From Acidimicrobiaceae bacterium (GTDB lineage Bacteria; Actinomycetota; Acidimicrobiia; Acidimicrobiales; RAAP-2): DNA of 64,000 nt. The position numbers and the translations under genes are program-made. A model generated the notes under the pieces. It saw only the letters and a program-made list of their open reading frames with translations. It did not search any database and had not been told where the DNA came from. This document shows, one piece after another, positions 1-64,000 of this stretch; the stretch's first letter is position 1, and every line of letters starts with the position of its first letter. The stretch lies in NCBI GenBank assembly GCA_027314705.1, contig DAHVAJ010000012.1:1-64000 (forward strand). Reading direction: 5' to 3'.

Positions 1-873
1 ACGAAGGCCACGCGGACCATCAAGGGCGTGACCGAGGAGACCACGACGGGCGTGCACCGGCTCTACGAGATGGCCAGGGCCGGGACGCTCCGGTTCCCCG
101 CGATCAACGTGAACGACTCGGTGACCAAGTCCAAGTTCGACAACAAGTACGGGTGCAGGCACAGCCTGGTCGACGGCATCAACCGCGGCACCGACGTGCT
201 GATCGGCGGCAAGGTGGCACTCGTCTGCGGCTACGGTGACGTCGGCAAGGGCTGCGCGGAGAGCCTGCGGGGGCAGGGCGCTCGGGTAATCATCACCGAG
301 GTCGACCCGATCTGCGCGCTGCAGGCGGCGATGGACGGCTACCAGGTCGCCACGATCGGTGGCGTCATCGACACGGTGGACATTTTCGTCACCGCGACTG
401 GCAACAAGGACATCATCACCGCTGACCACATGTCGCGGATGAAGCACCAGGCGATCGTGGGCAACATCGGTCACTTCGACAACGAGATCGACATGGCCGG
501 CCTGGCGGCCACCCCCGGCGTCGAGCGGATCAACGTGAAGCCCCAGGTCGACAAGTGGGTCTTTCCCGACGGGCACGCCGTCATCGTGCTCTCGGAGGGC
601 CGCCTGCTCAACCTGGGCAATGCCACCGGCCACCCGAGCTTCGTGATGTCGAACTCCTTCACGAACCAGACGATGGCCCAGATCGAGCTGTTCACGAACC
701 CGACCGCCTACGGCAACGAGGTCTACGTGCTGCCCAAGCACCTCGACGAGAAGGTAGCCCGCCTCCACCTCGACGCCCTCGGCGTCCGGCTCACCACACT
801 CACGGCCGAGCAGGCCAGCTACATCGGCGTCCCCGTCGACGGGCCCTACAAGGCCGACACCTACCGGTACTAG
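1..873 (+). CDS. ahcY: Adenosylhomocysteinase, C-terminal part (5' end outside window)
   Basis: S-adenosylhomocysteine hydrolase splits SAH into adenosine and homocysteine, which relieves product inhibition of methyltransferases. The frame is open from base 1, so the gene starts upstream; about 290 residues remain of a family usually near 470-490. Visible are the NAD-binding stretch [17 protein letters not shown], the substrate-domain motif [24 protein letters not shown], and the typical end YKADTYRY. The NAD domain and C-terminal tail look intact. Identification is firm; only the N-terminal part cannot be judged. Confidence 0.97.
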
Positions 874-1002
874 GGCGCCGGTCGCCACCCGAGGGCGTCC
901 GGACCCCGGAGGCCCTGGACGACCCCATGACGGTCGGGCCGGCCGTCGGCGGCCCCGCCGGACCCGCTCCGGCTCCGGTTTCGTCTTTCCAGAAGGTGCG
1001 GG

Positions 1003-1008
1003 TACCGT
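1003..1008 (+). promoter_or_regulatory. -10 box (TACCGT) for bioB, probably leaderless
   Basis: TACCGT ends six bases before the bioB ATG, which places the expected transcription start at or next to the start codon. No Shine-Dalgarno sequence fits in between. No good -35 hexamer is seen. Confidence 0.45.
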
Positions 1009-1014
1009 TTCGGG

Positions 1015-2112
1015 ATGGCCAGCCCCACCCCCGACCCCGTCACCACCCCCACCGCCGTCACCCTCTCGGCCCCCCACCGGGTCGGCCCCGGGCAGCCCGA
1101 CGTGGGACCGGACGAGGCCCGGGCCCGCCTGCGCGCCGCCCAAGCGGCGCTCCTCGACGAGGGCCGGCTGCTCACCGGCACCGAGCTCACCGGCTTGGCC
1201 GAACTGCCCGATGCCTGGGTGACCTCGCTGGCCGCCCTGGCCCACGAGGTGCGCCTGGCCCGGTGCGGTCCCGAGGTCGAGGTGGAGGGCATCCTCTCGA
1301 CCAAGACCGGCGGCTGCCCCGAGGACTGCCACTTCTGCTCGCAGTCGTCACGGTTCGACACGCCGGTCCAGGCCACGCCGTTCCTCGACGCCGACGAGGT
1401 CCTGCGGGCCGCCGAGGAGACCCGGGCCAGCGGAGCCACGGAGTTCTGCATCGTGCTGGCCGTCCGGGGCCCCGACGAACGCACGCTCCAGCGCATCCTG
1501 GCGCTGGTCCCCCTGGTGCGGGACCGGGTGGGCGTCAACGTGGCCGTGAGCGCCGGCCTCCTCACCGACGATCAGGCCCGCCGCCTGGCCGAGGCCGGCG
1601 TGCACCGCTACAACCACAACCTGGAGACGGCCCGCTCCTTCTTCCCCCACGTCGTGACCACCCACAGCTGGGAGGAGCGGTGGGAGACCTGCCGCCTGGT
1701 GCGGGCCCACGGCATGGAGCTGTGCTGCGGGGCCCTCATCGGCATGGGGGAGACCGCCGCGCAGCGGGTCGAGCTCATCACCGAGCTCCAGGAGCTCGAC
1801 CCCACCGAGGTGCCACTCAATTTCCTGAACCCCCGCCCGGGGACGCCCCTCGGCGGCGCCACCCCGGTGGCGGCGTGGGAGGCCATCCGCTGGATCGCCC
1901 TCTTCCGTCTGGGTCTCCCCGGCGTGATCCTGCGCTATGCCGGCGGGCGCGAGGTCACCCTCCGGGAGCTCCAGTCGATGGGCATGACGGCCGGCATCAA
2001 CGCCCTCATCGTGGGGAATTATCTGACCACGCTGGGCCGTTCACCCGAGGAGGACCTCCAGATGCTCGCCGACCTGCGCATGCCCGTGGGTGCCCTCACC
2101 GGCGTCCTCTGA
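1015..2112 (+). CDS. bioB: Biotin synthase
   Basis: Radical-SAM enzyme that inserts sulfur into dethiobiotin, the last step of biotin synthesis. The cluster motif CPEDCHFC gives Cys101, Cys105 and Cys108 for the SAM-binding 4Fe-4S cluster. Further family motifs are [18 protein letters not shown] and the Arg in ILRYAGGRE. At 365 residues it is slightly longer than E. coli BioB because of a Pro/Thr-rich N-terminal lead of about 35 residues. The next gene, eight bases on, is a BsaP-type auxiliary protein, a pairing known from mycobacteria. The rest of the pathway (bioADF) lies 11 kb away. Confidence 0.96.
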
Positions 2113-2120
2113 GCTCGGAC

Positions 2121-2309
2121 GTGGACCGGGTGGCGACCGGGGCCGGGGACCACTGCACGGCCTGCGGGTCGGCGATCTGTCCCGGCTGCGGGCGCGTGCT
2201 CGACCCTCCCCGGTTCTGCCGGGTCTGCGGCCGCCGCATGGCCGTGACCGTGACCCCGGGCGGCTTCCGGGCGCGCTGCCGCGACCACGGCGACCTAGGA
2301 TCGACCTGA
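2121..2309 (+). CDS. bsaP: Biotin synthase auxiliary protein, Cys-rich (BsaP-like)
   Basis: A 62-residue protein just behind bioB. It has seven cysteines (12, 15, 20, 23, 33, 36, 53) in CxxC-type pairs, with the phrases ICPGCGR, DPPRFCRVCGRR and RARCRDHG. This matches the small protein found beside bioB in actinobacteria; the mycobacterial member was named BsaP and reported to be needed for BioB activity, probably through its iron-sulfur chemistry (from memory). The start is GTG at 2121; an in-frame GTG at 2130 is an alternative and neither has a strong ribosome site. Co-transcription with bioB is very likely. Confidence 0.82.
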   Translation: MDRVATGAGDHCTACGSAICPGCGRVLDPPRFCRVCGRRMAVTVTPGGFRARCRDHGDLGST

Positions 2310-2323
2310 GCCTCGAGCAGGGG

Positions 2324-2490
2324 GTGGCCGCGGAGTGGCGCCTGGAGCTGGTGCGCCTGGAGCTGGTGATGGTCCCCGTGGCCGACCAGGATCAGGCCCG
2401 GTCCTTCTGCGTCGGCCGTGTTCGAATTCCACGATCCCGACGGCAACGGCTGGCTCGTGCAGGAAGTCACCGCACGGGGCACCGGAGGAC
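2324..2490 (+). pseudogene. Remnant of a VOC/glyoxalase-family gene
   Basis: Two pieces of a glyoxalase/bleomycin-resistance (VOC) protein lie close together in different frames. From 2324, one frame reads AAEWRLELV then VMVPVADQDQARSFC, the usual N-terminal strand and helix. From about 2418, another frame reads FEFHDPDGNGWLVQEVT, the usual C-terminal metal-site strand. The central part, roughly 80 codons in normal members, is missing and the frame is shifted. The N-terminal piece also carries a 15-base tandem duplication. It cannot make a working protein. Confidence 0.75.
2339..2368 (+). repeat. 15-base perfect tandem duplication in the VOC pseudogene
   Basis: CGCCTGGAGCTGGTG occurs twice without a gap and duplicates the residues RLELV. 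It is a simple slippage-type duplication inside the decaying gene. Confidence 0.9.
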
Positions 2491-2561
2491 GCCGCCTCCA
2501 CCGGGTGGGCCGATCGGCTCCGTCGGGGGCCCACCACCGGCGCAGGCCCGGCACGGACCCC

Positions 2562-2843
2562 TCACCCGGCGGGAACGGACCAGCCTCGGCCCTGGGCGAT
2601 CTCCTTGCACGTGGGGCAGACCGGGTACCGCCGGGGGTCTCTCCCGGGGACCCAGATCTTCCCGCACAGGGCTCTGACGGCCGTGCCCGTCACCATGCCC
2701 TCGACGACGGACGTGCCGGCCGGGACGAACTCCCCCTCCTCGGGGCGGAACCCCTCGAGGACGATGTGGGTCATCCGCTCGTGGTCCCCGTCGAGCTCGG
2801 GGTCGGTGGTGGTGGGTGTGACGGCGATGCCGGCGTCGGTCAT
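2562..2843 (-). CDS. DUF3039 family protein
   Basis: A 93-residue protein of a small actinobacterial family of unknown function. The conserved core is visible: VVEGMVTGTAVRALCGK, WVPGRDPRRYPVCPTCKEI. The Cys residues (60, 76, 79) with upstream His suggest a small metal-binding fold; that is inference. It is convergent with the VOC remnant and divergent from maf, so it appears to be a single-gene unit. The ATG at 2843 gives the usual family length. Family call is good, function unknown. Confidence 0.85.
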   Translation of the reverse strand: MTDAGIAVTPTTTDPELDGDHERMTHIVLEGFRPEEGEFVPAGTSVVEGMVTGTAVRALCGKIWVPGRDPRRYPVCPTCKEIAQGRGWSVPAG

Positions 2844-2906
2844 GTCCCAGAGGATCGCGCAGTTGCCGGCGACGGGTGGCCCGGACCGGTGGCCCGGCCC
2901 GGCCCC

Positions 2907-2912
2907 TACGCT
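2907..2912 (+). promoter_or_regulatory. -10 box (TACGCT) for maf, probably leaderless
   Basis: TACGCT ends six bases before the maf ATG with no ribosome site between. The same TACGCT motif stands before the genes starting at 9116, 17760 and 21173. Confidence 0.5.
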
Positions 2913-2918
2913 TGACCC

Positions 2919-3521
2919 ATGCCGGCCCGCCTCCTCGTCCTCGCCTCGGCCTCCCCGGCGCGCCTCCGCCTCCTCGTCGACGCCGGCTTCGCCCCCGAGG
3001 TCCGGGTCAGCGGGGTCGACGAGGGCGACGTCGACCCGGCCGACACCTCCGGCAGCGTCCTGCGCCTGGCCGAGCGCAAGGCCGGGACGGTGGCCGAGGA
3101 GGGGGGCGGGGCCCTCGTCCTCGGGTGCGACTCCCTCCTCGAGTTCGACGGCCGTTCCCACGGAAAACCGTCCGGCCCGGCCGAGGCGCGTGCCTGGCTC
3201 GCCGCCATGCGCGGCCGGGAGGGCGTCCTCCACACCGGCCACTGTCTGTTGGACGAGGCCACCGGGCGCCGGGCCTCGGCGGTGGCCTCGACGAGGGTGC
3301 GTTTCGGTCGCACCACAGACGCCGAGCTCGACGCCTATCTGGCCCACCCGGACGCGCTGGCCGTCGCCGGGGCCTTCACCCTCGACGGCCGTTCGGCCCC
3401 CTTCGTCGACGGTGTCGACGGCGACCCGAGCAACGTGCTCGGCCTCTCCCTCCCCCTGCTCCGTGATCTCCTCGGACGATTCGGGCTTTCGGTGGCCGAG
3501 CTGTGGGCGGACGCCCCGTGA
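2919..3521 (+). CDS. maf: Maf family nucleotide pyrophosphatase
   Basis: House-cleaning pyrophosphatase of the Maf/HAM1-like fold that hydrolyses non-canonical nucleoside triphosphates and is linked to septum formation in some bacteria. The 200 residues carry the family marks: LASASPARLRLL at the N-terminus, GCDSLLEFDG and GKP near residue 75, and VDGDPSNVLGLSLPLL near the C-terminus. First gene of a four-gene run; its stop overlaps the dus start as GTGA. The exact nucleotide preference cannot be read from sequence. Confidence 0.93.
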   Translation: MPARLLVLASASPARLRLLVDAGFAPEVRVSGVDEGDVDPADTSGSVLRLAERKAGTVAEEGGGALVLGCDSLLEFDGRSHGKPSGPAEARAWLAAMRGREGVLHTGHCLLDEATGRRASAVASTRVRFGRTTDAELDAYLAHPDALAVAGAFTLDGRSAPFVDGVDGDPSNVLGLSLPLLRDLLGRFGLSVAELWADAP

Positions 3522-4651
3522 CCGTGGCCGTCCCCCGCACCCTGTCGCTCGGCCGGCTGTCCGTCGACGTGCCCGTGGTCCTGGCCCCCATGGCGGGGGT
3601 CACGACCCGCGCCTTCCGGACCCTGTGCCGGAGCTACGGGGCCGGGCTGTACGTGAGCGAGATGGTCACGGCCCGGGCGCTGGTGGAGGGGAACGCCAAG
3701 ACGGTGGCCATGGCCTCCTTCGGGCCGGACGAGCCGGTGCGCAGTGTGCAGCTGTCGAGCGTCGATCCAGACGTCATGGGCCGGGCCGTCCGGCGCCTGG
3801 TCGGGGAGATCGGCGTCGACCACATCGACCTCAACTTCGGCTGCCCGGCGGCCAAGGTCACCCGCCAGGGGGCGGGCGCGGCCCTGCCCGTCCACCGCCG
3901 GCTCTACCGGGCCATCGTCCGAGCGGCGGTGGGCGCCGCCGGCGCCGTGCCGGTCACGGTCAAGCTGCGCATCGGCCTCGACGGAGGACATACCACCTAC
4001 CTCGAGTCCGGGAGGATCGCCGAGGAGGAGGGCGTGGCCGCCGTCACCCTCCACGCCCGTACGGCCGAGCAGCTGTACTCGGGCGCCGCCGACTGGGCGG
4101 CGATCGCCGCGCTGAAGGCGGCCGTCACCACCGTGCCGGTGCTCGGCAACGGCGACCTCTGGGAGGCCGGCGATGCCCTGGCCATGGTCACGGCCACCGG
4201 GTGCGACGGCGTGGTCGTCGGCCGGGGCTGCCTCGGCCGGCCGTGGCTCTTCCGCGACCTGGCCGCCGCCTTCCGCGGTGAGGACGTGCCCGGGCCCCCG
4301 GACCTGGGCGAGATCCTGGGCATGATGCGCACCCACGTGGGACTGCTCTGCGAGGAGTTCGGCGAGGACCTCGGCGTGCGGCAGTTCCGCAAGCACACCG
4401 GGTGGTACCTGACCGGTTTCCCGGTGGGCGCCACCGTCCGGAGGGCCCTGGCCGAGGCCTCGACGTCCGAGGAGGTCGACCGGTTGCTCGACGGCCTCGA
4501 CCCGGGCCTCCCCTTCCCGGCCGAGGCCCTCCGCCTCCCCCGGGGCCACACCAACGGGCCGCGACCGGTCCCCGTGCCGCCGGGGTGGCTGGCCGCGGCG
4601 GACGACCCCGCGCCGCCGGCCGGCGGCGACCTCCTGGTCTCGGGCGGATGA
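3518..4651 (+). CDS. dus: tRNA-dihydrouridine synthase
   Basis: FMN enzyme of the Dus family that reduces uridines in tRNA. A TIM-barrel start (VVLAPMAGVTTRAFR), the catalytic-Cys motif LNFGCPAAKVTRQGAG (Cys109) and GNGDLW, VVVGRGCLGRPW for phosphate binding are all present. I take GTG 3518, which overlaps the maf stop (GTGA); an in-frame GTG at 3503 would add five residues. 377 residues is normal for the actinobacterial DusB-like branch. The next gene overlaps by ATGA. Confidence 0.94.
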   Translation: MTVAVPRTLSLGRLSVDVPVVLAPMAGVTTRAFRTLCRSYGAGLYVSEMVTARALVEGNAKTVAMASFGPDEPVRSVQLSSVDPDVMGRAVRRLVGEIGVDHIDLNFGCPAAKVTRQGAGAALPVHRRLYRAIVRAAVGAAGAVPVTVKLRIGLDGGHTTYLESGRIAEEEGVAAVTLHARTAEQLYSGAADWAAIAALKAAVTTVPVLGNGDLWEAGDALAMVTATGCDGVVVGRGCLGRPWLFRDLAAAFRGEDVPGPPDLGEILGMMRTHVGLLCEEFGEDLGVRQFRKHTGWYLTGFPVGATVRRALAEASTSEEVDRLLDGLDPGLPFPAEALRLPRGHTNGPRPVPVPPGWLAAADDPAPPAGGDLLVSGG

Positions 4652-6075
4652 CGCCGCCCACCGTCCCCACCCCCGGGCGGGTCGCCGTCACCGGGGCCAA
4701 CGGATTCGTCGGGGCCCGGCTCGCCTCCCACCTGGGCGGTCGGGGCACCGTCGTGCACGCCGTGGTGCGCGGTGCCCCGACCCTCGACACCGGCCGGGGC
4801 GTCGAGGTCCACGTGGCCGACGTGGCCGACGTGGCCGCCACCACCACCGCCCTCTCCGGGTGCGAGGCCGCCTACTACCTGGTCCACGCCATGGCCGGGG
4901 GTTCCGGGTTCGCCGCCCGCGACCGGGAGCTGGCCCGGTCCTTTGCCCGGGCCGCGTCCGCCGCCGGGGTGGAGCGCATCGTCTACCTGGGCGGGCTGGG
5001 CCAGGGCCACCTCTCGGAGCACCTGGCCAGCCGCCAGGAGGTCGGACGGGTCCTCGGATCGACCGGGGTGCCCGTCGTCGAACTCCGGGCCGCCGTGGTG
5101 CTCGGGGCCGGCAGCATCTCCTTCGAGATGGTCCGGTACCTGACCGAGCGGCTGCCGGTGATGGTCTGTCCCCGATGGGTGAGCACCCCCACCCAGCCCA
5201 TCGGCCTCGGCGACCTGCTGGCCTACCTCACCGAGGCGTCCGGTGCGGCGCCGGGGGTGTACGAGGTGGGCTGCCCCGACGTCACCACCTACCGCGAGAT
5301 GATGGAGACCTACGCCCGCGTCCGCGGCCTCCGCCGCCGCCTGATCATGAAGGTGCCCGTCCTCACCCCCACCCTCTCGGCCCACTGGGTCGACGTGGTG
5401 ACGCCCGTCGACCGCGCCGTGAGCCACGCACTGATCGGCAGCCTGACCAACGAGGTGACCGTGCGGGACCGGGCCCGCACCGACGCCGCCTTCACGGTCC
5501 GCCCCCTGGGGGTCGAGGCGGCCATCGCCGCCGCCCTGGAGGAGCAGGCCGCCGCAGTCCCGGCAACGCTGTTCGACCGCCGCCACGGGCTCCACGAGGG
5601 CGTCTACACCCATCGAGCGGCGGCCCGGGTCCGGACCGGGGCGGGCCCGGACGGCACCGTGCCCGGGCTCGACGAGGACCTCGACGACTGCGGTGGGCGG
5701 CTCTCCTGGTACGGGCTGCCGTTGGCCTGGCGCCTGCGCGTCTCGCTCGGTCACCTCTTCGGGGAGGACCTCCGGCTCCACCGTCCCGAGCGCATCGTCG
5801 AGGGCGCCACCGTCGACTGGTGGACCGTCGAACGCCGTGCACCCCAACGGCTCGTCCTGAGCGCACGGTCGTGGTTCTGCGGCGACGCCTGGCTGGGCTT
5901 CCGGGTCCTCTCCGGTCCGCCCCTCCGGGTCGAGCAGGTGGGGAGCCTGCGGACCAAGGGCGTGGTCGGCTTGGCCTACTGGTGGTTGCTGAGGCCGGTG
6001 CACCAGGTGGTGTTCCGGGCCATGGTCCGCCACCGCGTGGCCCGGGCCCGGCGTGCCGCCCGGTGGCGCCCATGA
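4648..6075 (+). CDS. NAD(P)-binding SDR-like protein fused to DUF2867
   Basis: 475 residues in two parts. The first ~220 residues are an atypical SDR/NmrA-type Rossmann domain: TGANGFVG (15-22), AYYLVHAM and a YLGGLG strand, without a YxxxK catalytic pair. The C-terminal ~170 residues match DUF2867 (RLSWYGLPLAWRLR, GEDLRLHRPERIVEGATVDWW, LRTKGVVGLAYWW). Such fusions are common in actinobacteria; substrates are unknown. It overlaps dus and the ABC-F gene by ATGA on both sides, so translation is probably coupled. Confidence 0.85.
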   Translation: MTPPTVPTPGRVAVTGANGFVGARLASHLGGRGTVVHAVVRGAPTLDTGRGVEVHVADVADVAATTTALSGCEAAYYLVHAMAGGSGFAARDRELARSFARAASAAGVERIVYLGGLGQGHLSEHLASRQEVGRVLGSTGVPVVELRAAVVLGAGSISFEMVRYLTERLPVMVCPRWVSTPTQPIGLGDLLAYLTEASGAAPGVYEVGCPDVTTYREMMETYARVRGLRRRLIMKVPVLTPTLSAHWVDVVTPVDRAVSHALIGSLTNEVTVRDRARTDAAFTVRPLGVEAAIAAALEEQAAAVPATLFDRRHGLHEGVYTHRAAARVRTGAGPDGTVPGLDEDLDDCGGRLSWYGLPLAWRLRVSLGHLFGEDLRLHRPERIVEGATVDWWTVERRAPQRLVLSARSWFCGDAWLGFRVLSGPPLRVEQVGSLRTKGVVGLAYWWLLRPVHQVVFRAMVRHRVARARRAARWRP

Positions 6076-7670
6076 TCGTCGGATCGGGCGTCACCATCGA
6101 GATCGGCGGCCGCACCCTCCTGCGGGACGCCTCGTTCGTGATCGGCGCGGGCGAGACGGTCGGTCTGGTGGGCCGCAACGGGGCGGGCAAGTCGACGTTC
6201 CTCTCGGTCCTCCTCGGCGAGGCCGGTCCCGGCGTGCGGACCTCGGGCAACACCCGCATCCGGGGCACCTTCGGCCACCTCCCCCAGGCACCCGAGCCCC
6301 GGGGGCTCGGCCTCGAGCCCATCGGGTTCTCCCACGTGCTCTCCGGGCGCGGGCTCGACGTCCTCGACGATGCCCTGGACAAGGCCCGGATCCAGATGGC
6401 CAAGGACCCGTCGGAGGAGAACATCACCCTCTTCGCCGACCTCGAGGAGCAGTACCGCGAGAACGGCGGATACGAGGCCGAATCGGTCATGGCCCGGCTG
6501 GCCGACGGCCTCGGCCTCCGCCAGGAACTCCTCATGGAAGACCTCGACGGCCTCTCCGGCGGCCAGCGTCGACGGGTCGACCTCATGCGCATCCTCTTCC
6601 AGGGCCCGGACACGATGATCCTCGACGAGCCCACCAACCACCTGGACCGCCCGGCCAAGGCGTGGCTCATGGACGAGCTCGAGCGCTTCCCCGGGGCCAT
6701 CCTGGTGGTCTCCCACGACCTGCGGCTGCTCGACCGCTCCGTCACCAAGGTGCTCCACCTGGCCGATGAGGGCCTCCACGAGTTCAAGGGCACCTACTCC
6801 TCCTACCTCGTCCAGCTCGAGGCCGACCTGTCCCGGCGGGAGCGGGCCGCCGAGCTCGAGGGGCGGGAGATCGACCGCCTGAGCAGGCTGGCCGACTCCA
6901 TGCGGGGCAGCACCAACCGCCGGGCCCGGGTGGCCCGGACCCTCGACAAGCGGGTCGAACGCCTGGAGTCGTCCCGCACCGAGGTGCGCCGGCGCGAGCG
7001 GGCCGGCACCTTGACCCTCCCCACGCCCCCCCGCTCGGGCGAGGTGCCCCTGAGGGTCGAAGGCCTGAGCGTCCGCTACGAGGGGACGACCGTGCTCCGG
7101 GGGGTGACCTTCCACTGCCGCCGGGGTGACCGGGTGCTCGTCGTGGGGCGCAACGGGGCGGGCAAGTCGAGCCTGCTGCGCTGCCTGGCCGGCGTGCAGG
7201 AGCCCACCGGCGGCACGGTGGCCCTCGGGCCCAACGTGTCCCTCGGCTACTTCGCCCAGGAGCACGAGCAGATCGACCCGTCCCGGACCGCCCTCGACAA
7301 CGTCGACGACACGGCGCTGGTCACCGAGACGGAGCGTCGGTCGCTGCTCGGGTCCTTCGGGCTCTCCGGCGATGCCGCCCACCAGCTCCCCGGCACGCTC
7401 TCGGGAGGCGAGCGGGCCAAGCTCGGTCTGGCCATGGTGGCCGCCGGACGGTCCAACGTGCTCGTCCTCGACGAGCCCACCAACAACCTCGACCCGGCGT
7501 CGATCGCCGCGGTCGGGACGATGCTGTCGACCTGGCCGGGTACGATCGTCGTGGTCAGCCACGACCGCAGCTTCGTCGAGGCCCTCGCTCCCACCCACGC
7601 GCTGGCCCTGCCCGAAGAGCGCTTCGACCACTGGCGCGACGAGGACCTCGAGCAGGTGGAGGCCAGGTGA
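6072..7670 (+). CDS. ABC-F family ATPase
   Basis: Cytosolic twin-ATPase protein of the ABC-F family (translation factors and ribosome protection), with no membrane segment. Domain 1 has Walker A GRNGAGKST (34-42), signature LSGGQRRRVDL and Walker B ILDEPTNHLD; a charged linker with many Arg/Glu follows; domain 2 has GRNGAGKSS, LSGGERAKLGL and VLVLDEPTNNLD. 532 residues is standard. It could be a housekeeping factor or an antibiotic-resistance factor; sequence alone does not decide. Last gene of the maf run. Confidence 0.93.
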   Translation: MIVGSGVTIEIGGRTLLRDASFVIGAGETVGLVGRNGAGKSTFLSVLLGEAGPGVRTSGNTRIRGTFGHLPQAPEPRGLGLEPIGFSHVLSGRGLDVLDDALDKARIQMAKDPSEENITLFADLEEQYRENGGYEAESVMARLADGLGLRQELLMEDLDGLSGGQRRRVDLMRILFQGPDTMILDEPTNHLDRPAKAWLMDELERFPGAILVVSHDLRLLDRSVTKVLHLADEGLHEFKGTYSSYLVQLEADLSRRERAAELEGREIDRLSRLADSMRGSTNRRARVARTLDKRVERLESSRTEVRRRERAGTLTLPTPPRSGEVPLRVEGLSVRYEGTTVLRGVTFHCRRGDRVLVVGRNGAGKSSLLRCLAGVQEPTGGTVALGPNVSLGYFAQEHEQIDPSRTALDNVDDTALVTETERRSLLGSFGLSGDAAHQLPGTLSGGERAKLGLAMVAAGRSNVLVLDEPTNNLDPASIAAVGTMLSTWPGTIVVVSHDRSFVEALAPTHALALPEERFDHWRDEDLEQVEAR

Positions 7671-7697
7671 GGCCGAGAGGACGGCGTCCGGGGGGCG

Positions 7698-8702
7698 TCA
7701 GCCGGTGGGCTGGGGGGTCTTGCCGTTGCCCGGCGGGGCCTCGGGCCCGGCACCGGCGTCGCGCACCGCGGTGACGAGGGCCTGGGCCGCCCCAACCAAC
7801 CCGGCGGCCTCGTAGGGCACGACGAGCTTGGCGTTGGGCGAAGCGGCCACCGCCTCGAGGGCCCGCAGCTGGAGGAGGGCGAGGGTGTTGGGCTTGATCA
7901 CCGCCTGGTCGATCGCCCCGAGTGCGGCAGCCTCGCCCTCACCCCGGAGCCTGGTCGCCTCGCGCTCTCCCTCGGCCCGCAGCTCGAGGACACGCTTCTG
8001 CGCCTCGGCGGCCAGGATGGCGGCCTGCTTCTGGCCTTCGGCGTCGAGCACCGACGACTGCTTGCGGCCCTGGGCCATGTTGATGGCGGACTGCTGCTCG
8101 CCCTCGGACTTCAGGATCGCCGCCCGCTTGTGCTGCTCGGCCTCCTTCTGCTCGGACATGGCCTCGAGGACGTTGTTCGGGGGCGTGATGTCGAGGATCT
8201 CGATGCGGTTGAGTCGGACGCCCCACTTGAGGGTGGCCTCGGCCATGTGGTCCTGCATCTTGGTGTTGATGGTGTCGCGCTCGGACAGGGACTGGTCGAG
8301 GGTGAGCTCGCCGAACACGGCGCGCAGCGCCGTGCGGGCCATCTGATCGATGGCCAGACCGAAGTCGTTGACTTCGAAGAGGGCGAGCTTGACGTCGGTC
8401 ACCTGGCAGAAGATGGTGGCGCTGACCTGCAGCGAGACGTTGTCCTTGGTGATCACCGCCTGCTGGTCGCCCGTCCGCGGGAACTCGCGGACGTCGACCC
8501 GGTCCATCCGGTCGGCGAGGGGGATCAACACGTGCAAGCCGGGCTGCTTGATGGCGCGGAACTCGCCGAAACGCTTGACCACGCCCACACACCCCTGCTG
8601 GACCACCTTGAGGCCCGAGCGGATAAAGGCCACGACCAGGGCCAGGACGACCGCCCCCACCACCAGTGACTCGACCGCCGTCGCCACAGAACCGAGGACC
8701 AT
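7698..8702 (-). CDS. SPFH/stomatin-like membrane protein
   Basis: 334 residues: an N-terminal membrane helix (about 10-32), a stomatin/band-7 domain (VVKRFGEFRAIKQPGLHVLIPLADR in two stretches, TALRAVFGELTLDQ, LNRIEILDITPP) and a long Ala/Glu/Lys/Gln-rich coiled coil (about 190-275). Stomatins scaffold membrane microdomains. The partner NfeD-like gene lies just upstream on the same strand, the classic pairing. A GGGAGGTGG stretch lies before the ATG. Confidence 0.92.
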   Translation of the reverse strand: MVLGSVATAVESLVVGAVVLALVVAFIRSGLKVVQQGCVGVVKRFGEFRAIKQPGLHVLIPLADRMDRVDVREFPRTGDQQAVITKDNVSLQVSATIFCQVTDVKLALFEVNDFGLAIDQMARTALRAVFGELTLDQSLSERDTINTKMQDHMAEATLKWGVRLNRIEILDITPPNNVLEAMSEQKEAEQHKRAAILKSEGEQQSAINMAQGRKQSSVLDAEGQKQAAILAAEAQKRVLELRAEGEREATRLRGEGEAAALGAIDQAVIKPNTLALLQLRALEAVAASPNAKLVVPYEAAGLVGAAQALVTAVRDAGAGPEAPPGNGKTPQPTG

Positions 8703-8764
8703 GGCCACCACCTCCCGACCCCACTGTAGGCACCGGTGGCGGCCCCCGGCTCGTCGGGGGTCGC

Positions 8765-8977
8765 TCAGCTCTCGTCGGGAAAGACGACGAGCAACCCCCG
8801 ATCGACGTCGGCGACCACGACCGTGGTCCCCTTGGGGATCGTCTGACCGGGCAGGAGCGAGACGGCGAACCACTCCTCGCCCCGGGTGAGCACGGCACCG
8901 GGCTTGTGGCGACGGTCGCCGACGGGCTTCGTCACCACCGCCGTCTCGCCCACCATGCCCGAGACACCGTTCAGCAT
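8765..8977 (-). CDS. NfeD-like OB-fold protein (soluble domain only)
   Basis: 70 residues that match only the C-terminal OB-fold of NfeD proteins: GMVGETAVVTKPV, PGAVLTRGEEWFAVSL, IPKGTTVVVADVDRGLLVV. The membrane and ClpP-like parts of long NfeD proteins are absent, as in short NfeD1b-like forms. It precedes the SPFH gene by 62 bases and probably acts with it. A TAGGGT box at 9051-9056 on this strand would give a leader of about 65 bases. Confidence 0.82.
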   Translation of the reverse strand: MLNGVSGMVGETAVVTKPVGDRRHKPGAVLTRGEEWFAVSLLPGQTIPKGTTVVVADVDRGLLVVFPDES

Positions 8978-9104
8978 CGTCGTCCCCTGCGTCCGCGCCG
9001 TGCCCGGGTCGCCCGTGACGCTCCGGGCACGGTCCTTTCGTCCTGAGCGCACCCTACAGGCTCCCCCACGGCCACGGCGTCGGGGCCGCCGGACCGCACA
9101 GGGG

Positions 9105-9110
9105 TACGCT
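9105..9110 (+). promoter_or_regulatory. -10 box (TACGCT), probably leaderless
   Basis: TACGCT ends five bases before the ATG of the SCO6745-family gene, leaving no room for a ribosome site. Confidence 0.5.
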
Positions 9111-9115
9111 GCGCC

Positions 9116-9994
9116 ATGCGTCCCCGCCACGACAGCCCCCAGCCCGTCTCGCCGCTCACCGCCCACAAGACGTGGCGGACGCTCGAACCGCTCCACGGGC
9201 TGGTCTACTTCGCCCCCGAGTCCACCGAGGCGTTCGCCCGCCTCGGCCTCACCGGCCAGCGTGCCTACTTCGCCTCCCGCTCGGCGGCCATGGGACGCGT
9301 CGGACCGGGCACGGTGGCCGCCACCTTCTACAATTTCGACCCCGACCTGGTGCGCCGGTCCATGGACGGCGTGTGGGACCTCACCGATCCCGCCACCGTG
9401 CTCGAGGCGCGCTCGGTGGCGGCCGGTTCGGCCCTCCGGCGCATCCTGGGGCCCACCGCCGACTCACCCGAGCTGGTCCGGGCGGCGTCCCTGGCCCGGC
9501 GGGCGGCCGACCGGGCGGGCACGTGGACGTGCGGCCGGCCCCTGTTCGCCGGTCATGCCGACCAGCCCTGGCCCGAGGAGCACCTCCGGGTGCTGTGGCA
9601 CGCCCAGACGCTCCTGCGCGAGTTCCGAGGTGACGGCCACATCGCCGTGCTGGTCGGCCACGAACTCGGCCCGGTCGAGGCCCTCGTGCTCCACGAGGCC
9701 TTCGACGACCTCCCCACCGCCTTCCTGCGGACCACCCGCGGCTGGCCCGACCACGAGTGGGAAGCGGCCACGGCGCGCCTCGTCGAGCGCGGCTGGCTCC
9801 GGCCACCCCCGTCGGCCGGTCCGGCGGTGCTCACCGAGGAGGGCGCCTCGGTCCGGCGCCAGATCGAAGAGGTCACCGACCGGTTGTCGGTGCCGGCCTA
9901 CGAGGCCCTGGGCGAGGACGGCTGCGCCGAGCTCCGCGCCCTGGTACGACCGGCGTCGCGTGCCGTGGTCGCCTCGCCGGAGTTCCCCGGCTAG
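9116..9994 (+). CDS. SCO6745 family protein
   Basis: 292-residue actinobacterial protein of the SCO6745 family (function unknown, with a MarR-like C-terminal winged-helix region). Family phrases near the start are KTWRTLEPLHGLVYFAPES and RAYFASRSAAMG. The middle, from LRVLWHAQTLLREFRGDGH to GWPDHEWEAATARLVERGWL, looks like a helix-turn-helix wing. Homologues occur near secondary metabolism and elsewhere. It stands alone between the NfeD/SPFH pair and an SDR gene. Confidence 0.8.
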   Translation: MRPRHDSPQPVSPLTAHKTWRTLEPLHGLVYFAPESTEAFARLGLTGQRAYFASRSAAMGRVGPGTVAATFYNFDPDLVRRSMDGVWDLTDPATVLEARSVAAGSALRRILGPTADSPELVRAASLARRAADRAGTWTCGRPLFAGHADQPWPEEHLRVLWHAQTLLREFRGDGHIAVLVGHELGPVEALVLHEAFDDLPTAFLRTTRGWPDHEWEAATARLVERGWLRPPPSAGPAVLTEEGASVRRQIEEVTDRLSVPAYEALGEDGCAELRALVRPASRAVVASPEFPG

Positions 9995-10051
9995 TGCCCG
10001 GGACCCCGGTGCTCGACTAGGAACGGGGCACCCGCCCGAGGAGGCACCACC

Positions 10052-10909
10052 GTGAGCCCGCAGCGCCCCAGCGACGTACCGCCCATCGACGACTGGGGCC
10101 ACCTGCTCGAGGGACGGGTGGCCGTGGTCACCGGAGGCGGAGGCGGCATCGGCGCGGCCGTCTGCCGCTTGTTCGCGGCCCACGGTGCCCGGGTGGAGGT
10201 GGCCGAGGTCGACCCCGGGCGAGCCGAGGCCGTGACGGACGAGGTGACCGGGTCCGGGGGGACGGCGAGGGCCCACGTCGTCGACGTGACCCGGCCCGAC
10301 GAGGTCGACGCCCTGGCCCGGGCCGTCCTCGACGCTCACGGCCGGGTGGACGTCCTCGTCAACAACGTCGGGGACTACCGGCCTCTGGTCCGCTTCGAGG
10401 CGTCCACCCCGGCATCGTGGCAGGCCATGTACGAGACCAACCTCCTCCACGTGCTGGCCGTGACCCGGGCCTTCCTCGGGCCCCTGGCCGACGGCTCCGG
10501 AGGGTCGGTCGTCAACGTCCACTCCGTCGAGGGGCTGCGCGGCTACCCCGGAGACCCCGTCTACGCGGCCATGAAGGCGGCCGTGGCCCACTTCACCACG
10601 GCCCTGGCCGTCTCCGTCGGTCGGCGGGGGGTGCGGGTCAACGGCATCGGTCCCGACCTCACCCAGACCGACCAGGTCGACTACCTGGCCGGATCCGGGG
10701 ACGACGACCGGCTGTGGCCGGCGTGGGCTCCGGTCGGCCGGGTGGGCTGGCCCGAGGACCAGGCCCGGGTCGCCCTCTTCCTGGCCTCCGACCTCTCGTC
10801 CTTCGTCACCGGCCACAACATCCCCGTGGACGGAGGTACCCGGGCCGGCGGAGGATGGTTCTGGTCGCCGAGCGCCGGGCGGTTCGTGAACCGGCCGCGG
10901 GGTCTCTGA
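10052..10909 (+). CDS. SDR-family NAD(P)-dependent oxidoreductase
   Basis: Classical short-chain dehydrogenase, 285 residues. Cofactor motif TGGGGGIG, NNVG, catalytic Ser in NVHSVEG, YAAMK pair (Tyr and Lys), and the usual end SSFVTGHNIPVDGGTRAGGGW. GTG start with GAGGAG about eight bases upstream, one of the clearer ribosome sites here. The substrate cannot be told. Confidence 0.92.
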   Translation: MSPQRPSDVPPIDDWGHLLEGRVAVVTGGGGGIGAAVCRLFAAHGARVEVAEVDPGRAEAVTDEVTGSGGTARAHVVDVTRPDEVDALARAVLDAHGRVDVLVNNVGDYRPLVRFEASTPASWQAMYETNLLHVLAVTRAFLGPLADGSGGSVVNVHSVEGLRGYPGDPVYAAMKAAVAHFTTALAVSVGRRGVRVNGIGPDLTQTDQVDYLAGSGDDDRLWPAWAPVGRVGWPEDQARVALFLASDLSSFVTGHNIPVDGGTRAGGGWFWSPSAGRFVNRPRGL

Positions 10910-10933
10910 CCGGCGCCGGACGGAGGGGACCGA

Positions 10934-11824
10934 TCAGGCGTCGCGGCGGACCAGGAGCCACGCCCCGAGGGCCACGAACACCCCCGCGTAGAGCACGAGG
11001 ACGCCGGCGGCCGCCCACGGATCGAGCAGGACCCCGACGAAGTTGTTGTGGGTCCTCGAGACCACCGTCATGGCCACTCCCAGGTTGGACGGCAGGTAGC
11101 GCTCGAAGGGCTGGGAGAAGCTCGAGGGGAGGATCTGGACGATGAGCGGGAGCACGAGCAGCACGCCCACGAACACGGAGATGGCGCCGGCCGTGTGCCG
11201 CACCAGGAAGCCCATGCCGAAGGCGATGAGGGCCAGCACCAGCAGGTAGACGCCGGCCAGGAAGACCGCCCGGAAGGCCCCGGGGGTGGTCAGGGAGTCG
11301 ACCGGGATGGTGGGGCTGCGCACCTGGTTGAGCACGGTGCTCCCGGCGGGCAGGGTCTTGCCGCCGTGGGCCAGCAGGATGGCCTGGCTGAGGAAGAACG
11401 AGGCGAAGGCCGTGACCTCGGCCACGACCAGCACCACGGCGGACAGGACGAGCCCCTTGGCCGCCAGCACCGTGCCGCGCCGGGGCAGGGCGGCCAGCGT
11501 GGTGCGCATGGCCCCCGAGGCGTACTCGGCCGTCACCACGAGGGCCCCGAGGACGCCGACCACGAACTGCGAGAGGAACACCCCGCTCTGGCTGAAGCGG
11601 ACCGGGTCGAATTGGGCCCGTTCTGCCGCGGTGAGCTGGGCCCACCGTCCGGCCTCCAGGTTCGAGACGAGGGCGGACAGCCCGAGGCCGGCGACCACCA
11701 CGATGGCCAGGCAGACCCAGGTCGAGCGCACCGAGCGGAGCTTGGTCCACTCCGAGGCGAGGGCCTGACGGAGGCCGGCCCGCCCGCGGTCGAGGGCAGG
11801 GAGCGGGGCGGCGACGGTGGTCAT
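10934..11824 (-). CDS. ABC-2 type transporter permease
   Basis: 296 residues with about six hydrophobic helices and the N-terminal ASEWTKLRSVRSTWV signature of ABC-2 permeases that pair with a DrrA/CcmA-like ATPase. Its ATG overlaps the ATPase stop (ATGA), so the two form one exporter. The cargo is unknown; drug, lipid or peptide export are all possible. Confidence 0.92.
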   Translation of the reverse strand: MTTVAAPLPALDRGRAGLRQALASEWTKLRSVRSTWVCLAIVVVAGLGLSALVSNLEAGRWAQLTAAERAQFDPVRFSQSGVFLSQFVVGVLGALVVTAEYASGAMRTTLAALPRRGTVLAAKGLVLSAVVLVVAEVTAFASFFLSQAILLAHGGKTLPAGSTVLNQVRSPTIPVDSLTTPGAFRAVFLAGVYLLVLALIAFGMGFLVRHTAGAISVFVGVLLVLPLIVQILPSSFSQPFERYLPSNLGVAMTVVSRTHNNFVGVLLDPWAAAGVLVLYAGVFVALGAWLLVRRDA

Positions 11825-12744
11825 CGGGCGCCCCGCTCGGGAGCGAGGCCGTGGAAGTCCACGGCGTCGGAGGTGAGATCCATGAAGACCTCCTCGAGGC
11901 TGGCCTGTTGGGGGCTGAGCTCGTGCAAGGGCAGGCCGGCGGCGTGGGCGGCGTCACCGATGGCGGCCAGGTCCATCCGCGTCACCAGCAGGCCGCCGTC
12001 GTCCCGGGCCAGTACGCCGGCGCCGGCCGCGGTGAGCACGCCACCCAGCCGGTCGGCCTCGGGCGAGCGCACCAGGACGGTGGCTTCGGTGTTGGAGGCG
12101 ATGAAGTCCGCGACCGACGTGTCGGCGATGAGGCGGCCGCGTCCGATGACCACGAGGTCGGTGGCGGTGAGGGCCATCTCGCTCATGAGGTGGCTCGAAA
12201 CGAAGATGGTGCGGCCCTCGGCGGCCAGACCCTTCAGCAGATTGCGCACCCAGAGGATCCCCTCGGGGTCCAGTCCGTTGATGGGCTCGTCGAACAGGAG
12301 GACACCCGGGTCGCCGAGGAGCGCGGAGGCGATGCCCAGGCGCTGGCTCATGCCGAGCGAGAACTTGCCCACCTTGCGCTTGGCCACGCTGTCGAGACCG
12401 ACCATGCCCAGGACCTCGTCGACCCTGGTCCTCGGGAGGGCGTTGCTCTGGGCCAGGCTGAGCAGGTGGTTGTAGGCGGTGCGTCCGGGATGGACCGCCT
12501 TGGCCTCGAGCAGGGCGCCCACCTCACGCAGGGGCCAGCGGAGGTCGTGGTAGCGGTGTCCGTCGAGGGTCACCCGCCCGGCGTCGGGCCGGTCGAGGCC
12601 CATGATCAACCGCATGGTGGTCGACTTGCCCGAGCCGTTCGGCCCGAGGAAACCGGTCACCACCCCGGGGCGGACCGAGAAGGTCAGACCGTCGACGGCC
12701 TTGGTCGAGCCGTAGCTCTTGGCCAGTCCGGACGCCTCGATCAC
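11821..12744 (-). CDS. ABC transporter ATP-binding protein
   Basis: 307 residues: Walker A GPNGSGKST, signature LGMSQRLGIASALL (degenerate but usual for this branch), Walker B VLLFDEPINGLDPEG, switch His in SSHLMSEM, then a C-terminal accessory part of about 90 residues. GTG start with GGGAGG seven bases upstream. Energises the permease encoded by the overlapping gene. A possible short leader ORF ends on the start codon. Confidence 0.93.
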   Translation of the reverse strand: MIEASGLAKSYGSTKAVDGLTFSVRPGVVTGFLGPNGSGKSTTMRLIMGLDRPDAGRVTLDGHRYHDLRWPLREVGALLEAKAVHPGRTAYNHLLSLAQSNALPRTRVDEVLGMVGLDSVAKRKVGKFSLGMSQRLGIASALLGDPGVLLFDEPINGLDPEGILWVRNLLKGLAAEGRTIFVSSHLMSEMALTATDLVVIGRGRLIADTSVADFIASNTEATVLVRSPEADRLGGVLTAAGAGVLARDDGGLLVTRMDLAAIGDAAHAAGLPLHELSPQQASLEEVFMDLTSDAVDFHGLAPERGAR

Positions 12745-12797
12745 GGCCGGACCTCCCGTGGCGCCCGGCCGCCGGCTCCGTCGTCGGCTGCGTGCAT
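12741..12797 (-). CDS. Possible 18-codon leader ORF before the ABC exporter
   Basis: An ATG stands six bases behind a TACGGT box and opens an 18-codon frame (MHAADDGAGGRAPREVRP) whose TGA overlaps the ABC ATPase GTG as GTGA. Position and overlap fit a leaderless leader peptide coupled to the transporter. It resembles no known peptide. The ABC gene has its own ribosome site inside this ORF, so the ORF may be fortuitous. Confidence 0.35.
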   Translation of the reverse strand: MHAADDGAGGRAPREVRP

Positions 12798-12803
12798 CGC
12801 CCG

Positions 12804-12809
12804 ACCGTA
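12804..12809 (-). promoter_or_regulatory. -10 box (TACGGT) for the ABC exporter
   Basis: TACGGT on the minus strand, six bases before the leader-ORF ATG and about 60 before the ATPase start; the same geometry as other probable leaderless promoters in the window. Confidence 0.4.
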
Positions 12810-12881
12810 CCAGGCCGGCCCGGCCGCTCCGGGGGCAGGGACCAGGTCGCCCGCCGGCTCCCGGTCTCCCCGGCGCGCCCC

Positions 12882-13562
12882 TCAGGCCGACGCGGCCACC
12901 GCGTCGGCCAGGAGCTCCTCCTCGCCCGGGAGGACCAGGACCCGGTAGCCGGCCCGGCGCTCCAGCCAGGCCCGATTGCGGCGGTGCAGCTCGCGGGAGT
13001 GGTCGTACCGGTCGAGCACGACGACGGCCGCCGGCGGGTCACCCACGGCCGTGGACAGCGCCGCCATGCTCAGGCTCACGCTGTTGATGGTACCCAGCCC
13101 GGCGTCCGCCACCAGGACCACCGCGTCGGGACGGAGGGCGCCGCAGAAGTCGACGGCGTCCCCGTCGTCGGCCTGGGGGGAGCGCACCCCACCGGCCGTC
13201 TCGACCAGGCCGACGGCGACCGACCTGGTCGGCCAGGCCAGCGCGCCGTACAGGTCGGCCACCGTGAAGGCCGGGAGGCCGAGTGCTTCGGCGGCCATGG
13301 GCGGGGCCATGGCCCGCGGGTACCAACGGGAGCGGCGGCAGACCTGGTCGGGCCGCTCGCCCGAGGCCTCCCCCAGCACCTCGGCGTCGGTGGCGCCCCC
13401 GAGCACTCCCCCGTCGCCGTCCACCTCGAACGACTGGGCCGGCTTGCGGGCGGCCACGGTGAGGCCCCGCCCCCGCAGCACGGCCAGCAGGCGGGCCCCC
13501 ACCCACGTCTTGCCCACGTCGGTGGCGGTGCCGCAGACCAGGACGACCCGGTCAGGCCGCAC
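12882..13562 (-). CDS. bioD: Dethiobiotin synthetase
   Basis: ATP-dependent closure of the ureido ring, converting DAPA to dethiobiotin. P-loop GTATDVGKTW (11-20), KPAQSF, ETAGGVRSP and VADAGLGTIN are typical. 226 residues. GTG start lies 11 bases inside the 3' end of bioF, so translation is probably coupled in a bioA-bioF-bioD operon. Confidence 0.94.
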   Translation of the reverse strand: MRPDRVVLVCGTATDVGKTWVGARLLAVLRGRGLTVAARKPAQSFEVDGDGGVLGGATDAEVLGEASGERPDQVCRRSRWYPRAMAPPMAAEALGLPAFTVADLYGALAWPTRSVAVGLVETAGGVRSPQADDGDAVDFCGALRPDAVVLVADAGLGTINSVSLSMAALSTAVGDPPAAVVVLDRYDHSRELHRRNRAWLERRAGYRVLVLPGEEELLADAVAASA

Positions 13563-14733
13563 CGGACGATCCCCGGGGAACGACGGCGTCCAGGGCGGCC
13601 ACCAGCCGGGCGACCTGCTCGTCGGCGTGGGCGGCCGAGAGCGTCACCCGGAGCCGGGACGTGCCCACCGGGACGGTGGGTGGCCGGATGGCCGGCACCC
13701 ACAGGCCGGCCCCGAGCAGCTGGTCGGCCGCGCCCAGGGCGGCCTCCTCGCTGCCCAGCACCACCGGCAGGATGGGTGACCGGTGGTGGGCCAGGCCGAC
13801 CGCCCCGGCCACCCGGTCCACGTGGGCGGTCAGGCGGGCACGCAGGACGTCGCCCTCGGGCGAGCGCACCACCTCCAGCGCGGCCAGGGCGGCGGCGGCG
13901 GCGGCCGGCGTGGGGGCGGTGGTGAAGACGTAGGGGCGGGCCAGGTTGACCAGCAGGTCGACGGCGTGCCGGGAGCCGGCCACGAACCCGCCCAGCGAGC
14001 CGAGCGCCTTCGAGAGGGTCCCGACCCGGAGGACGTCGGGGGCGGCGCCGGGAGCCAGGTCCGGACCGAGGACGGCGTGGGCCTCGTCGAGGACCAGGAG
14101 GGCGCCGTACCGGGTGGCCAGGGCGGCCAGCCCCTCGAGGTCGGCGGCGTCGCCGTCCATCGAGAAGACGGCGTCCGTGACGACCACGGCGCGTCCGGGC
14201 GTGGCGGCCAGGGCGGCACCGAGGGCGGCGAGGTCGCCGTGGGGGTAGACGCGGACCTCGGCCCGGGCCAACCGGCACCCGTCGATGATGGAGGCGTGGT
14301 TGAGCTCGTCCGAGTGGACGGTCACCCCCGGCCCGGCGACGACCGACAGCACCGAGAGGTTGGCGGCGAACCCCGTCGGGAAGACGACCGCGGCCTCGGT
14401 GCCCTTCCACTCGGCCAGAGCCGCCTCGAGATCGTGGTGGACCGGCCGGGAGCCGGTCACCAACCGGGAGGCCCCGGCCCCTGCACCCCATCGGTCGAGC
14501 GCCGTGTGGGCCGCGGCGACGACGGCCGGATGGGTGGTCAGTCCGAGGTAGTCGTTGGAGGCGAACGAGACGACCGGCCGGGCCGCGCTGGGAGCGGGCA
14601 CCCCGGGCGGCGCCTCGAGCAGCCCGGCAGGGCCGCTCGCGTCGAACGGGCGCGGCGCCCGCCACCGGCCGACGGCGGCCACGGCCCGACACGACTCCTC
14701 GATCCACGCCTCCCAGGTGGTCGGCGGCGTCAC
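13552..14733 (-). CDS. bioF: 8-amino-7-oxononanoate synthase
   Basis: PLP enzyme that condenses pimeloyl-thioester with L-alanine to KAPA. Motifs: FASNDYLGLTTHP, GAGASRLVTG, SDELNHASIIDG, VLDEAHA, and the PLP lysine in TLSKALGSLGG (Lys242). The start is GTG 14733, overlapping the bioA stop as GTGA; 393 residues is normal. No bioC, bioH or bioW is visible nearby, so the pimeloyl source is encoded elsewhere. Confidence 0.95.
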   Translation of the reverse strand: MTPPTTWEAWIEESCRAVAAVGRWRAPRPFDASGPAGLLEAPPGVPAPSAARPVVSFASNDYLGLTTHPAVVAAAHTALDRWGAGAGASRLVTGSRPVHHDLEAALAEWKGTEAAVVFPTGFAANLSVLSVVAGPGVTVHSDELNHASIIDGCRLARAEVRVYPHGDLAALGAALAATPGRAVVVTDAVFSMDGDAADLEGLAALATRYGALLVLDEAHAVLGPDLAPGAAPDVLRVGTLSKALGSLGGFVAGSRHAVDLLVNLARPYVFTTAPTPAAAAAALAALEVVRSPEGDVLRARLTAHVDRVAGAVGLAHHRSPILPVVLGSEEAALGAADQLLGAGLWVPAIRPPTVPVGTSRLRVTLSAAHADEQVARLVAALDAVVPRGSSGAA

Positions 14734-16046
14734 CGGGCGTCCTCGGCCCGCACCTCGGCGATCGCGGCGACCAGCACGTCCACCACCCGGTCGAGCTCGT
14801 CGGCCGTGCTGGTGAGGGGGGGCATGAGCACGACCACGTCGCCGAGCGGGCGAAGCAGGACGCCTCGGCGCACGGCGCCGGCGCACACGCGGCGGCCCCA
14901 GCGGGAGGCGCCGGGGGGCGGATCGAGCTCCACGCCGACCATCAGGCCGCGTCGGCGCACCTCGGCCACCCCCTCGAGCGCGGCCACCTCGGCCAGACGT
15001 CCCCCGAGGTGGTCGGCGACGGCTCGCACGTGGGCGAGCACGTCCCACTCCTCGAGGAGCTGCAGGTGCCGCAGGGCCACCGCGCACGCCAGGGCGTTCC
15101 CCCCGTAGGAGTGGCCGTGGTAGAAGGTGCGGTCCCCGAGGTCCTCGCCGAGGAACGCCTCGTAGACGGATCCGGCCACCACCGTGGCCGAGAGCGGGAG
15201 GTAGCCGCCGCTGATGCCCTTGCCCAGGCAGAGGAGGTCGGGGCGAAACCCGGGACCGGCCCACTCCGACGCGAAGAGCCGCCCCGTCCGGCCGAACCCG
15301 GTGGCCACCTCGTCGCAGATCAGGAGGACGCCGTGGGCCCGGCAGGCCTCGCCGAGCCGGGTGAGGTCGGTGGCCTCGGCCACCAGCATGCCCGAGGCCC
15401 CCTGGACCAACGGCTCGATCACCACCGCGGCCAGCGTGTCGGCATGGTCCTCGACCGCGGCCACGGCCGTGGCCGCCCAGTCGGCGCTGGCGTACCCGGG
15501 GGTGCGCAGGACCGGGAAGCGGAGTGGGTCGAAGACGGTGGTGCCGAAACCGCCGGCGCCCAGGGAGAGCGCGCCGACCGTGTCGCCGTGGTAGGCGCCG
15601 TCGAGGGCGAGGAACCGGTGGCGGCGGGGCTCGCCCCGGTTGACCCAGTACTGGAAGGCGACCTTCAGGGCCTGTTCGACGGCCACCGCACCGTCAGAAC
15701 CGAAGAGCACGTGGGGGGCGTCGACGGGCACCACGGCGCACAGGGCCTCGGCGAATTCGATCACGGACACGCTGCCGTTGCCGAGGAGGGTGGCGTGGGC
15801 CACCCGGCCGAGCTGGTCGATCACGGCCGCGTCGAGCTCGGGGAGGCGGTGTCCGAGCGTGGTCACCCAGAGCGACGAGATGGCGTCGAAGTAGCGGTTG
15901 CCGTGGACGTCGACCACCTCGCGCCCCTCGGCGGAGGCCACCGTGACCGGGACGTTGCCGGCGTAGGTGGCCATCTGGGTGAACCCGTGCCACACCACCG
16001 CGGCGTCGCGGGCCACCCAGGGGTCGGAAGGGGTGGGCGCAGCCAT
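14730..16046 (-). CDS. bioA: Adenosylmethionine-8-amino-7-oxononanoate aminotransferase
   Basis: Class III aminotransferase that makes DAPA from KAPA with SAM as amino donor. Typical BioA features are ISSLWVTTLGHRLPELDAA, FGSDGAVAVEQALK, ALDGAYHGDTVGA, CDEVATGFGRTG, the PLP lysine in LGKGISGGYLPLSA, and YHGHSYGGNALAC. ATG at 16046 gives 438 residues, matching the family; it heads the bioAFD operon and diverges from the riboflavin synthase gene across 79 bases. Confidence 0.95.
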   Translation of the reverse strand: MAAPTPSDPWVARDAAVVWHGFTQMATYAGNVPVTVASAEGREVVDVHGNRYFDAISSLWVTTLGHRLPELDAAVIDQLGRVAHATLLGNGSVSVIEFAEALCAVVPVDAPHVLFGSDGAVAVEQALKVAFQYWVNRGEPRRHRFLALDGAYHGDTVGALSLGAGGFGTTVFDPLRFPVLRTPGYASADWAATAVAAVEDHADTLAAVVIEPLVQGASGMLVAEATDLTRLGEACRAHGVLLICDEVATGFGRTGRLFASEWAGPGFRPDLLCLGKGISGGYLPLSATVVAGSVYEAFLGEDLGDRTFYHGHSYGGNALACAVALRHLQLLEEWDVLAHVRAVADHLGGRLAEVAALEGVAEVRRRGLMVGVELDPPPGASRWGRRVCAGAVRRGVLLRPLGDVVVLMPPLTSTADELDRVVDVLVAAIAEVRAEDAR

Positions 16047-16113
16047 CGCCTGGAGTCTTGCCGACGTCGGCGGGCCGGTCGAACCGGGCCGGGGACCCCG
16101 GGGAGGTCGCCGG

Positions 16114-16119
16114 TAGGAT
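16114..16119 (+). promoter_or_regulatory. -10 box (TAGGAT) for ribC, probably leaderless
   Basis: TAGGAT ends six bases before the ribC ATG in the 79-base gap shared with bioA. No Shine-Dalgarno sequence is present. Confidence 0.5.
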
Positions 16120-16125
16120 GCCGGC

Positions 16126-16602
16126 ATGGACCGCATCGGCGTCGTCGACACCATGTTCGCCCGCTACGACATGGGCGCCGAGGCCGTCGACGAGCTCGCC
16201 TCCTGTCCGGGCCACGGCACCGTCTTCGAGGTGGTGCGCCGCACCGTCCCCGGGTTCAAGGACCTCGGGGTCGAAGCCAAGCGCCTCATCGAGGTCGACG
16301 GCTGCCGCATCGTGGTGGCCCTCGGGATGCCCGGGCGGGCCGCCATCGACCAGGTCTGCGCCCACGAGGCCTCGCAGGGGATCATGCTGGCCCAGCTCCT
16401 GACCAACACCCACGTCCTGGAAGTCTTCGTGCACGAGACGGAGGAGGACGACCCGTCCCGACTGGCCGGGGTGTGCGCCGACCGCTCCCGCAAACACGCA
16501 CGCAACGCCTACTGGATGCTCTACGAGCCCGAGCAGCTCACCCGGCGGGCCGGCCTGGGCGTCCGCCAGGGGTACGAGGACGCCGGTCCCCTGGCCCCGT
16601 GA
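16126..16602 (+). CDS. ribC: Archaeal-type riboflavin synthase
   Basis: Converts two 6,7-dimethyl-8-ribityllumazine molecules into riboflavin. The 158 residues match the archaeal RibC family, a paralogue of lumazine synthase, not the bacterial double-barrel RibE. Shared phrases are VDTMFARYDMG, RRTVPGFKDL, VALGMPGRA, VCAHEASQGIMLAQLLTN, EVFVHE and the end GVRQGYEDAGP; these run the whole length with normal spacing. It stands alone, divergent from bioA, with no other rib gene in the window. Family assignment is strong; transfer from archaea is inference. Confidence 0.93.
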   Translation: MDRIGVVDTMFARYDMGAEAVDELASCPGHGTVFEVVRRTVPGFKDLGVEAKRLIEVDGCRIVVALGMPGRAAIDQVCAHEASQGIMLAQLLTNTHVLEVFVHETEEDDPSRLAGVCADRSRKHARNAYWMLYEPEQLTRRAGLGVRQGYEDAGPLAP

Positions 16603-16623
16603 GCCCTCCGGCCGCGACCGTCC

Positions 16624-17760
16624 TCAGACCTGCGGGTCGTGGGGGAGGCCGAGGGCCCGCTCGGCCACGATGTTTCGCTGCACCTCGGCGGTGCCGCCCC
16701 CGATGGTGAGGGCCGGCGAGAAGAGAAACCCGTAGCCCCACATGGTCGCCGGCCAGCCGCCGGGCGCGTCCCCGGGCACCGGGCCCGTCCCGTTCAGCAT
16801 GCCGCCGGCCCCGGCCAGGTCTCGAGCGAGCCCCATCACCTGCCGGCCGTGCTCGTCGGCCAGGGCCTTGCGCACTGAGGCCTCGGGGCCGGGCGGCGCG
16901 CCGGCCAGCGCGGCGGAGACGGTCCGGAGCCGGAGGAGGCGGAGGAGCTCCCCTTCGCCCCAGACCCGGGCCAGCCGCTGACGCAGGAGCGGGTCGGTGG
17001 TGCCCCCGGCCCGGCGGACGGCCTCGATCAGGTCGTCGGCGGTGGGCCCCTGCCCCCACAGCGACCCCGCCCCCGAGAGCGAGACCCGCTCGTTGCCCAG
17101 CGTCACCTTGGCCAGGGCCCACCCCTGCCCCGGCTCGCCCACCAGCTGTCCGGCCGGGAGTCTCACCTCGTCGAGGAAGACCTCGTTGAAGGTATGGGTG
17201 CCCGTCATGTCCACCAGGGGCCGCACGGTGACGCCCGGGGCGTCCATGGGGCAGACGAAGTACGAGATGCCCCGGTGGCGGGGGGCGTCGGGGTCGGTGC
17301 GGGCCAGCAGGATCCCGAGGTGGGCGACGTGGGCGTACGAGGTCCAGACCTTCTGCCCCGAGACCACCCACTGGTCGCCGTCGCGCACGGCCCGGGTGGT
17401 GAGCGAGGCCAGATCGGAGCCGGCGCCGGGCTCGCTGAACAACTGGCACCAGATCTCCTCGCCGGCCAGCAGGGGCAGGAGGTACCGGGACGTCTGGGCC
17501 TCGGTGCCGGCGTGGACCAGGGTGGGGCCGGCCCAGCCGATCCCGATCGGGTTGTCCGGCCGGCGCACGCGGGCCCGGCGCAGTTCCTCGTCCACCACCA
17601 GCTGGAGGGCCGGATCCGCCCCGAGGCCCCACGGGGCCGGCCAGTGCGGCGCCACGAGCCCCCGCTCCGCCAGCTCCCGCCCGGTCGGGTCCGGGTGGTC
17701 GGCGAGCCACGCCCGCAGCTCGGCCCGGCGGGGATCGTCGTCGGCTCGTGCACCGTCCAT
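16624..17760 (-). CDS. Acyl-CoA dehydrogenase
   Basis: FAD enzyme of the acyl-CoA dehydrogenase family, 378 residues. Motifs: LFSEPGAGSDLASLTTRA, WVVSGQKVWTSYAHVA, KVTLGNERVSL, and the C-terminal helix with GGGTAEVQRNIVAERALGLP. Actinobacteria often use this branch for steroid or branched acyl-CoA breakdown; the substrate cannot be fixed here. It diverges from an acyl-CoA synthetase gene, suggesting a common pathway. Confidence 0.93.
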   Translation of the reverse strand: MDGARADDDPRRAELRAWLADHPDPTGRELAERGLVAPHWPAPWGLGADPALQLVVDEELRRARVRRPDNPIGIGWAGPTLVHAGTEAQTSRYLLPLLAGEEIWCQLFSEPGAGSDLASLTTRAVRDGDQWVVSGQKVWTSYAHVAHLGILLARTDPDAPRHRGISYFVCPMDAPGVTVRPLVDMTGTHTFNEVFLDEVRLPAGQLVGEPGQGWALAKVTLGNERVSLSGAGSLWGQGPTADDLIEAVRRAGGTTDPLLRQRLARVWGEGELLRLLRLRTVSAALAGAPPGPEASVRKALADEHGRQVMGLARDLAGAGGMLNGTGPVPGDAPGGWPATMWGYGFLFSPALTIGGGTAEVQRNIVAERALGLPHDPQV

Positions 17761-17767
17761 GGCGGGA

Positions 17768-17773
17768 AGCGTA
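17768..17773 (-). promoter_or_regulatory. -10 box (TACGCT) for the acyl-CoA dehydrogenase
   Basis: TACGCT on the minus strand ends seven bases before the ATG at 17760; probably a leaderless transcript. Confidence 0.5.
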
Positions 17774-17856
17774 GGCTGCTGCACCGATGCCGGCAGCCAG
17801 GTGGCCGGCCGGGGGCCGGCGCCGCGCGCGCCGGCCGGGGGACAGGAGGGTGCAGC

Positions 17857-19512
17857 GTGACCGCGTGGAACTTCGCCGATGTCTGGGAGGCGGTGGCCGA
17901 CGAGCTCCCGGACGCGCCGGCGCTGACCCACGGAGATCGCACGCTGCGCTGGTCCGAGTTCGACCACCGGGCGGACAACGTCGCCCGCTGGCTCCTGGGT
18001 GCCGGGCTGGCCCGACAGGACAAGGTCGCCCTCTACCTCTACAACTGCCCCGAGTACCTCGAAGCCACCTTCGCATCCCACAAGATCGGCCTCGTCCCCA
18101 TCAACACCAACTACCGGTATGCCGACGACGAGCTCGTCTACCTCTGGGACAACGCTGACGCGGCGGCCGTGGTGTTCCACGGCACCTTCGTCGAGCGCAT
18201 CGAGGGCGTCCGCCACCGGGTCCCCGCCGTGCGCGGCTGGCTGTGGGTCGACGACGGCACGGCCGCCTGCCCGGCCTGGGCCACCCCGTACGAGGAGGCA
18301 GCGGAGACCACGGGCCTGCCGGCCCCGGACGGGGGTCACCGGCGGGTCCGGGCCCCGTGGGACCGCTCCCCCGACGATCTGCACCTGCTCTACACGGGTG
18401 GGACCACGGGGATGCCGAAGGGTGTCATGTGGCGCCAAGACGACCTCTTTGCCCGGCTCAACGGCGGCGGGTTCCGGCGCTTCCCGACCGACGGCGGCGT
18501 CAGCGACGTCCGCGAGGAGCTCCGGCGCAACGGGCCCGGCATGACACTCCTGCCCGCGTGCCCCCTCATGCACGGGACCGGCGGGTTCACCGCCATGGAG
18601 TGCCTGAGCGAGGGCGGCCGGGTGGTCACCCTGGCCTCCCGGCAGTTCGATCCGGTCGAGCTGCTCGACACCGTCGAGCGTGAGCGGGTCAACTCGCTCG
18701 TCATCGTGGGCGACGCCTTCGGCAAGCCCATCCTGGCCACCCTCGACGCCCACCCGGGACGGTGGGACCTCACGAGTCTGCTGGCCGTCGTCTCCTCCGG
18801 GGTCATGTGGAGCGAGCCGACCAAGCAGGGGCTCCTCAAGCACCACCAGGGCATGCTGCTGGTCGACGCCTTCTCGTCGTCGGAGGCCCTGGGGATGGGG
18901 ACGTCCGTCTCCTCGGCGTCCGACTCGGCCGAGACCGCCCGGTTCACCCTGGGCCCCGAGGTCCGGGTGATCGACGCCGACGGCCGAGACGTCGAACCCG
19001 GCTCCGGGCGTACCGGCGTGCTGGCCCTCGGGGGCCGCATCCCGGTCGGCTACTACAAGGACGAGGCCAAGACGGCGGCCACGTTCCGCACCATCGACGG
19101 GAACCGCTACTCGGTGCCCGGCGACTGGGCCGAGGTCCGGGCCGACGGGTCCATCCACCTGCTCGGCCGGGGCTCGGTGTGCATCAACACCGGGGGCGAG
19201 AAGGTCTACCCCGAGGAGGTGGAGGAGGTGGTCAAGACGGTCGGCGGCGTCCGTGACGCCGTCGTGGTGGGGGTCCCGAGCGAGCGGTTCGGCGAGGAGA
19301 TCGTGGCCGTCGTCCAGCTGGCCGAGGACGTGACCGGTGGGTCCGTCGACCCCGACGAGGTGATCGCCCACGTGAAGTCCCGCCTGGCCGGCTACAAGGC
19401 CCCGCGGCACGTGCGCTTCGTCGGGACCATCGGGCGGTCGCCCTCGGGCAAGGTCGACTACGCCCGTCACCGGACCGAGGCGGCGGCGTGGCTGGACGTG
19501 CCGACCGCGTGA
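17857..19512 (+). CDS. Acyl-CoA synthetase (AMP-forming)
   Basis: 551-residue adenylate-forming enzyme that activates a carboxylic acid to its CoA ester. P-loop-like YTGGTTGMPKGVMW, LPACPLMHGTGG, the acyl-pocket strand with DAFSSSEALGMG, GRGSVCINTGGEKVYPEEVE and the C-terminal catalytic lysine in RSPSGKVDY are present. GTG start with GGAGGG seven bases upstream. The family is FadD-like and the substrate unknown. Convergent with the RmlA-like gene. Confidence 0.94.
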   Translation: MTAWNFADVWEAVADELPDAPALTHGDRTLRWSEFDHRADNVARWLLGAGLARQDKVALYLYNCPEYLEATFASHKIGLVPINTNYRYADDELVYLWDNADAAAVVFHGTFVERIEGVRHRVPAVRGWLWVDDGTAACPAWATPYEEAAETTGLPAPDGGHRRVRAPWDRSPDDLHLLYTGGTTGMPKGVMWRQDDLFARLNGGGFRRFPTDGGVSDVREELRRNGPGMTLLPACPLMHGTGGFTAMECLSEGGRVVTLASRQFDPVELLDTVERERVNSLVIVGDAFGKPILATLDAHPGRWDLTSLLAVVSSGVMWSEPTKQGLLKHHQGMLLVDAFSSSEALGMGTSVSSASDSAETARFTLGPEVRVIDADGRDVEPGSGRTGVLALGGRIPVGYYKDEAKTAATFRTIDGNRYSVPGDWAEVRADGSIHLLGRGSVCINTGGEKVYPEEVEEVVKTVGGVRDAVVVGVPSERFGEEIVAVVQLAEDVTGGSVDPDEVIAHVKSRLAGYKAPRHVRFVGTIGRSPSGKVDYARHRTEAAAWLDVPTA

Positions 19513-19545
19513 TCCCCCGCCGGTGCCGGCTCGTCCCTTGTCGGC

Positions 19546-20286
19546 TCAGCCCTTGTTGGCACCGTGCAGGCGCACGAAGTCGTTGACCGCGTAGTAGGCG
19601 TCGATCGACTCGCCGGCGTCGCCCCAGAATCCCTCCAGGACCCCGTAGGTCATCGCGCCCTGGGCGATGTAGTGGTTGTTCACATCGGTGATCTCGAGCT
19701 CGCCCCGCCCCGAGGGCACCAGGTCGGGGATGACGTCGAAGACGTCGGCGTCGTAGCAGTAGATCCCGGTCACACCGAACTTGGACGCGGGGTGCTCGGG
19801 CTTCTCGACGATGTCCACGATGCGGTCGCCGTCGAAGGTGGGAACGCCGAGGTGGCGGAGGTGCTCGTCGTCGTCGACCGGCGTGAGCAGGATGCGGGCA
19901 CCGTGAGGATCGGCCCGGAAGGCCTCCACCATGGGTCGCAACGAGCCCTCGACGACGTTGTCGGCCAGCATGACCAGCACCGGCTCTCCGTCGACGAAGT
20001 GGGCGGCGAGCCCCAGGGCCTCGGCGATGCCGCCCGGCCGGTCCTGGTAGCCGTAGCTCAGCAGGTCGATCCCGAATTCCTGGCCGTTGCCGCACAGGCG
20101 GAGGAACTCGCCGGCATGGGTGCCACCCGTCACCAGCATGAGCTCGGTGATCCCGGCCTTCACCACGGCCTCGATGGCCCAGTTGATCATGGGACGGTCG
20201 TAGAGGGGCAGCAGGTGCTTGTTGGTGATCCGGGTGAGCGGGTGCAGCCGCGAGCCGGTTCCCCCGGCGAGGATGACGCCCTTCAC
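19546..20286 (-). CDS. rmlA: Short RmlA-like sugar nucleotidyltransferase
   Basis: Glucose-1-phosphate thymidylyltransferase family: KGVILAGGTGSRLHPLT, NKHLLPLYDRPMI, MLADNVVEGSL, FGVTGIYCYD, GRGELEITDVNNHYI. 246 residues, about 45 fewer than E. coli RmlA; the C-terminal helices are absent, a form seen in many actinobacteria and archaea. It could start dTDP-rhamnose synthesis with rmlB and rmlD 41 kb away, but specificity is not proven. GTG start behind TAGGCT. Confidence 0.82.
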   Translation of the reverse strand: MKGVILAGGTGSRLHPLTRITNKHLLPLYDRPMINWAIEAVVKAGITELMLVTGGTHAGEFLRLCGNGQEFGIDLLSYGYQDRPGGIAEALGLAAHFVDGEPVLVMLADNVVEGSLRPMVEAFRADPHGARILLTPVDDDEHLRHLGVPTFDGDRIVDIVEKPEHPASKFGVTGIYCYDADVFDVIPDLVPSGRGELEITDVNNHYIAQGAMTYGVLEGFWGDAGESIDAYYAVNDFVRLHGANKG

Positions 20287-20291
20287 CCCGG

Positions 20292-21173
20292 TCAGCCTAG
20301 GCCGGGGGCGGCGCTCGGGGGCGGGCCGGCGTCCGGTCGGCCGCCGGCCACCTCGCGGAGCACGGCGTCGGCGAGGACCGGCCACGCCCGTGCGGCCCAG
20401 ACCCCGAACGGTCGGGCGGACAGGCCGCAGCAGACGACCCCGACGTCGGGGTCCACCCAGAGGAAGGCCCCGGAGCGACCGAAGTGGCCGAAGGTGCGCG
20501 GCGAGTTCCCCGTGCCCGTCCAATGGCGCCGCTTGGCCCCCCGCACCTCGACGCCCAGGCCCCAGTCGCAGGGGGCGTAGGGGCCGAAGCCCGGCAGCAC
20601 GCCGGCGAGGCCGGGAAACTGCACGGTGACGGCATCGGCCCAGGTCGTCTCGGCGATGAGGGTCGGGGTCGCCCACTCCCGGCCCAGGGCCAGGAGGTCG
20701 GCCAGCGGCCCGGTGAGCCCGGCGGCGGCGGCGCCGTCGACGGGCCCGAGGGTGGTCCCGTCCATGCCCAGGGGCTCGAGCACGCCGGTGCGCAGGTAGT
20801 CGGCGAAGGGCATGGCCGACCGGTCGGCGAGGAGCCCGGCCAGGACGGTGAAGCCGGCGTTGGAGTAGATCCGCCGGGCACCCGGCCGGGCCACCGGGGG
20901 CCCGGCGTCCGGACCCAGACCGGAGGCATGAGCGAGCAGGTGGCGGACGGTGGCTCCGGGCGGTCCGGCCGGGTCGTCCAGGGTGAGCGTGCCCTCCTCG
21001 ACGGCCACGAGGACGGCGAGGGCCGTCGCCGGCTTGGTGACCGAGGCCCAGGGGAAGGGGCGGTCGACCTCGCCGACGGTGGCCGTCACCGGCCGGCTGG
21101 CCGGCCCCAGGGTCACCACACCCACCGCCGCCGAACGCACGGGCCACTCCCCCACCTGGTCCAGCGCCTGCAT
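20292..21173 (-). CDS. Serine hydrolase, beta-lactamase/class C-like
   Basis: 293 residues of the beta-lactamase/transpeptidase-like esterase family. Catalytic SxxK is SVTK (Ser44, Lys47), the second motif is YSN in RIYSNAGF, and HFGRSGAFLWVDP stands where the third motif lies. No signal peptide is visible, so it is likely cytosolic. ATG 21173 follows TACGCT and GGAGG. Often annotated as beta-lactamase, but an esterase or amidase role is more likely. Confidence 0.87.
   Translation of the reverse strand: MQALDQVGEWPVRSAAVGVVTLGPASRPVTATVGEVDRPFPWASVTKPATALAVLVAVEEGTLTLDDPAGPPGATVRHLLAHASGLGPDAGPPVARPGARRIYSNAGFTVLAGLLADRSAMPFADYLRTGVLEPLGMDGTTLGPVDGAAAAGLTGPLADLLALGREWATPTLIAETTWADAVTVQFPGLAGVLPGFGPYAPCDWGLGVEVRGAKRRHWTGTGNSPRTFGHFGRSGAFLWVDPDVGVVCCGLSARPFGVWAARAWPVLADAVLREVAGGRPDAGPPPSAAPGLG
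20294..20299 (-). promoter_or_regulatory. -10 box (TAGGCT) for the RmlA-like gene
   Basis: TAGGCT ends seven bases before the GTG and overlaps the stop codon of the upstream serine hydrolase gene, so the gene may have its own leaderless transcript inside the upstream gene's end. Confidence 0.4.
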
Positions 21174-21180
21174 CACCTCC

Positions 21181-21186
21181 AGCGTA
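21181..21186 (-). promoter_or_regulatory. -10 box (TACGCT) for the serine hydrolase
   Basis: TACGCT on the minus strand ends seven bases before the ATG; the gap is GGAGGTG, which is too close to serve as a normal ribosome site. Confidence 0.5.
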
Positions 21187-21226
21187 GGACTCCGGCGCCC
21201 GGAGCCTGGCCGGAGCCCGGTCTGGC

Positions 21227-21232
21227 TAACGT
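21227..21232 (+). promoter_or_regulatory. -10 box (TAACGT) for the lipase gene
   Basis: TAACGT ends eight bases before the ATG at 21241, divergent from the serine-hydrolase promoter 40 bases away. Confidence 0.45.
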
Positions 21233-21240
21233 GAACGGCG

Positions 21241-22539
21241 ATGCCGACCACCCGCGCCGGGGCCAGCCCGCGGCACCGGAGGGCGGGCGCGGTCGCCGCC
21301 CTCCTCTGCCTGCCGCTCGCCGCCTGCGGCACTGCGGCGTCCGCCTCCGGGCCAGCCCCGCCGGCCGTCGCCGCCACCACCGGGGTGCCCGACGCCAGTC
21401 CCGGGAGCCCCGCCCGGATCTCCGGCACCGCCCTGCCTGATCTCTACCGGGCGCCCACCCCGCTGCCCCAGGCCCCGGCGGGCACCATCATCCGCAGTCA
21501 GGCCCTTCCGACCGACCGCTCGCTCCCCGCCGGCACCCGGGCCTGGCGGGTCCTCTACCATTCGACCACGGACGGTGGGTCCGACGTGGCCGTGTCGGGC
21601 CTCGTGGTGGCGCCCCCCGGACCGCCCCCCCCTGGCGGGTTCCCGATCGTGAGCTGGGCCCACGGGACGACCGGTGTGGCCACCGGGTGCGCGCCGTCGC
21701 TCGACGGCACCGCCTCGCTCCCCGACCTGCGGGCCTATCTGCGGGCCGGGCTGGTGGTGGCGGCCACCGACTACCAGGGCCTCGGCGGGCCGGGACTCCA
21801 CCCCTACCTGGACGGGCTGAGCGAGGCCCAGGACGTGCTCGACGCGGCCCGAGCCGCCCGATCCCTGCTCGGCGCCGCCGTGAGCAACGGCGTGGTGGTG
21901 GCCGGCTACTCCCAGGGCGGCCAGGCCGCGCTCTTTGCCGGGCAGATCGCCCAGGAGTACGCCCCCGAGCTCTGGGTGGCCGGGGTGGTCGCCGTCGCCC
22001 CCGTCACCTCCCTGCTGGAGCTGGCCCCGGTCGGCGACCGCCCGCCGGCCGGGGGCCAGGGGGCGTTCACGGCGATGGGGCTCTACTCCTGGGCACGCAC
22101 CAGCCACGCCTTCTCGCTGGGTGACGCCCTGACGGCGGAGGGGATGGCCGAGGTGCCAGTGGTGGCGACCGGGTGCACCGGGGCGGTGGCGGCCGTCTTT
22201 GACGCCGCACCGCCCGACCGCTATTTCCGGACCGGGTGGGAGGAGCTTCCCGGCGTGCGGGCCGCGGACGCCGCGAGCACCCCCGGCAACGCCCCCACCT
22301 CGGCGCCCGTGCTGCTGATCCAGGGAACTCGCGACACCCTGGTGCCGGCCGGGACGACGGCCCGGTTCGTGGCCAACCGCCTGTGCCGGGCCCAGTACGA
22401 CACCGTGCAGTACGAGGCCGTGGCCGGGGCCGACCACACCTCGGTGCTGGCCGCGGCCTCGGCCACCGTGCCGTCGTGGGCTGCGGCGCGGCTGGCCGGC
22501 CGGACGCCCGTCGACACCTGCTCGCGCCGCGGATCGTGA
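21241..22539 (+). CDS. Secretory-lipase family lipoprotein
   Basis: 432 residues. A basic N-terminus, hydrophobic stretch and lipobox LAAC (Cys29) mark an exported lipoprotein. The alpha/beta-hydrolase core shows SWAHGTTGVATGCAPS, nucleophile GYSQGG, acid in LIQGTRDTLVP and His in GADHTS. It matches the fungal/actinobacterial secretory lipase (LIP) family. Likely anchored outside the membrane, acting on lipids or esters. Convergent with ftsX. Confidence 0.9.
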   Translation: MPTTRAGASPRHRRAGAVAALLCLPLAACGTAASASGPAPPAVAATTGVPDASPGSPARISGTALPDLYRAPTPLPQAPAGTIIRSQALPTDRSLPAGTRAWRVLYHSTTDGGSDVAVSGLVVAPPGPPPPGGFPIVSWAHGTTGVATGCAPSLDGTASLPDLRAYLRAGLVVAATDYQGLGGPGLHPYLDGLSEAQDVLDAARAARSLLGAAVSNGVVVAGYSQGGQAALFAGQIAQEYAPELWVAGVVAVAPVTSLLELAPVGDRPPAGGQGAFTAMGLYSWARTSHAFSLGDALTAEGMAEVPVVATGCTGAVAAVFDAAPPDRYFRTGWEELPGVRAADAASTPGNAPTSAPVLLIQGTRDTLVPAGTTARFVANRLCRAQYDTVQYEAVAGADHTSVLAAASATVPSWAAARLAGRTPVDTCSRRGS

Positions 22540-22591
22540 CCGGGCACCGGCCCCGGCGCCGGGCACCGGCGGAAGGCGCCACCCGGCCGGA

Positions 22592-23482
22592 TCAGACGTC
22601 GAGGAAGCGTCGGACGGCGAAGGCCGACCCGACCACGCCGACGCCGACGCCGACGACGGCCACGAGCAGGCAGGTGAAGAACACCTCCCAGCCCGAGAGG
22701 GCCATCTGGGAGATGATGCTGCCCTGGCTGGCCGCACTGGCCGCCTTGTCGAGGCCGATGCCCCAGTAGAGCGCCAGCACGACGAGGACGGCCACACCGG
22801 CACCCAGGAGACCCTGGATCATGCCTTCGGCCATGAACGGCAATCGGATGAACCAGTTGGTGGCGCCCACCAGCTTCATCACCGAGACCTCACGGCGGCG
22901 GGCGAAGATGGCCATGCGGATGGTGTTCAGGATGAGCACCGACGCCGACAGCAGGAGGACGACCGCCACCGTCAGGAAGACCCACTGCAGCACCCGGATC
23001 ACGCTCTGCATGGTCTTGATGGCCTGGCCCGGGTACTTCACGTCGTAGACGCCGGGCTTTCCGTGGAACTGCTGGTAGACCGCGGCCGCCTGGGACGGGT
23101 CGTTGAGCACGCACCGGAAGGAGGACGGGTACTGGCTCTGGGTGGTTGCGGCGAGCTCGTCGGGGGGCAGGACGATCTTGGCCTCGTTGTAGTCGAAGGC
23201 CTGGTCGCGATAGATGCAGGACTTCACGTAGGGCGACTGCTGGAGCTGGGTGTGGATGGCGTCGGTCTGGGCCGAGCCGGCGGTGGGCTGGACCCAGACG
23301 ATGGTCTGCACCCCGTTCTGCCAGAGCTCGGTGGCCTTGGACGCCCCCTGCTTGAGCAAGAGGGCGGAGCCCACCAGCGCCAGGGAGACGGCCACGGTCA
23401 GGATGGCGGCGGCGGTCATGAGGCGGTTCCGCCACAGGTTGGTGGCGGCCTCCTTCGAGACGTAGGCGGCGGAGATCGGCAT
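22592..23482 (-). CDS. ftsX: Cell division protein FtsX
   Basis: Membrane partner of FtsE that activates peptidoglycan hydrolases at division. 296 residues with four membrane helices: one near 22-45, a large external domain to about 165, and three in the C-terminal half (with TIRMAIFARRREVSVMKLVGATNWFI split by the usual loop). ATG overlaps the ftsE stop (ATGA). smpB, which usually follows in actinobacteria, is missing here. Confidence 0.95.
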   Translation of the reverse strand: MPISAAYVSKEAATNLWRNRLMTAAAILTVAVSLALVGSALLLKQGASKATELWQNGVQTIVWVQPTAGSAQTDAIHTQLQQSPYVKSCIYRDQAFDYNEAKIVLPPDELAATTQSQYPSSFRCVLNDPSQAAAVYQQFHGKPGVYDVKYPGQAIKTMQSVIRVLQWVFLTVAVVLLLSASVLILNTIRMAIFARRREVSVMKLVGATNWFIRLPFMAEGMIQGLLGAGVAVLVVLALYWGIGLDKAASAASQGSIISQMALSGWEVFFTCLLVAVVGVGVGVVGSAFAVRRFLDV

Positions 23483-24282
23483 CAGGTGCGGGTGGCGAAG
23501 GGGTCGTGCAGGTCGGCGTCGGCACCGCCGGCGTCGGCCGCGGGCATCTGCTCGGCGAGCGATCCGGTGGGCGAGCCGGCACCGGCCGCCGCCGTGGCAC
23601 TGTCGATGCCGTAGACGCCGTGGGCCTGGTCGCGCACGATCACGCCCCGGTCGAGCTCGATGACCCGCCGGCGCATCTGGTCGACCATCCCGGCGTCGTG
23701 GGTGGCCACGATGACCGTGGTGCCCGTCCGGTTGATCCGGTCGAGGAGCTTCATGATGCCGAGACTGGTCTGCGGGTCGAGGTTGCCGGTGGGTTCGTCG
23801 GCGAGGAGGATCAGCGGCCGGTTGACGAAGGCCCGGGCCACGGCCACCCGCTGCTGCTCGCCCCCGGAGAGCTCGTGGGGGAGGTTGTCGCGCTTCTTGG
23901 ACAGGCCCACCAGGTCGAGGACCTGCGGCACCTGGGCGGCGATGACGTGCTTGGGCCGGCCGATGACTTCGAGGGCGAACGCCACGTTTTCGAAGACCGA
24001 CTTGTTGGGCAGGAGGCGGAAGTCCTGGAACACGCAGCCGATGTTGCGGCGGAGGTAGGGGATCCGCCACTTGGCCAGGTGGCCGATCTCCTTGCCGGCC
24101 TCCCAGATGCGTCCGGAGTCGGGCATCTCCTCGCGCAGCAGCAGGCGGATGAACGTGGTCTTGCCCGACCCGGACGGGCCCACCAGGAAGACGAACTCGC
24201 CCTTGTCGATCTCGACGGAGCAGTCCCGGAGGGCAACCGTAGATCCCTTGTACGTCTTCGTGACGTTCTGGAACGTGATCAT
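23482..24282 (-). CDS. ftsE: Cell division ATP-binding protein FtsE
   Basis: ABC ATPase working with FtsX. Walker [11 protein letters not shown]-loop VFQDFRLLP, signature [14 protein letters not shown], Walker [13 protein letters not shown], switch THDAGMV. 266 residues, about 40 longer than usual because of a Gly/Ala/Asp-rich tail after RGVIVRDQ. Start taken at ATG 24282 (MITFQNVTK); an in-frame ATG at 24315 would add a His/Arg-rich lead. Confidence 0.95.
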
Positions 24283-24339
24283 GAGAAGCTGGACGCGCCG
24301 ACGGTGGTGGTGCATTGGCGGCGGCGGCGCGTCGGGGTC

Positions 24340-24345
24340 ATCTTA
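24340..24345 (-). promoter_or_regulatory. -10 box (TAAGAT) upstream of ftsE
   Basis: TAAGAT is the best -10 match in the 157 bases between prfB and ftsE; the predicted transcript start lies about 50 bases before the ftsE ATG. The -35 region is poor. Confidence 0.45.
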
Positions 24346-24439
24346 CCCCCCGCTCCCACCCGACCGTGGTCAGCCTCCTGACCTCCGCAGACGGCGGCCC
24401 GCCCTCGCGGACGCCCCCCGGTACCGGCGAAACGCACCG

Positions 24440-25597
24440 TCAGTCGGCGCGGCGGCGGAGCTCGGCGCTGCGGCGGAGCTCGGCCTCGATGAAGGCGTCG
24501 AGGTCGCCGTCGAGGACCGCCTCCACATTGCCGGTCTCCTCGTTGGTACGGACGTCCTTCACCAGTTGGAAGGGGGCGAGCACGTAGGAGCGGATCTGGT
24601 GGCCCCAGGCGTTGTCGGTCCGCTCCCCCGAGAGCTCCTCCAGGGTGGCCCGGTGCTCGGCCCGCTGACGCTCGGCCAGCTTGGCCGCCAGCACCTGGAG
24701 GGCCTTGGCCTTGTTCTGGTGCTGGCTCCGCTGGTTCTGACACGACACCACGATGCCGGTGGGCAGGTGAGTGAGGCGCACCGCCGAGTCCGTCTTGTTG
24801 ACGTGCTGGCCACCGGCCCCCGACGAGCGGTAGGTGTCGATGCGGAGGTCCTTCTCGTCGATGTCGACCTCGTCCGAGGCGTTCTCGAGGAAGGGCACCA
24901 CCTCGAGCGAGGCGAAGCTCGTCTGCCGACGGTGCTGGGCGTCGAAGGGGGACATGCGCACCAGGCGATGGACGCCGCGCTCGGCGGCCAGCAGGCCGAA
25001 TGCGTAGCGACCCCGCACGATGAAGGTGGCCGACAGGAGGCCCGCCTCCTGTCCCGGCGTGGCCTCCTCGACCTCGATGGAGAACCCTCGGCGCTCGGCC
25101 CACCGGGTGTACATGCGCAGCAGCATCTCGGCCCAGTCCTGGGCGTCGGTGCCACCGGCGCCGGCGTGGACCTCGGCCACGGCGTCGCGGTCGTCGTACT
25201 CCCCGGCGAACAGTGCCCGGAGCTCGAGGGCGCCGAAGCGCGCCTCGAGGCCGGCCACGGCCTCCTCCACCTCGGCGCGCACCGAGTCGTCGCCCTCCTC
25301 CTCCATGAGCTCGAAGAGGGTCACGGCGTCAGAGAGGCGCTCGCGGAGACCGGCCAGGTGCTCGACGTCCTCGGTGACCCGGCCCAGCTCGGTCGTGACG
25401 GTCCGGGCGTGCTCCGGGTCGTCCCACAGGTCGGGATCTGAGGCCGCCTGTTCGAGCTCGGCCCGCCGGACCGCGAGCCCCTCGGCCCCGAGCATCTGCT
25501 CGACCTCCTCCAGCCGGCCGGCCAGCCCGGTCAGGGCGGCGGCGAGATCGATCCGGTCGGGCCCGCCGTCGTCGCGGCGGGCGGCGTCGGCGGCCAT
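24440..25597 (-). CDS. prfB: Peptide chain release factor 2
   Basis: Recognises UGA and UAA stop codons. Stop-reading tripeptide SPF (216-218) and catalytic GGQ (262-264, in GAGGQHVNKTD) are both present. 385 residues. The frame is continuous: the programmed +1 frameshift that controls many prfB genes is absent. It lies one base after the secA stop and precedes ftsE, the usual actinobacterial prfB-ftsE-ftsX order. Confidence 0.96.
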   Translation of the reverse strand: MAADAARRDDGGPDRIDLAAALTGLAGRLEEVEQMLGAEGLAVRRAELEQAASDPDLWDDPEHARTVTTELGRVTEDVEHLAGLRERLSDAVTLFELMEEEGDDSVRAEVEEAVAGLEARFGALELRALFAGEYDDRDAVAEVHAGAGGTDAQDWAEMLLRMYTRWAERRGFSIEVEEATPGQEAGLLSATFIVRGRYAFGLLAAERGVHRLVRMSPFDAQHRRQTSFASLEVVPFLENASDEVDIDEKDLRIDTYRSSGAGGQHVNKTDSAVRLTHLPTGIVVSCQNQRSQHQNKAKALQVLAAKLAERQRAEHRATLEELSGERTDNAWGHQIRSYVLAPFQLVKDVRTNEETGNVEAVLDGDLDAFIEAELRRSAELRRRAD

Positions 25598-25598
25598 C

Positions 25599-28355
25599 TC
25601 AGTGGGCGCCGTGGCAGAACTTGAACTTCTTGCCGCTCCCGCACCAGCACGGCTCGTTGCGCCCGGTCTTCTCGCGCTCGGACTTCACGATGGGGGCCTG
25701 GGCGGCCCCGTCGTCGACCGGTCCGGCCACGCCCAGCTGCGATCCCCCGGCCAGGGCGGCGGCGGCCTCGAGGTCCTCGGGAGCGGCCGACAGCAGGGCG
25801 GCGGTGAAGGCCCCCTCCCCCTGGACCGGGTCGTCGGCCGCCACGTAGTTGGCCTGGGCCAGGTCCGGCTCCTGGTCCTGCTCGCTCAGCACCTGCACGT
25901 GGAAGATGTAGCGGAGGTAGTCGTCGTTGACGGCGTCCATGAGCCGCTCGAACATGGCGAACCCCTCGCGCTGCCACGCCACCAGCGGGTCCTGGTTGCC
26001 CATGGCCCGCAAGCCGATGCCCTCGCGCAGGTTGTCCATGTCGGCCAGGTGCTCCTGCCAGTGCTGGTCGATGATCTGCAACATGATGTCCCGCTCGAGC
26101 TGCCTGGCCGTCTCCGGGCCGCCGGGGATCGTCGCGTCACGGTCGTCGTAGAGTTCGAGGGCCTCGGCGGCGATGCTCTCGGCGACCTGACCGGCCGTCG
26201 ACGCCTCGGCGAAGTCGTCGGCCACGAACCTCGTCGGGTAGTACTGGGTGATCTCCGTGACCAGTCGGGGCAGGTCCCACTCCTCGGGGTAGTCCGAGGG
26301 GCAGCAGTCGGACACGAGCTCGGACACCCGCTGCTGGAGCAGCTCGACGGTGTCGTCGCGGAGGTCCTCGCCCTCGATGACCTGCAGCCGCCGGCCGTAG
26401 ATGACCTTGCGCTGCTCGTTCATCACGTCGTCGTACTTGAGGACGTCCTTGCGCGACTCGGCGTTGCGGCCCTCCACGGTGTTCTGGGCCCGCTCGATGG
26501 CCTTCGTCACCATCTTCGCCTCGATGGGCACGTCCTCGGGCAGGGCCCGCCCCATGACCCAGTTCATGGCGCCGGTGGCGAACAGACGCATGAGGTCGTC
26601 CTCCAGGGAGAGGAAGAACCGGCTCTCGCCCGGGTCGCCCTGCCGCCCCGACCGGCCCCGCAGCTGGTTGTCGATGCGGCGACTCTCGTGGCGCTCGCTT
26701 CCGAGCACGTACAGCCCGCCGAGGGACCGCACCTCGTCACCCTCCGTGGCGCAGGTCGCTTCGAACTCGGCCTGGAGGCGGGCCAGCTCGGCCGCCCCCT
26801 CCTCGGTCGTCAGGTCCAGCCCCCGGCCGGCGGCCTCCCGGCGGGCCAGCCCCTCGGGATTGCCGCCGAGCAGGATGTCGACGCCGCGTCCGGCCATGTT
26901 GGTGGCCACCGTGACCCCGCCGACCCGCCCGGCCTGGGCGACGATCTCCGCCTCTCGGAAGTGTTGTTTGGCGTTGAGGACCTCATGGGCCACCCCCCGC
27001 TTCTCCAGAAGACGCGAGAGCTGCTCCGACTTGGCCACCGAGGCCGTGCCGACGAGCACGGGCTGGCCGGAGGCGTTGCGCTCGACGATGTCCTCCACGG
27101 CGGCGTTGAACTTGCCCTCCTCGGTCTTGTAGATGAGGTCGGGTTGGTCGACCCGGATGAGCGGCCGGTTGGGCGGGATGGGGACGACCGGGAGCTCGTA
27201 GGTGTTGGCGAACTCCGACGCCTCGGTCTCGGCGGTGCCGGTCATGCCGGCGAGCTTCTGGTAGAGGCGGAAGTAGTTCTGGAGGGTGACCGTGGCCCAG
27301 GTGTGGTTCTCTTCTTTGATCCCCACCCGCTCCTTGGCCTCCACGGCCTGGTGGAGCCCGTCGGACCAGCGCCGACCTTCGAGGGTGCGGCCCGTGAACT
27401 CGTCGACGATCTTCACCTCGCCCTGGGCGACGAGGTAGTCCTTGTCCCGCCGGTAGAGCTCCTTGGCCAGGAGGGCCTGGGTCAGGTGATGGACGTAGTT
27501 GACGGCCACGGCGTCGTAGAGGTTCTCCACCCCCAGCTGGCGCTCGACCTTCTCGATGCCGGCCTCGGTCGGGATGACCGTGCGCTTCTCCTCGTCGACC
27601 TCGTAGTCGTCGTCGGGGCGGAGGGTGCGCACGATGCCGGCGAACTGGTAGTAGAGCTGCGCCGACTCGGCGGCCGGACCGGAGATGATGAGGGGAGTCC
27701 TGGCCTCGTCGATGAGGATCGAGTCCACCTCGTCGACGATGGCGTAGTGGTGGCCCCGCTGGACCATGGCCTCCTTGGACCGGGCCATATTGTCACGCAG
27801 GTAGTCGAAACCGAACTCGGTGTTCGTCCCGTAGGTGACGTCGCAGAGGTAGGCCTCGCGCTTGGCTGCGCTGTCGGTGACGTCGGGCCCGACGCGTCCC
27901 ACGGTGAGGCCGAGGAAGCGGTGGAGGCGCCCCATCCACTCCGAGTCGCGGGTGGCCAGGTAGTCGTTGACCGTCACCACGTGGACGCCGTTGCCGGCCA
28001 GGGCGTTCAGGTACACGGGCAGGGTCGAGACCAGGGTCTTTCCCTCGCCCGTCTTCATCTCGGCGATCCACCCGAAGTGGAGTGCCATTCCACCCATGAG
28101 CTGTACGTCGAAGTGGCGCTGTCCGAGCACCCGCCAAGCGCCCTCGCGCACGAGGGCGAAGGCCTCGACGAGCAGGTCCTCGAGCACCTCGCCGTTGGCC
28201 AGGCGCTCCCGGAAGGCGTCGGTCATGGCCCGGAGCTCGTCGTCGGACCGGCCTTCCATCTCCGGCTCGAGCGCGTTGACCAGCGGCACCAGCTCGGCCA
28301 GCCGGCGGACCTTCTTGCCCTCACCGGCGCGCAGGACCTTGGAGAACACGCTCAT
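25599..28355 (-). CDS. secA: Preprotein translocase ATPase SecA
   Basis: Motor of Sec-dependent export at the cytoplasmic membrane. Walker A MKTGEGKT, DEAD-box-like VDEVDSILIDEARTPL, the preprotein cross-linking domain, and RGVDILLGGN, GRSGRQGDPG of helicase motifs V/VI. The C-terminus ends in a SEC-C zinc finger (CWCGSGKKFKFCH). 918 residues from ATG 28355; a GTG at 28364 is possible but would leave no gap to the TAGAGT box. This is the essential SecA1-type gene. Confidence 0.97.
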   Translation of the reverse strand: MSVFSKVLRAGEGKKVRRLAELVPLVNALEPEMEGRSDDELRAMTDAFRERLANGEVLEDLLVEAFALVREGAWRVLGQRHFDVQLMGGMALHFGWIAEMKTGEGKTLVSTLPVYLNALAGNGVHVVTVNDYLATRDSEWMGRLHRFLGLTVGRVGPDVTDSAAKREAYLCDVTYGTNTEFGFDYLRDNMARSKEAMVQRGHHYAIVDEVDSILIDEARTPLIISGPAAESAQLYYQFAGIVRTLRPDDDYEVDEEKRTVIPTEAGIEKVERQLGVENLYDAVAVNYVHHLTQALLAKELYRRDKDYLVAQGEVKIVDEFTGRTLEGRRWSDGLHQAVEAKERVGIKEENHTWATVTLQNYFRLYQKLAGMTGTAETEASEFANTYELPVVPIPPNRPLIRVDQPDLIYKTEEGKFNAAVEDIVERNASGQPVLVGTASVAKSEQLSRLLEKRGVAHEVLNAKQHFREAEIVAQAGRVGGVTVATNMAGRGVDILLGGNPEGLARREAAGRGLDLTTEEGAAELARLQAEFEATCATEGDEVRSLGGLYVLGSERHESRRIDNQLRGRSGRQGDPGESRFFLSLEDDLMRLFATGAMNWVMGRALPEDVPIEAKMVTKAIERAQNTVEGRNAESRKDVLKYDDVMNEQRKVIYGRRLQVIEGEDLRDDTVELLQQRVSELVSDCCPSDYPEEWDLPRLVTEITQYYPTRFVADDFAEASTAGQVAESIAAEALELYDDRDATIPGGPETARQLERDIMLQIIDQHWQEHLADMDNLREGIGLRAMGNQDPLVAWQREGFAMFERLMDAVNDDYLRYIFHVQVLSEQDQEPDLAQANYVAADDPVQGEGAFTAALLSAAPEDLEAAAALAGGSQLGVAGPVDDGAAQAPIVKSEREKTGRNEPCWCGSGKKFKFCHGAH

Positions 28356-28364
28356 GGGGACCAC

Positions 28365-28370
28365 ACTCTA
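28365..28370 (-). promoter_or_regulatory. -10 box (TAGAGT) for secA
   Basis: TAGAGT ends nine bases before the ATG at 28355; no ribosome site lies between. It lies in the 86-base gap behind hpf. Confidence 0.4.
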
Positions 28371-28441
28371 CCGGTGGGGCCGCGGTCGGACCGCACGGAC
28401 ACGGGGTGGCGGGCCGGCACCGCCGACCCGCCACCGGTGGG

Positions 28442-28804
28442 TCAGGCGGTGCGAACCCGTTGGAAGAGGGACTCGGTCGAGACCGGGCGGCGGCGGGGCT
28501 GCGAGCGACCCACGAGTCGGCCCTTGGCCTTCTCGAGCTGGTGCTCGAGCTTTTCGACCACGAGGTCCACGGCCACGAGCGGCACGCGGGCGTCGGCGTG
28601 GGCCCGGATGGTACGACCGTGCCCCGACATGATCACCTCGCAACGCTCACGGTCGGTGATCCGGGGGTTGTGCTCCTCGGTGAAGTGCACCTCGGCCCGC
28701 TCCAGCCCGGGGCAGTGCTGCGCGATCCGGCGGACCTTCTCCTCCGTGAGCGACCGGATCTCGTCGGACACGATCCTGCGGCCATGCGTGATCACCACGT
28801 CCAC
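28442..28804 (-). CDS. hpf: Ribosome hibernation promoting factor, short form
   Basis: Binds the 30S decoding region and silences idle ribosomes (HPF/RaiA S30AE domain). 120 residues: DVVITHGRRIVSDEIRS, HFTEEHNPRITDRERCEV, IRAHADARVPLVAVDLVVEKLEHQL. The long C-terminal dimerisation domain found in most actinobacterial HPFs is absent; the tail is only a short basic stretch. The start is GTG 28804, fixed by AGGAGG seven bases upstream. Confidence 0.9.
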   Translation of the reverse strand: MDVVITHGRRIVSDEIRSLTEEKVRRIAQHCPGLERAEVHFTEEHNPRITDRERCEVIMSGHGRTIRAHADARVPLVAVDLVVEKLEHQLEKAKGRLVGRSQPRRRPVSTESLFQRVRTA

Positions 28805-28811
28805 GACTGTG

Positions 28812-28817
28812 CCTCCT
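28812..28817 (-). promoter_or_regulatory. Ribosome binding site of hpf
   Basis: Perfect AGGAGG with a seven-base spacer to GTG 28804; it decides this start over the in-frame GTG at 28864. Strong ribosome sites are rare in this window. Confidence 0.75.
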
Positions 28818-29072
28818 TGCCTGTTCGGCAGGGCCGGCCACGCGCCAGCCGGCCGCTGCACCACTGTGCGTCGGTGTACCTACTGCGTCGACGTTCCGAA
28901 CCTCCTCGTGGTCGACCGTCGGGTCGGGTGGACAGAGGTGAGCGGCGTGCGGCTGACCTGGTCTTTGACCCCACACTCGCCTGCTGGGAGAGTTGCACCC
29001 GGGCGCCGGCGGCGCCGACCGTGTCCGGCCGGCCACCCTGCGGCGCCACCCAGGGGGCGCGTCGTCCCCTCT

Positions 29073-29104
29073 CCGTCGGCCCCCGACAACCGGGGGCCCG
29101 ACGG
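29073..29104. terminator. Strong GC hairpin, terminator or leader structure
   Basis: Stem GGCCCCCG / CGGGGGCC around loop ACAAC, extended by five more pairs past a single bulged C. No T-tract follows on either strand, so it is either a U-less terminator after the isomerase gene or part of the hpf leader. Confidence 0.45.
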
Positions 29105-29334
29105 GCAGGGCTTACTCCTAAGCCGCACCATGCTCAGCAACCACGAGTTGCCTTACGTGGGTCGTTTCGCCTGCGACTGGCTTCGACTTGCAACCACAGA
29201 CCCGCACACCGCTCACGCCCCGAAGTGTACGCCCCCGTGCCGGCCCGGGACAGGGTCTGATGCCCGGAGTTCACGGGCCCGACACGGGCCCGTCATCCAA
29301 CCGACACGGAGGGGGACGGGCCCGGGTCGCCGGC

Positions 29335-30384
29335 TCAGGCGTGGCCGCCGGCGAGCTCCCGCTTGAGGTCGGCCAGCACCGGGACGGGCCCGGGGTCGAC
29401 GCCCTCCCGGCCGGCGAGCAGGAGGGAGACGACGTCGCCCACCAAGGCCAGGTCGAGGAGCTGGGCCAGCTCCCCCTCGCCGGCGGCGCGAATCTCGACC
29501 ACCCCGGCCACGACTTCCCGCAGGACCTCGGTGACCAGGTCGAACCGGCGGCCGACCTGCGGGTGTTCGGCATCGTGGCGCAGGGTGACCAGCGTGATGA
29601 GCTGCCGGGTGGCGTCGCCGAGCTGGCCCCACCCCGCCACCTCGTTGTGGCAGAGCTCCGGGTGGACGTTCCAGAACGCCGGGCTCTTGGCGTTCTCGTT
29701 GACCTGGGTCTTCCACCGGAGGGCCGCCGCGGCCCCGAGGGCGCCCGAGCTGTGGACGAGCGGGATGGTCCGGCCGATGCGCCGGGCCGCCGCCTCGGCC
29801 GGTCCGGCCGGCCCGGCCAGCTCGTCGCGGCGGCGGCGCAGCTGGTCGACGGCCTGGTCGACCCACTGGAGGGCGCCGGGGAACAGGCCGATCTCCTCGA
29901 GCACGACGAGCGGCGGCACGGCCAGGGCACCCAGGGCGGCCCGGGGCTGGGGGATGTCCGACGGTACGGAGACGAGGGGCACGTCCCACTCGCCGGCCAG
30001 GCGGGCGAGCTCGCCGCCTCCGGCCACGACCACGAGTGAGGCACCCGCCTCGTAGGCGCCCTCGGCGGCCTCGACGGTCTCCTCGGTGTCGCCGGAGAAC
30101 GAGATGGCGAAGACGAGCGAGCCGGTGCCGACGAAGTCGGGGGGCTCGTAGCCCTTGACGACGGTCACGGGCACGGGCATGAAGGGCGCGGCCGCGGCGA
30201 CGAGGACGTCCCCGGCGATCCCGCTGCCGCCCATCCCGAGCACGACCACGTGCTCCACCGCGTCGTGGACGGGCAGCCCGCCGATGCCCCGGGCCGCGCC
30301 CACCGCCTCGGCCACCTGCTCGGGCAGGCCCATGACCGCCTCCCACATGCCGAGGGAGTCCACCGGGAGGGGCGACGGGGTCAT
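29335..30384 (-). CDS. Bifunctional phosphoglucose/phosphomannose isomerase
   Basis: SIS-domain sugar isomerase that interconverts F6P with G6P and M6P. Motifs: VVLGMGGSGIAGD (48-59), AISFSGDTEET, and the family stretch NENAKSPAFWNVHPELCHNE split around its centre. 349 residues. Its ATG overlaps the Trm112-like gene (ATGA), behind phosphomannomutase, so the three genes form a unit feeding mannose-1-phosphate, parallel to the manB region of mycobacteria. Confidence 0.9.
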   Translation of the reverse strand: MTPSPLPVDSLGMWEAVMGLPEQVAEAVGAARGIGGLPVHDAVEHVVVLGMGGSGIAGDVLVAAAAPFMPVPVTVVKGYEPPDFVGTGSLVFAISFSGDTEETVEAAEGAYEAGASLVVVAGGGELARLAGEWDVPLVSVPSDIPQPRAALGALAVPPLVVLEEIGLFPGALQWVDQAVDQLRRRRDELAGPAGPAEAAARRIGRTIPLVHSSGALGAAAALRWKTQVNENAKSPAFWNVHPELCHNEVAGWGQLGDATRQLITLVTLRHDAEHPQVGRRFDLVTEVLREVVAGVVEIRAAGEGELAQLLDLALVGDVVSLLLAGREGVDPGPVPVLADLKRELAGGHA

Positions 30385-30641
30385 GACGGCGCCGGCCCGT
30401 CCTCGCCCCGGGTACCGGTCGTGCGGGCACCACCGGACGCGGCCTTGGCCGTGAGCCGGTCGTGCTCGGCGACGTCCACGGCCGTGGCCTCGTCGACGAG
30501 CATGACCGGAATGCCGTCGCGCACCCGGTAGGCGCGTCGCAACCGCGGGTTGTAGAGCAGGTCCTCGTCGTCGAAGTAGAGCAGCGGCCCCTTGTCCTCG
30601 GGACAGGCCAGAAGGTCGATCAGCAACGGGTCGAGCGTCAT
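30381..30641 (-). CDS. Trm112-like / UPF0434 small protein
   Basis: 86 residues: LLIDLLACPEDKGPLLYFDDEDLLYNPRLRRAYRVRDGIPVML read in parts matches the Trm112/YcaR family. Only one Cys remains, as in most bacterial members, so zinc binding is unlikely. In archaea and eukaryotes Trm112 activates methyltransferases; in actinobacteria it sits between phosphomannomutase and the isomerase, and its role there is unknown. The tail after about residue 62 is low-complexity. Confidence 0.85.
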   Translation of the reverse strand: MTLDPLLIDLLACPEDKGPLLYFDDEDLLYNPRLRRAYRVRDGIPVMLVDEATAVDVAEHDRLTAKAASGGARTTGTRGEDGPAPS

Positions 30642-30711
30642 CGTGGGTTCCTCTCGTCGGGTGCCCGGCGGCGGTCGGTGCGGTCGGGTCCGGGCGGCAC
30701 CCGACCGGCGG

Positions 30712-32103
30712 TCAGGTCCGGAGCAGGCGGGCCAGATCGGCCTGGACTTCGGCCACGTGGGCGGCGCACGACGCCTCGTCGGGCGCCTCCACGTTGAGCC
30801 GGAGCAGGGGCTCGGTGTTGGACGGGCGGAGGTTGTACCACCAGTCGCCCCGGTCGACGGTGAGCCCGTCGAGGCGGTCGGCCTTCCCGAGCGCCCCGCC
30901 GGCGGCCTCGACGTCGGCGGCCAGGAGCTCCACGGCGGCGGCCGGGTCGCTGACCGTGGTGTTGAGCTCCCCGGAGGACGCGTAGCGCCGGTAGGGGGTG
31001 AGCAGCTCCGAGAGGGGCCGATCGGCACGGCTCAGGAGCTCGAGGACGAGCACGGCGGCGATGATGCCCGAATCGGCCCGGTAGTTGTCGCGGAAGTAGT
31101 AGTGGCCCGAGTGTTCGCCTCCGAAGACGGCTCCGGTCTCGGCCATGACCTGTTTGATGTAACTGTGGCCGACCTTGGTACGGACCCCGACACCCCCGTG
31201 CTCGGCGATGACCTCGGGAACGGCCCGGGAGCAGATGCAGTTGTAGAGGATCGTGGCCCCGGGGTGCTTCTCCAGCATCGAGGCAGCCACCAGGGCCGTG
31301 GTGAGGGAACCCGGGACCGGCGCCGCCCGCTCGTCGACCAGGAAGACCCGGTCGGCATCGCCGTCGAAGGCGAGGCCGACGTCGGCGCCGGAGGCCAGGA
31401 CGGCCCGCTGCAGGTCGACCAGGTTCTCGGGTTGGATGGGATCGGCCGGGTGGTTGGGGAACGTACCGTCGAGCTCGGGGTAGAGCAGTTCGACCTCGAA
31501 GGGCAGCCCGGCGAAGACGGCGGGGGCCACGAGACCGCCCATGCCGTTGGCCGCGTCGGCCACCACCCGCAGCGGGCGCAGGACGTCGGGGTCGACGAAC
31601 GAGCGGACGTGGGCGGCGTACTCGTCGAGCACGGAGCGGTGCTCGAGGCGGCCGAGCGGCCCGGGTGCGTCCTCAGGTCCCCCACCGGCAGCCCACCGGT
31701 CGAGGAGGGCCTCGGCCGTCGCCTGGATCTCGGCCAGGCCGGTGTCGCGCCCGATGGGCCGGGCCCCGGCCTGGCAGAGCTTGAGCCCGTTGTAGCGGGC
31801 CGGGTTGTGGGAGGCGGTGAACATGGCCCCCGGGGCGTCGAGACTGCCGGCGGCGAAGTACAGCATGTCGGTCGACGCCAGGCCCAGGTCGATGACGTCG
31901 GTCCCCTGGCTGCGGGCGCCCAGGGCGAAGGCGTCGGCCAGTTCGACGCCGGACTCGCGCATGTCCCGGGCCACGAGCAGGGAGGGGGTGCCGGTGAAGC
32001 GGGCGACCGCCACCCCGATGGCCCGGAACTGGAGGGCGTCGAGCTCGTCGGGGACGACACCGCGGATGTCGTACGCCTTGAACACGCGGGAGAGGGAGGC
32101 CAT
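30712..32103 (-). CDS. manB: Phosphomannomutase/phosphoglucomutase
   Basis: Interconverts hexose-6- and hexose-1-phosphates. Phosphoserine loop TASHNPARYNG (Ser98), metal loop FDGDADRVF, sugar loop with GEHSGHYYFRD, and phosphate-binding RPSNTEPLLRLNVEA at the end. 463 residues. Heads the unit with the Trm112-like protein and the isomerase, and probably supplies Man-1-P for GDP-mannose. Confidence 0.94.
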   Translation of the reverse strand: MASLSRVFKAYDIRGVVPDELDALQFRAIGVAVARFTGTPSLLVARDMRESGVELADAFALGARSQGTDVIDLGLASTDMLYFAAGSLDAPGAMFTASHNPARYNGLKLCQAGARPIGRDTGLAEIQATAEALLDRWAAGGGPEDAPGPLGRLEHRSVLDEYAAHVRSFVDPDVLRPLRVVADAANGMGGLVAPAVFAGLPFEVELLYPELDGTFPNHPADPIQPENLVDLQRAVLASGADVGLAFDGDADRVFLVDERAAPVPGSLTTALVAASMLEKHPGATILYNCICSRAVPEVIAEHGGVGVRTKVGHSYIKQVMAETGAVFGGEHSGHYYFRDNYRADSGIIAAVLVLELLSRADRPLSELLTPYRRYASSGELNTTVSDPAAAVELLAADVEAAGGALGKADRLDGLTVDRGDWWYNLRPSNTEPLLRLNVEAPDEASCAAHVAEVQADLARLLRT

Positions 32104-32112
32104 GGCCGGGCC

Positions 32113-32118
32113 ATCCTA
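32113..32118 (-). promoter_or_regulatory. -10 box (TAGGAT) for manB
   Basis: TAGGAT on the minus strand ends nine bases before the manB ATG, without a ribosome site between. Confidence 0.4.
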
Positions 32119-32183
32119 GGCCAGGGCCCCCGCCGGACCGGGGCCCGCGGGGTCCGGAGAGGGCCCGGGTCGGAGGCTTGTGG

Positions 32184-32189
32184 CAGGAT
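32184..32189 (+). promoter_or_regulatory. Possible -10 box (CAGGAT) for the amidase gene
   Basis: CAGGAT ends six bases before GTG 32196. It differs from TANNNT at the first base, but the spacing equals that of the other probable leaderless starts and supports GTG 32196. Confidence 0.3.
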
Positions 32190-32195
32190 CGTGCG

Positions 32196-33512
32196 GTGCG
32201 AGCCGCAGGGCGGTCGATTCGGGGCGGAACGGGCCGCCCGCGGCGCGCCGTCGCGCTCGCCGTCGCCGGCTCCGTCCTCGTCCTGGCCCTCGTCGTCCCC
32301 GGCCGACCGGCGACCCCGGCGGCGGCCACCACCGCCCGCTCGACCCCCATCAGCCTCCACTTGGTGGTCGGCACGGCGGGCGACCCGGTCACCGGCGGCT
32401 ACTGGCTGGTCGCCGCCGACGGCGGGGTCTTCTCGTTCGGGGCGCCGTTCGAGGGCTCGGCCGGCGGGCTGGACCTCGTCTCCCCCGCCGTGGGCATGGC
32501 GGCCACGGCCACCGGGTCCGGCTACTGGCTGGACGCCGCCGACGGCGGGGTCTTCGCCTTCGGCGACGCCGGATTCTTCGGCTCCATGGGCGGCCGGCCG
32601 CTCGCGTCCCCGGTGGTCGGTGCGGCCGCGGCCGTAGGCGGCTACCGCCTGGTCGCCGCCGACGGGGGGGTGTTCTCCTTCGGGGTCGCCTTCGCCGGAT
32701 CGGCCGTCGGCCAGCTGCAGCGGGCGGCGGCGGCCATCGCCACCGACGGCGCCGGCTACCGGGTCGTCTCCTCCGACGGCAGCGTTCTCGGCTACGCCGG
32801 CGCGGTCGACCTCGGCGGGGTCCACGTCCCTCCGCTCGTCGGCGAAGTCGTGGCCGTCGACCCCGGCCACGACGGCGGCAACGGGGCAGCGCCGGCGGTC
32901 ATCGACGCGCCCATCGACGGCGGGGGCTTCCTCGAGCCGTGCGACACGGTGGGCACCGAGACGGCCGCCGGCTATCCCGAGCACGCCTTCAACTTCGACG
33001 TCGCCCTGCGCCTGGCCGGCCTGCTCACCGCCGGTGGCGCCATCGTGGTGCTGACCCGGACGTCCGACACCGGGATCGGACCCTGCGTGAACCAGCGCGC
33101 GGCCATCGGCAACGCCGCCGGGGCCGACGCCGCCGTGTCCATCCACGGTGACGGCGGCCCGACGTGGGGCCGGGGCTTCGATGTCATCGTCCCGGCCCCG
33201 GTGGTGAGCAGCATCAGCGACAACCGAGCCATCGTGCAGCCCTCGGCGGAACTCGGCGCCCTGGTGCGGGACCACTTCGCGGCCGACACCGGCGAGCCGA
33301 CGTCCGACTACGCGGGGTCGGGCGGGCTCGACCAGCGCGGCGACCTCGGGGGGCTCAACCTCTCCACGGTGCCCAAGGTGCTCATCGAGTGCGCCAACAT
33401 GCAGAACCCGGCCGACGCGGCGGCCATGACCGACCCGACCTGGCGCCAGGCGGCCGCCCAGGGCCTCGCCGACGGCATCACCGCCTTCCTCGTGGCCCGC
33501 GAGGTGCCGTGA
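32196..33512 (+). CDS. Secreted N-acetylmuramoyl-L-alanine amidase with repeat domain
   Basis: 438 residues. Signal peptide (basic start, hydrophobic 19-35, AxA-like TPAAA). Residues about 69-215 hold four repeats of about 40 residues with the core GYWLVAADGGVFSFG. Then an Amidase_3 domain: Zn ligands in VDPGHDGG, Glu in PEHAFN, His in SIHGDG, catalytic Glu in LIECANMQNP. It should cut peptides from peptidoglycan; the repeats probably form a beta-propeller-like binding module. A TTG at 32178 is an alternative start. Confidence 0.88.
   Translation: MRAAGRSIRGGTGRPRRAVALAVAGSVLVLALVVPGRPATPAAATTARSTPISLHLVVGTAGDPVTGGYWLVAADGGVFSFGAPFEGSAGGLDLVSPAVGMAATATGSGYWLDAADGGVFAFGDAGFFGSMGGRPLASPVVGAAAAVGGYRLVAADGGVFSFGVAFAGSAVGQLQRAAAAIATDGAGYRVVSSDGSVLGYAGAVDLGGVHVPPLVGEVVAVDPGHDGGNGAAPAVIDAPIDGGGFLEPCDTVGTETAAGYPEHAFNFDVALRLAGLLTAGGAIVVLTRTSDTGIGPCVNQRAAIGNAAGADAAVSIHGDGGPTWGRGFDVIVPAPVVSSISDNRAIVQPSAELGALVRDHFAADTGEPTSDYAGSGGLDQRGDLGGLNLSTVPKVLIECANMQNPADAAAMTDPTWRQAAAQGLADGITAFLVAREVP
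32397..32760 (+). repeat. Coding repeats of 120-123 bases in the amidase
   Basis: Units begin at 32397, 32520 and 32640 with near-identical DNA (GGCTACTGGCTGG-like starts followed by GCCGCCGACGG), then a degenerate fourth. The codon-level identity suggests fairly recent duplication. Confidence 0.8.
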
Positions 33513-33534
33513 GGGGCGGCGGTCCCGGGCGCGG

Positions 33535-34164
33535 CTAGACCCCGGGGTCGCCGGCCAGCAGCCCGAGCACGTCGCCGGCCATGGCGTCGCACAGCTCGGC
33601 CAGGAGCTCCATGCGGCGGTGCAGGTCCTCGGCGGCCAGGAGCCGCTGGAGGTCGAGGGCGGTGAGCGGGGCCATGTCGCACAGCTGCCAGCCGACTGCG
33701 GTCGGCCCGCCGGTGATGCGCAGGTTGTGGGGCAGGGCGGGCACGTCGCCCAGCTCGGAGAGGAGCGACCGCAGCCGGCGCACGGAGGTCTCGGCGACGG
33801 CCAGCGCGCCGGTGGCGTCGCCGCACGGGCCGTCGGGCAGGTCGGCCACCACGGCGCGGGGGTAGGGGTCATCGGGAAGCCACGCGTCGACCCGCACGCG
33901 CCGCACCCCGGTCGCCACCACCAGCAGGCGGCCGCCGTCAAGCTCGGCCACGTTGGCGATCGCGGCCACCGTGCCCACGTCCGTCCGCTCGTCACCGCCC
34001 CCCACCTCCGAGCCACGGACGATGAGGACGACCCCGAACTCGAGGTCGGCGGCGAGGCAGTGGGCCATGAGGGCGCGGTAGCGGTCCTCGAAGACGTGGA
34101 GGGGCAGGCCGGCACCGGGGAAGAGCACCGTGGACAGGGGGAACATGCCGAACTCCGGGCTCAC
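33535..34164 (-). CDS. LON substrate-binding domain protein
   Basis: 209 residues that match only the N-terminal (substrate-binding) domain of Lon protease: MFPLSTVLFPGAGLPLHVFEDRYRAL in parts, FGVVLIVRGSEVGG, VGTVAAIANVAELDGGRL. There is no ATPase or protease part, so it is the stand-alone actinobacterial form of unknown role. Its GTG overlaps the stop of the large membrane protein gene (GTGA). Confidence 0.88.
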   Translation of the reverse strand: MSPEFGMFPLSTVLFPGAGLPLHVFEDRYRALMAHCLAADLEFGVVLIVRGSEVGGGDERTDVGTVAAIANVAELDGGRLLVVATGVRRVRVDAWLPDDPYPRAVVADLPDGPCGDATGALAVAETSVRRLRSLLSELGDVPALPHNLRITGGPTAVGWQLCDMAPLTALDLQRLLAAEDLHRRMELLAELCDAMAGDVLGLLAGDPGV

Positions 34165-36605
34165 CTCACGCTCCCGCCCGCGCGCCGGGGGCCGGAGCGG
34201 CGGCGGTCGAGCACGGCCAGCACGACGGCGACGGCCACCGAGGCCGCGGTCAGCGCCTGGCCCAACGTGTCGGCCGGAGTCCGGCCGTAGGAGAGGGTCA
34301 CGTCGTGGCCGGTCGGGACCACGACCATCAGATTGGGCGCCACCCGCCACGGACCGTCGGCCCCGGTGGCGTGCCAGTTCGGGAAGTAGGAGATCCGGAC
34401 TTCGACGGGCGTGCCCACCCGGTCGACGTGGAAGCTGACCGAGCCGTCGCCCTGGCGGACGTCGGAGACGGCGGTCGGGGGCTCGGGGACGACCGGCGGA
34501 CGGGCCGCCCCCACCGGGACGCGGGTCCAGGCCGGCGGTCCGGTGGCCGCAGGCACCACACCCCACCGGGACGGGTCGTCGTACCAGGCGACCGCCGGGC
34601 CCAGCCAGCTCGACTGGGCGGCCCCGACGCCCCGCCACACCACCGGGCGGGAGGCCAGCGGGTGGACCAGGGACGAGCCGGCGATGCGGTACACCTTCCA
34701 CGTCGTCGACAGGAGCTGGCCGTTGTAGTTGGTGCTCCACGGGCCGGTCTGGCCGACCAGGGTGGCGCTGGGGTCGGCCGCGGCGGCCTGCTCGACCGTG
34801 GGCGAGGACGCCAGCAGGTAGCGCACCCCCATGAGCTGGAGGTGCTCGATCCCGAGCGGAACGTCGAGACCGCCGTAGGGGAGGCCGACGACCGCGTCCG
34901 AGGGGTTCACCGAGAGCTCGTTCTGGTTGAGGAAGTGGAACGGCGTCGACGACGAGGACTCGAACAGCAGGCCCTCCATCGAGTCGATGCACCCGTTCGT
35001 CCAGTAGGGCAGGAGCATGAGCGACTCGGTCGTCCCGAAGCGGTTGAGCGAGGGATCGTACTCCCACATGGCCCGTCCGCACCCCTGCGAGGCCCCCACC
35101 CTGGCCATCATCCGGATCACGGCGTGGTACTCCGGGTAGTCGGGCTTGCGCTGGTAGCCGGAGTAGTTCCACGTGGCCCAGGCGCTGGGCTGGTCCGGCC
35201 CGACCGTCACCCCGACTCGGGCCAGCACCGACGCCGGCAGGACCAGGCCGGGCACGACGGCCAGACAGGCGAGGGCCAGCCCGACGAGCGGGCCGACGGT
35301 CGCCCCGGCGGGCCAGGGGCCGGGGGAGGGACGGTGGCGGCGGGCGGGCACCCGGGTGCCCGGAGGGCCCAGACCGTCCACCCAGCGGGCCAGCCGTCGG
35401 CGGCGGACGGCCCGGGCCACGCCCGAGACCACCTCGGCCACCCCGTACCCGGCCAGCAGGTAGAGGCACAGGAACCACAGCGGGAGGAAGCGGACGTTGT
35501 AGAGCTTCCCGGGAGGGTCGAGGACGACGGTGGCGGCCGACAGGGCGGCCATCACCGCCAGGAAGAGGGCCACCCGGTTGCGACGCACGACCATGGCGGC
35601 CACGGCCACGAGGTCGGCGGCGAGCAGCCAGCGGGCCGAACCCGGGAAGAAGAGGTCGGCGTACCCGTAGACCTTGGTGTAGCCCATGCTCGTCGTGTAG
35701 CTCTGCTCGGCCGCGAAGGGCACGAGCCACCAGGCGGACAGCCCCACACCGAGCAGGCCGACGGCGGCCGTCCACCCGAACCGGCGGACCCAGCGCCGGG
35801 CCGCCGGCCGCGACCGTACCCGGTCGGCGACCGCCCGGCGCACGTCGGCGTCGAGGAGGAGCCACACCACCGCACCGGCCGCCGCGAACATGGCCGGGAT
35901 CAGGTGGCAGAGCAGGGTGACGGCGTAGAGGACCGCGGCGAGCGCCCGGTGGCGCCCGGTGCGCAGACCGGTGGCCACGACGCCCAGGAAGAGCATGGCG
36001 AAGACCAGGCTCAGCGAGAAGGAGTACTCGCCGGCCAGCGTGGAGAGGAGGTTGCCCCCGTAGATCGTGAAGCTGGGCTCGAAGAGGAACGGGAGGGTAC
36101 TCGCGGCCAGACAGGCGGGCCCGGGTGCCCGCAGCCCGGCCAGGCGCCCGAAGGCCCAGACGGCGACGGGCAGGAGGACCGAACCGGCGACGGTCACCAG
36201 CTTGAAGGCGACGTCCATGGGGATGACGGCGGAGAGGACGGCCGTGGCCAGACCGGGGAGGGGGAAGTAGAAGGTGTAGAGGGGGAAGCCGTCGTACCAG
36301 CCCGGGTCCCACCCCGTGAGCTGCCCGTGCGTGAGCAGGTGGGAGCGGAGGAAGGCCGGCAGGGCGACGTGGGCGCCGGTGTCTCCGCCGGCGGCGGTGG
36401 TCTGGGCGACGAGCAGCGAGGGGTGGAGCTGGCTCAGGACGACCACGACCACCCCGACCATGGCCGCAGCGTCCGCCCAGGCCGGCCAGGTCGAGCGCCG
36501 GGTCAGCCGCGTGGTCCACGCCGGACGGCCGGACCGCGAGGCGGCGGGATGGGCCAGGGGGGCCGGCGACTCCCGGCCGGGCGGGACGGTCGTGTCGGTG
36601 GTCAC
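34161..36605 (-). CDS. Large multi-pass membrane protein, GT-C/YfhO-like
   Basis: 814 residues. About eleven or more hydrophobic helices between residues 45 and 470 with loops rich in the sort of motif GGDTGAHVALPAFLRS and GWDPGWYDGFPLYTFYFPLP, then a C-terminal outside domain of about 300 residues. The acidic GGD in the first loop resembles GT-C glycosyltransferases that use polyprenyl-phosphate sugars. A role in exporting or extending a surface glycan is likely, but the reaction is unknown. Confidence 0.75.
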   Translation of the reverse strand: MTTDTTVPPGRESPAPLAHPAASRSGRPAWTTRLTRRSTWPAWADAAAMVGVVVVVLSQLHPSLLVAQTTAAGGDTGAHVALPAFLRSHLLTHGQLTGWDPGWYDGFPLYTFYFPLPGLATAVLSAVIPMDVAFKLVTVAGSVLLPVAVWAFGRLAGLRAPGPACLAASTLPFLFEPSFTIYGGNLLSTLAGEYSFSLSLVFAMLFLGVVATGLRTGRHRALAAVLYAVTLLCHLIPAMFAAAGAVVWLLLDADVRRAVADRVRSRPAARRWVRRFGWTAAVGLLGVGLSAWWLVPFAAEQSYTTSMGYTKVYGYADLFFPGSARWLLAADLVAVAAMVVRRNRVALFLAVMAALSAATVVLDPPGKLYNVRFLPLWFLCLYLLAGYGVAEVVSGVARAVRRRRLARWVDGLGPPGTRVPARRHRPSPGPWPAGATVGPLVGLALACLAVVPGLVLPASVLARVGVTVGPDQPSAWATWNYSGYQRKPDYPEYHAVIRMMARVGASQGCGRAMWEYDPSLNRFGTTESLMLLPYWTNGCIDSMEGLLFESSSSTPFHFLNQNELSVNPSDAVVGLPYGGLDVPLGIEHLQLMGVRYLLASSPTVEQAAAADPSATLVGQTGPWSTNYNGQLLSTTWKVYRIAGSSLVHPLASRPVVWRGVGAAQSSWLGPAVAWYDDPSRWGVVPAATGPPAWTRVPVGAARPPVVPEPPTAVSDVRQGDGSVSFHVDRVGTPVEVRISYFPNWHATGADGPWRVAPNLMVVVPTGHDVTLSYGRTPADTLGQALTAASVAVAVVLAVLDRRRSGPRRAGGSVR

Positions 36606-36647
36606 CGTGCCTGGGGCCGGGGGTGCGGGGCCGTCCGGGTCGCCATC

Positions 36648-37547
36648 TCAGTGCAGGCCCACCAGCGTGGCGACGCCGGGGACGACGACGGCCAGCAGGG
36701 CGATGCCGTTGAACGAGGCGTGGGCCACCATGTTCATGCCGAGGCGGCCGGTGCGCCAGGCCACGACCCCGAGCAGCACGCCGAAGAGGGCCAGGCCGAG
36801 GAATTGCAGGGACTCGGCGTGGGCCCAGCCGAAGATGCCGGCGCTCACGACCACGGCCGCGGACGGTCCCACCCGGCGGCCGGCCGGGCCGAACAGGCGG
36901 CCGAGGGCCCGCAGCAGGACCCCCCGGAAGAAGAGCTCCTCGAAGAACGGGGCGCCCACGACGGTGCACACCACGATGAGCGCGTAGGCCACGCCGTGGG
37001 AGCTCCCGGTGAGACGCTGGCTCGGGGCGTCGAAGCGGCGGTGGAAATCGTGCACGTGCTGGGCGATGGGCAGGTAGAGGACGGCCACCAGGTACTGACC
37101 GGCCACCCCGATGGGCACGCCGAGGAGGTCGGCGGGCCGGAAGCGCAGGCCCAGGTCGCCGGCGAGGCGGCCCGTACCCCGCAGGCGGCTGGCCAGCAGC
37201 GCCGCTCCGAAGAAGCCGCCCCAGAGCCCGAAGAGGGTGGCAACGATGTACCAGGTCGGGGGCTCGGTCAGCTTGGCCAGGGCGGCGAGGTCGTGGAACC
37301 GGCCGGCCACGAGGGCGGAGACCGACACGGCCAGGACGGCCAGGACCTGACCGCCCAGGAAGCCGAGGGCGCCGAAGAGGAGCCACATCCACGCCGAGGC
37401 GCCGCCGGTCGGGGGCGATCCGGCCGCCAGCTGGTCACCGAGCGAGCCGGCGGGCACGGGCGGGGGGACGTCGGGACCCGCACCGGCCGGCACGGGCGGG
37501 ACCGAGGCCGTCGCGGCGTCCCCTGCCTGGTCGGGCCGGTCGCTCAC
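36648..37547 (-). CDS. CPBP family intramembrane metalloprotease
   Basis: 299 residues: a Pro/Gly-rich cytosolic lead of about 55, then about seven membrane helices. The CPBP (Abi) motifs are FFEELFFRGVLLRAL, with the two Glu and Arg, and later FGWAHAES and HASFNGIALL, which supply the His ligands. Targets are unknown. GTG 37547 follows TATCGT by six bases and diverges from ftsH. Confidence 0.88.
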   Translation of the reverse strand: MSDRPDQAGDAATASVPPVPAGAGPDVPPPVPAGSLGDQLAAGSPPTGGASAWMWLLFGALGFLGGQVLAVLAVSVSALVAGRFHDLAALAKLTEPPTWYIVATLFGLWGGFFGAALLASRLRGTGRLAGDLGLRFRPADLLGVPIGVAGQYLVAVLYLPIAQHVHDFHRRFDAPSQRLTGSSHGVAYALIVVCTVVGAPFFEELFFRGVLLRALGRLFGPAGRRVGPSAAVVVSAGIFGWAHAESLQFLGLALFGVLLGVVAWRTGRLGMNMVAHASFNGIALLAVVVPGVATLVGLH

Positions 37548-37553
37548 CCCCCC

Positions 37554-37559
37554 ACGATA
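37554..37559 (-). promoter_or_regulatory. -10 box (TATCGT) for the CPBP gene
   Basis: TATCGT on the minus strand ends six bases before GTG 37547, in the gap shared with ftsH. Confidence 0.45.
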
Positions 37560-37630
37560 CCGACCGACCCCCGGGCGCAGGCGGCAGGTCGCCGGCCGGG
37601 GGCGATGCGTGGCCTGAGGCCGCCGGCGCG

Positions 37631-37636
37631 TACCAT
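37631..37636 (+). promoter_or_regulatory. -10 box (TACCAT) for ftsH
   Basis: TACCAT ends six bases before GTG 37643. The spacer reads GGAGGG, so a ribosome-site-like sequence lies right at the start codon, too close to work normally. Confidence 0.45.
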
Positions 37637-37642
37637 GGAGGG

Positions 37643-39889
<2,247 letters not shown>

Positions 39890-39913
39890 CCGCCGCCACC
39901 GCCCGGCCGGCCG

Positions 39914-39931
39914 GGCCCCGTTGCCGGGGCC
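39914..39931. terminator. GC hairpin between convergent ftsH and DUF5719 genes
   Basis: GGCCCCG - TTGC - CGGGGCC, a seven-pair stem with a four-base loop in the 48-base convergent gap. No T-tract; a possible bidirectional terminator. Confidence 0.5.
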
Positions 39932-39937
39932 GGGGCC

Positions 39938-41422
39938 TCACCCGACCAGGGGGACTCCGTTCGTCGAGACCACCCCCGGCGCGCCCGAGGGGGAGGCGTC
40001 GAGCTCCACGGTGACCGGCGCCGACGACGTGACGACCAGCGGCCGCAGGCCCCCGAGCCGGGACGCGCCGAGCACGGCGGCGGTGTGGGGGGCCACCGTG
40101 AGACGGACCGGTGCCATCCCCCCGTCGAGGGCGGTGACCGTGACGTGTGCCGACGTGCCCCCGGGGTCGGCGACGGCCAGGCTCTGGGCCCCGGCCCCGG
40201 CCAACGGGGCGTTGCCGGGCTGGCCCGGCCCGGTCACCAGCCAGGCCGTGGCCGGCGTGGAGACGGCGGAGGAGGACCCCCACTGCGGAGCCGGCGCCCC
40301 CGGTGCGGCGGCCACGGCTCGTCCGACGACCAGGGGCCCGGTGCCCTGCACGGTGACCGTGTAGGGCACGCCCTGAGGCCAGCCGGCCACCCCCGAGACG
40401 GCCAGGGCGACCACGGCCTGGGCGGGCACCGACACCTCCTGGGGCGCGGCCGAGGCCGAGGTCAGACCCACCTGCACGGTCGCCGTGACCGGAGCCGGGC
40501 CCGGGTTGGCCAGGTCGAGCGCGACCGCGCCGCCGGAGGTGACCGTGGTCTGGGCCAGCGACCAGGTGGCAGAGGCGGCCGGTACCCCGGTGCGGAGGGC
40601 CAGCCCCGAGCCGGACGGCACCGACGCCTGCTGGAGCTCGGTGGCCACCAGCCCGCCCGAGACCGCCTGGACGAGGGTGGCCACCACCGGCTGGTTCTGG
40701 ACGTAGTCGCCGAGGTTGGCCGTCACGTACTGGCCGGGGCCGACGGTCAGGCCCTGGTAGGCCTGGGGCGTCAGCAGCACCCCGGCCGGGGTCAGGAACG
40801 TGACGTCGACGGTGGCCGGTGCCGCGGCCGGATCGTAGAGGGCGAGCGTGACCGCGGACCCGGACACGGTCGAGCCCCCGGCGAAGTCCCACTGCGGGGC
40901 CACGGTCGACGTGCACGGCGCCGTGCTCCACCCGGCCGGATCGGCGACCACCATCTGGCCCGCCACCCCGCCGCCGGCGAAGGCGAACGAGGCGGCCACC
41001 GGTCCGGGCGGCAGCCCGTCGCCGGGAGTGACGGCGGCCGTACCCCGTCCGGGCACGGTGACCGGACGGCGGACCGGTCCTCCCGAGGTCCCCACCGCGG
41101 TCAGGACGCCCCGCACGGCCACCGGGGACGGATTGGCCAGGTAGACGATGCTGGTGGCACCGGCCCCGGTCCCGGGCACGCAGAAGAGGGTGGAGGCGTG
41201 GGACCCGGCCGGCGCCAGGATGAGCCCGTCGCCGTTCGAGGGGGCCGGCGGCGGCCCCGCCGCGGGGAACGCGGCCGAGACGAGCCCCACACCCACGAGC
41301 ACGCCGAGGACCACCGACACCGCCGGGATCCGGCCGGGCACCGGTCGGAGGGCCCGGCGCCGGGTCATCGGGACCACCGGCGGCCCGGTGCGGTCGCCGG
41401 TGGGCCGGGCGGGATCGGTCAC
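39938..41422 (-). CDS. DUF5719 family secreted/anchored protein
   Basis: 494 residues. A basic N-terminus, one membrane helix at about 33-53, and the rest an external beta-rich, Ala/Val/Gly/Thr-rich region with several Ig-like strand repeats (for example VVATLVQAVSGGLVATELQQ). It matches the DUF5719 proteins that accompany a GT2/membrane fusion in actinobacteria. GTG overlaps the GT2 stop (GTGA), so the two are co-expressed. Likely an envelope structural or carrier protein; function unknown. Confidence 0.8.
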   Translation of the reverse strand: MTDPARPTGDRTGPPVVPMTRRRALRPVPGRIPAVSVVLGVLVGVGLVSAAFPAAGPPPAPSNGDGLILAPAGSHASTLFCVPGTGAGATSIVYLANPSPVAVRGVLTAVGTSGGPVRRPVTVPGRGTAAVTPGDGLPPGPVAASFAFAGGGVAGQMVVADPAGWSTAPCTSTVAPQWDFAGGSTVSGSAVTLALYDPAAAPATVDVTFLTPAGVLLTPQAYQGLTVGPGQYVTANLGDYVQNQPVVATLVQAVSGGLVATELQQASVPSGSGLALRTGVPAASATWSLAQTTVTSGGAVALDLANPGPAPVTATVQVGLTSASAAPQEVSVPAQAVVALAVSGVAGWPQGVPYTVTVQGTGPLVVGRAVAAAPGAPAPQWGSSSAVSTPATAWLVTGPGQPGNAPLAGAGAQSLAVADPGGTSAHVTVTALDGGMAPVRLTVAPHTAAVLGASRLGGLRPLVVTSSAPVTVELDASPSGAPGVVSTNGVPLVG

Positions 41423-44400
41423 CCGCCCGCCTCGTCCTCGGTCCAGACGTCGTCGATGTCCTCGCGGGCACGACCGCGCGACGCTGACCGGTGGCGGGCC
41501 CGTGCCACCCGCGCCCACTCCCGCCGGATGCGGCGGCGGTCGACGAGAGCGGCCAGGGCCAGGAGCCAGGCGACCACGGCATAGAGCCCGGCCAGCACCG
41601 GCCACGGGCCACCGGCGAAGCGGAGCGTGCCGGTGGTGGCCGCCGGCACGGAGTACCGGGCGGCCCATCCGAACGACGACGATCGCGACAAGGTTGCGCC
41701 CGACGCCCCGGTCAGCTCCCAGCGTCCGGCCGGAGCCACGGCGGCCAGCACCGTCCCGGCGGTCAGGTTGCCGCGTGCCGAGCGCGAGGCCGGTGGGGCG
41801 GGCAGCACGGGGCGGGCCCCGGCCACGAGGGGGGTGTCCGGCGGGATGGTCAGGGGTGGCGCCGCGGCGGCCGGCCCGACCGCGGCGGCCACCTCGGCGT
41901 GCACCGGGATCCACGCCGCGTTGGCGTAGACGGTCATGCCCGTACCCGAGACCACCGGGACGAGGTCGAGCTGGCGGCCGAGCGCGGGGAGGAGGTCGGA
42001 CGGCACCGGGAAGGTCGGCGGGCTCTGCTCGCCGACGATCTCGGGGGCGAGCGACGTGAGGACCACGACGTACCGCACGCCGGCGGGGGCCAGCAGGCTG
42101 CCGAGGAGGTCGGTGCGACCCGACCGGGCCAGGCCGACGTCCGTGCCCAGCGAGGCCGCCGGACCCGGTGCGGTGCCGTTCCACAGCCAGCGCGCGTCCG
42201 GGGGGCCGTCTTCGCTGGTGGCGTAGGCGAGGCCGTCCCCCTGCGCCCAGGAGCCCTGGTTGAGCGCGCGCGGGTCACCGAGCCACAGGACACGGAACGC
42301 GCCGTCGACGGTCCGGCCGTGCATCCAGGCGACCGACTGGGCGAAGTCGTTGACCGGCAGGTCCCAGCGGCCCGGGAGGGCCGAGGCCAGTGTGGGCAGC
42401 GTGGCCACGGCCACGGCCAGGGCACCGACCACGGTCGTGAGCTGCCGCCAGCCGAACTCGGCCCGCCGCAGGTCCACCTCGAAGGCGGCGATCCCGAGGC
42501 CGATCGCCGCGGCCGTGGCCGCCGCGGCCGGAGCCAGCAGGACCTGGGGATCGACGGCGAGGGAACCGGTCCACCCGCGGCCCACCGCCCACGCCGCCAA
42601 CCAGGACACCAGGGCGATCGACCAGAACCGCACGGCCCACCGGAAGCGGATGTCGCGGGCGAGGACCAGGGGGGCGAGGGCGGCCACGACGAAACCCCAG
42701 GCCAGCGGCGAGTCGCCGATGGGCCCCAGGGAGAAGCGCAGGAGCTCGCCCCAGCCCGCGGCCCCCGACGCCGGGGTCGGGGGGCCGAAGACGCCCAGGG
42801 CCCCCGTGCCCGCCGAGAGGACGCCGAGCACCCAGGGCAGGGAGATCACCGCGGCCACCCCCGTCGCCCCGAGGGCCACGCCCACGGCCCGGCCGGCACC
42901 GGCACCGTCGTGGAACAGGACCGCCGGGGGCAGCAGGGCCAGGGCGGCCAGGACGACCACGACGGCCGCGCCCGGGGCGAAGGCGACGAGGACGGCCTCG
43001 AGGAGGCCGAGGACGAACGCCGCCCCGACCAGGCCGTGCCGGGTCGTCCACGCCCCCGTCCGCCCGCCGGGGCGCCCGCCGGGGGTGGGACCGTAGGGGT
43101 GGAGGCGCGCCGCCCGGGCCAGCGCGGCGAGCACCCACGGGGCGCCGGCGTAGGCCACCAGCGCGCCCCACCGTCCGAGGGCCACGGCGTCGTAGGCCAG
43201 GGGCATGGCCAGGTAGGCCAGACCGGCCACCAGGGCGGCACGCTGGGAGCCGAAGGGGCGGAGGAGGTGGACCACGCCCCAGGCGCCGAGCGGCAAGCAG
43301 CCGAAGACCAGGACCGTCTGGGTGAGGCCCATGGCCCCGAGCAGCACGGTCCCGACGACGCCGGCGAGGGCCAGGGCGGGCGCGGCCGGTGCCGTCGTCC
43401 CCACGCCCGAGGGGTGCCAGCCGGCGAAGAACTGCGAGACCGTCGAGGTCCACGACGGAAAGGGCGCGAACTGGCCCACGGCGGGCAGCCGGCCGGTGAG
43501 GACCCCACGCGAGCCGATGACGAGCAAGAGCGCGGCGGCGAGCCACACGGCCAGGCGGACCCTGGCGCCGACCCGCCCGCTGTCGGTCGGCCCGCTGTCG
43601 GTCGGCCCGGCGGCGGCCGCTCCGCCAGCCGGCGCGCCGGCGGCCTCCGGCCACCTGTCCTGCTCGTCGGCCAGGTCGTCGGCGTGTGCACCCCGGAAGC
43701 CGAGCTGGAAGACCCGGCGCAGGTAGGCGGAGAGCCGGGCGCTTCCCCGGACCTGCTGGCGCCGGAGGTCGCGGTCGGGGAGGCGCCTCCTGGCCCCCAG
43801 GTCGGCCCGTCGGGCCCGCAGGGCGCCGAGTCGGGCCAGGTTCCACCGCCAGGCCCGGACCACCGCCCGGGCCCGGAGCCGGTTGCCGGCCAGTTCGGCC
43901 ACCACCACCTCGGCCGCGGCCAGCAGGAACACCTGCGGGAGGACCCGCCAGAGGTGGGCGCGCCCGTAGCAGGTCCCCACGGCGAGGAGCTCGTGGCGGC
44001 GCTGGAGCTCCTGGAGGGTGACCGGGTGGCGGGGGCCGGGGGCCCCGCCGAGGAGCGGGGTGAGCTCCCGACGACCGGCGGCCAGCTCCTCGCGGTGGCG
44101 GACCCGGGCGGCCGGGGCCACGATGACGCGGGCCCCGACGACCTGGGCCCGCCAGCAGAGCTCGAGGTCCTCCCCCATGGCCACGATGGCCGGGTTGAAG
44201 CCCCCCAGCTCGGCGAAGAGGTCGACGCGGATCAGCATGCACCCGCCGGGGGCGAGGAAGACGTCCCGGACGGCGTCGTGCTGGCCGTGGTCGATCTCGT
44301 GGGGATGGACCCGGTCGACCACGGCGCCGCCCTTGTCGGCGCCCAGCCCGACGTGGACCAGGCGCTCGGGATCGTCCCAGCTCACGACCTTGGGCGAGAC

Positions 44401-44751
44401 GATCCCGGCGTTGGAGCGGAAGGCCTCCTCCACGAGGAGGTGCACGGCGTCGGGGTCGAGGGCCACGTCATCGTGGCAGAGGAGGAAGTAGTCGGCCCCG
44501 TCGATCATGGTCCGGGCCTCGTTGACCGAGGCGCCGAAGCCCCGGTTGTCCTCCAGCCGACGCACGTAGGCGGAGGGCAGGACGGCGGCCACCCGCTCGG
44601 CCAGGTCCTCCCGGGTCCCGGCCGCGTCGAGCACGAGCACGGCCAGCTCGGGGTAGTCCTGGTGGGCGAGCGACGTCAGCGTCTCGGCGAACCACGGACC
44701 GGGATCGTGGGCCACGACGACGGCGACGACCGGCGGGGCCAGTGTGTCCAT
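41419..44751 (-). CDS. GT2 glycosyltransferase fused to a large membrane domain
   Basis: 1110 residues. An N-terminal GT2 domain (about 1-250): VVAVVVAHDPG, LDAAGTREDL, DNRGFGASVNEA, DYFLLCHDDVAL, GGCMLIRVDLFAELGGF, MGEDLELCWRAQVVGA with the acidic ED. A basic linker then leads to more than ten membrane helices and an external C-terminal part. This architecture is typical of actinobacterial wall loci next to DUF5719. It probably adds sugars on the cytosolic face and moves or extends the product. Acceptor unknown. Confidence 0.85.
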   Translation of the reverse strand: MDTLAPPVVAVVVAHDPGPWFAETLTSLAHQDYPELAVLVLDAAGTREDLAERVAAVLPSAYVRRLEDNRGFGASVNEARTMIDGADYFLLCHDDVALDPDAVHLLVEEAFRSNAGIVSPKVVSWDDPERLVHVGLGADKGGAVVDRVHPHEIDHGQHDAVRDVFLAPGGCMLIRVDLFAELGGFNPAIVAMGEDLELCWRAQVVGARVIVAPAARVRHREELAAGRRELTPLLGGAPGPRHPVTLQELQRRHELLAVGTCYGRAHLWRVLPQVFLLAAAEVVVAELAGNRLRARAVVRAWRWNLARLGALRARRADLGARRRLPDRDLRRQQVRGSARLSAYLRRVFQLGFRGAHADDLADEQDRWPEAAGAPAGGAAAAGPTDSGPTDSGRVGARVRLAVWLAAALLLVIGSRGVLTGRLPAVGQFAPFPSWTSTVSQFFAGWHPSGVGTTAPAAPALALAGVVGTVLLGAMGLTQTVLVFGCLPLGAWGVVHLLRPFGSQRAALVAGLAYLAMPLAYDAVALGRWGALVAYAGAPWVLAALARAARLHPYGPTPGGRPGGRTGAWTTRHGLVGAAFVLGLLEAVLVAFAPGAAVVVVLAALALLPPAVLFHDGAGAGRAVGVALGATGVAAVISLPWVLGVLSAGTGALGVFGPPTPASGAAGWGELLRFSLGPIGDSPLAWGFVVAALAPLVLARDIRFRWAVRFWSIALVSWLAAWAVGRGWTGSLAVDPQVLLAPAAAATAAAIGLGIAAFEVDLRRAEFGWRQLTTVVGALAVAVATLPTLASALPGRWDLPVNDFAQSVAWMHGRTVDGAFRVLWLGDPRALNQGSWAQGDGLAYATSEDGPPDARWLWNGTAPGPAASLGTDVGLARSGRTDLLGSLLAPAGVRYVVVLTSLAPEIVGEQSPPTFPVPSDLLPALGRQLDLVPVVSGTGMTVYANAAWIPVHAEVAAAVGPAAAAPPLTIPPDTPLVAGARPVLPAPPASRSARGNLTAGTVLAAVAPAGRWELTGASGATLSRSSSFGWAARYSVPAATTGTLRFAGGPWPVLAGLYAVVAWLLALAALVDRRRIRREWARVARARHRSASRGRAREDIDDVWTEDEAGG

Positions 44752-44837
44752 CAGGGGGGAGAGGCTACCGGCCCCGCAGGGGGGTCATGGGCTCCCCCGG
44801 CCCGGGCCGGCCGCGACCAGGGCCGTGTGCAGAGTGC

Positions 44838-44866
44838 TTGCAACTGTTATGCAGTTCATATACACT
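44838..44866 (+). promoter_or_regulatory. SigA-like promoter: TTGCAA - 17 bases - TACACT
   Basis: -35 TTGCAA (44838-44843) and -10 TACACT (44861-44866) with ideal spacing, in a striking AT-rich island of about 40 bases. It would start transcription near 44873, giving a 100-base leader before the gene at 44974. The leader can fold into a GGTCCC/GGGACC hairpin. Confidence 0.6.
44842..44856. promoter_or_regulatory. Palindromic operator candidate AACTG-N5-CAGTT
   Basis: AACTGTTATGCAGTT is a perfect five-pair inverted repeat lying between the -35 and -10 boxes, the typical place for a repressor site. The bound protein is unknown. Confidence 0.5.
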
Positions 44867-44973
44867 TGCATGGGAGCACGGAGCCGGGTCCCCTCCCGGG
44901 ACCGTGCGCAGGGACACACGGGCCACCGACCGGCGGCCCCCCGCCCGGGATCCACCGACCGAAGGAGCAGCCC

Positions 44974-45375
44974 ATGCCCGAGTTCAGCACCGACGTCACC
45001 AAGACCGCCAAGGACCTGGCCAACGTGGCCAAAGACGCCGCCTACGTCGTCATCGGGGCCGGCGTGCTCGGCGTCCAGCGCCTCCAGGTACGCCGCCAGG
45101 ACCTGGTGAAGAAGTACGGCGACCCGACCAACGGCCTCGGCGACCGCGTGGCCGGCGTCCGTTCGGACCTGACCGGGGCCGTGCGCGACGCCGATGCCCG
45201 GGTCGACGTGCTCCTCGACCGGGTCGAGGAGGTCATCGACCGGGTCGAGGCCGCCTTCGCCCCCTTCGAGGACCGCCTGCCGGCCCAGGCCCGGGAGCTG
45301 GCCAAGCAGGCCCGCCAGCAGGCCAAGGAGGCCCGGACCCAGCTCCGGACGCTTCGCCCCACGGCCGTCGCCTGA
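44974..45375 (+). CDS. Small helical protein of unknown function
   Basis: 133 residues, not assigned to a named family. Residues 1-20 are polar and Lys/Asp/Ala-rich, 21-36 are a short hydrophobic stretch (AAYVVIGAGVLGVQRL), and the rest is predicted as long amphipathic helix with an Asp/Glu/Val/Arg heptad-like pattern and an Ala/Gln/Lys-rich end. It recalls phasin, apolipoprotein or HBHA-like surface proteins, but there is no clear match. ATG 44974 has AAGGAG upstream. It diverges from the GT2/DUF5719 genes and has the best promoter in the window. Confidence 0.8.
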   Translation: MPEFSTDVTKTAKDLANVAKDAAYVVIGAGVLGVQRLQVRRQDLVKKYGDPTNGLGDRVAGVRSDLTGAVRDADARVDVLLDRVEEVIDRVEAAFAPFEDRLPAQARELAKQARQQAKEARTQLRTLRPTAVA

Positions 45376-45484
45376 CGGCCCCGACCGCGCCGGCACCGAC
45401 CCTCCCCCGGGTCGCCCGGCGCCGGACCGACGCCCTGACCGGCCTCGGTCCCCGCCGACCGGGATCCCCCCACCGGTCCCCGGA

Positions 45485-45513
45485 GAGACGGCCCGCTCCG
45501 TGCGGGCCGTCTC
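45485..45513. terminator. Strong hairpin terminator between convergent genes
   Basis: GAGACGGCCCGC - TCCGT - GCGGGCCGTCTC, a perfect 12-pair stem with a five-base loop, extended by CGG/CCG past a bulged A. It lies 110 bases after the small helical gene and just before the stop of the facing reductase gene. There is no T-tract, which is common in actinobacteria. Confidence 0.75.
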
Positions 45514-45528
45514 CCGCGTCCGGGAACC

Positions 45529-46428
45529 TCAGGACCGGGCGTCCCGCCAGTAGGCGAGCACGTCGGCCAGGGTCCGCTCGAGTGCCAGCTCCGGCCGCCA
45601 CCCGGTCGCGGCCCCGAGCCGGCCCGGGTCTCCCCGGAGGACGGGCACCTCGACGGGCCGGACCAGCGCCGGATCGGTCTCGAGCGAGACCGAGGAGCCG
45701 GCGAGGGCGAGGAGCCGATCGGCGATCTCCTGGATGGAGACGTCGCGGCCGGAACAGACGTTGTAGATCCCGCCCGGCTCCCCGGACTCCACCAGCAGCC
45801 GGTAGGCGCGCACGACGTCCCGTACGTCGGTGAAGTCCCGCCGGGCCGACAGGCTGCCCACCGGGATCGACGGCGACCCGCTGCGCTCCGCGTCGACGAT
45901 GCGCTTGGCCAGGGCGGCCACGGCGAAATTGGGTGCTTGGCCGGGCCCGATGTGGTTGAAGGGGCGGACGACGACCACGCGCTGGCCGTGGCCGAGCCAG
46001 GCCTGGGCACAGAGCGCCTCGGCGGCCAGCTTGGACGCCGCGTAGGGCGTGAGCGGTGCGGTGGCCGACGCCTCGGTGAGGGGTAGCCGGCCCGGGTCGG
46101 TCACCGCCCCGTAGACCTCGGCGGAGCTCGTGACGAGGACCGTCGGGTCCGTCCCGCACGCCCGCGCCGCGGCGAGGACGGCTCCCGTGCCCACCACGTT
46201 CACCTGGAGGACCCGCAGGGGGTCGTCCCACGACTCCCCCACGTGGCTCAGCGCGGCCAGGTGGTACACCGCGTCGGGCGCTGCGTCGCCGACCGCGGCC
46301 AACAGGGCGTCGGGGTCGGTGATCTCCACCTCCCGGTCGATCTGGACGACCTCGTCGCCCTGGCCGCGCAGGTGCTCGGCCAGCCAGGTCCCGACGAAGC
46401 CGCGGCCACCGGTGATGAGGGAGCGCAC
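45529..46428 (-). CDS. rmd: NAD-dependent epimerase/dehydratase, GDP-sugar 4-reductase-like
   Basis: 299 residues of extended SDR type: ITGGRGFVGTWL, SSAEVYG, YAASK, RPFNHIGPGQAPNFAV and an IYNVCSGRDVSIQEIADRL region. The RPFNHIGPGQ stretch is typical of GDP-4-keto-6-deoxy-mannose reductase (Rmd) and GDP-mannose 4,6-dehydratase relatives, so a GDP-D-rhamnose or related 6-deoxy sugar is possible. No gmd partner is in the window. Last gene of a run with three glycosyltransferases. Confidence 0.75.
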   Translation of the reverse strand: MRSLITGGRGFVGTWLAEHLRGQGDEVVQIDREVEITDPDALLAAVGDAAPDAVYHLAALSHVGESWDDPLRVLQVNVVGTGAVLAAARACGTDPTVLVTSSAEVYGAVTDPGRLPLTEASATAPLTPYAASKLAAEALCAQAWLGHGQRVVVVRPFNHIGPGQAPNFAVAALAKRIVDAERSGSPSIPVGSLSARRDFTDVRDVVRAYRLLVESGEPGGIYNVCSGRDVSIQEIADRLLALAGSSVSLETDPALVRPVEVPVLRGDPGRLGAATGWRPELALERTLADVLAYWRDARS

Positions 46429-46439
46429 GCCGGGGAACC

Positions 46440-47639
46440 CTACCGGCTGGCCGCGGGACCGGGCACCGTGCCGCCCGGCTCCCGCCCGACGGCCCGGCGG
46501 TAGGCGCCCACGTGCCGCCCGGCGCTCGCTTCCCAGGTGTGACGCGCCGCGACGGCGGTCCCGAGGGCCCGGCGCCGCTCGCCGGCGGCATCCCGCCCGG
46601 CCCCGTCGAGCACGGCGTCGAGGACGTCGGCCAGACCGGCGACGTCGCCCGGCGCCACGAGCAGGGCACTCCCCCCGGCCACCTCCTCCATGGCCGTGCC
46701 CGACGTCGTCACCAGGGGGGCGCGACAGGCCAGGGCCTCGAGGGCCGGCAGGCCGAAGCCCTCGTAGAGCGACGGGTAGACGACCGCGGCGGCCGTCCGC
46801 AGGAGCGCGGGCACCACCTCGTCCCCGACGTAGCCGGTGCGGACGATGCGCGTCCCGAGCCCGGATGCGGCCACGGCCCGGTCCACGGCGTCGGCACCCC
46901 AGCCCCGGCCCCCGGCCAGCACGAGCAGGGCGTCCGGGTGCCGGTGGGACACGCGGGCGAAGGCGCCCACCAGTGAGGGCACGTCCTTGCGTGGTTCGAG
47001 GGTGCCCACGAACACCAGTGCCGCCCGGTCGCCGCCGAGGCGCGGGTCGAGCGCGGCGAGCACCGCCCGGTCGGCGCCCGGCGCCGGCTCGGTCGGACGG
47101 AACCGCACCGTGTCCACGCCGTGGGGGGCGACCACCACCTCGGCCTCGACCCGGCACCAGTGGGCCAAGGCGTCGGCCGTCGTCCGGCTGGGGCAGACCA
47201 CGACGGCGGCCTCCCGGGCGGCACGGATGATGGCCCGGCGGAAGTACACCACCTTCGAACGCTCGTGCCAGGCCGGGGCTTCGAAGAAGCTGAGGTCGTG
47301 CACGGTCACCACCGAGGGCACCGGGGCGTGGCGGGGCATGGTGTAGTGGGGCCCGTGGTGCACGTCGGCGGCGGTCCGACGGAGGAGGGGCCCGAGGCGG
47401 ACCTGCTCCCAGGCCAACCGCAGGGGCCGGGGGTCGGGGGCGGCGGCGAGGAGGTCGCTCGGGACGACCAGGGTGGCCCACCGGGCCCGGTCCGAGGCCC
47501 GGCTGCAGATCACGAGGGACAGGTCGTCCCGGCGGGCCAGGGCGGCGGCCAGCCGCAGGACGTAGTGTCCGGCGCCGACCGGCCGGTCGGGCACCGCGGT
47601 CACGTCGAGCACCACCCGCACCGGCAACTCAGCGGCCAC
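46440..47639 (-). CDS. Glycosyltransferase, GT4-like (third of three)
   Basis: 399 residues of GT-B fold. VPDRPVGAGHYVLRLAAAL at the N-terminus, VTVHDLSFFEAP, APHGVDTVRF, VGTLEPRKDVPSLVGAF, and YPSLYEGFGLPALEAL with the E(x7)E pattern of GT4 retaining transferases. GTG 47639 lies 11 bases inside the preceding gene. Sugar and acceptor unknown; mannosyl or rhamnosyl transfer fits the neighbouring genes. Confidence 0.88.
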   Translation of the reverse strand: MAAELPVRVVLDVTAVPDRPVGAGHYVLRLAAALARRDDLSLVICSRASDRARWATLVVPSDLLAAAPDPRPLRLAWEQVRLGPLLRRTAADVHHGPHYTMPRHAPVPSVVTVHDLSFFEAPAWHERSKVVYFRRAIIRAAREAAVVVCPSRTTADALAHWCRVEAEVVVAPHGVDTVRFRPTEPAPGADRAVLAALDPRLGGDRAALVFVGTLEPRKDVPSLVGAFARVSHRHPDALLVLAGGRGWGADAVDRAVAASGLGTRIVRTGYVGDEVVPALLRTAAAVVYPSLYEGFGLPALEALACRAPLVTTSGTAMEEVAGGSALLVAPGDVAGLADVLDAVLDGAGRDAAGERRRALGTAVAARHTWEASAGRHVGAYRRAVGREPGGTVPGPAASR

Positions 47640-48738
47640 GGGCCGCTCCCGCCACGGCCCGACCCCAGACCTCGGCGTGCCGACTGGCGATCGAGCTCCA
47701 CGACAGCTCGGCCGCCCGGGCGCCGCCCCGGCGGACCAGCTCGGCCCGGGTCGCCTCGTCGGTGGCCACCCGCAGCAGGCCGTCGGCGACGGATGCCGTG
47801 TCGTGCGGGTCGACCTCGAGGGCGGCTCCGGCCGTGCTCGGGAGCGGACTGGCCACCACCGGTGTCCCGAGGGCCATGGCCTCGACGGGGGGCAGGCCGA
47901 AGCCCTCGACGACGGGCACGTAGGCGAGCAGGCGGGCGGAGACGTACAGCCCGGCCAGCTCCTGGGCCGAGACCGGTCCGGCCAGGACCACACCCGGCGC
48001 CGGGACCACCCGCGCGCCCCATCCGGCCGGCCCGACCAGGACGAGGGGCCACGGCTCGGGCAGGCGGTCACGCACCTCCCGGTAGGCCTCGATGAGACGC
48101 CCGAGGTTCTTACGCGGCTCGAAGGTGCCCACACAGAGCAGGAAGGGCCCCTCCACCCCCAGGGAGGCCAGGTGGGCCGCGGCCGCGGGCCGATCGGGTG
48201 GCGGCAGGTGGTCCGCACCCATCGGGATGACGGTGACGGCGTCGGCGGGCGCGCCGGCGGCGGTCAGGTCGGCGCCCACCCCGGCGGAGGGCACCACGAA
48301 GTGGTCGGCCCGGCGCAGGGCCCGGCGCAGGGCGGCCTCGTGCCACCGGCGGCCGTGGCGGGGGTAGGCCTCGGGGACACGGCGCCAGAGGAGGTCGTGA
48401 ACGGTCACCACCAGCGCCGCGCGGCCGGGTGCCAGCGTGGCCAGCGACGCGGCGTGGACGACCTCGGCGTCCGACGGGGGCCGCACCACCCCGAGGTCCC
48501 AGGCCCGCGTGAGGAGCGCCCCGGGCAGCGGCGAGAGGTGCAGCGGCCGGCCCAACGCGGCGAGAGGATCGGTCCGGCCCCCCGGCGGGGGCCGGCTGGC
48601 GGCCACCACGACCTCGGGGCGGACGGCCGGGTCGAGTGCGGCGAGCCCCTGGAGGAGCCCGAGCACGTAGGTCCCGATGCCCCCCGACGCCGACCGGCGG
48701 AGCTGCTCGGCCAGCAGCAGGACCCGGGGAGGGCTCAC
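47629..48738 (-). CDS. Glycosyltransferase, GT4-like (second of three)
   Basis: 369 residues. SASGGIGTYVLGLLQGLAAL, VTVHDLLWRRVPEAYP, IPMGADHLPPP, VGTFEPRKNLGRLIEAY, YVPVVEGFGLPPVEAMALGTPVV. GTG overlaps the preceding transferase stop (GTGA). The two neighbours share the EPRKN/D core, so the three probably arose by duplication and add successive sugars. Confidence 0.88.
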   Translation of the reverse strand: MSPPRVLLLAEQLRRSASGGIGTYVLGLLQGLAALDPAVRPEVVVAASRPPPGGRTDPLAALGRPLHLSPLPGALLTRAWDLGVVRPPSDAEVVHAASLATLAPGRAALVVTVHDLLWRRVPEAYPRHGRRWHEAALRRALRRADHFVVPSAGVGADLTAAGAPADAVTVIPMGADHLPPPDRPAAAAHLASLGVEGPFLLCVGTFEPRKNLGRLIEAYREVRDRLPEPWPLVLVGPAGWGARVVPAPGVVLAGPVSAQELAGLYVSARLLAYVPVVEGFGLPPVEAMALGTPVVASPLPSTAGAALEVDPHDTASVADGLLRVATDEATRAELVRRGGARAAELSWSSIASRHAEVWGRAVAGAARGR

Positions 48739-49928
48739 CGTCTGCCCGCTCCGGCGCCACCGGCGGTGCGTCCCTCGGCGAGGGCTTCGTGGTACAGCCC
48801 GGCCAGGCCGGCCGCACACGCCTCCCAGGTGAACGAGGCGCTCCTGGCCCGGCCGCGGGCCACCAGGGCCTCCACCGCCGGACCGCCGTCGAGGACCTCG
48901 ACCAGGGCACCGGCCAGGGCGTCGCCGTCACCTGCGGCCACCAGGCGGGCGCCCTGGTCCACCACCTCGGGAACGGCCCCGACCGCCGTGGCCACCACCG
49001 GGACCCCGGCGGCCATGGCCTGGAGGGGTGGGAAGCCGAAGCCCTCGTAGCGGGAGGGATAGGCGAGCACCGACGCGCCGCGGAGGGCCGCGGCCAGCCC
49101 CGCGCCGTCGAGGTAACCGGTACGGACGACCCGGTGGCGCACCACCGACGCCTCGAGGGCGGAACGGAACGCCTCGGCCCCCCACCCGTCGGCGCCCACC
49201 ACCACCAGGGCCACGTCGGGGTGGGCCACGGCCACGTCGGCGAACGAGGACACGAGCAGGGGGTAGTCCTTGCGGGGCTCGACGGTGCCGACGGCGAGCA
49301 CGTAGCGCCCGCAGCCGGCGGGGAGCGTCGGGCCGGCCGGAGCCGGTCCCGGGTCGGGCAGGGCGGGGACACCGTGGTGGACGGCCCGGACCCGGGACGG
49401 GTCGACGCCCAGCTCGGCCACGACCTCGTCGGCCACGAACCGCGACGGCGTGTGGACCCAGGCGCCCTCGGCCGCCGCCCGCCGGATGAGGCGCGGGTAG
49501 GCGAGCGTGGGCCCGTCGCACAGCTCGGGGAAGAGGACCACGGTCAGGTCGTGGACGGTCACCACCCGGGCGGCACGCGCCGTCGGGGGCACGACGAAGT
49601 TGGTCCCGTGGACCACGTCCAGACCACCCGTGAACCACTCGATCGGGGGCAGCGGGCCCCGGGCCCACGCCTGGTGCAGGGGCCGCGCCGGCATCGGCCG
49701 GTGCGCCGTGGTCACTCCGGCCGGCACCCGTCCCTCGATGTCCCGGCGCCGACGCCAGCTGACGGCGTAGGCCGTCACGGCGAGGTCGTCCCGGGCGGCC
49801 AGGCCGTCGAGCGCTCCGCCGCAGAAGACACCCACCCCGGTCGGCGCGCCGAGGAGCGGCGTGGCGTCGAACCCGACCGCCAGCCGGTCGGTCGCTGGTC
49901 GCGGCGGCACGCCGCGAGCCTTGCACAT
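48735..49928 (-). CDS. Glycosyltransferase, GT4-like (first of three)
   Basis: 397 residues. GFDATPLLGAPTGVGVFCGG, VHGTNFVVPPTARAARVVTVHDL (in parts), VHHGVPALPDPGP, VGTVEPRKDYPLLVSSFADV, YPSRYEGFGFPPLQAMAAG. ATG at 49928 heads the run and faces cofD across 115 bases. GTG codons further in are possible later starts. Confidence 0.87.
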   Translation of the reverse strand: MCKARGVPPRPATDRLAVGFDATPLLGAPTGVGVFCGGALDGLAARDDLAVTAYAVSWRRRRDIEGRVPAGVTTAHRPMPARPLHQAWARGPLPPIEWFTGGLDVVHGTNFVVPPTARAARVVTVHDLTVVLFPELCDGPTLAYPRLIRRAAAEGAWVHTPSRFVADEVVAELGVDPSRVRAVHHGVPALPDPGPAPAGPTLPAGCGRYVLAVGTVEPRKDYPLLVSSFADVAVAHPDVALVVVGADGWGAEAFRSALEASVVRHRVVRTGYLDGAGLAAALRGASVLAYPSRYEGFGFPPLQAMAAGVPVVATAVGAVPEVVDQGARLVAAGDGDALAGALVEVLDGGPAVEALVARGRARSASFTWEACAAGLAGLYHEALAEGRTAGGAGAGRR

Positions 49929-50043
49929 CCGCCACCGGGCGCCGTCGCTCCCCCGGGCCCCACCGGGGCCGGCGGCCCGTGCCGCCGCGGCGGCCGGGTA
50001 GCCTGCCCCGGGTGAGGCCGACCCCCCGCCGACGGTTCCCCGG

Positions 50044-50970
50044 GTGATCACCGCCCTGTGCGGCGGCGTCGGGGCTGCTCGCCTGTTGCGGGGCATGGTC
50101 GAGGTGGTGCCGGCCGGGGAGGTGGCTGCGGTGGTCAACACCGGCGACGACACCGTCCTCCACGGGCTCCACATCTCCCCCGACCTCGACACCGTCGTCT
50201 ACACCCTGGCCGACGCCGTCAACCCGGAGACGGGGTGGGGCCTGGCCGACGAGACGTGGCGGGTGATGGAGGCACTGTCCGACCTCGGCGGACAGACCTG
50301 GTTCCGCCTCGGCGACCGCGACCTGGCCACCCACTGCTACCGGACCCAGCGGCTGGCCGAGGGGGCCGGGCTCGGCGAGGTGGCCTCCGAGCTGGCCCGG
50401 TCGTTCGGTGTCGGGGTCCGGGTGCTGCCCGTCACCGACGACCCGCTCCGCACCTGCCTGACCCTGGTCGACGGTCCCGAGATCGACTTCCAGGAGTACT
50501 TCGTCCGGCTCCGGCACGGCGTGGCCGTCTCCGGGGTCCGCTTCGAGGGGGCCGCCACCGCCCGGCCCGGGCCCGGCGTCCTCGATGCCATCGCCGGGGC
50601 CGAGACGGTCGTCGTGTGCCCGTCCAACCCGGTCGTCTCCATCGACCCGGTGCTGGCCGTGCCGGGCGTGCGGGAGGCGCTCGCCGGGCGACGCGACCGC
50701 ATCGTCGCGGTCTCCCCCATTGTCGCCGGCGCCGCGCTGAAGGGTCCGGCCGACCGGCTCCTGGCCGAGCTCGGGGTGCCCCCCACGGCGGTAGGGGTGG
50801 CCCGCTGGTACGCCCCGTGGGTCGGCACCCTGGTCATCGACGAGGCCGACGCCCCCTTGGCCGGAGACGTCGAGGCCGAGGGCGTCCGCTGCGTCGTCGC
50901 CCCCACGGTCATGTCCTCGCTCGAGCGGTCGGCGGCGTTGGCCCGGGTGGTGCTCGGTGCCCTCGGCTGA
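50044..50970 (+). CDS. cofD: 2-phospho-lactate transferase CofD/FbiA
   Basis: Transfers the lactyl (or enolpyruvyl) phosphate unit to Fo, forming F420-0 or its dehydro form. 308 residues: ALCGGVGAARLLRGM, VVNTGDDTVLHGLHISPDLDTVVYTLA (in parts), FRLGDRDLATH, VCPSNPVVSIDPVL, SPIVAGAALKGPADRL. GTG start without a clear ribosome site; a TAGCCT box lies at 49999-50004. It overlaps cofE by 14 bases. Confidence 0.95.
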   Translation: MITALCGGVGAARLLRGMVEVVPAGEVAAVVNTGDDTVLHGLHISPDLDTVVYTLADAVNPETGWGLADETWRVMEALSDLGGQTWFRLGDRDLATHCYRTQRLAEGAGLGEVASELARSFGVGVRVLPVTDDPLRTCLTLVDGPEIDFQEYFVRLRHGVAVSGVRFEGAATARPGPGVLDAIAGAETVVVCPSNPVVSIDPVLAVPGVREALAGRRDRIVAVSPIVAGAALKGPADRLLAELGVPPTAVGVARWYAPWVGTLVIDEADAPLAGDVEAEGVRCVVAPTVMSSLERSAALARVVLGALG

Positions 50971-51715
50971 CGACCCCGCGCCTGCCGGTGGGCTCACCGT
51001 CTGGCCCGTCTCCGGCGTGGGCGAGATCCGTCCGGGGGACGACCTGGCTGCCGTGCTGACCACCGCCCTGGCGCCGCCCGGCCCCGACGGTCGGCCGTCC
51101 ACCTGGCTGCGCGAAGGGGACGTGCTCGTGATCACCCAGAAGGTCGTCTCGAAGGCCGAAGGCCGCATCGTCGAGGTCGACCCGGCCGACCGGGCGGCCA
51201 AGCAGGCCCTCGTCGAGCGGGAGGCCGTCCGGGTACTGCGCCGGCGCGGCGACCTCCTCATCACCGAGACCCGCCACGGCTTCATCTGCGCCAACGCCGG
51301 GGTCGACCTCTCGAACGTCGACGCGGGGACGGCCGCCCTGCTGCCCGTCGACCCCGACCGCTCGGCCCGGCGGCTGCGTCACTCCCTCGCCCACCGCCTC
51401 GGGGTCGCCGTCGGCGTGATCGTGTCCGACACCTTCGGGAGGACCTGGCGCAACGGGGTCACCGACGTGGCCATCGGCATCGCCGGGATCGCCGGGGTCG
51501 TGGACCTGCGCGGCACGCCCGACGCCACCGGGCGGGTGCTCGAGGCCACCGAGGTGTGCGTGGCCGACGAGCTGGCCGCCGCGGCCGAACTGGTCATGGG
51601 CAAGGCCCGTGGCGTGCCCGCCGCCGTGGTTCGGGGCGCCGACCCGGCCTGGCTGCGCCGGGCGTCGGTGGCCGCCGAGATCGTCCGCGCCCCGGGCGAC
51701 GATCTCTTCCGGTAG
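50957..51715 (+). CDS. cofE: F420-0:gamma-glutamyl ligase CofE
   Basis: Adds glutamates to F420-0. 252 residues: GEIRPGDDLAAVL, DVLVITQKVVSKAEGR, ITETRHGFICANAGVDLSNVD (in parts), SDTFGRTWRNGVTDVAIGIAG. Mycobacterial FbiB carries an extra C-terminal nitroreductase-like domain that reduces dehydro-F420-0; this protein ends after the ligase domain, so that activity must lie elsewhere. GTG start inside the cofD end. Confidence 0.94.
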   Translation: MPSADDPAPAGGLTVWPVSGVGEIRPGDDLAAVLTTALAPPGPDGRPSTWLREGDVLVITQKVVSKAEGRIVEVDPADRAAKQALVEREAVRVLRRRGDLLITETRHGFICANAGVDLSNVDAGTAALLPVDPDRSARRLRHSLAHRLGVAVGVIVSDTFGRTWRNGVTDVAIGIAGIAGVVDLRGTPDATGRVLEATEVCVADELAAAAELVMGKARGVPAAVVRGADPAWLRRASVAAEIVRAPGDDLFR

Positions 51716-51742
51716 GCCGCCGGCCTCCCGGGCCCGCCGCGG

Positions 51743-52120
51743 TCAGCCCACGTCGAAGAGGTCGACCACGAAGACGAGCGTCTCGTCGGGACCGATCACG
51801 CCGCCGGCGCCCCGGGCTCCGTACCCGAGACCGGGCGGGATGGTCAGGCGGCGGCGCCCACCGACCCGCATCCCGTCCACACCCCGGTCCCACCCGGTGA
51901 TCACCTGACCGGCGCCGAGCGGGAAGCTGAAGAGCTCGCCGCGGTCCCACGACGAGTCGAACTCCGCCCCGCTGCTCCAGGCGACCCCCACGTAGTGGAC
52001 GGTGACCGGGGCTCCGGCCCGGGCCTCGGCTCCGGCCCCCACCTCGATGTCCTCGATGACGAGGTCGTCCGGGGGAGGACCGCCGGGCACCGACACGGAC
52101 GGCTTGCTGTCGGAAGGCAT
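51743..52120 (-). CDS. FKBP-type peptidyl-prolyl isomerase
   Basis: 125 residues, a single FKBP domain without signal peptide: VTVHYVGVAWSSGAEFDSSWDRG (in parts), FPLGAGQVITGWDRGVDGMRVGG, LTIPPGLGYGARG, LVFVVDLFDV. Active-site residues Tyr, Phe, Asp and Trp are in place. Cytosolic folding helper. Start ATG 52120 is set by TACAGT six bases upstream. Confidence 0.95.
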   Translation of the reverse strand: MPSDSKPSVSVPGGPPPDDLVIEDIEVGAGAEARAGAPVTVHYVGVAWSSGAEFDSSWDRGELFSFPLGAGQVITGWDRGVDGMRVGGRRRLTIPPGLGYGARGAGGVIGPDETLVFVVDLFDVG

Positions 52121-52126
52121 GGGCCG

Positions 52127-52132
52127 ACTGTA
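52127..52132 (-). promoter_or_regulatory. -10 box (TACAGT) for the FKBP gene
   Basis: TACAGT on the minus strand ends six bases before ATG 52120; probably leaderless. Confidence 0.5.
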
Positions 52133-52149
52133 GAGGACGGTGGGCCGGA

Positions 52150-52173
52150 CCACCGCCGTCAGGGCGGCGGTGG
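52150..52173 (-). terminator. Hairpin behind the DEAD-box helicase gene
   Basis: CCACCGCCG / CGGCGGTGG, a nine-pair stem with a six-base loop starting right after the helicase stop and before the FKBP promoter. No T-tract. Confidence 0.6.
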
Positions 52174-52174
52174 C

Positions 52175-53605
52175 TCAGCGGCCGGCGGCGCTCCTGGCAC
52201 CGCGGCGTGCCCGGCCCCGGCCGGCAACCGCCGGCTGTCCCCGTCCGGACCGCCCCGGCTCCCCGGACCGCCCGGTCGTCGCCGAGCGGGAGCGACCCGC
52301 CTTCCCGGTGGCCGACCCCGACCCCGTCCTCGCGGCGTGGCTCGTCGACGGTCGACCCCGTCCCTTCCCCCGGACCGGCCGACCCGAGTCGCGCCCGCGT
52401 GCCCGCTCGGGCTCGGCCGCGCCGGCGACCGGCGCCGGCCGACGGCGCGGCAGTGGTGTCCCGGTGACCTCGGTCACGGCGGCGAGGTCGGACGGCGTCG
52501 TCCCCGACGGAAGCCCGAGGGACCGCTGGAGCTGCCTGACCGCGCCGGCCTTGTCGGGGGTGACGAGCGAGACCACCACGCCGCTGGCGCCGGCCCGGGC
52601 CGTGCGGCCCGAGCGGTGGACGTAGTCCTTCGAGTCGGCGGGCGGGTCGACGTGCACGACGGCGGCCACCCCGTCGACGTGGATACCCCGGGCAGCCACA
52701 TCGGTGGCCACCAGGGCGTCGACCGCGCCGCTCCCGAACGCCTCGAGGGCCCGCTCGCGCTGGCGCTGGCTTCGGTCACCGTGGATGGCCGCGGCGCGGA
52801 CACCCCGCTCACCGAGCTGGCGCGCCACGCGGTCGGCGCCGTGCTTCGTGCGGGTGAAGACGATGGTCGGACCGGCCGCGGCCACGACCTCGGCGGCGCG
52901 GGCCACCCGTTCCCCCGACGTCACCCGCCAGAAGAGGTGGCGGGCATCGGGCGCGTCGTCACCGGACTCCTCGAGCTCGTGGCGGGCCGGGTCGCGCTGG
53001 TAGTTCCGCACCAGGACGTCGACGGCACCGTCGAGCGTCGCCGAGAAGAGGATGGTCTGGCGGTCGCCGGGGGTCCGGTCCAGGATGCGGCGGACTTCGG
53101 GCAGGAACCCCATGTCGGCCATCCGGTCGGCCTCGTCGATCACCACCGTCTCGACGGCGTCGAGGTGCACGTCGCCCTGCTGGATGAGGTCGGCGAGCCG
53201 ACCCGGGCAGGCCACGGCCACATCGACGCCCCGGGCCAGGGCCCGGCGTTGGGGCCCGTACCCGACGCCGCCGTAGACCGCCTCGACCTGCAGCTTGCGG
53301 GGAGCGGCCACGGCCCGTAGCTCCGCGGCGACCTGCGAGGCCAGCTCACGGGTGGGCGTCAGCACGAGGACCCGGGGCCGCCGGGGCGACGAACGGGGAC
53401 CGTGCAGACGGGCCACGACACCCAGGCCGAAGGCCAGCGTCTTGCCGGACCCGGTGGGGGCACGGCCGCAGACGTCGCGGCCGGCGAGCACGTCTGGCAC
53501 CGTGAGGGTCTGGATGGGGAAGGGGGCCGTGATCGATGCGGCGGACAGGACGGCGACCAGGTCGGCAGGCACGCCGAGGTCGGCGAAGGACGGGGTGGGG
53601 GGCAT
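52175..53605 (-). CDS. DEAD-box RNA helicase
   Basis: 476 residues: Q-motif (PFPIQTLTVPDVL), Walker A APTGSGKT, PTRELA, ACPGRLADLI, DEADRM, SATLDGAV, TDVAARGIHVDGV and HRSGRTARAG. After about residue 365 comes an Arg/Gly/Ser/Ala-rich basic tail, typical of cold-shock or ribosome-assembly helicases. ATG at 53605 gives the Q-motif the usual distance from the N-terminus. Confidence 0.94.
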   Translation of the reverse strand: MPPTPSFADLGVPADLVAVLSAASITAPFPIQTLTVPDVLAGRDVCGRAPTGSGKTLAFGLGVVARLHGPRSSPRRPRVLVLTPTRELASQVAAELRAVAAPRKLQVEAVYGGVGYGPQRRALARGVDVAVACPGRLADLIQQGDVHLDAVETVVIDEADRMADMGFLPEVRRILDRTPGDRQTILFSATLDGAVDVLVRNYQRDPARHELEESGDDAPDARHLFWRVTSGERVARAAEVVAAAGPTIVFTRTKHGADRVARQLGERGVRAAAIHGDRSQRQRERALEAFGSGAVDALVATDVAARGIHVDGVAAVVHVDPPADSKDYVHRSGRTARAGASGVVVSLVTPDKAGAVRQLQRSLGLPSGTTPSDLAAVTEVTGTPLPRRRPAPVAGAAEPERARGRDSGRPVRGKGRGRPSTSHAARTGSGSATGKAGRSRSATTGRSGEPGRSGRGQPAVAGRGRARRGARSAAGR

Positions 53606-53712
53606 GGGGACGCTTTCGTGCGACAAGGGCACGGTGCGTGCCTCGGGGGGACCTCCGCGGACGGAGCCTGCGGAGAACGCCCAGCCTAGCCGCTTCCCGC
53701 CGTCCGGCCGGT

Positions 53713-54678
53713 TCAGACCCCGCCCGTCTCCGACAGCCGCTGCCGCATGTACGCGAGGGTGGCGGCCGTGCCCGACCCGAGCTCGGTCCACGAGCGCCAC
53801 CCCAGGTGGATCGCGGCCCGGGAGGGATCGAGGCAGTTGCGGGCCACCTCACCGGCGCGCTGCGGTCCGTAGGCGGCCCCGGGCTCCACGCCGGCCTGGG
53901 ACGCCATCTCGCGGTAGAGGGCGTTCACGGAGGTCTCCCGTCCGGTGCCGATGTTGCAGACCAGGCCGCCGCCCCGGGTGGCGGCCCGGACGAAGGCGTC
54001 CACGGCGTCGTCGACGTAGACGAAATCCCGGGTCTGCTCACCGTCACCGTAGATGGTCACCTGGTGGCCCCCGAGGAGCTGCTCGGCGAAGATCGCCACC
54101 ACGCCGGCCTCGCCGTGCGGGTCCTGGCGGGGCCCGTAGACGTTGGCCAGGGCGACGGCCACGAACTCGAGGGCGTGGAGCTCCCGGTAGGCCACCAGGT
54201 AGTCGATGGCCGCCTTCTTCGAGACACCGTAGGGCGAGAGCGGACGCTGGGGCAGCGACTCGGACAGGGGAAGCTCGGACGTGTCGGGCTCTCCGTAGAG
54301 GGTGCCACCGCTGGCCGCGAAGACGACCCGTGAGGACGCGGCGGCCCGGGCGCCCTCCAGGACCCGCAGGGTGCCGAGCACGTTGACGTCGGCGTCGAAC
54401 ACTGGGTCGGCCACCGAGACGCGCACGTCGGCCTGGGCGGCCAGGTGGAAGACGACCTCGGGCTCCCGCCGGGCCACCAGGTCGACCACTTCGGGGGAGC
54501 GGACATCGAGCCGGTGGAAGGTGAGGTCGTGCTCCGGAGTGGACCGGGCCTGGGCCAGGTTGGCCAGTGATCCGGTCGAGAGGTCGTCGATGACGTCGAC
54601 GGCGTGGCCCTCGGCCAGCAGACGGTCCACCAGCGTCGAACCGATGAACCCGGCCCCGCCCGTCACCAGGGCCCGCAC
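53713..54678 (-). CDS. UDP-glucose 4-epimerase-like NAD-dependent epimerase
   Basis: 321 residues of extended [70 protein letters not shown] (in parts), GDGEQTRDFVYVDDAV. The GGTLYGEP and PRQDPHGEAGVV pattern is that of actinobacterial GalE-type enzymes, which in mycobacteria make UDP-galactose for the wall. GTG start two bases after the pyrophosphorylase stop. Confidence 0.85.
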   Translation of the reverse strand: MRALVTGGAGFIGSTLVDRLLAEGHAVDVIDDLSTGSLANLAQARSTPEHDLTFHRLDVRSPEVVDLVARREPEVVFHLAAQADVRVSVADPVFDADVNVLGTLRVLEGARAAASSRVVFAASGGTLYGEPDTSELPLSESLPQRPLSPYGVSKKAAIDYLVAYRELHALEFVAVALANVYGPRQDPHGEAGVVAIFAEQLLGGHQVTIYGDGEQTRDFVYVDDAVDAFVRAATRGGGLVCNIGTGRETSVNALYREMASQAGVEPGAAYGPQRAGEVARNCLDPSRAAIHLGWRSWTELGSGTAATLAYMRQRLSETGGV

Positions 54679-54680
54679 GG

Positions 54681-55772
54681 TCAGTCCCCTCCCGCGACAC
54701 GGGCACCGTCGAGCACCGAGCCCGACGCCGTGACCGCACCGGCGCCGATCACCGACACGCCCTGGATCACACAGCGCTGCCCGATGACCGCGCCCGGTCC
54801 CACGATCGAGTCGTCCACGGTGGCGTCCGCCGCCACCCGGGCGCCGGGCAGGAGCACCGAGCCCCGCACGGCGGCCCCCTCCTCGACCACCGAGGCGGCG
54901 CCCACGACCGAGTCCGTCACCGTGGCCCGGGCGGCGACGGCAGCACCCCGGCCGAGGAGCGCCCGGGCGAGGGTGGCGTCGGTGGCCTCGACCTCACCGA
55001 TGCGCCAGACGCCGGGTCCGAGCGTGGGGTCCTCGACGGCACCCGGGGCGGGCGGACCTCCACGGCGACCGGCGAGCAGGTCGCGGTGGGCCCGGAGGTA
55101 GGCGTCGGGCGTGCCGGTGTCGAGCCAGTAGGCGTCCGACCCCCGGGCGAAGAGCGCGCCGTCGGCCACCATGGCCGGGAAGGTCTCGCGCTCGATCGAG
55201 ACGCGGGCCCCCGGGAGGACGCGGCCCAGCACCGACGGCTCGAGCACGTAGATCCCGGCATTGATCAGGTTGGTCGGAGCCTCGTCGCGGGGCGGCTTCT
55301 CGATGAAGGCCTGCACCCGGCCCTCGTCGTCGGTGGGGACGACCCCGAAGCTCGAAGGGTCGTCGACCGGAGTGAGTCCGATGGTGCCCTCGGCCCCGTG
55401 CGCACGGTGGAAGGCGACCAGCTCAGTGATGTCGAAGTCGGTGAGGACGTCGCCATTCAGGACGACGAACGTGCCGTCGATGCCGGTGTGCTCTGCGGCG
55501 AACCGGATCGCACCGGCTGTGTCGAGGGGGCTGGGCTCCACCGCGTAGTGCGAGCGAACCCCGGCGATCACCCCGTCCGGGTACGCATCCGTGAAGGCGT
55601 CGGGCCGGTAGCCGAGCGAGAGCACGGCGTCGTCGATCCCGTGGTCGGCCAGGTGGCCGAGGACCCGCTCGATCATGGGCTGCTCCACGATCGGGAGCAT
55701 CTGCTTCGGGACGGTCAGCGTCAGGGGGCGGAGGCGGGTGCCCTCACCGCCCACCAGGACGACCGCCCTCAA
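54681..55772 (-). CDS. manC: Mannose-1-phosphate guanylyltransferase-like protein
   Basis: 363 residues: nucleotidyl-transferase domain (VVLVGGEGTRLRPLTLTVPKQMLP in parts, FVVLNGDVLTDFDI, INAGIYVLEPSVL, RVSIERETFPAMVADG, YWLDTGTPDAYL) and a C-terminal left-handed beta-helix. Closest in form to the mycobacterial GDP-mannose pyrophosphorylase next to wbbL. The start is a TTG that overlaps the upstream stop as TTGA, the only TTG I support here. dTTP use cannot be ruled out. Confidence 0.85.
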   Translation of the reverse strand: MRAVVLVGGEGTRLRPLTLTVPKQMLPIVEQPMIERVLGHLADHGIDDAVLSLGYRPDAFTDAYPDGVIAGVRSHYAVEPSPLDTAGAIRFAAEHTGIDGTFVVLNGDVLTDFDITELVAFHRAHGAEGTIGLTPVDDPSSFGVVPTDDEGRVQAFIEKPPRDEAPTNLINAGIYVLEPSVLGRVLPGARVSIERETFPAMVADGALFARGSDAYWLDTGTPDAYLRAHRDLLAGRRGGPPAPGAVEDPTLGPGVWRIGEVEATDATLARALLGRGAAVAARATVTDSVVGAASVVEEGAAVRGSVLLPGARVAADATVDDSIVGPGAVIGQRCVIQGVSVIGAGAVTASGSVLDGARVAGGD

Positions 55773-56542
55773 GACTTGGATCCGCCGGCTGGCTGCGTCG
55801 TCGACGTCGGAGCGGTCGTGGCCGTGGGCAGGGTCGACGCCGTGGGCAGGGTCGACGCCGTGGAACCGGCCCCGCCCGTCGCCGCCGAGATGAGGTTGGT
55901 GATGGCCTGCGCGGGCGGCTTGGGCACGGTGGTGGCCGCCGGGACGAACGCCATGGTGATCAGCTGGCCGTTGGCGAAGAGGAGGTCCTGGGGCTGGCCG
56001 CTCGTCTGCGAGCCCGTCTTCGAGGTGAAGTTGGGCCAGCTGTAGACCACGACCACGCCGGGCTTGCCCGCGTCGGGCGTGCCCGTCGGGCAGATCTTGC
56101 CGTTGGTGTAGACGGCCTGGCCCGGGTAGCGCAGGGTCGAATTGTCGAGCTCGAGGCCCTTGTAGCCGGAGACGAACTTGCCCAGGGTGGCGTTGTGCCC
56201 CGACTCCGAGCTGTTCTTCGGGTGGATGGTGAGGACGCCGTTGCCGTTGGCGACCAGCCCGGTGGATCCGGAGGTCGGGCTGGCCGGGAGGTCGGGCTGC
56301 ATCTTGCCGCAGATGTCGATGCCCAGCGCCGCGTACCAGACCTGCTGGGTGGTCGGTGGCCCCGAGGAGCTGGCCGTCTGGTGCGTCCTCTGGTACCGGC
56401 TGAAGCCGATGAGCAGGAGCCCGAGCACGCAGATGACCACCAGGCTGGCGTAGAAGTTGACCGGTCGTTTGCCTCGATAGGTCTTTCCGCCCCCCGTGGT
56501 GGCGGCGCGCTGGACCCACTTGCCCGTCGGATTGCTGGCCAT
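55769..56542 (-). CDS. Membrane-anchored protein of unknown function
   Basis: 257 residues. Basic cytosolic lead, one membrane helix (about 30-48), then an external domain with the phrases WYAALGIDICGKMQP, NGVLTIHPKNSSESGHNATLGKF (in parts) and GKPGVVVVYSWPNF, and a Thr/Ser/Pro/Ala tail (STLPTASTLPTATTAP). It recalls a family of actinobacterial proteins with HxxHGDG-like motifs, but several of the His are replaced by Asn or Val. Placed between wbbL and the pyrophosphorylase; function unknown. Confidence 0.75.
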   Translation of the reverse strand: MASNPTGKWVQRAATTGGGKTYRGKRPVNFYASLVVICVLGLLLIGFSRYQRTHQTASSSGPPTTQQVWYAALGIDICGKMQPDLPASPTSGSTGLVANGNGVLTIHPKNSSESGHNATLGKFVSGYKGLELDNSTLRYPGQAVYTNGKICPTGTPDAGKPGVVVVYSWPNFTSKTGSQTSGQPQDLLFANGQLITMAFVPAATTVPKPPAQAITNLISAATGGAGSTASTLPTASTLPTATTAPTSTTQPAGGSKS

Positions 56543-56554
56543 GACCGCCTCACA

Positions 56555-57478
56555 CTACAGCGTGGGATCCGGGCCCTCCGTCAAGGCGCCGGGCGCCGGG
56601 GGCCGGCCACGGGCGGCACGGGCCAGGGTGGCCAGGACGGTCCGGACGGCGAGCCCGAGAGCCACGAGCGGCAGCAGGCCCCGCCGCCAGCCGCTCGCGG
56701 AGCGGGCGGCGAACCGGAGCAGGGAGCGGTGGTGCTCCACGATCATCCGGTAGGGGTGGCGGTCGGTCGAGACGCCCTGGGTGTGGGTGACCTCGGCGGC
56801 GGGCACGTAGGCCACCCGCCATCCGGCGCGGCCCAGTCGCCAGCACAGGTCCACGTCCTCGGCGTACATGAAGTACGACTCGTCGAACCCGCCCACCGCC
56901 TCGAACGCCGACCGGCGGACGAGGAAGCAGGCGCCCGACACCCAGTCGGCGGGCACCGGGACCGTGTCCCCGGCCCGGTCGAGCTCGGCCCGCTGGTAGG
57001 AGCGGGTGAAACGGTTGCCGGGGGCGAAGAGCCCGAGCAGGGCGTGGCCGGTCGCGTCGACCAGGGTCGGGAAGTGCCGGACCGACGGGTAGCGGTCCCC
57101 GGCGGGCGTCCGCACCAGGGGTCCGCACAGTGCCCAGCCGGGATCGTCGTCGAGCGCCGCGACCAGGGCGGCCACCGCCCCCCCGGAGACCCGGAGGTCG
57201 GGGTTGCACACCAGCACGTACGGCGCGGCAGTGGCTGCCACCCCGCGGTTGGCCCCCGAGCCGTAGCCGAGGTTGGCGCCGGGCCGGAGCACCACGAGGT
57301 CCGGGTCGTCGGCCCGGGCCCGGTGGACCGATCCGTCGGCGGAGCCGTTGTCCACCACCACGAGCTCCTCGACGCCGGCGTCCCGCAGGTCGGCGGCGCA
57401 GCGGGCCAGGGCCGGCCCGGACTCGAAGTTCACGATGACTGCGGCGGCACGCTCTCGGGGGCCGCCGCCGCCGGTCAC
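56555..57478 (-). CDS. wbbL: GT2 rhamnosyltransferase, WbbL-like
   Basis: 307 residues. Matches mycobacterial WbbL, which puts rhamnose on GlcNAc-PP-decaprenol, the linker between peptidoglycan and arabinogalactan. Shared features are [72 protein letters not shown] in segments and [16 protein letters not shown] overlaps the preceding GT2 stop (GTGA). The rhamnose donor fits rmlB/rmlD nearby. Name by similarity; acceptor not proven. Confidence 0.82.
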
Positions 57479-58212
57479 GGTTCGATCCGGACGAACCGGT
57501 ACTTGATGAGGGCGCGGAGCGCCCCGACGCCGTCACGCCAGGTGATCTTCTTCCCCTCGCCCATCTCGCGCCCGGCGTAGGAGATGGGCACCTCGTAGAT
57601 CCGGTGGCCGCGCCGGAGGACCTTGGCCGTGATCTCGGGCTCGAAGTCGAACCGGTCCGATTCGATGGTCAGCCCCTCGAGCACCTTGCGGTCGAAGAGT
57701 TTGTAGCAGGTCTCCATGTCGGACATGGTCGACGAGTAGAGGACGTTGGTCACCAGTGAGAGGAAGCGGTTGCCGATCCAGTGGAGGGGCAGCATGTTCT
57801 TGCGCTCGCCCGTGAACCGGCTCCCGTACACCACCCGGGCCTTGCCCCGGAGGACGGGCTCGAGCAACCGGGGCCAGTCGGCCGGGTCGTACTCGAGGTC
57901 GGCGTCCTGGATGAGGAGCAGGTCGCCCCGGATCGCCGCCAACCCGGTGCGGATGGACGCCCCCTTCCCCCGGTTCTCGCCGTGGGTGATCACCCGGACG
58001 GTCGAGTCGCCGAGGGCGGCCAGCACCTTGTCGGTGCCGTCGGAGGAGCCGTCGTCGACGGCCACCACCTCCACCGCCACCGGGAGTTCGACGGCCCGGA
58101 TGCGGCGGATGACCTCGGCCACCGTGACCCGCTCGTTGTAGACGGGCACGATCACCGACAGCAGGTGATAGCCACCGTCCTCCTCGGTCGTCGGTTCCTC
58201 GGCGTCAGGCAT
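57475..58212 (-). CDS. GT2 glycosyltransferase, DPM1-like
   Basis: 245 residues: [76 protein letters not shown]. This is the dolichol/polyprenyl-phosphate sugar synthase type without membrane helices. It probably makes a polyprenyl-phosphate-linked sugar for GT-C enzymes such as the large membrane protein at 34-36 kb. Overlaps wbbL (GTGA). Confidence 0.88.
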
Positions 58213-58299
58213 GGTGTCGCACTCCTGATCCTCGTCTGTCAGTCGGGCCCCCGGCAGTCTCCCCCAACGTCGGCACGACGGCCGGGCTCCTGAAGGGGC

Positions 58300-59253
58300 T
58301 CACGGCACGTCGGGGAGCCCGGCGGACCCGGCCAGGTGGGTGGCCGTCCGGGCCAGGCCGTCGGCCAGGCTGGTGGTGGGCTCCCAGCCGAGCTCCCGCC
58401 GGGCCCGGGTGATGTCCGGACGGCGGCGGGTCGGGTCGTCGGTGGGGAGGGGGCGGTGCTCGACCACCGAGGACGACCCGAGCAGCTCGATGACCGTGCG
58501 GGCCAGCTGCAGGACGGTGTACTCGTCCGGGCTCCCGATGTTGACCGGCCCGGTCAGGTCCGAGTCCAGCAGCGCCACGAGGCCGCGTACCTCGTCCTCG
58601 ACGTAGCAGAGGCTGCGGGTCTGGCTGCCGTCGCCGTAGACGGTCAGCGGCTCGCCCCGGAGGGCCTGGAGGAGGAAGTTCGACACCACCCGGCCGTCGT
58701 CGGGACGCAGGCGCGGCCCGTAGGTGTTGAAGATGCGGGCGATGACCACGTCGGTGCCGCGACGGCGGTGATGGGCCATGGTGAGCGCCTCGGCGAACCG
58801 CTTGGCCTCGTCGTAGACGCTGCGGGGACCCACCGGGTTGACGTTGCCCCAGTACCCCTCGCTCTGGGGATGGACCTCCGGATCGCCGTAGACCTCGCTG
58901 GTGGAGGCCAGCAGGAAGCGGGCGTCGTGGCGGCGGGCCAGCTCGAGCCCGTGACGCGTCCCCTCGCTGCCCACGGCCAGGGTCTCGAGGGGGAGGGCCA
59001 GGTAGTCGGGGGGCGATGCCGGGCTGGCCAGGTTGCAGACCGCGCTCACGGGTCCGTCCACCGGGATGCCCCTCGAGACGTCGGCCTCGACGAGGGCAAA
59101 TCCGGGATGGTCGTCCAGGTGGGCCACGTTGGCCCGCCGTCCGGTGGAGAAGTCGTCCACGCAGACGACCGCGTCCCCGCGGCCGAGCAGGTGGTCGCAG
59201 AGGTGGGAGCCGAGGAAGCCTCCCCCGCCGAGCACGACGATCCGCGCGCTCAT
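58300..59253 (-). CDS. uxs: UDP-glucuronate decarboxylase (UDP-xylose synthase)
   Basis: 317 residues: VLGGGGFLGSHLCDHLL, VCVDDFSTGR, STSEVYGDPEVHPQSE, GPRSVYDEAKRFAEAL, RIFNTYGPRLRPDDGRVVSNFLLQAL in pieces. The PDDGRVVSNF stretch and the YxxxK are the usual marks of UXS, which turns UDP-glucuronate into UDP-xylose. It overlaps the UDP-glucose dehydrogenase gene (ATGA), which supplies the substrate. This pair argues for a pentose in the envelope glycan. Confidence 0.9.
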   Translation of the reverse strand: MSARIVVLGGGGFLGSHLCDHLLGRGDAVVCVDDFSTGRRANVAHLDDHPGFALVEADVSRGIPVDGPVSAVCNLASPASPPDYLALPLETLAVGSEGTRHGLELARRHDARFLLASTSEVYGDPEVHPQSEGYWGNVNPVGPRSVYDEAKRFAEALTMAHHRRRGTDVVIARIFNTYGPRLRPDDGRVVSNFLLQALRGEPLTVYGDGSQTRSLCYVEDEVRGLVALLDSDLTGPVNIGSPDEYTVLQLARTVIELLGSSSVVEHRPLPTDDPTRRRPDITRARRELGWEPTTSLADGLARTATHLAGSAGLPDVP

Positions 59254-60668
59254 CGACGGCCGATCCCGGTGTAGGTGAAGCCGAGGCGGCGGACCTGGGC
59301 CGGGTCGAGGAGGTTGCGGGCGTCGACCACGACCGGCGCGGCCAGGGCGTCGCGCACCCGGACGAAGTCGAGCCACCGGAACTCGTCCCACTCTGTGAGC
59401 ACGACCACGGCGGCTGCGCCCTCGCACGCTGCGTAGGCGTCGGGATAGGCCAGGATCGCACCGGGCGACGATGCGGGCGCCGGGAACCCGGGCACCGCGG
59501 AGCACTGCTCCCCGGCCGGTACGTGGACGGTGGGGTCGTAGGCCCGCACGACGGCACCCTCCTCGGCCAGGCGCAGCGCCACTTCCACCGCCGGGGAGTT
59601 GCGCAGGTCGTCGGTGCCGGCCTTGAAGGTGAGGCCCCACACGGCCACGGTGGCACCGGCGACGCCCGGGCCCGCTCCGTGGCCTGCCACCGCGGACCGC
59701 ACCTTGGCCACGACCCGCTCGAACTGCTCGTCGTTGGTGGCGATGGCCCCCTGCAGGAAGGAGAAGTCGTAGCCGGCCTGCTGACCGATGTGCACCAGCG
59801 CCCGGGTGTCCTTGGGCAGGCAGCTGCCCCCCCATCCGGGGCCCGGCTTCAGGTACTCGAACCCGATCCGCTTGTCGTAGCCGAGGCCGAGGATGACGTC
59901 GCGGACATCGGCGCCGACCGCCTCGCAGAGCCCGGCCACCGCGTTGATGAAGCTCAGTTTGGTGGCGAGGAAGGCGTTCGAGGCGTACTTGATGGTCTCG
60001 GCCGTGGCCGCGTCGGTGATGAGGAGGGGCGCCCGGGTGCCGGCGAACAGCTCGCCGACCCGGGCGGCGGCGGACTGGTCGTCGGCGCCGACCACGATCC
60101 GCTCGGGGTGGAGGCTGTCACCCACGGCCGTGCCCTCCCGGAGGAACTCGGGATTGGAGACGACCTGGAGGTCGGTGCGTCCGAGCACCCGCTCGACCAC
60201 CAGGGTGGACCCGACGGGAACCGTCGACTTGTTGACGATGACCGTGCCCGGGGCCAGGTGCGGAGCGATCTCGGTCGCCACCGCCTCGACGTAGGACAGG
60301 TCGGCCGACCCGTCGGCGGCCTGGGGGGTGGGGACGCAGAGGAAGACGAACTCGGCCCCCTCCACAGCTGCCGTGGCACCGAGCACGAACCGGAGGCGGC
60401 CTGACTGCTGGCCCTCGCGGACCAGGTCCTCGAGGTGCTCCTCGACGATGGGGACGCGGCCCTCCTGGAGCATGGCCACCTTGACCGGGTCGGCGTCGCC
60501 GCACGTGACCCGGTGGCCGAGATGGGCCAGCGTGGCCGCGGTGGGCAGCCCCACGTAGCCGACGCCGATGACGGCGACGGCGCGCGGACTGCCGGCAGAC
60601 GCCCGGGTCGGACGGTCGGGCGCCGCGTCGGACCCGGCCAGCCGGTGCTCGCCTGGGCTGGAGGTCAT
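59250..60668 (-). CDS. ugd: UDP-glucose 6-dehydrogenase
   Basis: 472 residues. NAD motif VAVIGVGYVGLPTAATLAHLG split at the end, NKSTVPVGSTLVVERV, NPEFLREGTAV, KYASNAFLATKLSFINA, catalytic Cys in GGSCLPKDTRAL, and LTFKAGTDDLRNSP. Oxidises UDP-glucose to UDP-glucuronate. ATG 60668 with GGAGGG four bases or so upstream; a poorly conserved lead of about 28 residues precedes the Rossmann fold. Confidence 0.95.
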   Translation of the reverse strand: MTSSPGEHRLAGSDAAPDRPTRASAGSPRAVAVIGVGYVGLPTAATLAHLGHRVTCGDADPVKVAMLQEGRVPIVEEHLEDLVREGQQSGRLRFVLGATAAVEGAEFVFLCVPTPQAADGSADLSYVEAVATEIAPHLAPGTVIVNKSTVPVGSTLVVERVLGRTDLQVVSNPEFLREGTAVGDSLHPERIVVGADDQSAAARVGELFAGTRAPLLITDAATAETIKYASNAFLATKLSFINAVAGLCEAVGADVRDVILGLGYDKRIGFEYLKPGPGWGGSCLPKDTRALVHIGQQAGYDFSFLQGAIATNDEQFERVVAKVRSAVAGHGAGPGVAGATVAVWGLTFKAGTDDLRNSPAVEVALRLAEEGAVVRAYDPTVHVPAGEQCSAVPGFPAPASSPGAILAYPDAYAACEGAAAVVVLTEWDEFRWLDFVRVRDALAAPVVVDARNLLDPAQVRRLGFTYTGIGRR

Positions 60669-60738
60669 CGGTCCCTCCGGTCGGGCTCTGGCGCCTCGGG
60701 GGCCGCCGGCCGGGGCGGCCCGGACCGGTGGGCCCTCG

Positions 60739-61713
60739 TCACCCCGCCCCCCCGAGCGGAGCCGCCGGGCCGGTCCCGGACAGGGCGCCGACCAGCCTGG
60801 CCAGGGCGTCCTCCCACGCCGGCAGCACCGGCAGGTCCGACAGGCGCAGGGCGGCGTTGTCGAGCCGCGAGTTGGCCGGGCGGGGCGCGGGACGGGGCGG
60901 ATCGAGGTCGGCGGTCGCAACGGGCTCGACCCGGCCGGGGTCCTGACCGGCGGCGGCCAGCACGGCTCGGGCGAACCCGAACCAGGTGGTCTCCCCGTGG
61001 TTGGTCACATGGAACGTGCCGGGACGGCGGTCGACCCCCAACCGCACCACGGCCCGGGCGAGATCGGCCGTGAAGGTCGGGCATCCCCGCTGGTCGTCCA
61101 CGAAGCGAAGCGGGACGTCGGTGGAGGCGGCGGCCAGACGGAGCACGGTCTTCACCATGTTGGCACCGTGGGCCCCGCTCACCCAGGACGTCCGGACCAC
61201 GGTGGCGTGGTGGCCGGCGATGGCCCGTACCTCCTCCTCGCCACCGAGCTTGCTGCGGCCGTAGACCGACCGAGGGGCGGGCCTGTCCCACTCCACGTAG
61301 GGCCGCTCGGCCGTGCCGTCGAAGACGTAGTCGGTCGACAGATAGACGAGATGGGCGCCGACCTCCGCTGCCGCCTCGGCCACGTGGCGGGTGCCGAGAG
61401 CGTTCACCGCGAACGCCGTGTCCGGATCGGACTCGCACGCGTCGACGGCGGTGTACGCCCCGGCGTGGAGCACCAGCTCGGGCCGGAACCCGTCGGCGAG
61501 CGCCCGCACGGCATCGCGATCCCGCAGGTCGACCGTGTCGACGTCGGTGGCCAAGACCTCGTAGAGCCCCTCGGCGACGGGCGGGAGGACGGAACCGTAC
61601 TGGGCACCGACCGGGAGGCCACCGGCCGGGACGGCACCGGCCAGGACGGCCCCGACGTCCCGGCCGAGCTGGCCGTTACCGCCGGTGACGAGCACCCGAC
61701 GCCTGCGGGTCAC
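60739..61713 (-). CDS. rmlD: dTDP-4-dehydrorhamnose reductase
   Basis: 324 residues. VLVTGGNGQLGRDV, AGAYTAVDACESDPDTAFAVN in parts, YLSTDYVFDGTAERPY, YGRSKLGGE, RTSWVSGAHGANMVKTVLRLA in parts, DDQRGCPTF. Last step to dTDP-L-rhamnose. GTG 61713 overlaps the rmlB stop (GTGA). Confidence 0.93.
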   Translation of the reverse strand: MTRRRRVLVTGGNGQLGRDVGAVLAGAVPAGGLPVGAQYGSVLPPVAEGLYEVLATDVDTVDLRDRDAVRALADGFRPELVLHAGAYTAVDACESDPDTAFAVNALGTRHVAEAAAEVGAHLVYLSTDYVFDGTAERPYVEWDRPAPRSVYGRSKLGGEEEVRAIAGHHATVVRTSWVSGAHGANMVKTVLRLAAASTDVPLRFVDDQRGCPTFTADLARAVVRLGVDRRPGTFHVTNHGETTWFGFARAVLAAAGQDPGRVEPVATADLDPPRPAPRPANSRLDNAALRLSDLPVLPAWEDALARLVGALSGTGPAAPLGGAG

Positions 61714-62741
61714 GGTGCCGAGGCAGCCCGGGGGCCCGCGGCCGGGTCCCATGCGCCCTCGAGCACCGGGGCGCGGTCCCGGAGGGGCTCCCACCAGCTG
61801 CGATGGTCGGCGTACCAGGCGACGGTGTCGGCCAGCCCCTGGGCGAAGTCGACCGTGGGAGCCCAGCCGAGGGCGGTGCGGATCTTCGTCGAGTCGAGCA
61901 GGTACCGCCGGTCGTGGCTCGGGCGGTCGGGGACGATCTCCTTGAGCGACGGCGGCTTGCCGGTGGCGGCCAGGACGGCATCGGCGATCTCCTCGATGCT
62001 GGCCTCGACCCCGCTGCCCACGTTGTACGTCTCGCCCACCACGCCCCGCTCGAGCACGAGCTCGACGGCCCGGCAGTGGTCGAGGACGTGGAGCCACTCC
62101 CTCGTGTTCCGGGTCGAGGCGTACAGGGGGAGCGGTCGGTCGTCGAGCGCCCGCGCCGTGAACAGCGGGATGACCTTCTCGGGGAACTGGAAGGGCCCGT
62201 AGTTGTTCGAGCAGTTGGTGATGGTGGCCGGCAGCCCGAAGGTCTCCACGTAGGCCCGCACGGCGTGGTCGGCACCGGCCTTGGACGCGTTGTAGGGCGT
62301 CCTGGGCCGGTAGGGCGACTCCTCGGTGAAGACGTCGTCGGAGTCGAGGGGCAGGTCGCCGTAGACCTCGCACGTGGAGATGTGGTGGAAGCGGGCCACG
62401 CCGTGCCGCCTGGCCGCCTCGGCCAGCGTCTGGGTGCCGAGCACGTTGGTCCGGAAGAAGCGGCCCGGGTCGAGGATGGCCAGGCTGTTGTGGGACTCGG
62501 CCGCGAAGTTGACGACGACGTCGATCTCGTGGTCGGCCAGGGTGGCCGTGACGGCATCGAGGTCCCCGATGTCGCCTTCCACGAAGGCGATGCGGTCCTC
62601 GACGTCGGCCAGGTTGGGCCGGTTGCCGGCGTAGGTGAGCACGTCGAGGGCGACCACGGCGTCGTCGGGGTGACGCTCGACCCAGTAGCGGACGAAGTTG
62701 GAACCGATGAAGCCGGCGCCGCCGGTCACGAGGAGGTGCAC
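61710..62741 (-). CDS. rmlB: dTDP-glucose 4,6-dehydratase-like, catalytic Asp changed
   Basis: 343 residues: [91 protein letters not shown]. It is close to RmlB throughout, except that the catalytic STDEVYG of classical enzymes reads STCEVYG, with Asp replaced by Cys, and AAESHVDRS reads AAESHNSLA. Operon with rmlD supports the rhamnose role, but the chemistry may differ. GTG start behind TACGAT. Confidence 0.85.
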
Positions 62742-62749
62742 GGGGGAGG

Positions 62750-62755
62750 ATCGTA
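62750..62755 (-). promoter_or_regulatory. -10 box (TACGAT) for rmlB-rmlD
   Basis: TACGAT on the minus strand ends eight bases before GTG 62741; the short pyrimidine-rich gap cannot hold a ribosome site. Confidence 0.45.
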
Positions 62756-62806
62756 GTCGTGGCCCGGCCGCCGGCCGCACGAACGGTCCCGGCCGCCGGG
62801 GCCGGG

Positions 62807-63586
62807 TCAGGACCCGGGGCGCAGGTGGATGACGTCCCCGGCCACCACCGTGCGGTCGCCGTTCGGGGTCCGAACGGCGAGGTGGCCCTCGGGGGTGATC
62901 CCGACGGCGTCTCCCTCCAGAGTGCCGTCGGGCAGTTCGACCCGGACCCGGGTCCCGAGGGTGTCGCAGGTGGAGGTGAGCTCCTCGACCAGGGCCCGGC
63001 GTCCGGCGGCGGTGGTGAGGTCCTCGACCCGCGGCTCCAGGGCAAGGAGGAAGGCGTCGAGCAGGGCGTCGAGGTCCACCGGCCGGCCGATCAGCTGGCG
63101 CAGGGACACGGCCAGGCCGGTGAGTTCGGGCGGGAGGTCGTCGGCGTCGGTCGGCCAGTTGGCGTTGATGCCGATCCCGACCACGACCGCGGCGGCGAGG
63201 GCGTCCGAGCCGGCACCGAGATCGGACTCGGCCAGCACGCCGGCCAGCTTGCGCCCGTCGGGCGCGACGAGGTCGTTCGGCCACTTGATGCCCACGCCGG
63301 TCGCCCCGAACCCCCGGATGGCCTCCACCGCGGCGAGGGCGACGGCGGTGGGGACCAGATGGCGGTCGGCCACCGTCACCTGGGGACGGAGCAGGACGGA
63401 GACGAGCAGGTTGGTTCCCGGTGGGGCCTCCCAGTGCCGGCCCAGCCGCCCGCGACCGGCCGACTGGTAGTCCGCCACGGCAACCGCCCCTTCCGGGGTG
63501 CCGGCCCGGGCCTCGCCGAGCAGATAGCGGTTGGTCGAGTCGATGGTGGCGAACCGGCGGATGTCCGTGAACCTGGTGCCCGGCAT
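62807..63586 (-). CDS. birA: Biotin-protein ligase, monofunctional
   Basis: Attaches biotin to carboxyl carrier proteins through biotinyl-AMP. 259 residues: [32 protein letters not shown] in part, [24 protein letters not shown] in parts, GIGINANW, and a C-terminal SH3-like domain. There is no N-terminal helix-turn-helix, so it does not act as a biotin repressor. Diverges from the biotin carboxylase gene, its likely client. Confidence 0.94.
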
Positions 63587-63593
63587 GGCACAC

Positions 63594-63599
63594 ACCCTA
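63594..63599 (-). promoter_or_regulatory. -10 box (TAGGGT) for birA
   Basis: TAGGGT on the minus strand ends seven bases before the ATG at 63586; probably leaderless. Confidence 0.45.
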
Positions 63600-63634
63600 C
63601 GGCCCGTGCCAGGCTGGGAGCCCGGCGCCGCCTC

Positions 63635-63657
63635 CACCGCGCCGGACCGGCGCGGTG
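63635..63657. promoter_or_regulatory. Perfect ten-pair hairpin in the birA-accC gap
   Basis: CACCGCGCCG - GAC - CGGCGCGGTG. A second smaller one, CACGCC - GCGGA - GGCGTG, follows at 63672-63688. They lie in the 210-base divergent gap and may be operators or leader structure. Confidence 0.4.
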
Positions 63658-63760
63658 CCGGTTGGTCCCTCCACGCCGCGGAGGCGTGTCAGAGTGGGGA
63701 CCCGAGGGGCGCGGGCGCACCCGGCCGCCGACGGGGCCGGGGTCCCATCCCGTCGGACGG

Positions 63761-63790
63761 AGTCGAACCGGGTCGAATCGAGTCGAAAGG
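63761..63790 (+). repeat. Three 10-base phased GTCGAA repeats before accC
   Basis: GTCGAA occurs at 63762, 63772 and 63782, exactly ten bases (one helical turn) apart, as AGTCGAACCG-GGTCGAATCG-AGTCGAAAGG. The last copy ends about ten bases before the GTG start and includes AAAGG, a weak ribosome site. Confidence 0.8.
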
Positions 63791-63796
63791 CGCAGC

Positions 63797-64000
63797 GTGC
63801 TCAAGAAGGTCCTCATCGCCAACCGAGGGGAGATCGCGGTCCGGGTCATCCGGACGTGCCGGGAGCTGGGGGTCGCCACGGTGGCCGTCTACTCCGAGCT
63901 CGACCGGGATGCCCTCCACGTGCGCCTGGCCGACGAGGCCTACGCCCTGGGTGGCCAGACGGCGGCGGAGTCCTACCTCAACACCGAGGCCATCCTCGGC
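63797..64000 (+). CDS. accC: Acetyl/propionyl-CoA carboxylase biotin carboxylase, N-terminal part
   Basis: 68 codons up to the window end: [32 protein letters not shown] (in parts) and [18 protein letters not shown], the unmistakable start of biotin carboxylase subunits. In actinobacteria this subunit is usually fused to the biotin carrier domain (AccA/AccC type); the rest is outside the window. GTG start. First gene of an acyl-CoA carboxylase, divergent from birA. Confidence 0.95.

Follow-up and report, generated by a model that had tools for sequence, protein, structure and literature searches.

The window, by which we mean the whole analysed stretch of 64,000 nucleotides, carries an intact open reading frame of 477 bp without internal stops, ribC, situated among biotin and acyl-CoA genes. 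The features referred to below are as follows.

16126..16602, plus strand: ribC, archaeal-type (pentameric family) riboflavin synthase, ATG start, TGA stop, 158 aa
12882..13562, minus strand: bioD-like AAA_26 protein of the biotin cluster
13552..14733, minus strand: bioF-like pyridoxal-phosphate enzyme of the biotin cluster, named from sequence
14730..16046, minus strand: bioA, class-III aminotransferase (biotin synthesis), divergent from ribC; 16046 is a chosen start codon
16047..16125, no strand: divergent intergenic region between bioA and ribC, 79 bp
16624..17760, minus strand: acyl-CoA dehydrogenase, convergent and downstream of ribC, context only
17857..19512, plus strand: AMP-binding acyl-CoA synthetase, context only
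50044-50970: CofD (F420)
50957-51715: F420 ligase

The promoters of bioA and ribC presumably both lie in the intergenic region. Searching the best 80 of 296 relatives with tblastn placed bioA divergently upstream of ribC in 25 loci and the acyl-CoA dehydrogenase convergently downstream in 23, and bioF orthologues adjoin bioA in many ribC loci. The gene is chromosomal, with a conserved context. The G+C content at the three codon positions of ribC (0.74/0.45/0.95) follows the pattern of the adjacent genes, and ribC therefore appears to be a resident coding gene.

The sequence-only reading had assigned the whole protein to the archaeal RibC family, and this assignment holds over its full length. 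TIGR01506, the archaeal riboflavin synthase equivalog with a curated cut-off of 100.55 bits, matches residues 4-156 of 158 at 188.1 bits (E=8e-56), all four of the motifs cited by that reading are present (GMPG, CAHEAS, FVHE and RQGYEDAGP), and phmmer against the RibC of M. jannaschii (2B98) gave E=1.7e-51. An alignment of the window RibC with the M. jannaschii and Streptomyces proteins and three divergent acidimicrobial sequences has 52 invariant columns. The identity as an archaeal RibC is thereby confirmed and far from chance. A better match to lumazine synthase was looked for as well and was not obtained, the equivalog TIGR00114 giving 22 bits with a cut-off of 84.6. PF00885 (DMRL_synthase) also matches, at 48 bits, and this Pfam model spans both RibC and lumazine synthase. 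PF00677, the Lum_binding domain, does not appear when the protein is searched against Pfam.

An AlphaFold model of the monomer (pLDDT 89, pTM 0.84) has a flavodoxin-like fold. Its best PDB matches are the solved RibC structures 2B99/2B98, with a TM-score of 0.94 (target-normalised) and about 51-52% identity, and the lumazine synthases are further away, with TM-scores of about 0.70-0.77, about 20-22% identity and E around 1e-8. The window RibC thus shares family and fold with the M. jannaschii enzyme over the full length (54% identity) together with the C-terminal RQGxEDAGP signature; it differs in a three-residue insertion near residues 27-33 and in its host, a bacterium whose pathway is bacterial in its other parts (RibBA, RibD, RibF). 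Superfamily and fold are also common to the lumazine synthase RibH (PF00885/TIGR00114; about 22% identity), which, however, catalyses the step before that of RibC and is encoded separately in the window genome.

RibE and RibC fill the same pathway step. Bacterial RibE (PF00677) is a trimeric beta-barrel, unrelated to RibC in sequence and fold. According to Ramsperger et al. 2006, as cited in PMC10366380, the archaeal enzyme assembles into homopentamers and bears no relation to trimeric RibE; it dismutates 6,7-dimethyl-8-ribityllumazine, using two molecules per reaction. Judging from conserved sequence, predicted fold and pathway context, riboflavin synthase function of the window RibC is very likely; the protein would then be catalytically active and, like its archaeal relatives, probably pentameric.

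Searching the window genome (2.69 Mb in 131 contigs, 93% complete) for RibE with PF00677 gave no match and no first-look candidate either. A true RibH is encoded on a different contig (G000:C93:20132-20536, 157 bits). As a single genome that is incomplete carries little weight, profile searches for RibC, RibE and RibH were then extended to an order sample of 118 genomes. RibC is above the cut-off in 19 of these and RibE in 77, and no genome has both. RibH was found in 97, among them every one of the 19 RibC and 77 RibE genomes, so that 96 of the 97 RibH genomes have exactly one synthase. The remaining one (G004) has neither, and there a contig end cuts the rib cluster inside ribBA. A Fisher test of RibC against RibE on the 97 RibH genomes gives p=3e-19, a value which is a description and not independent evidence, as the genomes share ancestry.

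In twelve further RibC genomes, drawn from samples of the phylum and the class, no RibE passes the cut-off either. This gives no RibE above the cut-off in any of 31 RibC genomes of the order, with one 22-bit piece below it in a long frame of G469. All RibC carriers among the 396 phylum and 296 class genomes belong to the Acidimicrobiales. RibE genomes do give weak TIGR01506 matches (E 1e-4 to 1e-6), but these stay well under the cut-off and fall mostly on RibH genes. Given the pattern in the clade, it is very unlikely that a RibE was missed in the window genome.

The rib operon points in the same direction. Gene order is ribD-ribE-ribBA-ribH in RibE genomes and rpe-ribD-ribBA-ribH(-hisG) in RibC genomes, and the gap between ribD and ribBA measures 3-202 bp in 17 RibC genomes as against 559-1212 bp in 40 RibE genomes. 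With tblastn, RibE was found within this gap in nearly all of the 40, and the rib stretches of the RibC genomes gave no RibE match. The rib cluster of the window genome (L049) reads rpe, ribD, ribBA, ribH, hisG with a ribD-ribBA gap of about 200 bp. The bacterial ribE is removed from its slot and not just overlooked by the profile model.

RibD, RibBA and RibH of the RibC genomes are the bacterial operon's own. The bacterial FAD synthase RibF (PF06574) was found in 25 of 26 genomes examined, and the archaeal CTP-dependent riboflavin kinase (PF01982) in none of these 26. A complete archaeal riboflavin pathway is rejected on these grounds, and the exchange is confined to the last riboflavin step. 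Rfam found no FMN riboswitch in the window, nor in the five stretches of rib clusters that were searched.

The sequence-only reading had also remarked that riboflavin intermediates feed coenzyme F420 and that F420 genes are in the window. CofD and the F420 ligase are indeed there, 34 kb from ribC, but they have no mechanistic relevance for RibC. 5-Amino-6-ribitylaminouracil is the second product of riboflavin synthase in any organism. F420 synthesis branches at this compound, upstream of RibH and RibC (PMC12855090). The F420 precursor thus leaves the pathway before RibC acts, and we see no special link between RibC and F420 beyond that second product.

The best 80 of 296 relatives are, with few exceptions, from metagenome-assembled genomes (MAGs) of Acidimicrobiales, which are bacteria of soils and acid waters, or of unclassified Actinomycetes. 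The exceptions are one labelled Acidobacteriota, one labelled 'bacterium' and one non-MAG assembly, and no archaeal label occurs among these 80. The ribC homologues are intact in the best 80, including that of Aciditerrimonas ferrireducens MV1, which has no MAG tag and carries a RibC of 85% identity on a 194-kb contig, adjoined by the same biotin genes. Viral contigs scanned for RibC yielded 26 pattern matches, none of them a relative, and phage records gave no RibC; there is thus no sign of phage carriage. The RibC on the contig labelled Acidobacteriota (L081, JAGWNV010000066.1) is 85-87% identical to that of the window, and this contig is probably mislabelled or from a mixed bin.

The sequence-only reading had described an archaeal-type riboflavin synthase in an actinobacterium. 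This is confirmed, and a precedent exists. In roseoflavin-producing Streptomyces an archaeal-like RibE2 is an additional riboflavin synthase, attributed to horizontal transfer (PMC11039241). RibE2 lies in the rosB cluster of S. davaonensis, S. berlinensis and S. camelliae, and the plasmid-borne S. camelliae ribC (L146), adjoining ribX and rosB, is the nearest homologue found outside the order, 64.7% identical to the window protein. Its identity reaches 68% with acidimicrobial copies and is 50% with M. jannaschii. The two cases differ in role: the Streptomyces protein is an extra synthase in an antibiotic cluster, whereas the window RibC is the only recognisable synthase and is encoded outside such a cluster. 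No rosB, ribX or gamma-glutamyltransferase gene is among the identified neighbours of ribC in the window, where the bio and acyl-CoA genes are found instead.

Three other explanations of the locus were weighed. The window protein could be a second or divergent lumazine synthase, a RibH paralogue making no riboflavin, with the real synthase having gone unrecognised. The common superfamily and the PF00885 match favour this, yet the protein passes TIGR01506 and fails TIGR00114, its predicted fold is closer to RibC than to the lumazine synthases at about 20% identity, a strong separate RibH is already present in 19 of 19 RibC genomes, and RibC occurs exactly where RibE is missing. We regard a RibH paralogue as very improbable. 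No more credit can be given to an accessory copy serving a flavin-derived antibiotic or other specialised pathway, as Streptomyces ribE2 does, with riboflavin for growth coming from elsewhere. The resemblance to the S. camelliae gene and its neighbours speaks for such a role; against it stand the biotin and acyl-CoA context, kept in 23-25 loci among the best 80 of 296 relatives in place of rosB-cluster genes, and the window genome's lack of any RibE for growth, whereas the Streptomyces RibE2 comes in addition to another synthase (PMC11039241).

Contamination, meaning that binning or assembly had placed an archaeal gene in a bacterial genome, would be the least probable of all. The window genome is fragmented and most relatives are MAGs, which leaves room for such an error. 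However, ribC is surrounded by bacterial genes of the 64-kb window with matching codon-position G+C, the A. ferrireducens MV1 contig has the gene beside the same biotin genes, and the copies of the clade are closer to each other (67-87% identical to the window RibC) than to the archaeal copy of M. jannaschii (54%). Independent assemblies with a common ribC context refute contamination in practice.

We are highly confident that the window RibC is archaeal in type and the sole recognisable synthase of its genome, ribC presumably having been gained in an ancestor of one clade and ribE lost. The non-orthologous replacement of RibE that had been proposed for this locus is supported by the missing RibE, the separate RibH, the mutual exclusion and the closed slot. 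In the proposed mechanism, the ancestor of one Acidimicrobiales clade would have gained ribC, and ribE would have been lost from between ribD and ribBA with the rest of the bacterial pathway kept. The resident bacterial RibH would make 6,7-dimethyl-8-ribityllumazine, two molecules of which RibC would dismutate to riboflavin and 5-amino-6-ribitylaminouracil.

A maximum-likelihood tree of RibBA and RibH from 68 genomes brings the 18 RibC genomes together as one group with one parsimony change; the UFBoot support of this group is weak, at 54, and both genes tested are themselves riboflavin genes. The swap was apparently a single ancient event. We infer an archaeal source for the acidimicrobial ribC and, likewise, the order of ribC gain and ribE loss. 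One pair within family f31 is at odds with the grouping, G031 (L149) having RibC and G116 (L204) RibE. The rib proteins of G116 are more divergent (ribH 36% and ribBA 61% identical to the window genome), and in a third member, G081, RibH and both synthases are gone. A possible explanation of this pattern would be that the riboflavin operon was lost and later acquired again.

The RibC tree that had been suggested as a check was also computed, with M. jannaschii as the only archaeon for the donor question as well. Streptomyces falls among the acidimicrobial sequences, branching without support, and its separation from the Acidimicrobiales is not rejected (AU p=0.43). It is a tentative idea, and a rather doubtful one, that Streptomyces ribE2 came from the Acidimicrobiales clade rather than straight from an archaeon. 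An archaeal gene would then have become the sole synthase in Acidimicrobiales and later have been recruited by Streptomyces for antibiotic supply.

The archaeal RibC enzyme type is already known; new is its place as the sole recognisable riboflavin synthase across a clade. We thus regard the window ribC as a new case of a known enzyme family, spread through a whole lineage and unusual in its role there, and not as a new kind of system. A literature search of open-licence papers found no description of RibC as the sole synthase in Acidimicrobiales. The clade offers a clear-cut example, open to tests in culture, in which a structurally unrelated protein has taken the place of an essential core-metabolism enzyme, with the old ribE slot visibly closed. 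Riboflavin synthesis, an essential process, is being pursued as a target for antibacterials, and automatic checks based on RibE would wrongly score bacteria of the RibC clade as riboflavin auxotrophs. In Bacillus a RibH capsid cages the trimeric RibE. A pentameric RibC cannot simply replace a caged RibE, which raises the question of how, and whether, the last two steps are coupled in the RibC clade.

Some further observations concern the order. RibH, RibC and RibE are all missing in 21 of the 118 genomes, including the single-contig G006, which suggests that riboflavin auxotrophy is frequent in Acidimicrobiales. Seven genomes with a full RibH (G012, G016, G062, G070, G071, G106 and G107) encode another RibH-like protein as well; it is about 150 aa long, scores 68-81 bits, short of the lumazine synthase cut-off, and may be a type-II lumazine synthase. 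The window's own family includes three small genomes (G461, G676 and G702) with neither RibC nor RibE, a point against the proposed replacement. One of them, G461 (1.5 Mb; L210 and L216, the latter G461:C38:6000-24000), keeps ribD-ribBA-ribH and RibF, and its missing synthase could mean that the gene was lost, that it falls in an assembly gap, or that a third type of riboflavin synthase goes unrecognised there. G461 also has the acyl-CoA dehydrogenase which in the relative L047 flanks ribC, but beside a different neighbour.

Additionally, the window contains a raiA RNA, a known conserved RNA (Rfam RF03072, 140 bits), at 28944-29210 on the minus strand, directly upstream of an HPF/RaiA-like gene at 28442-28864 on the same strand.
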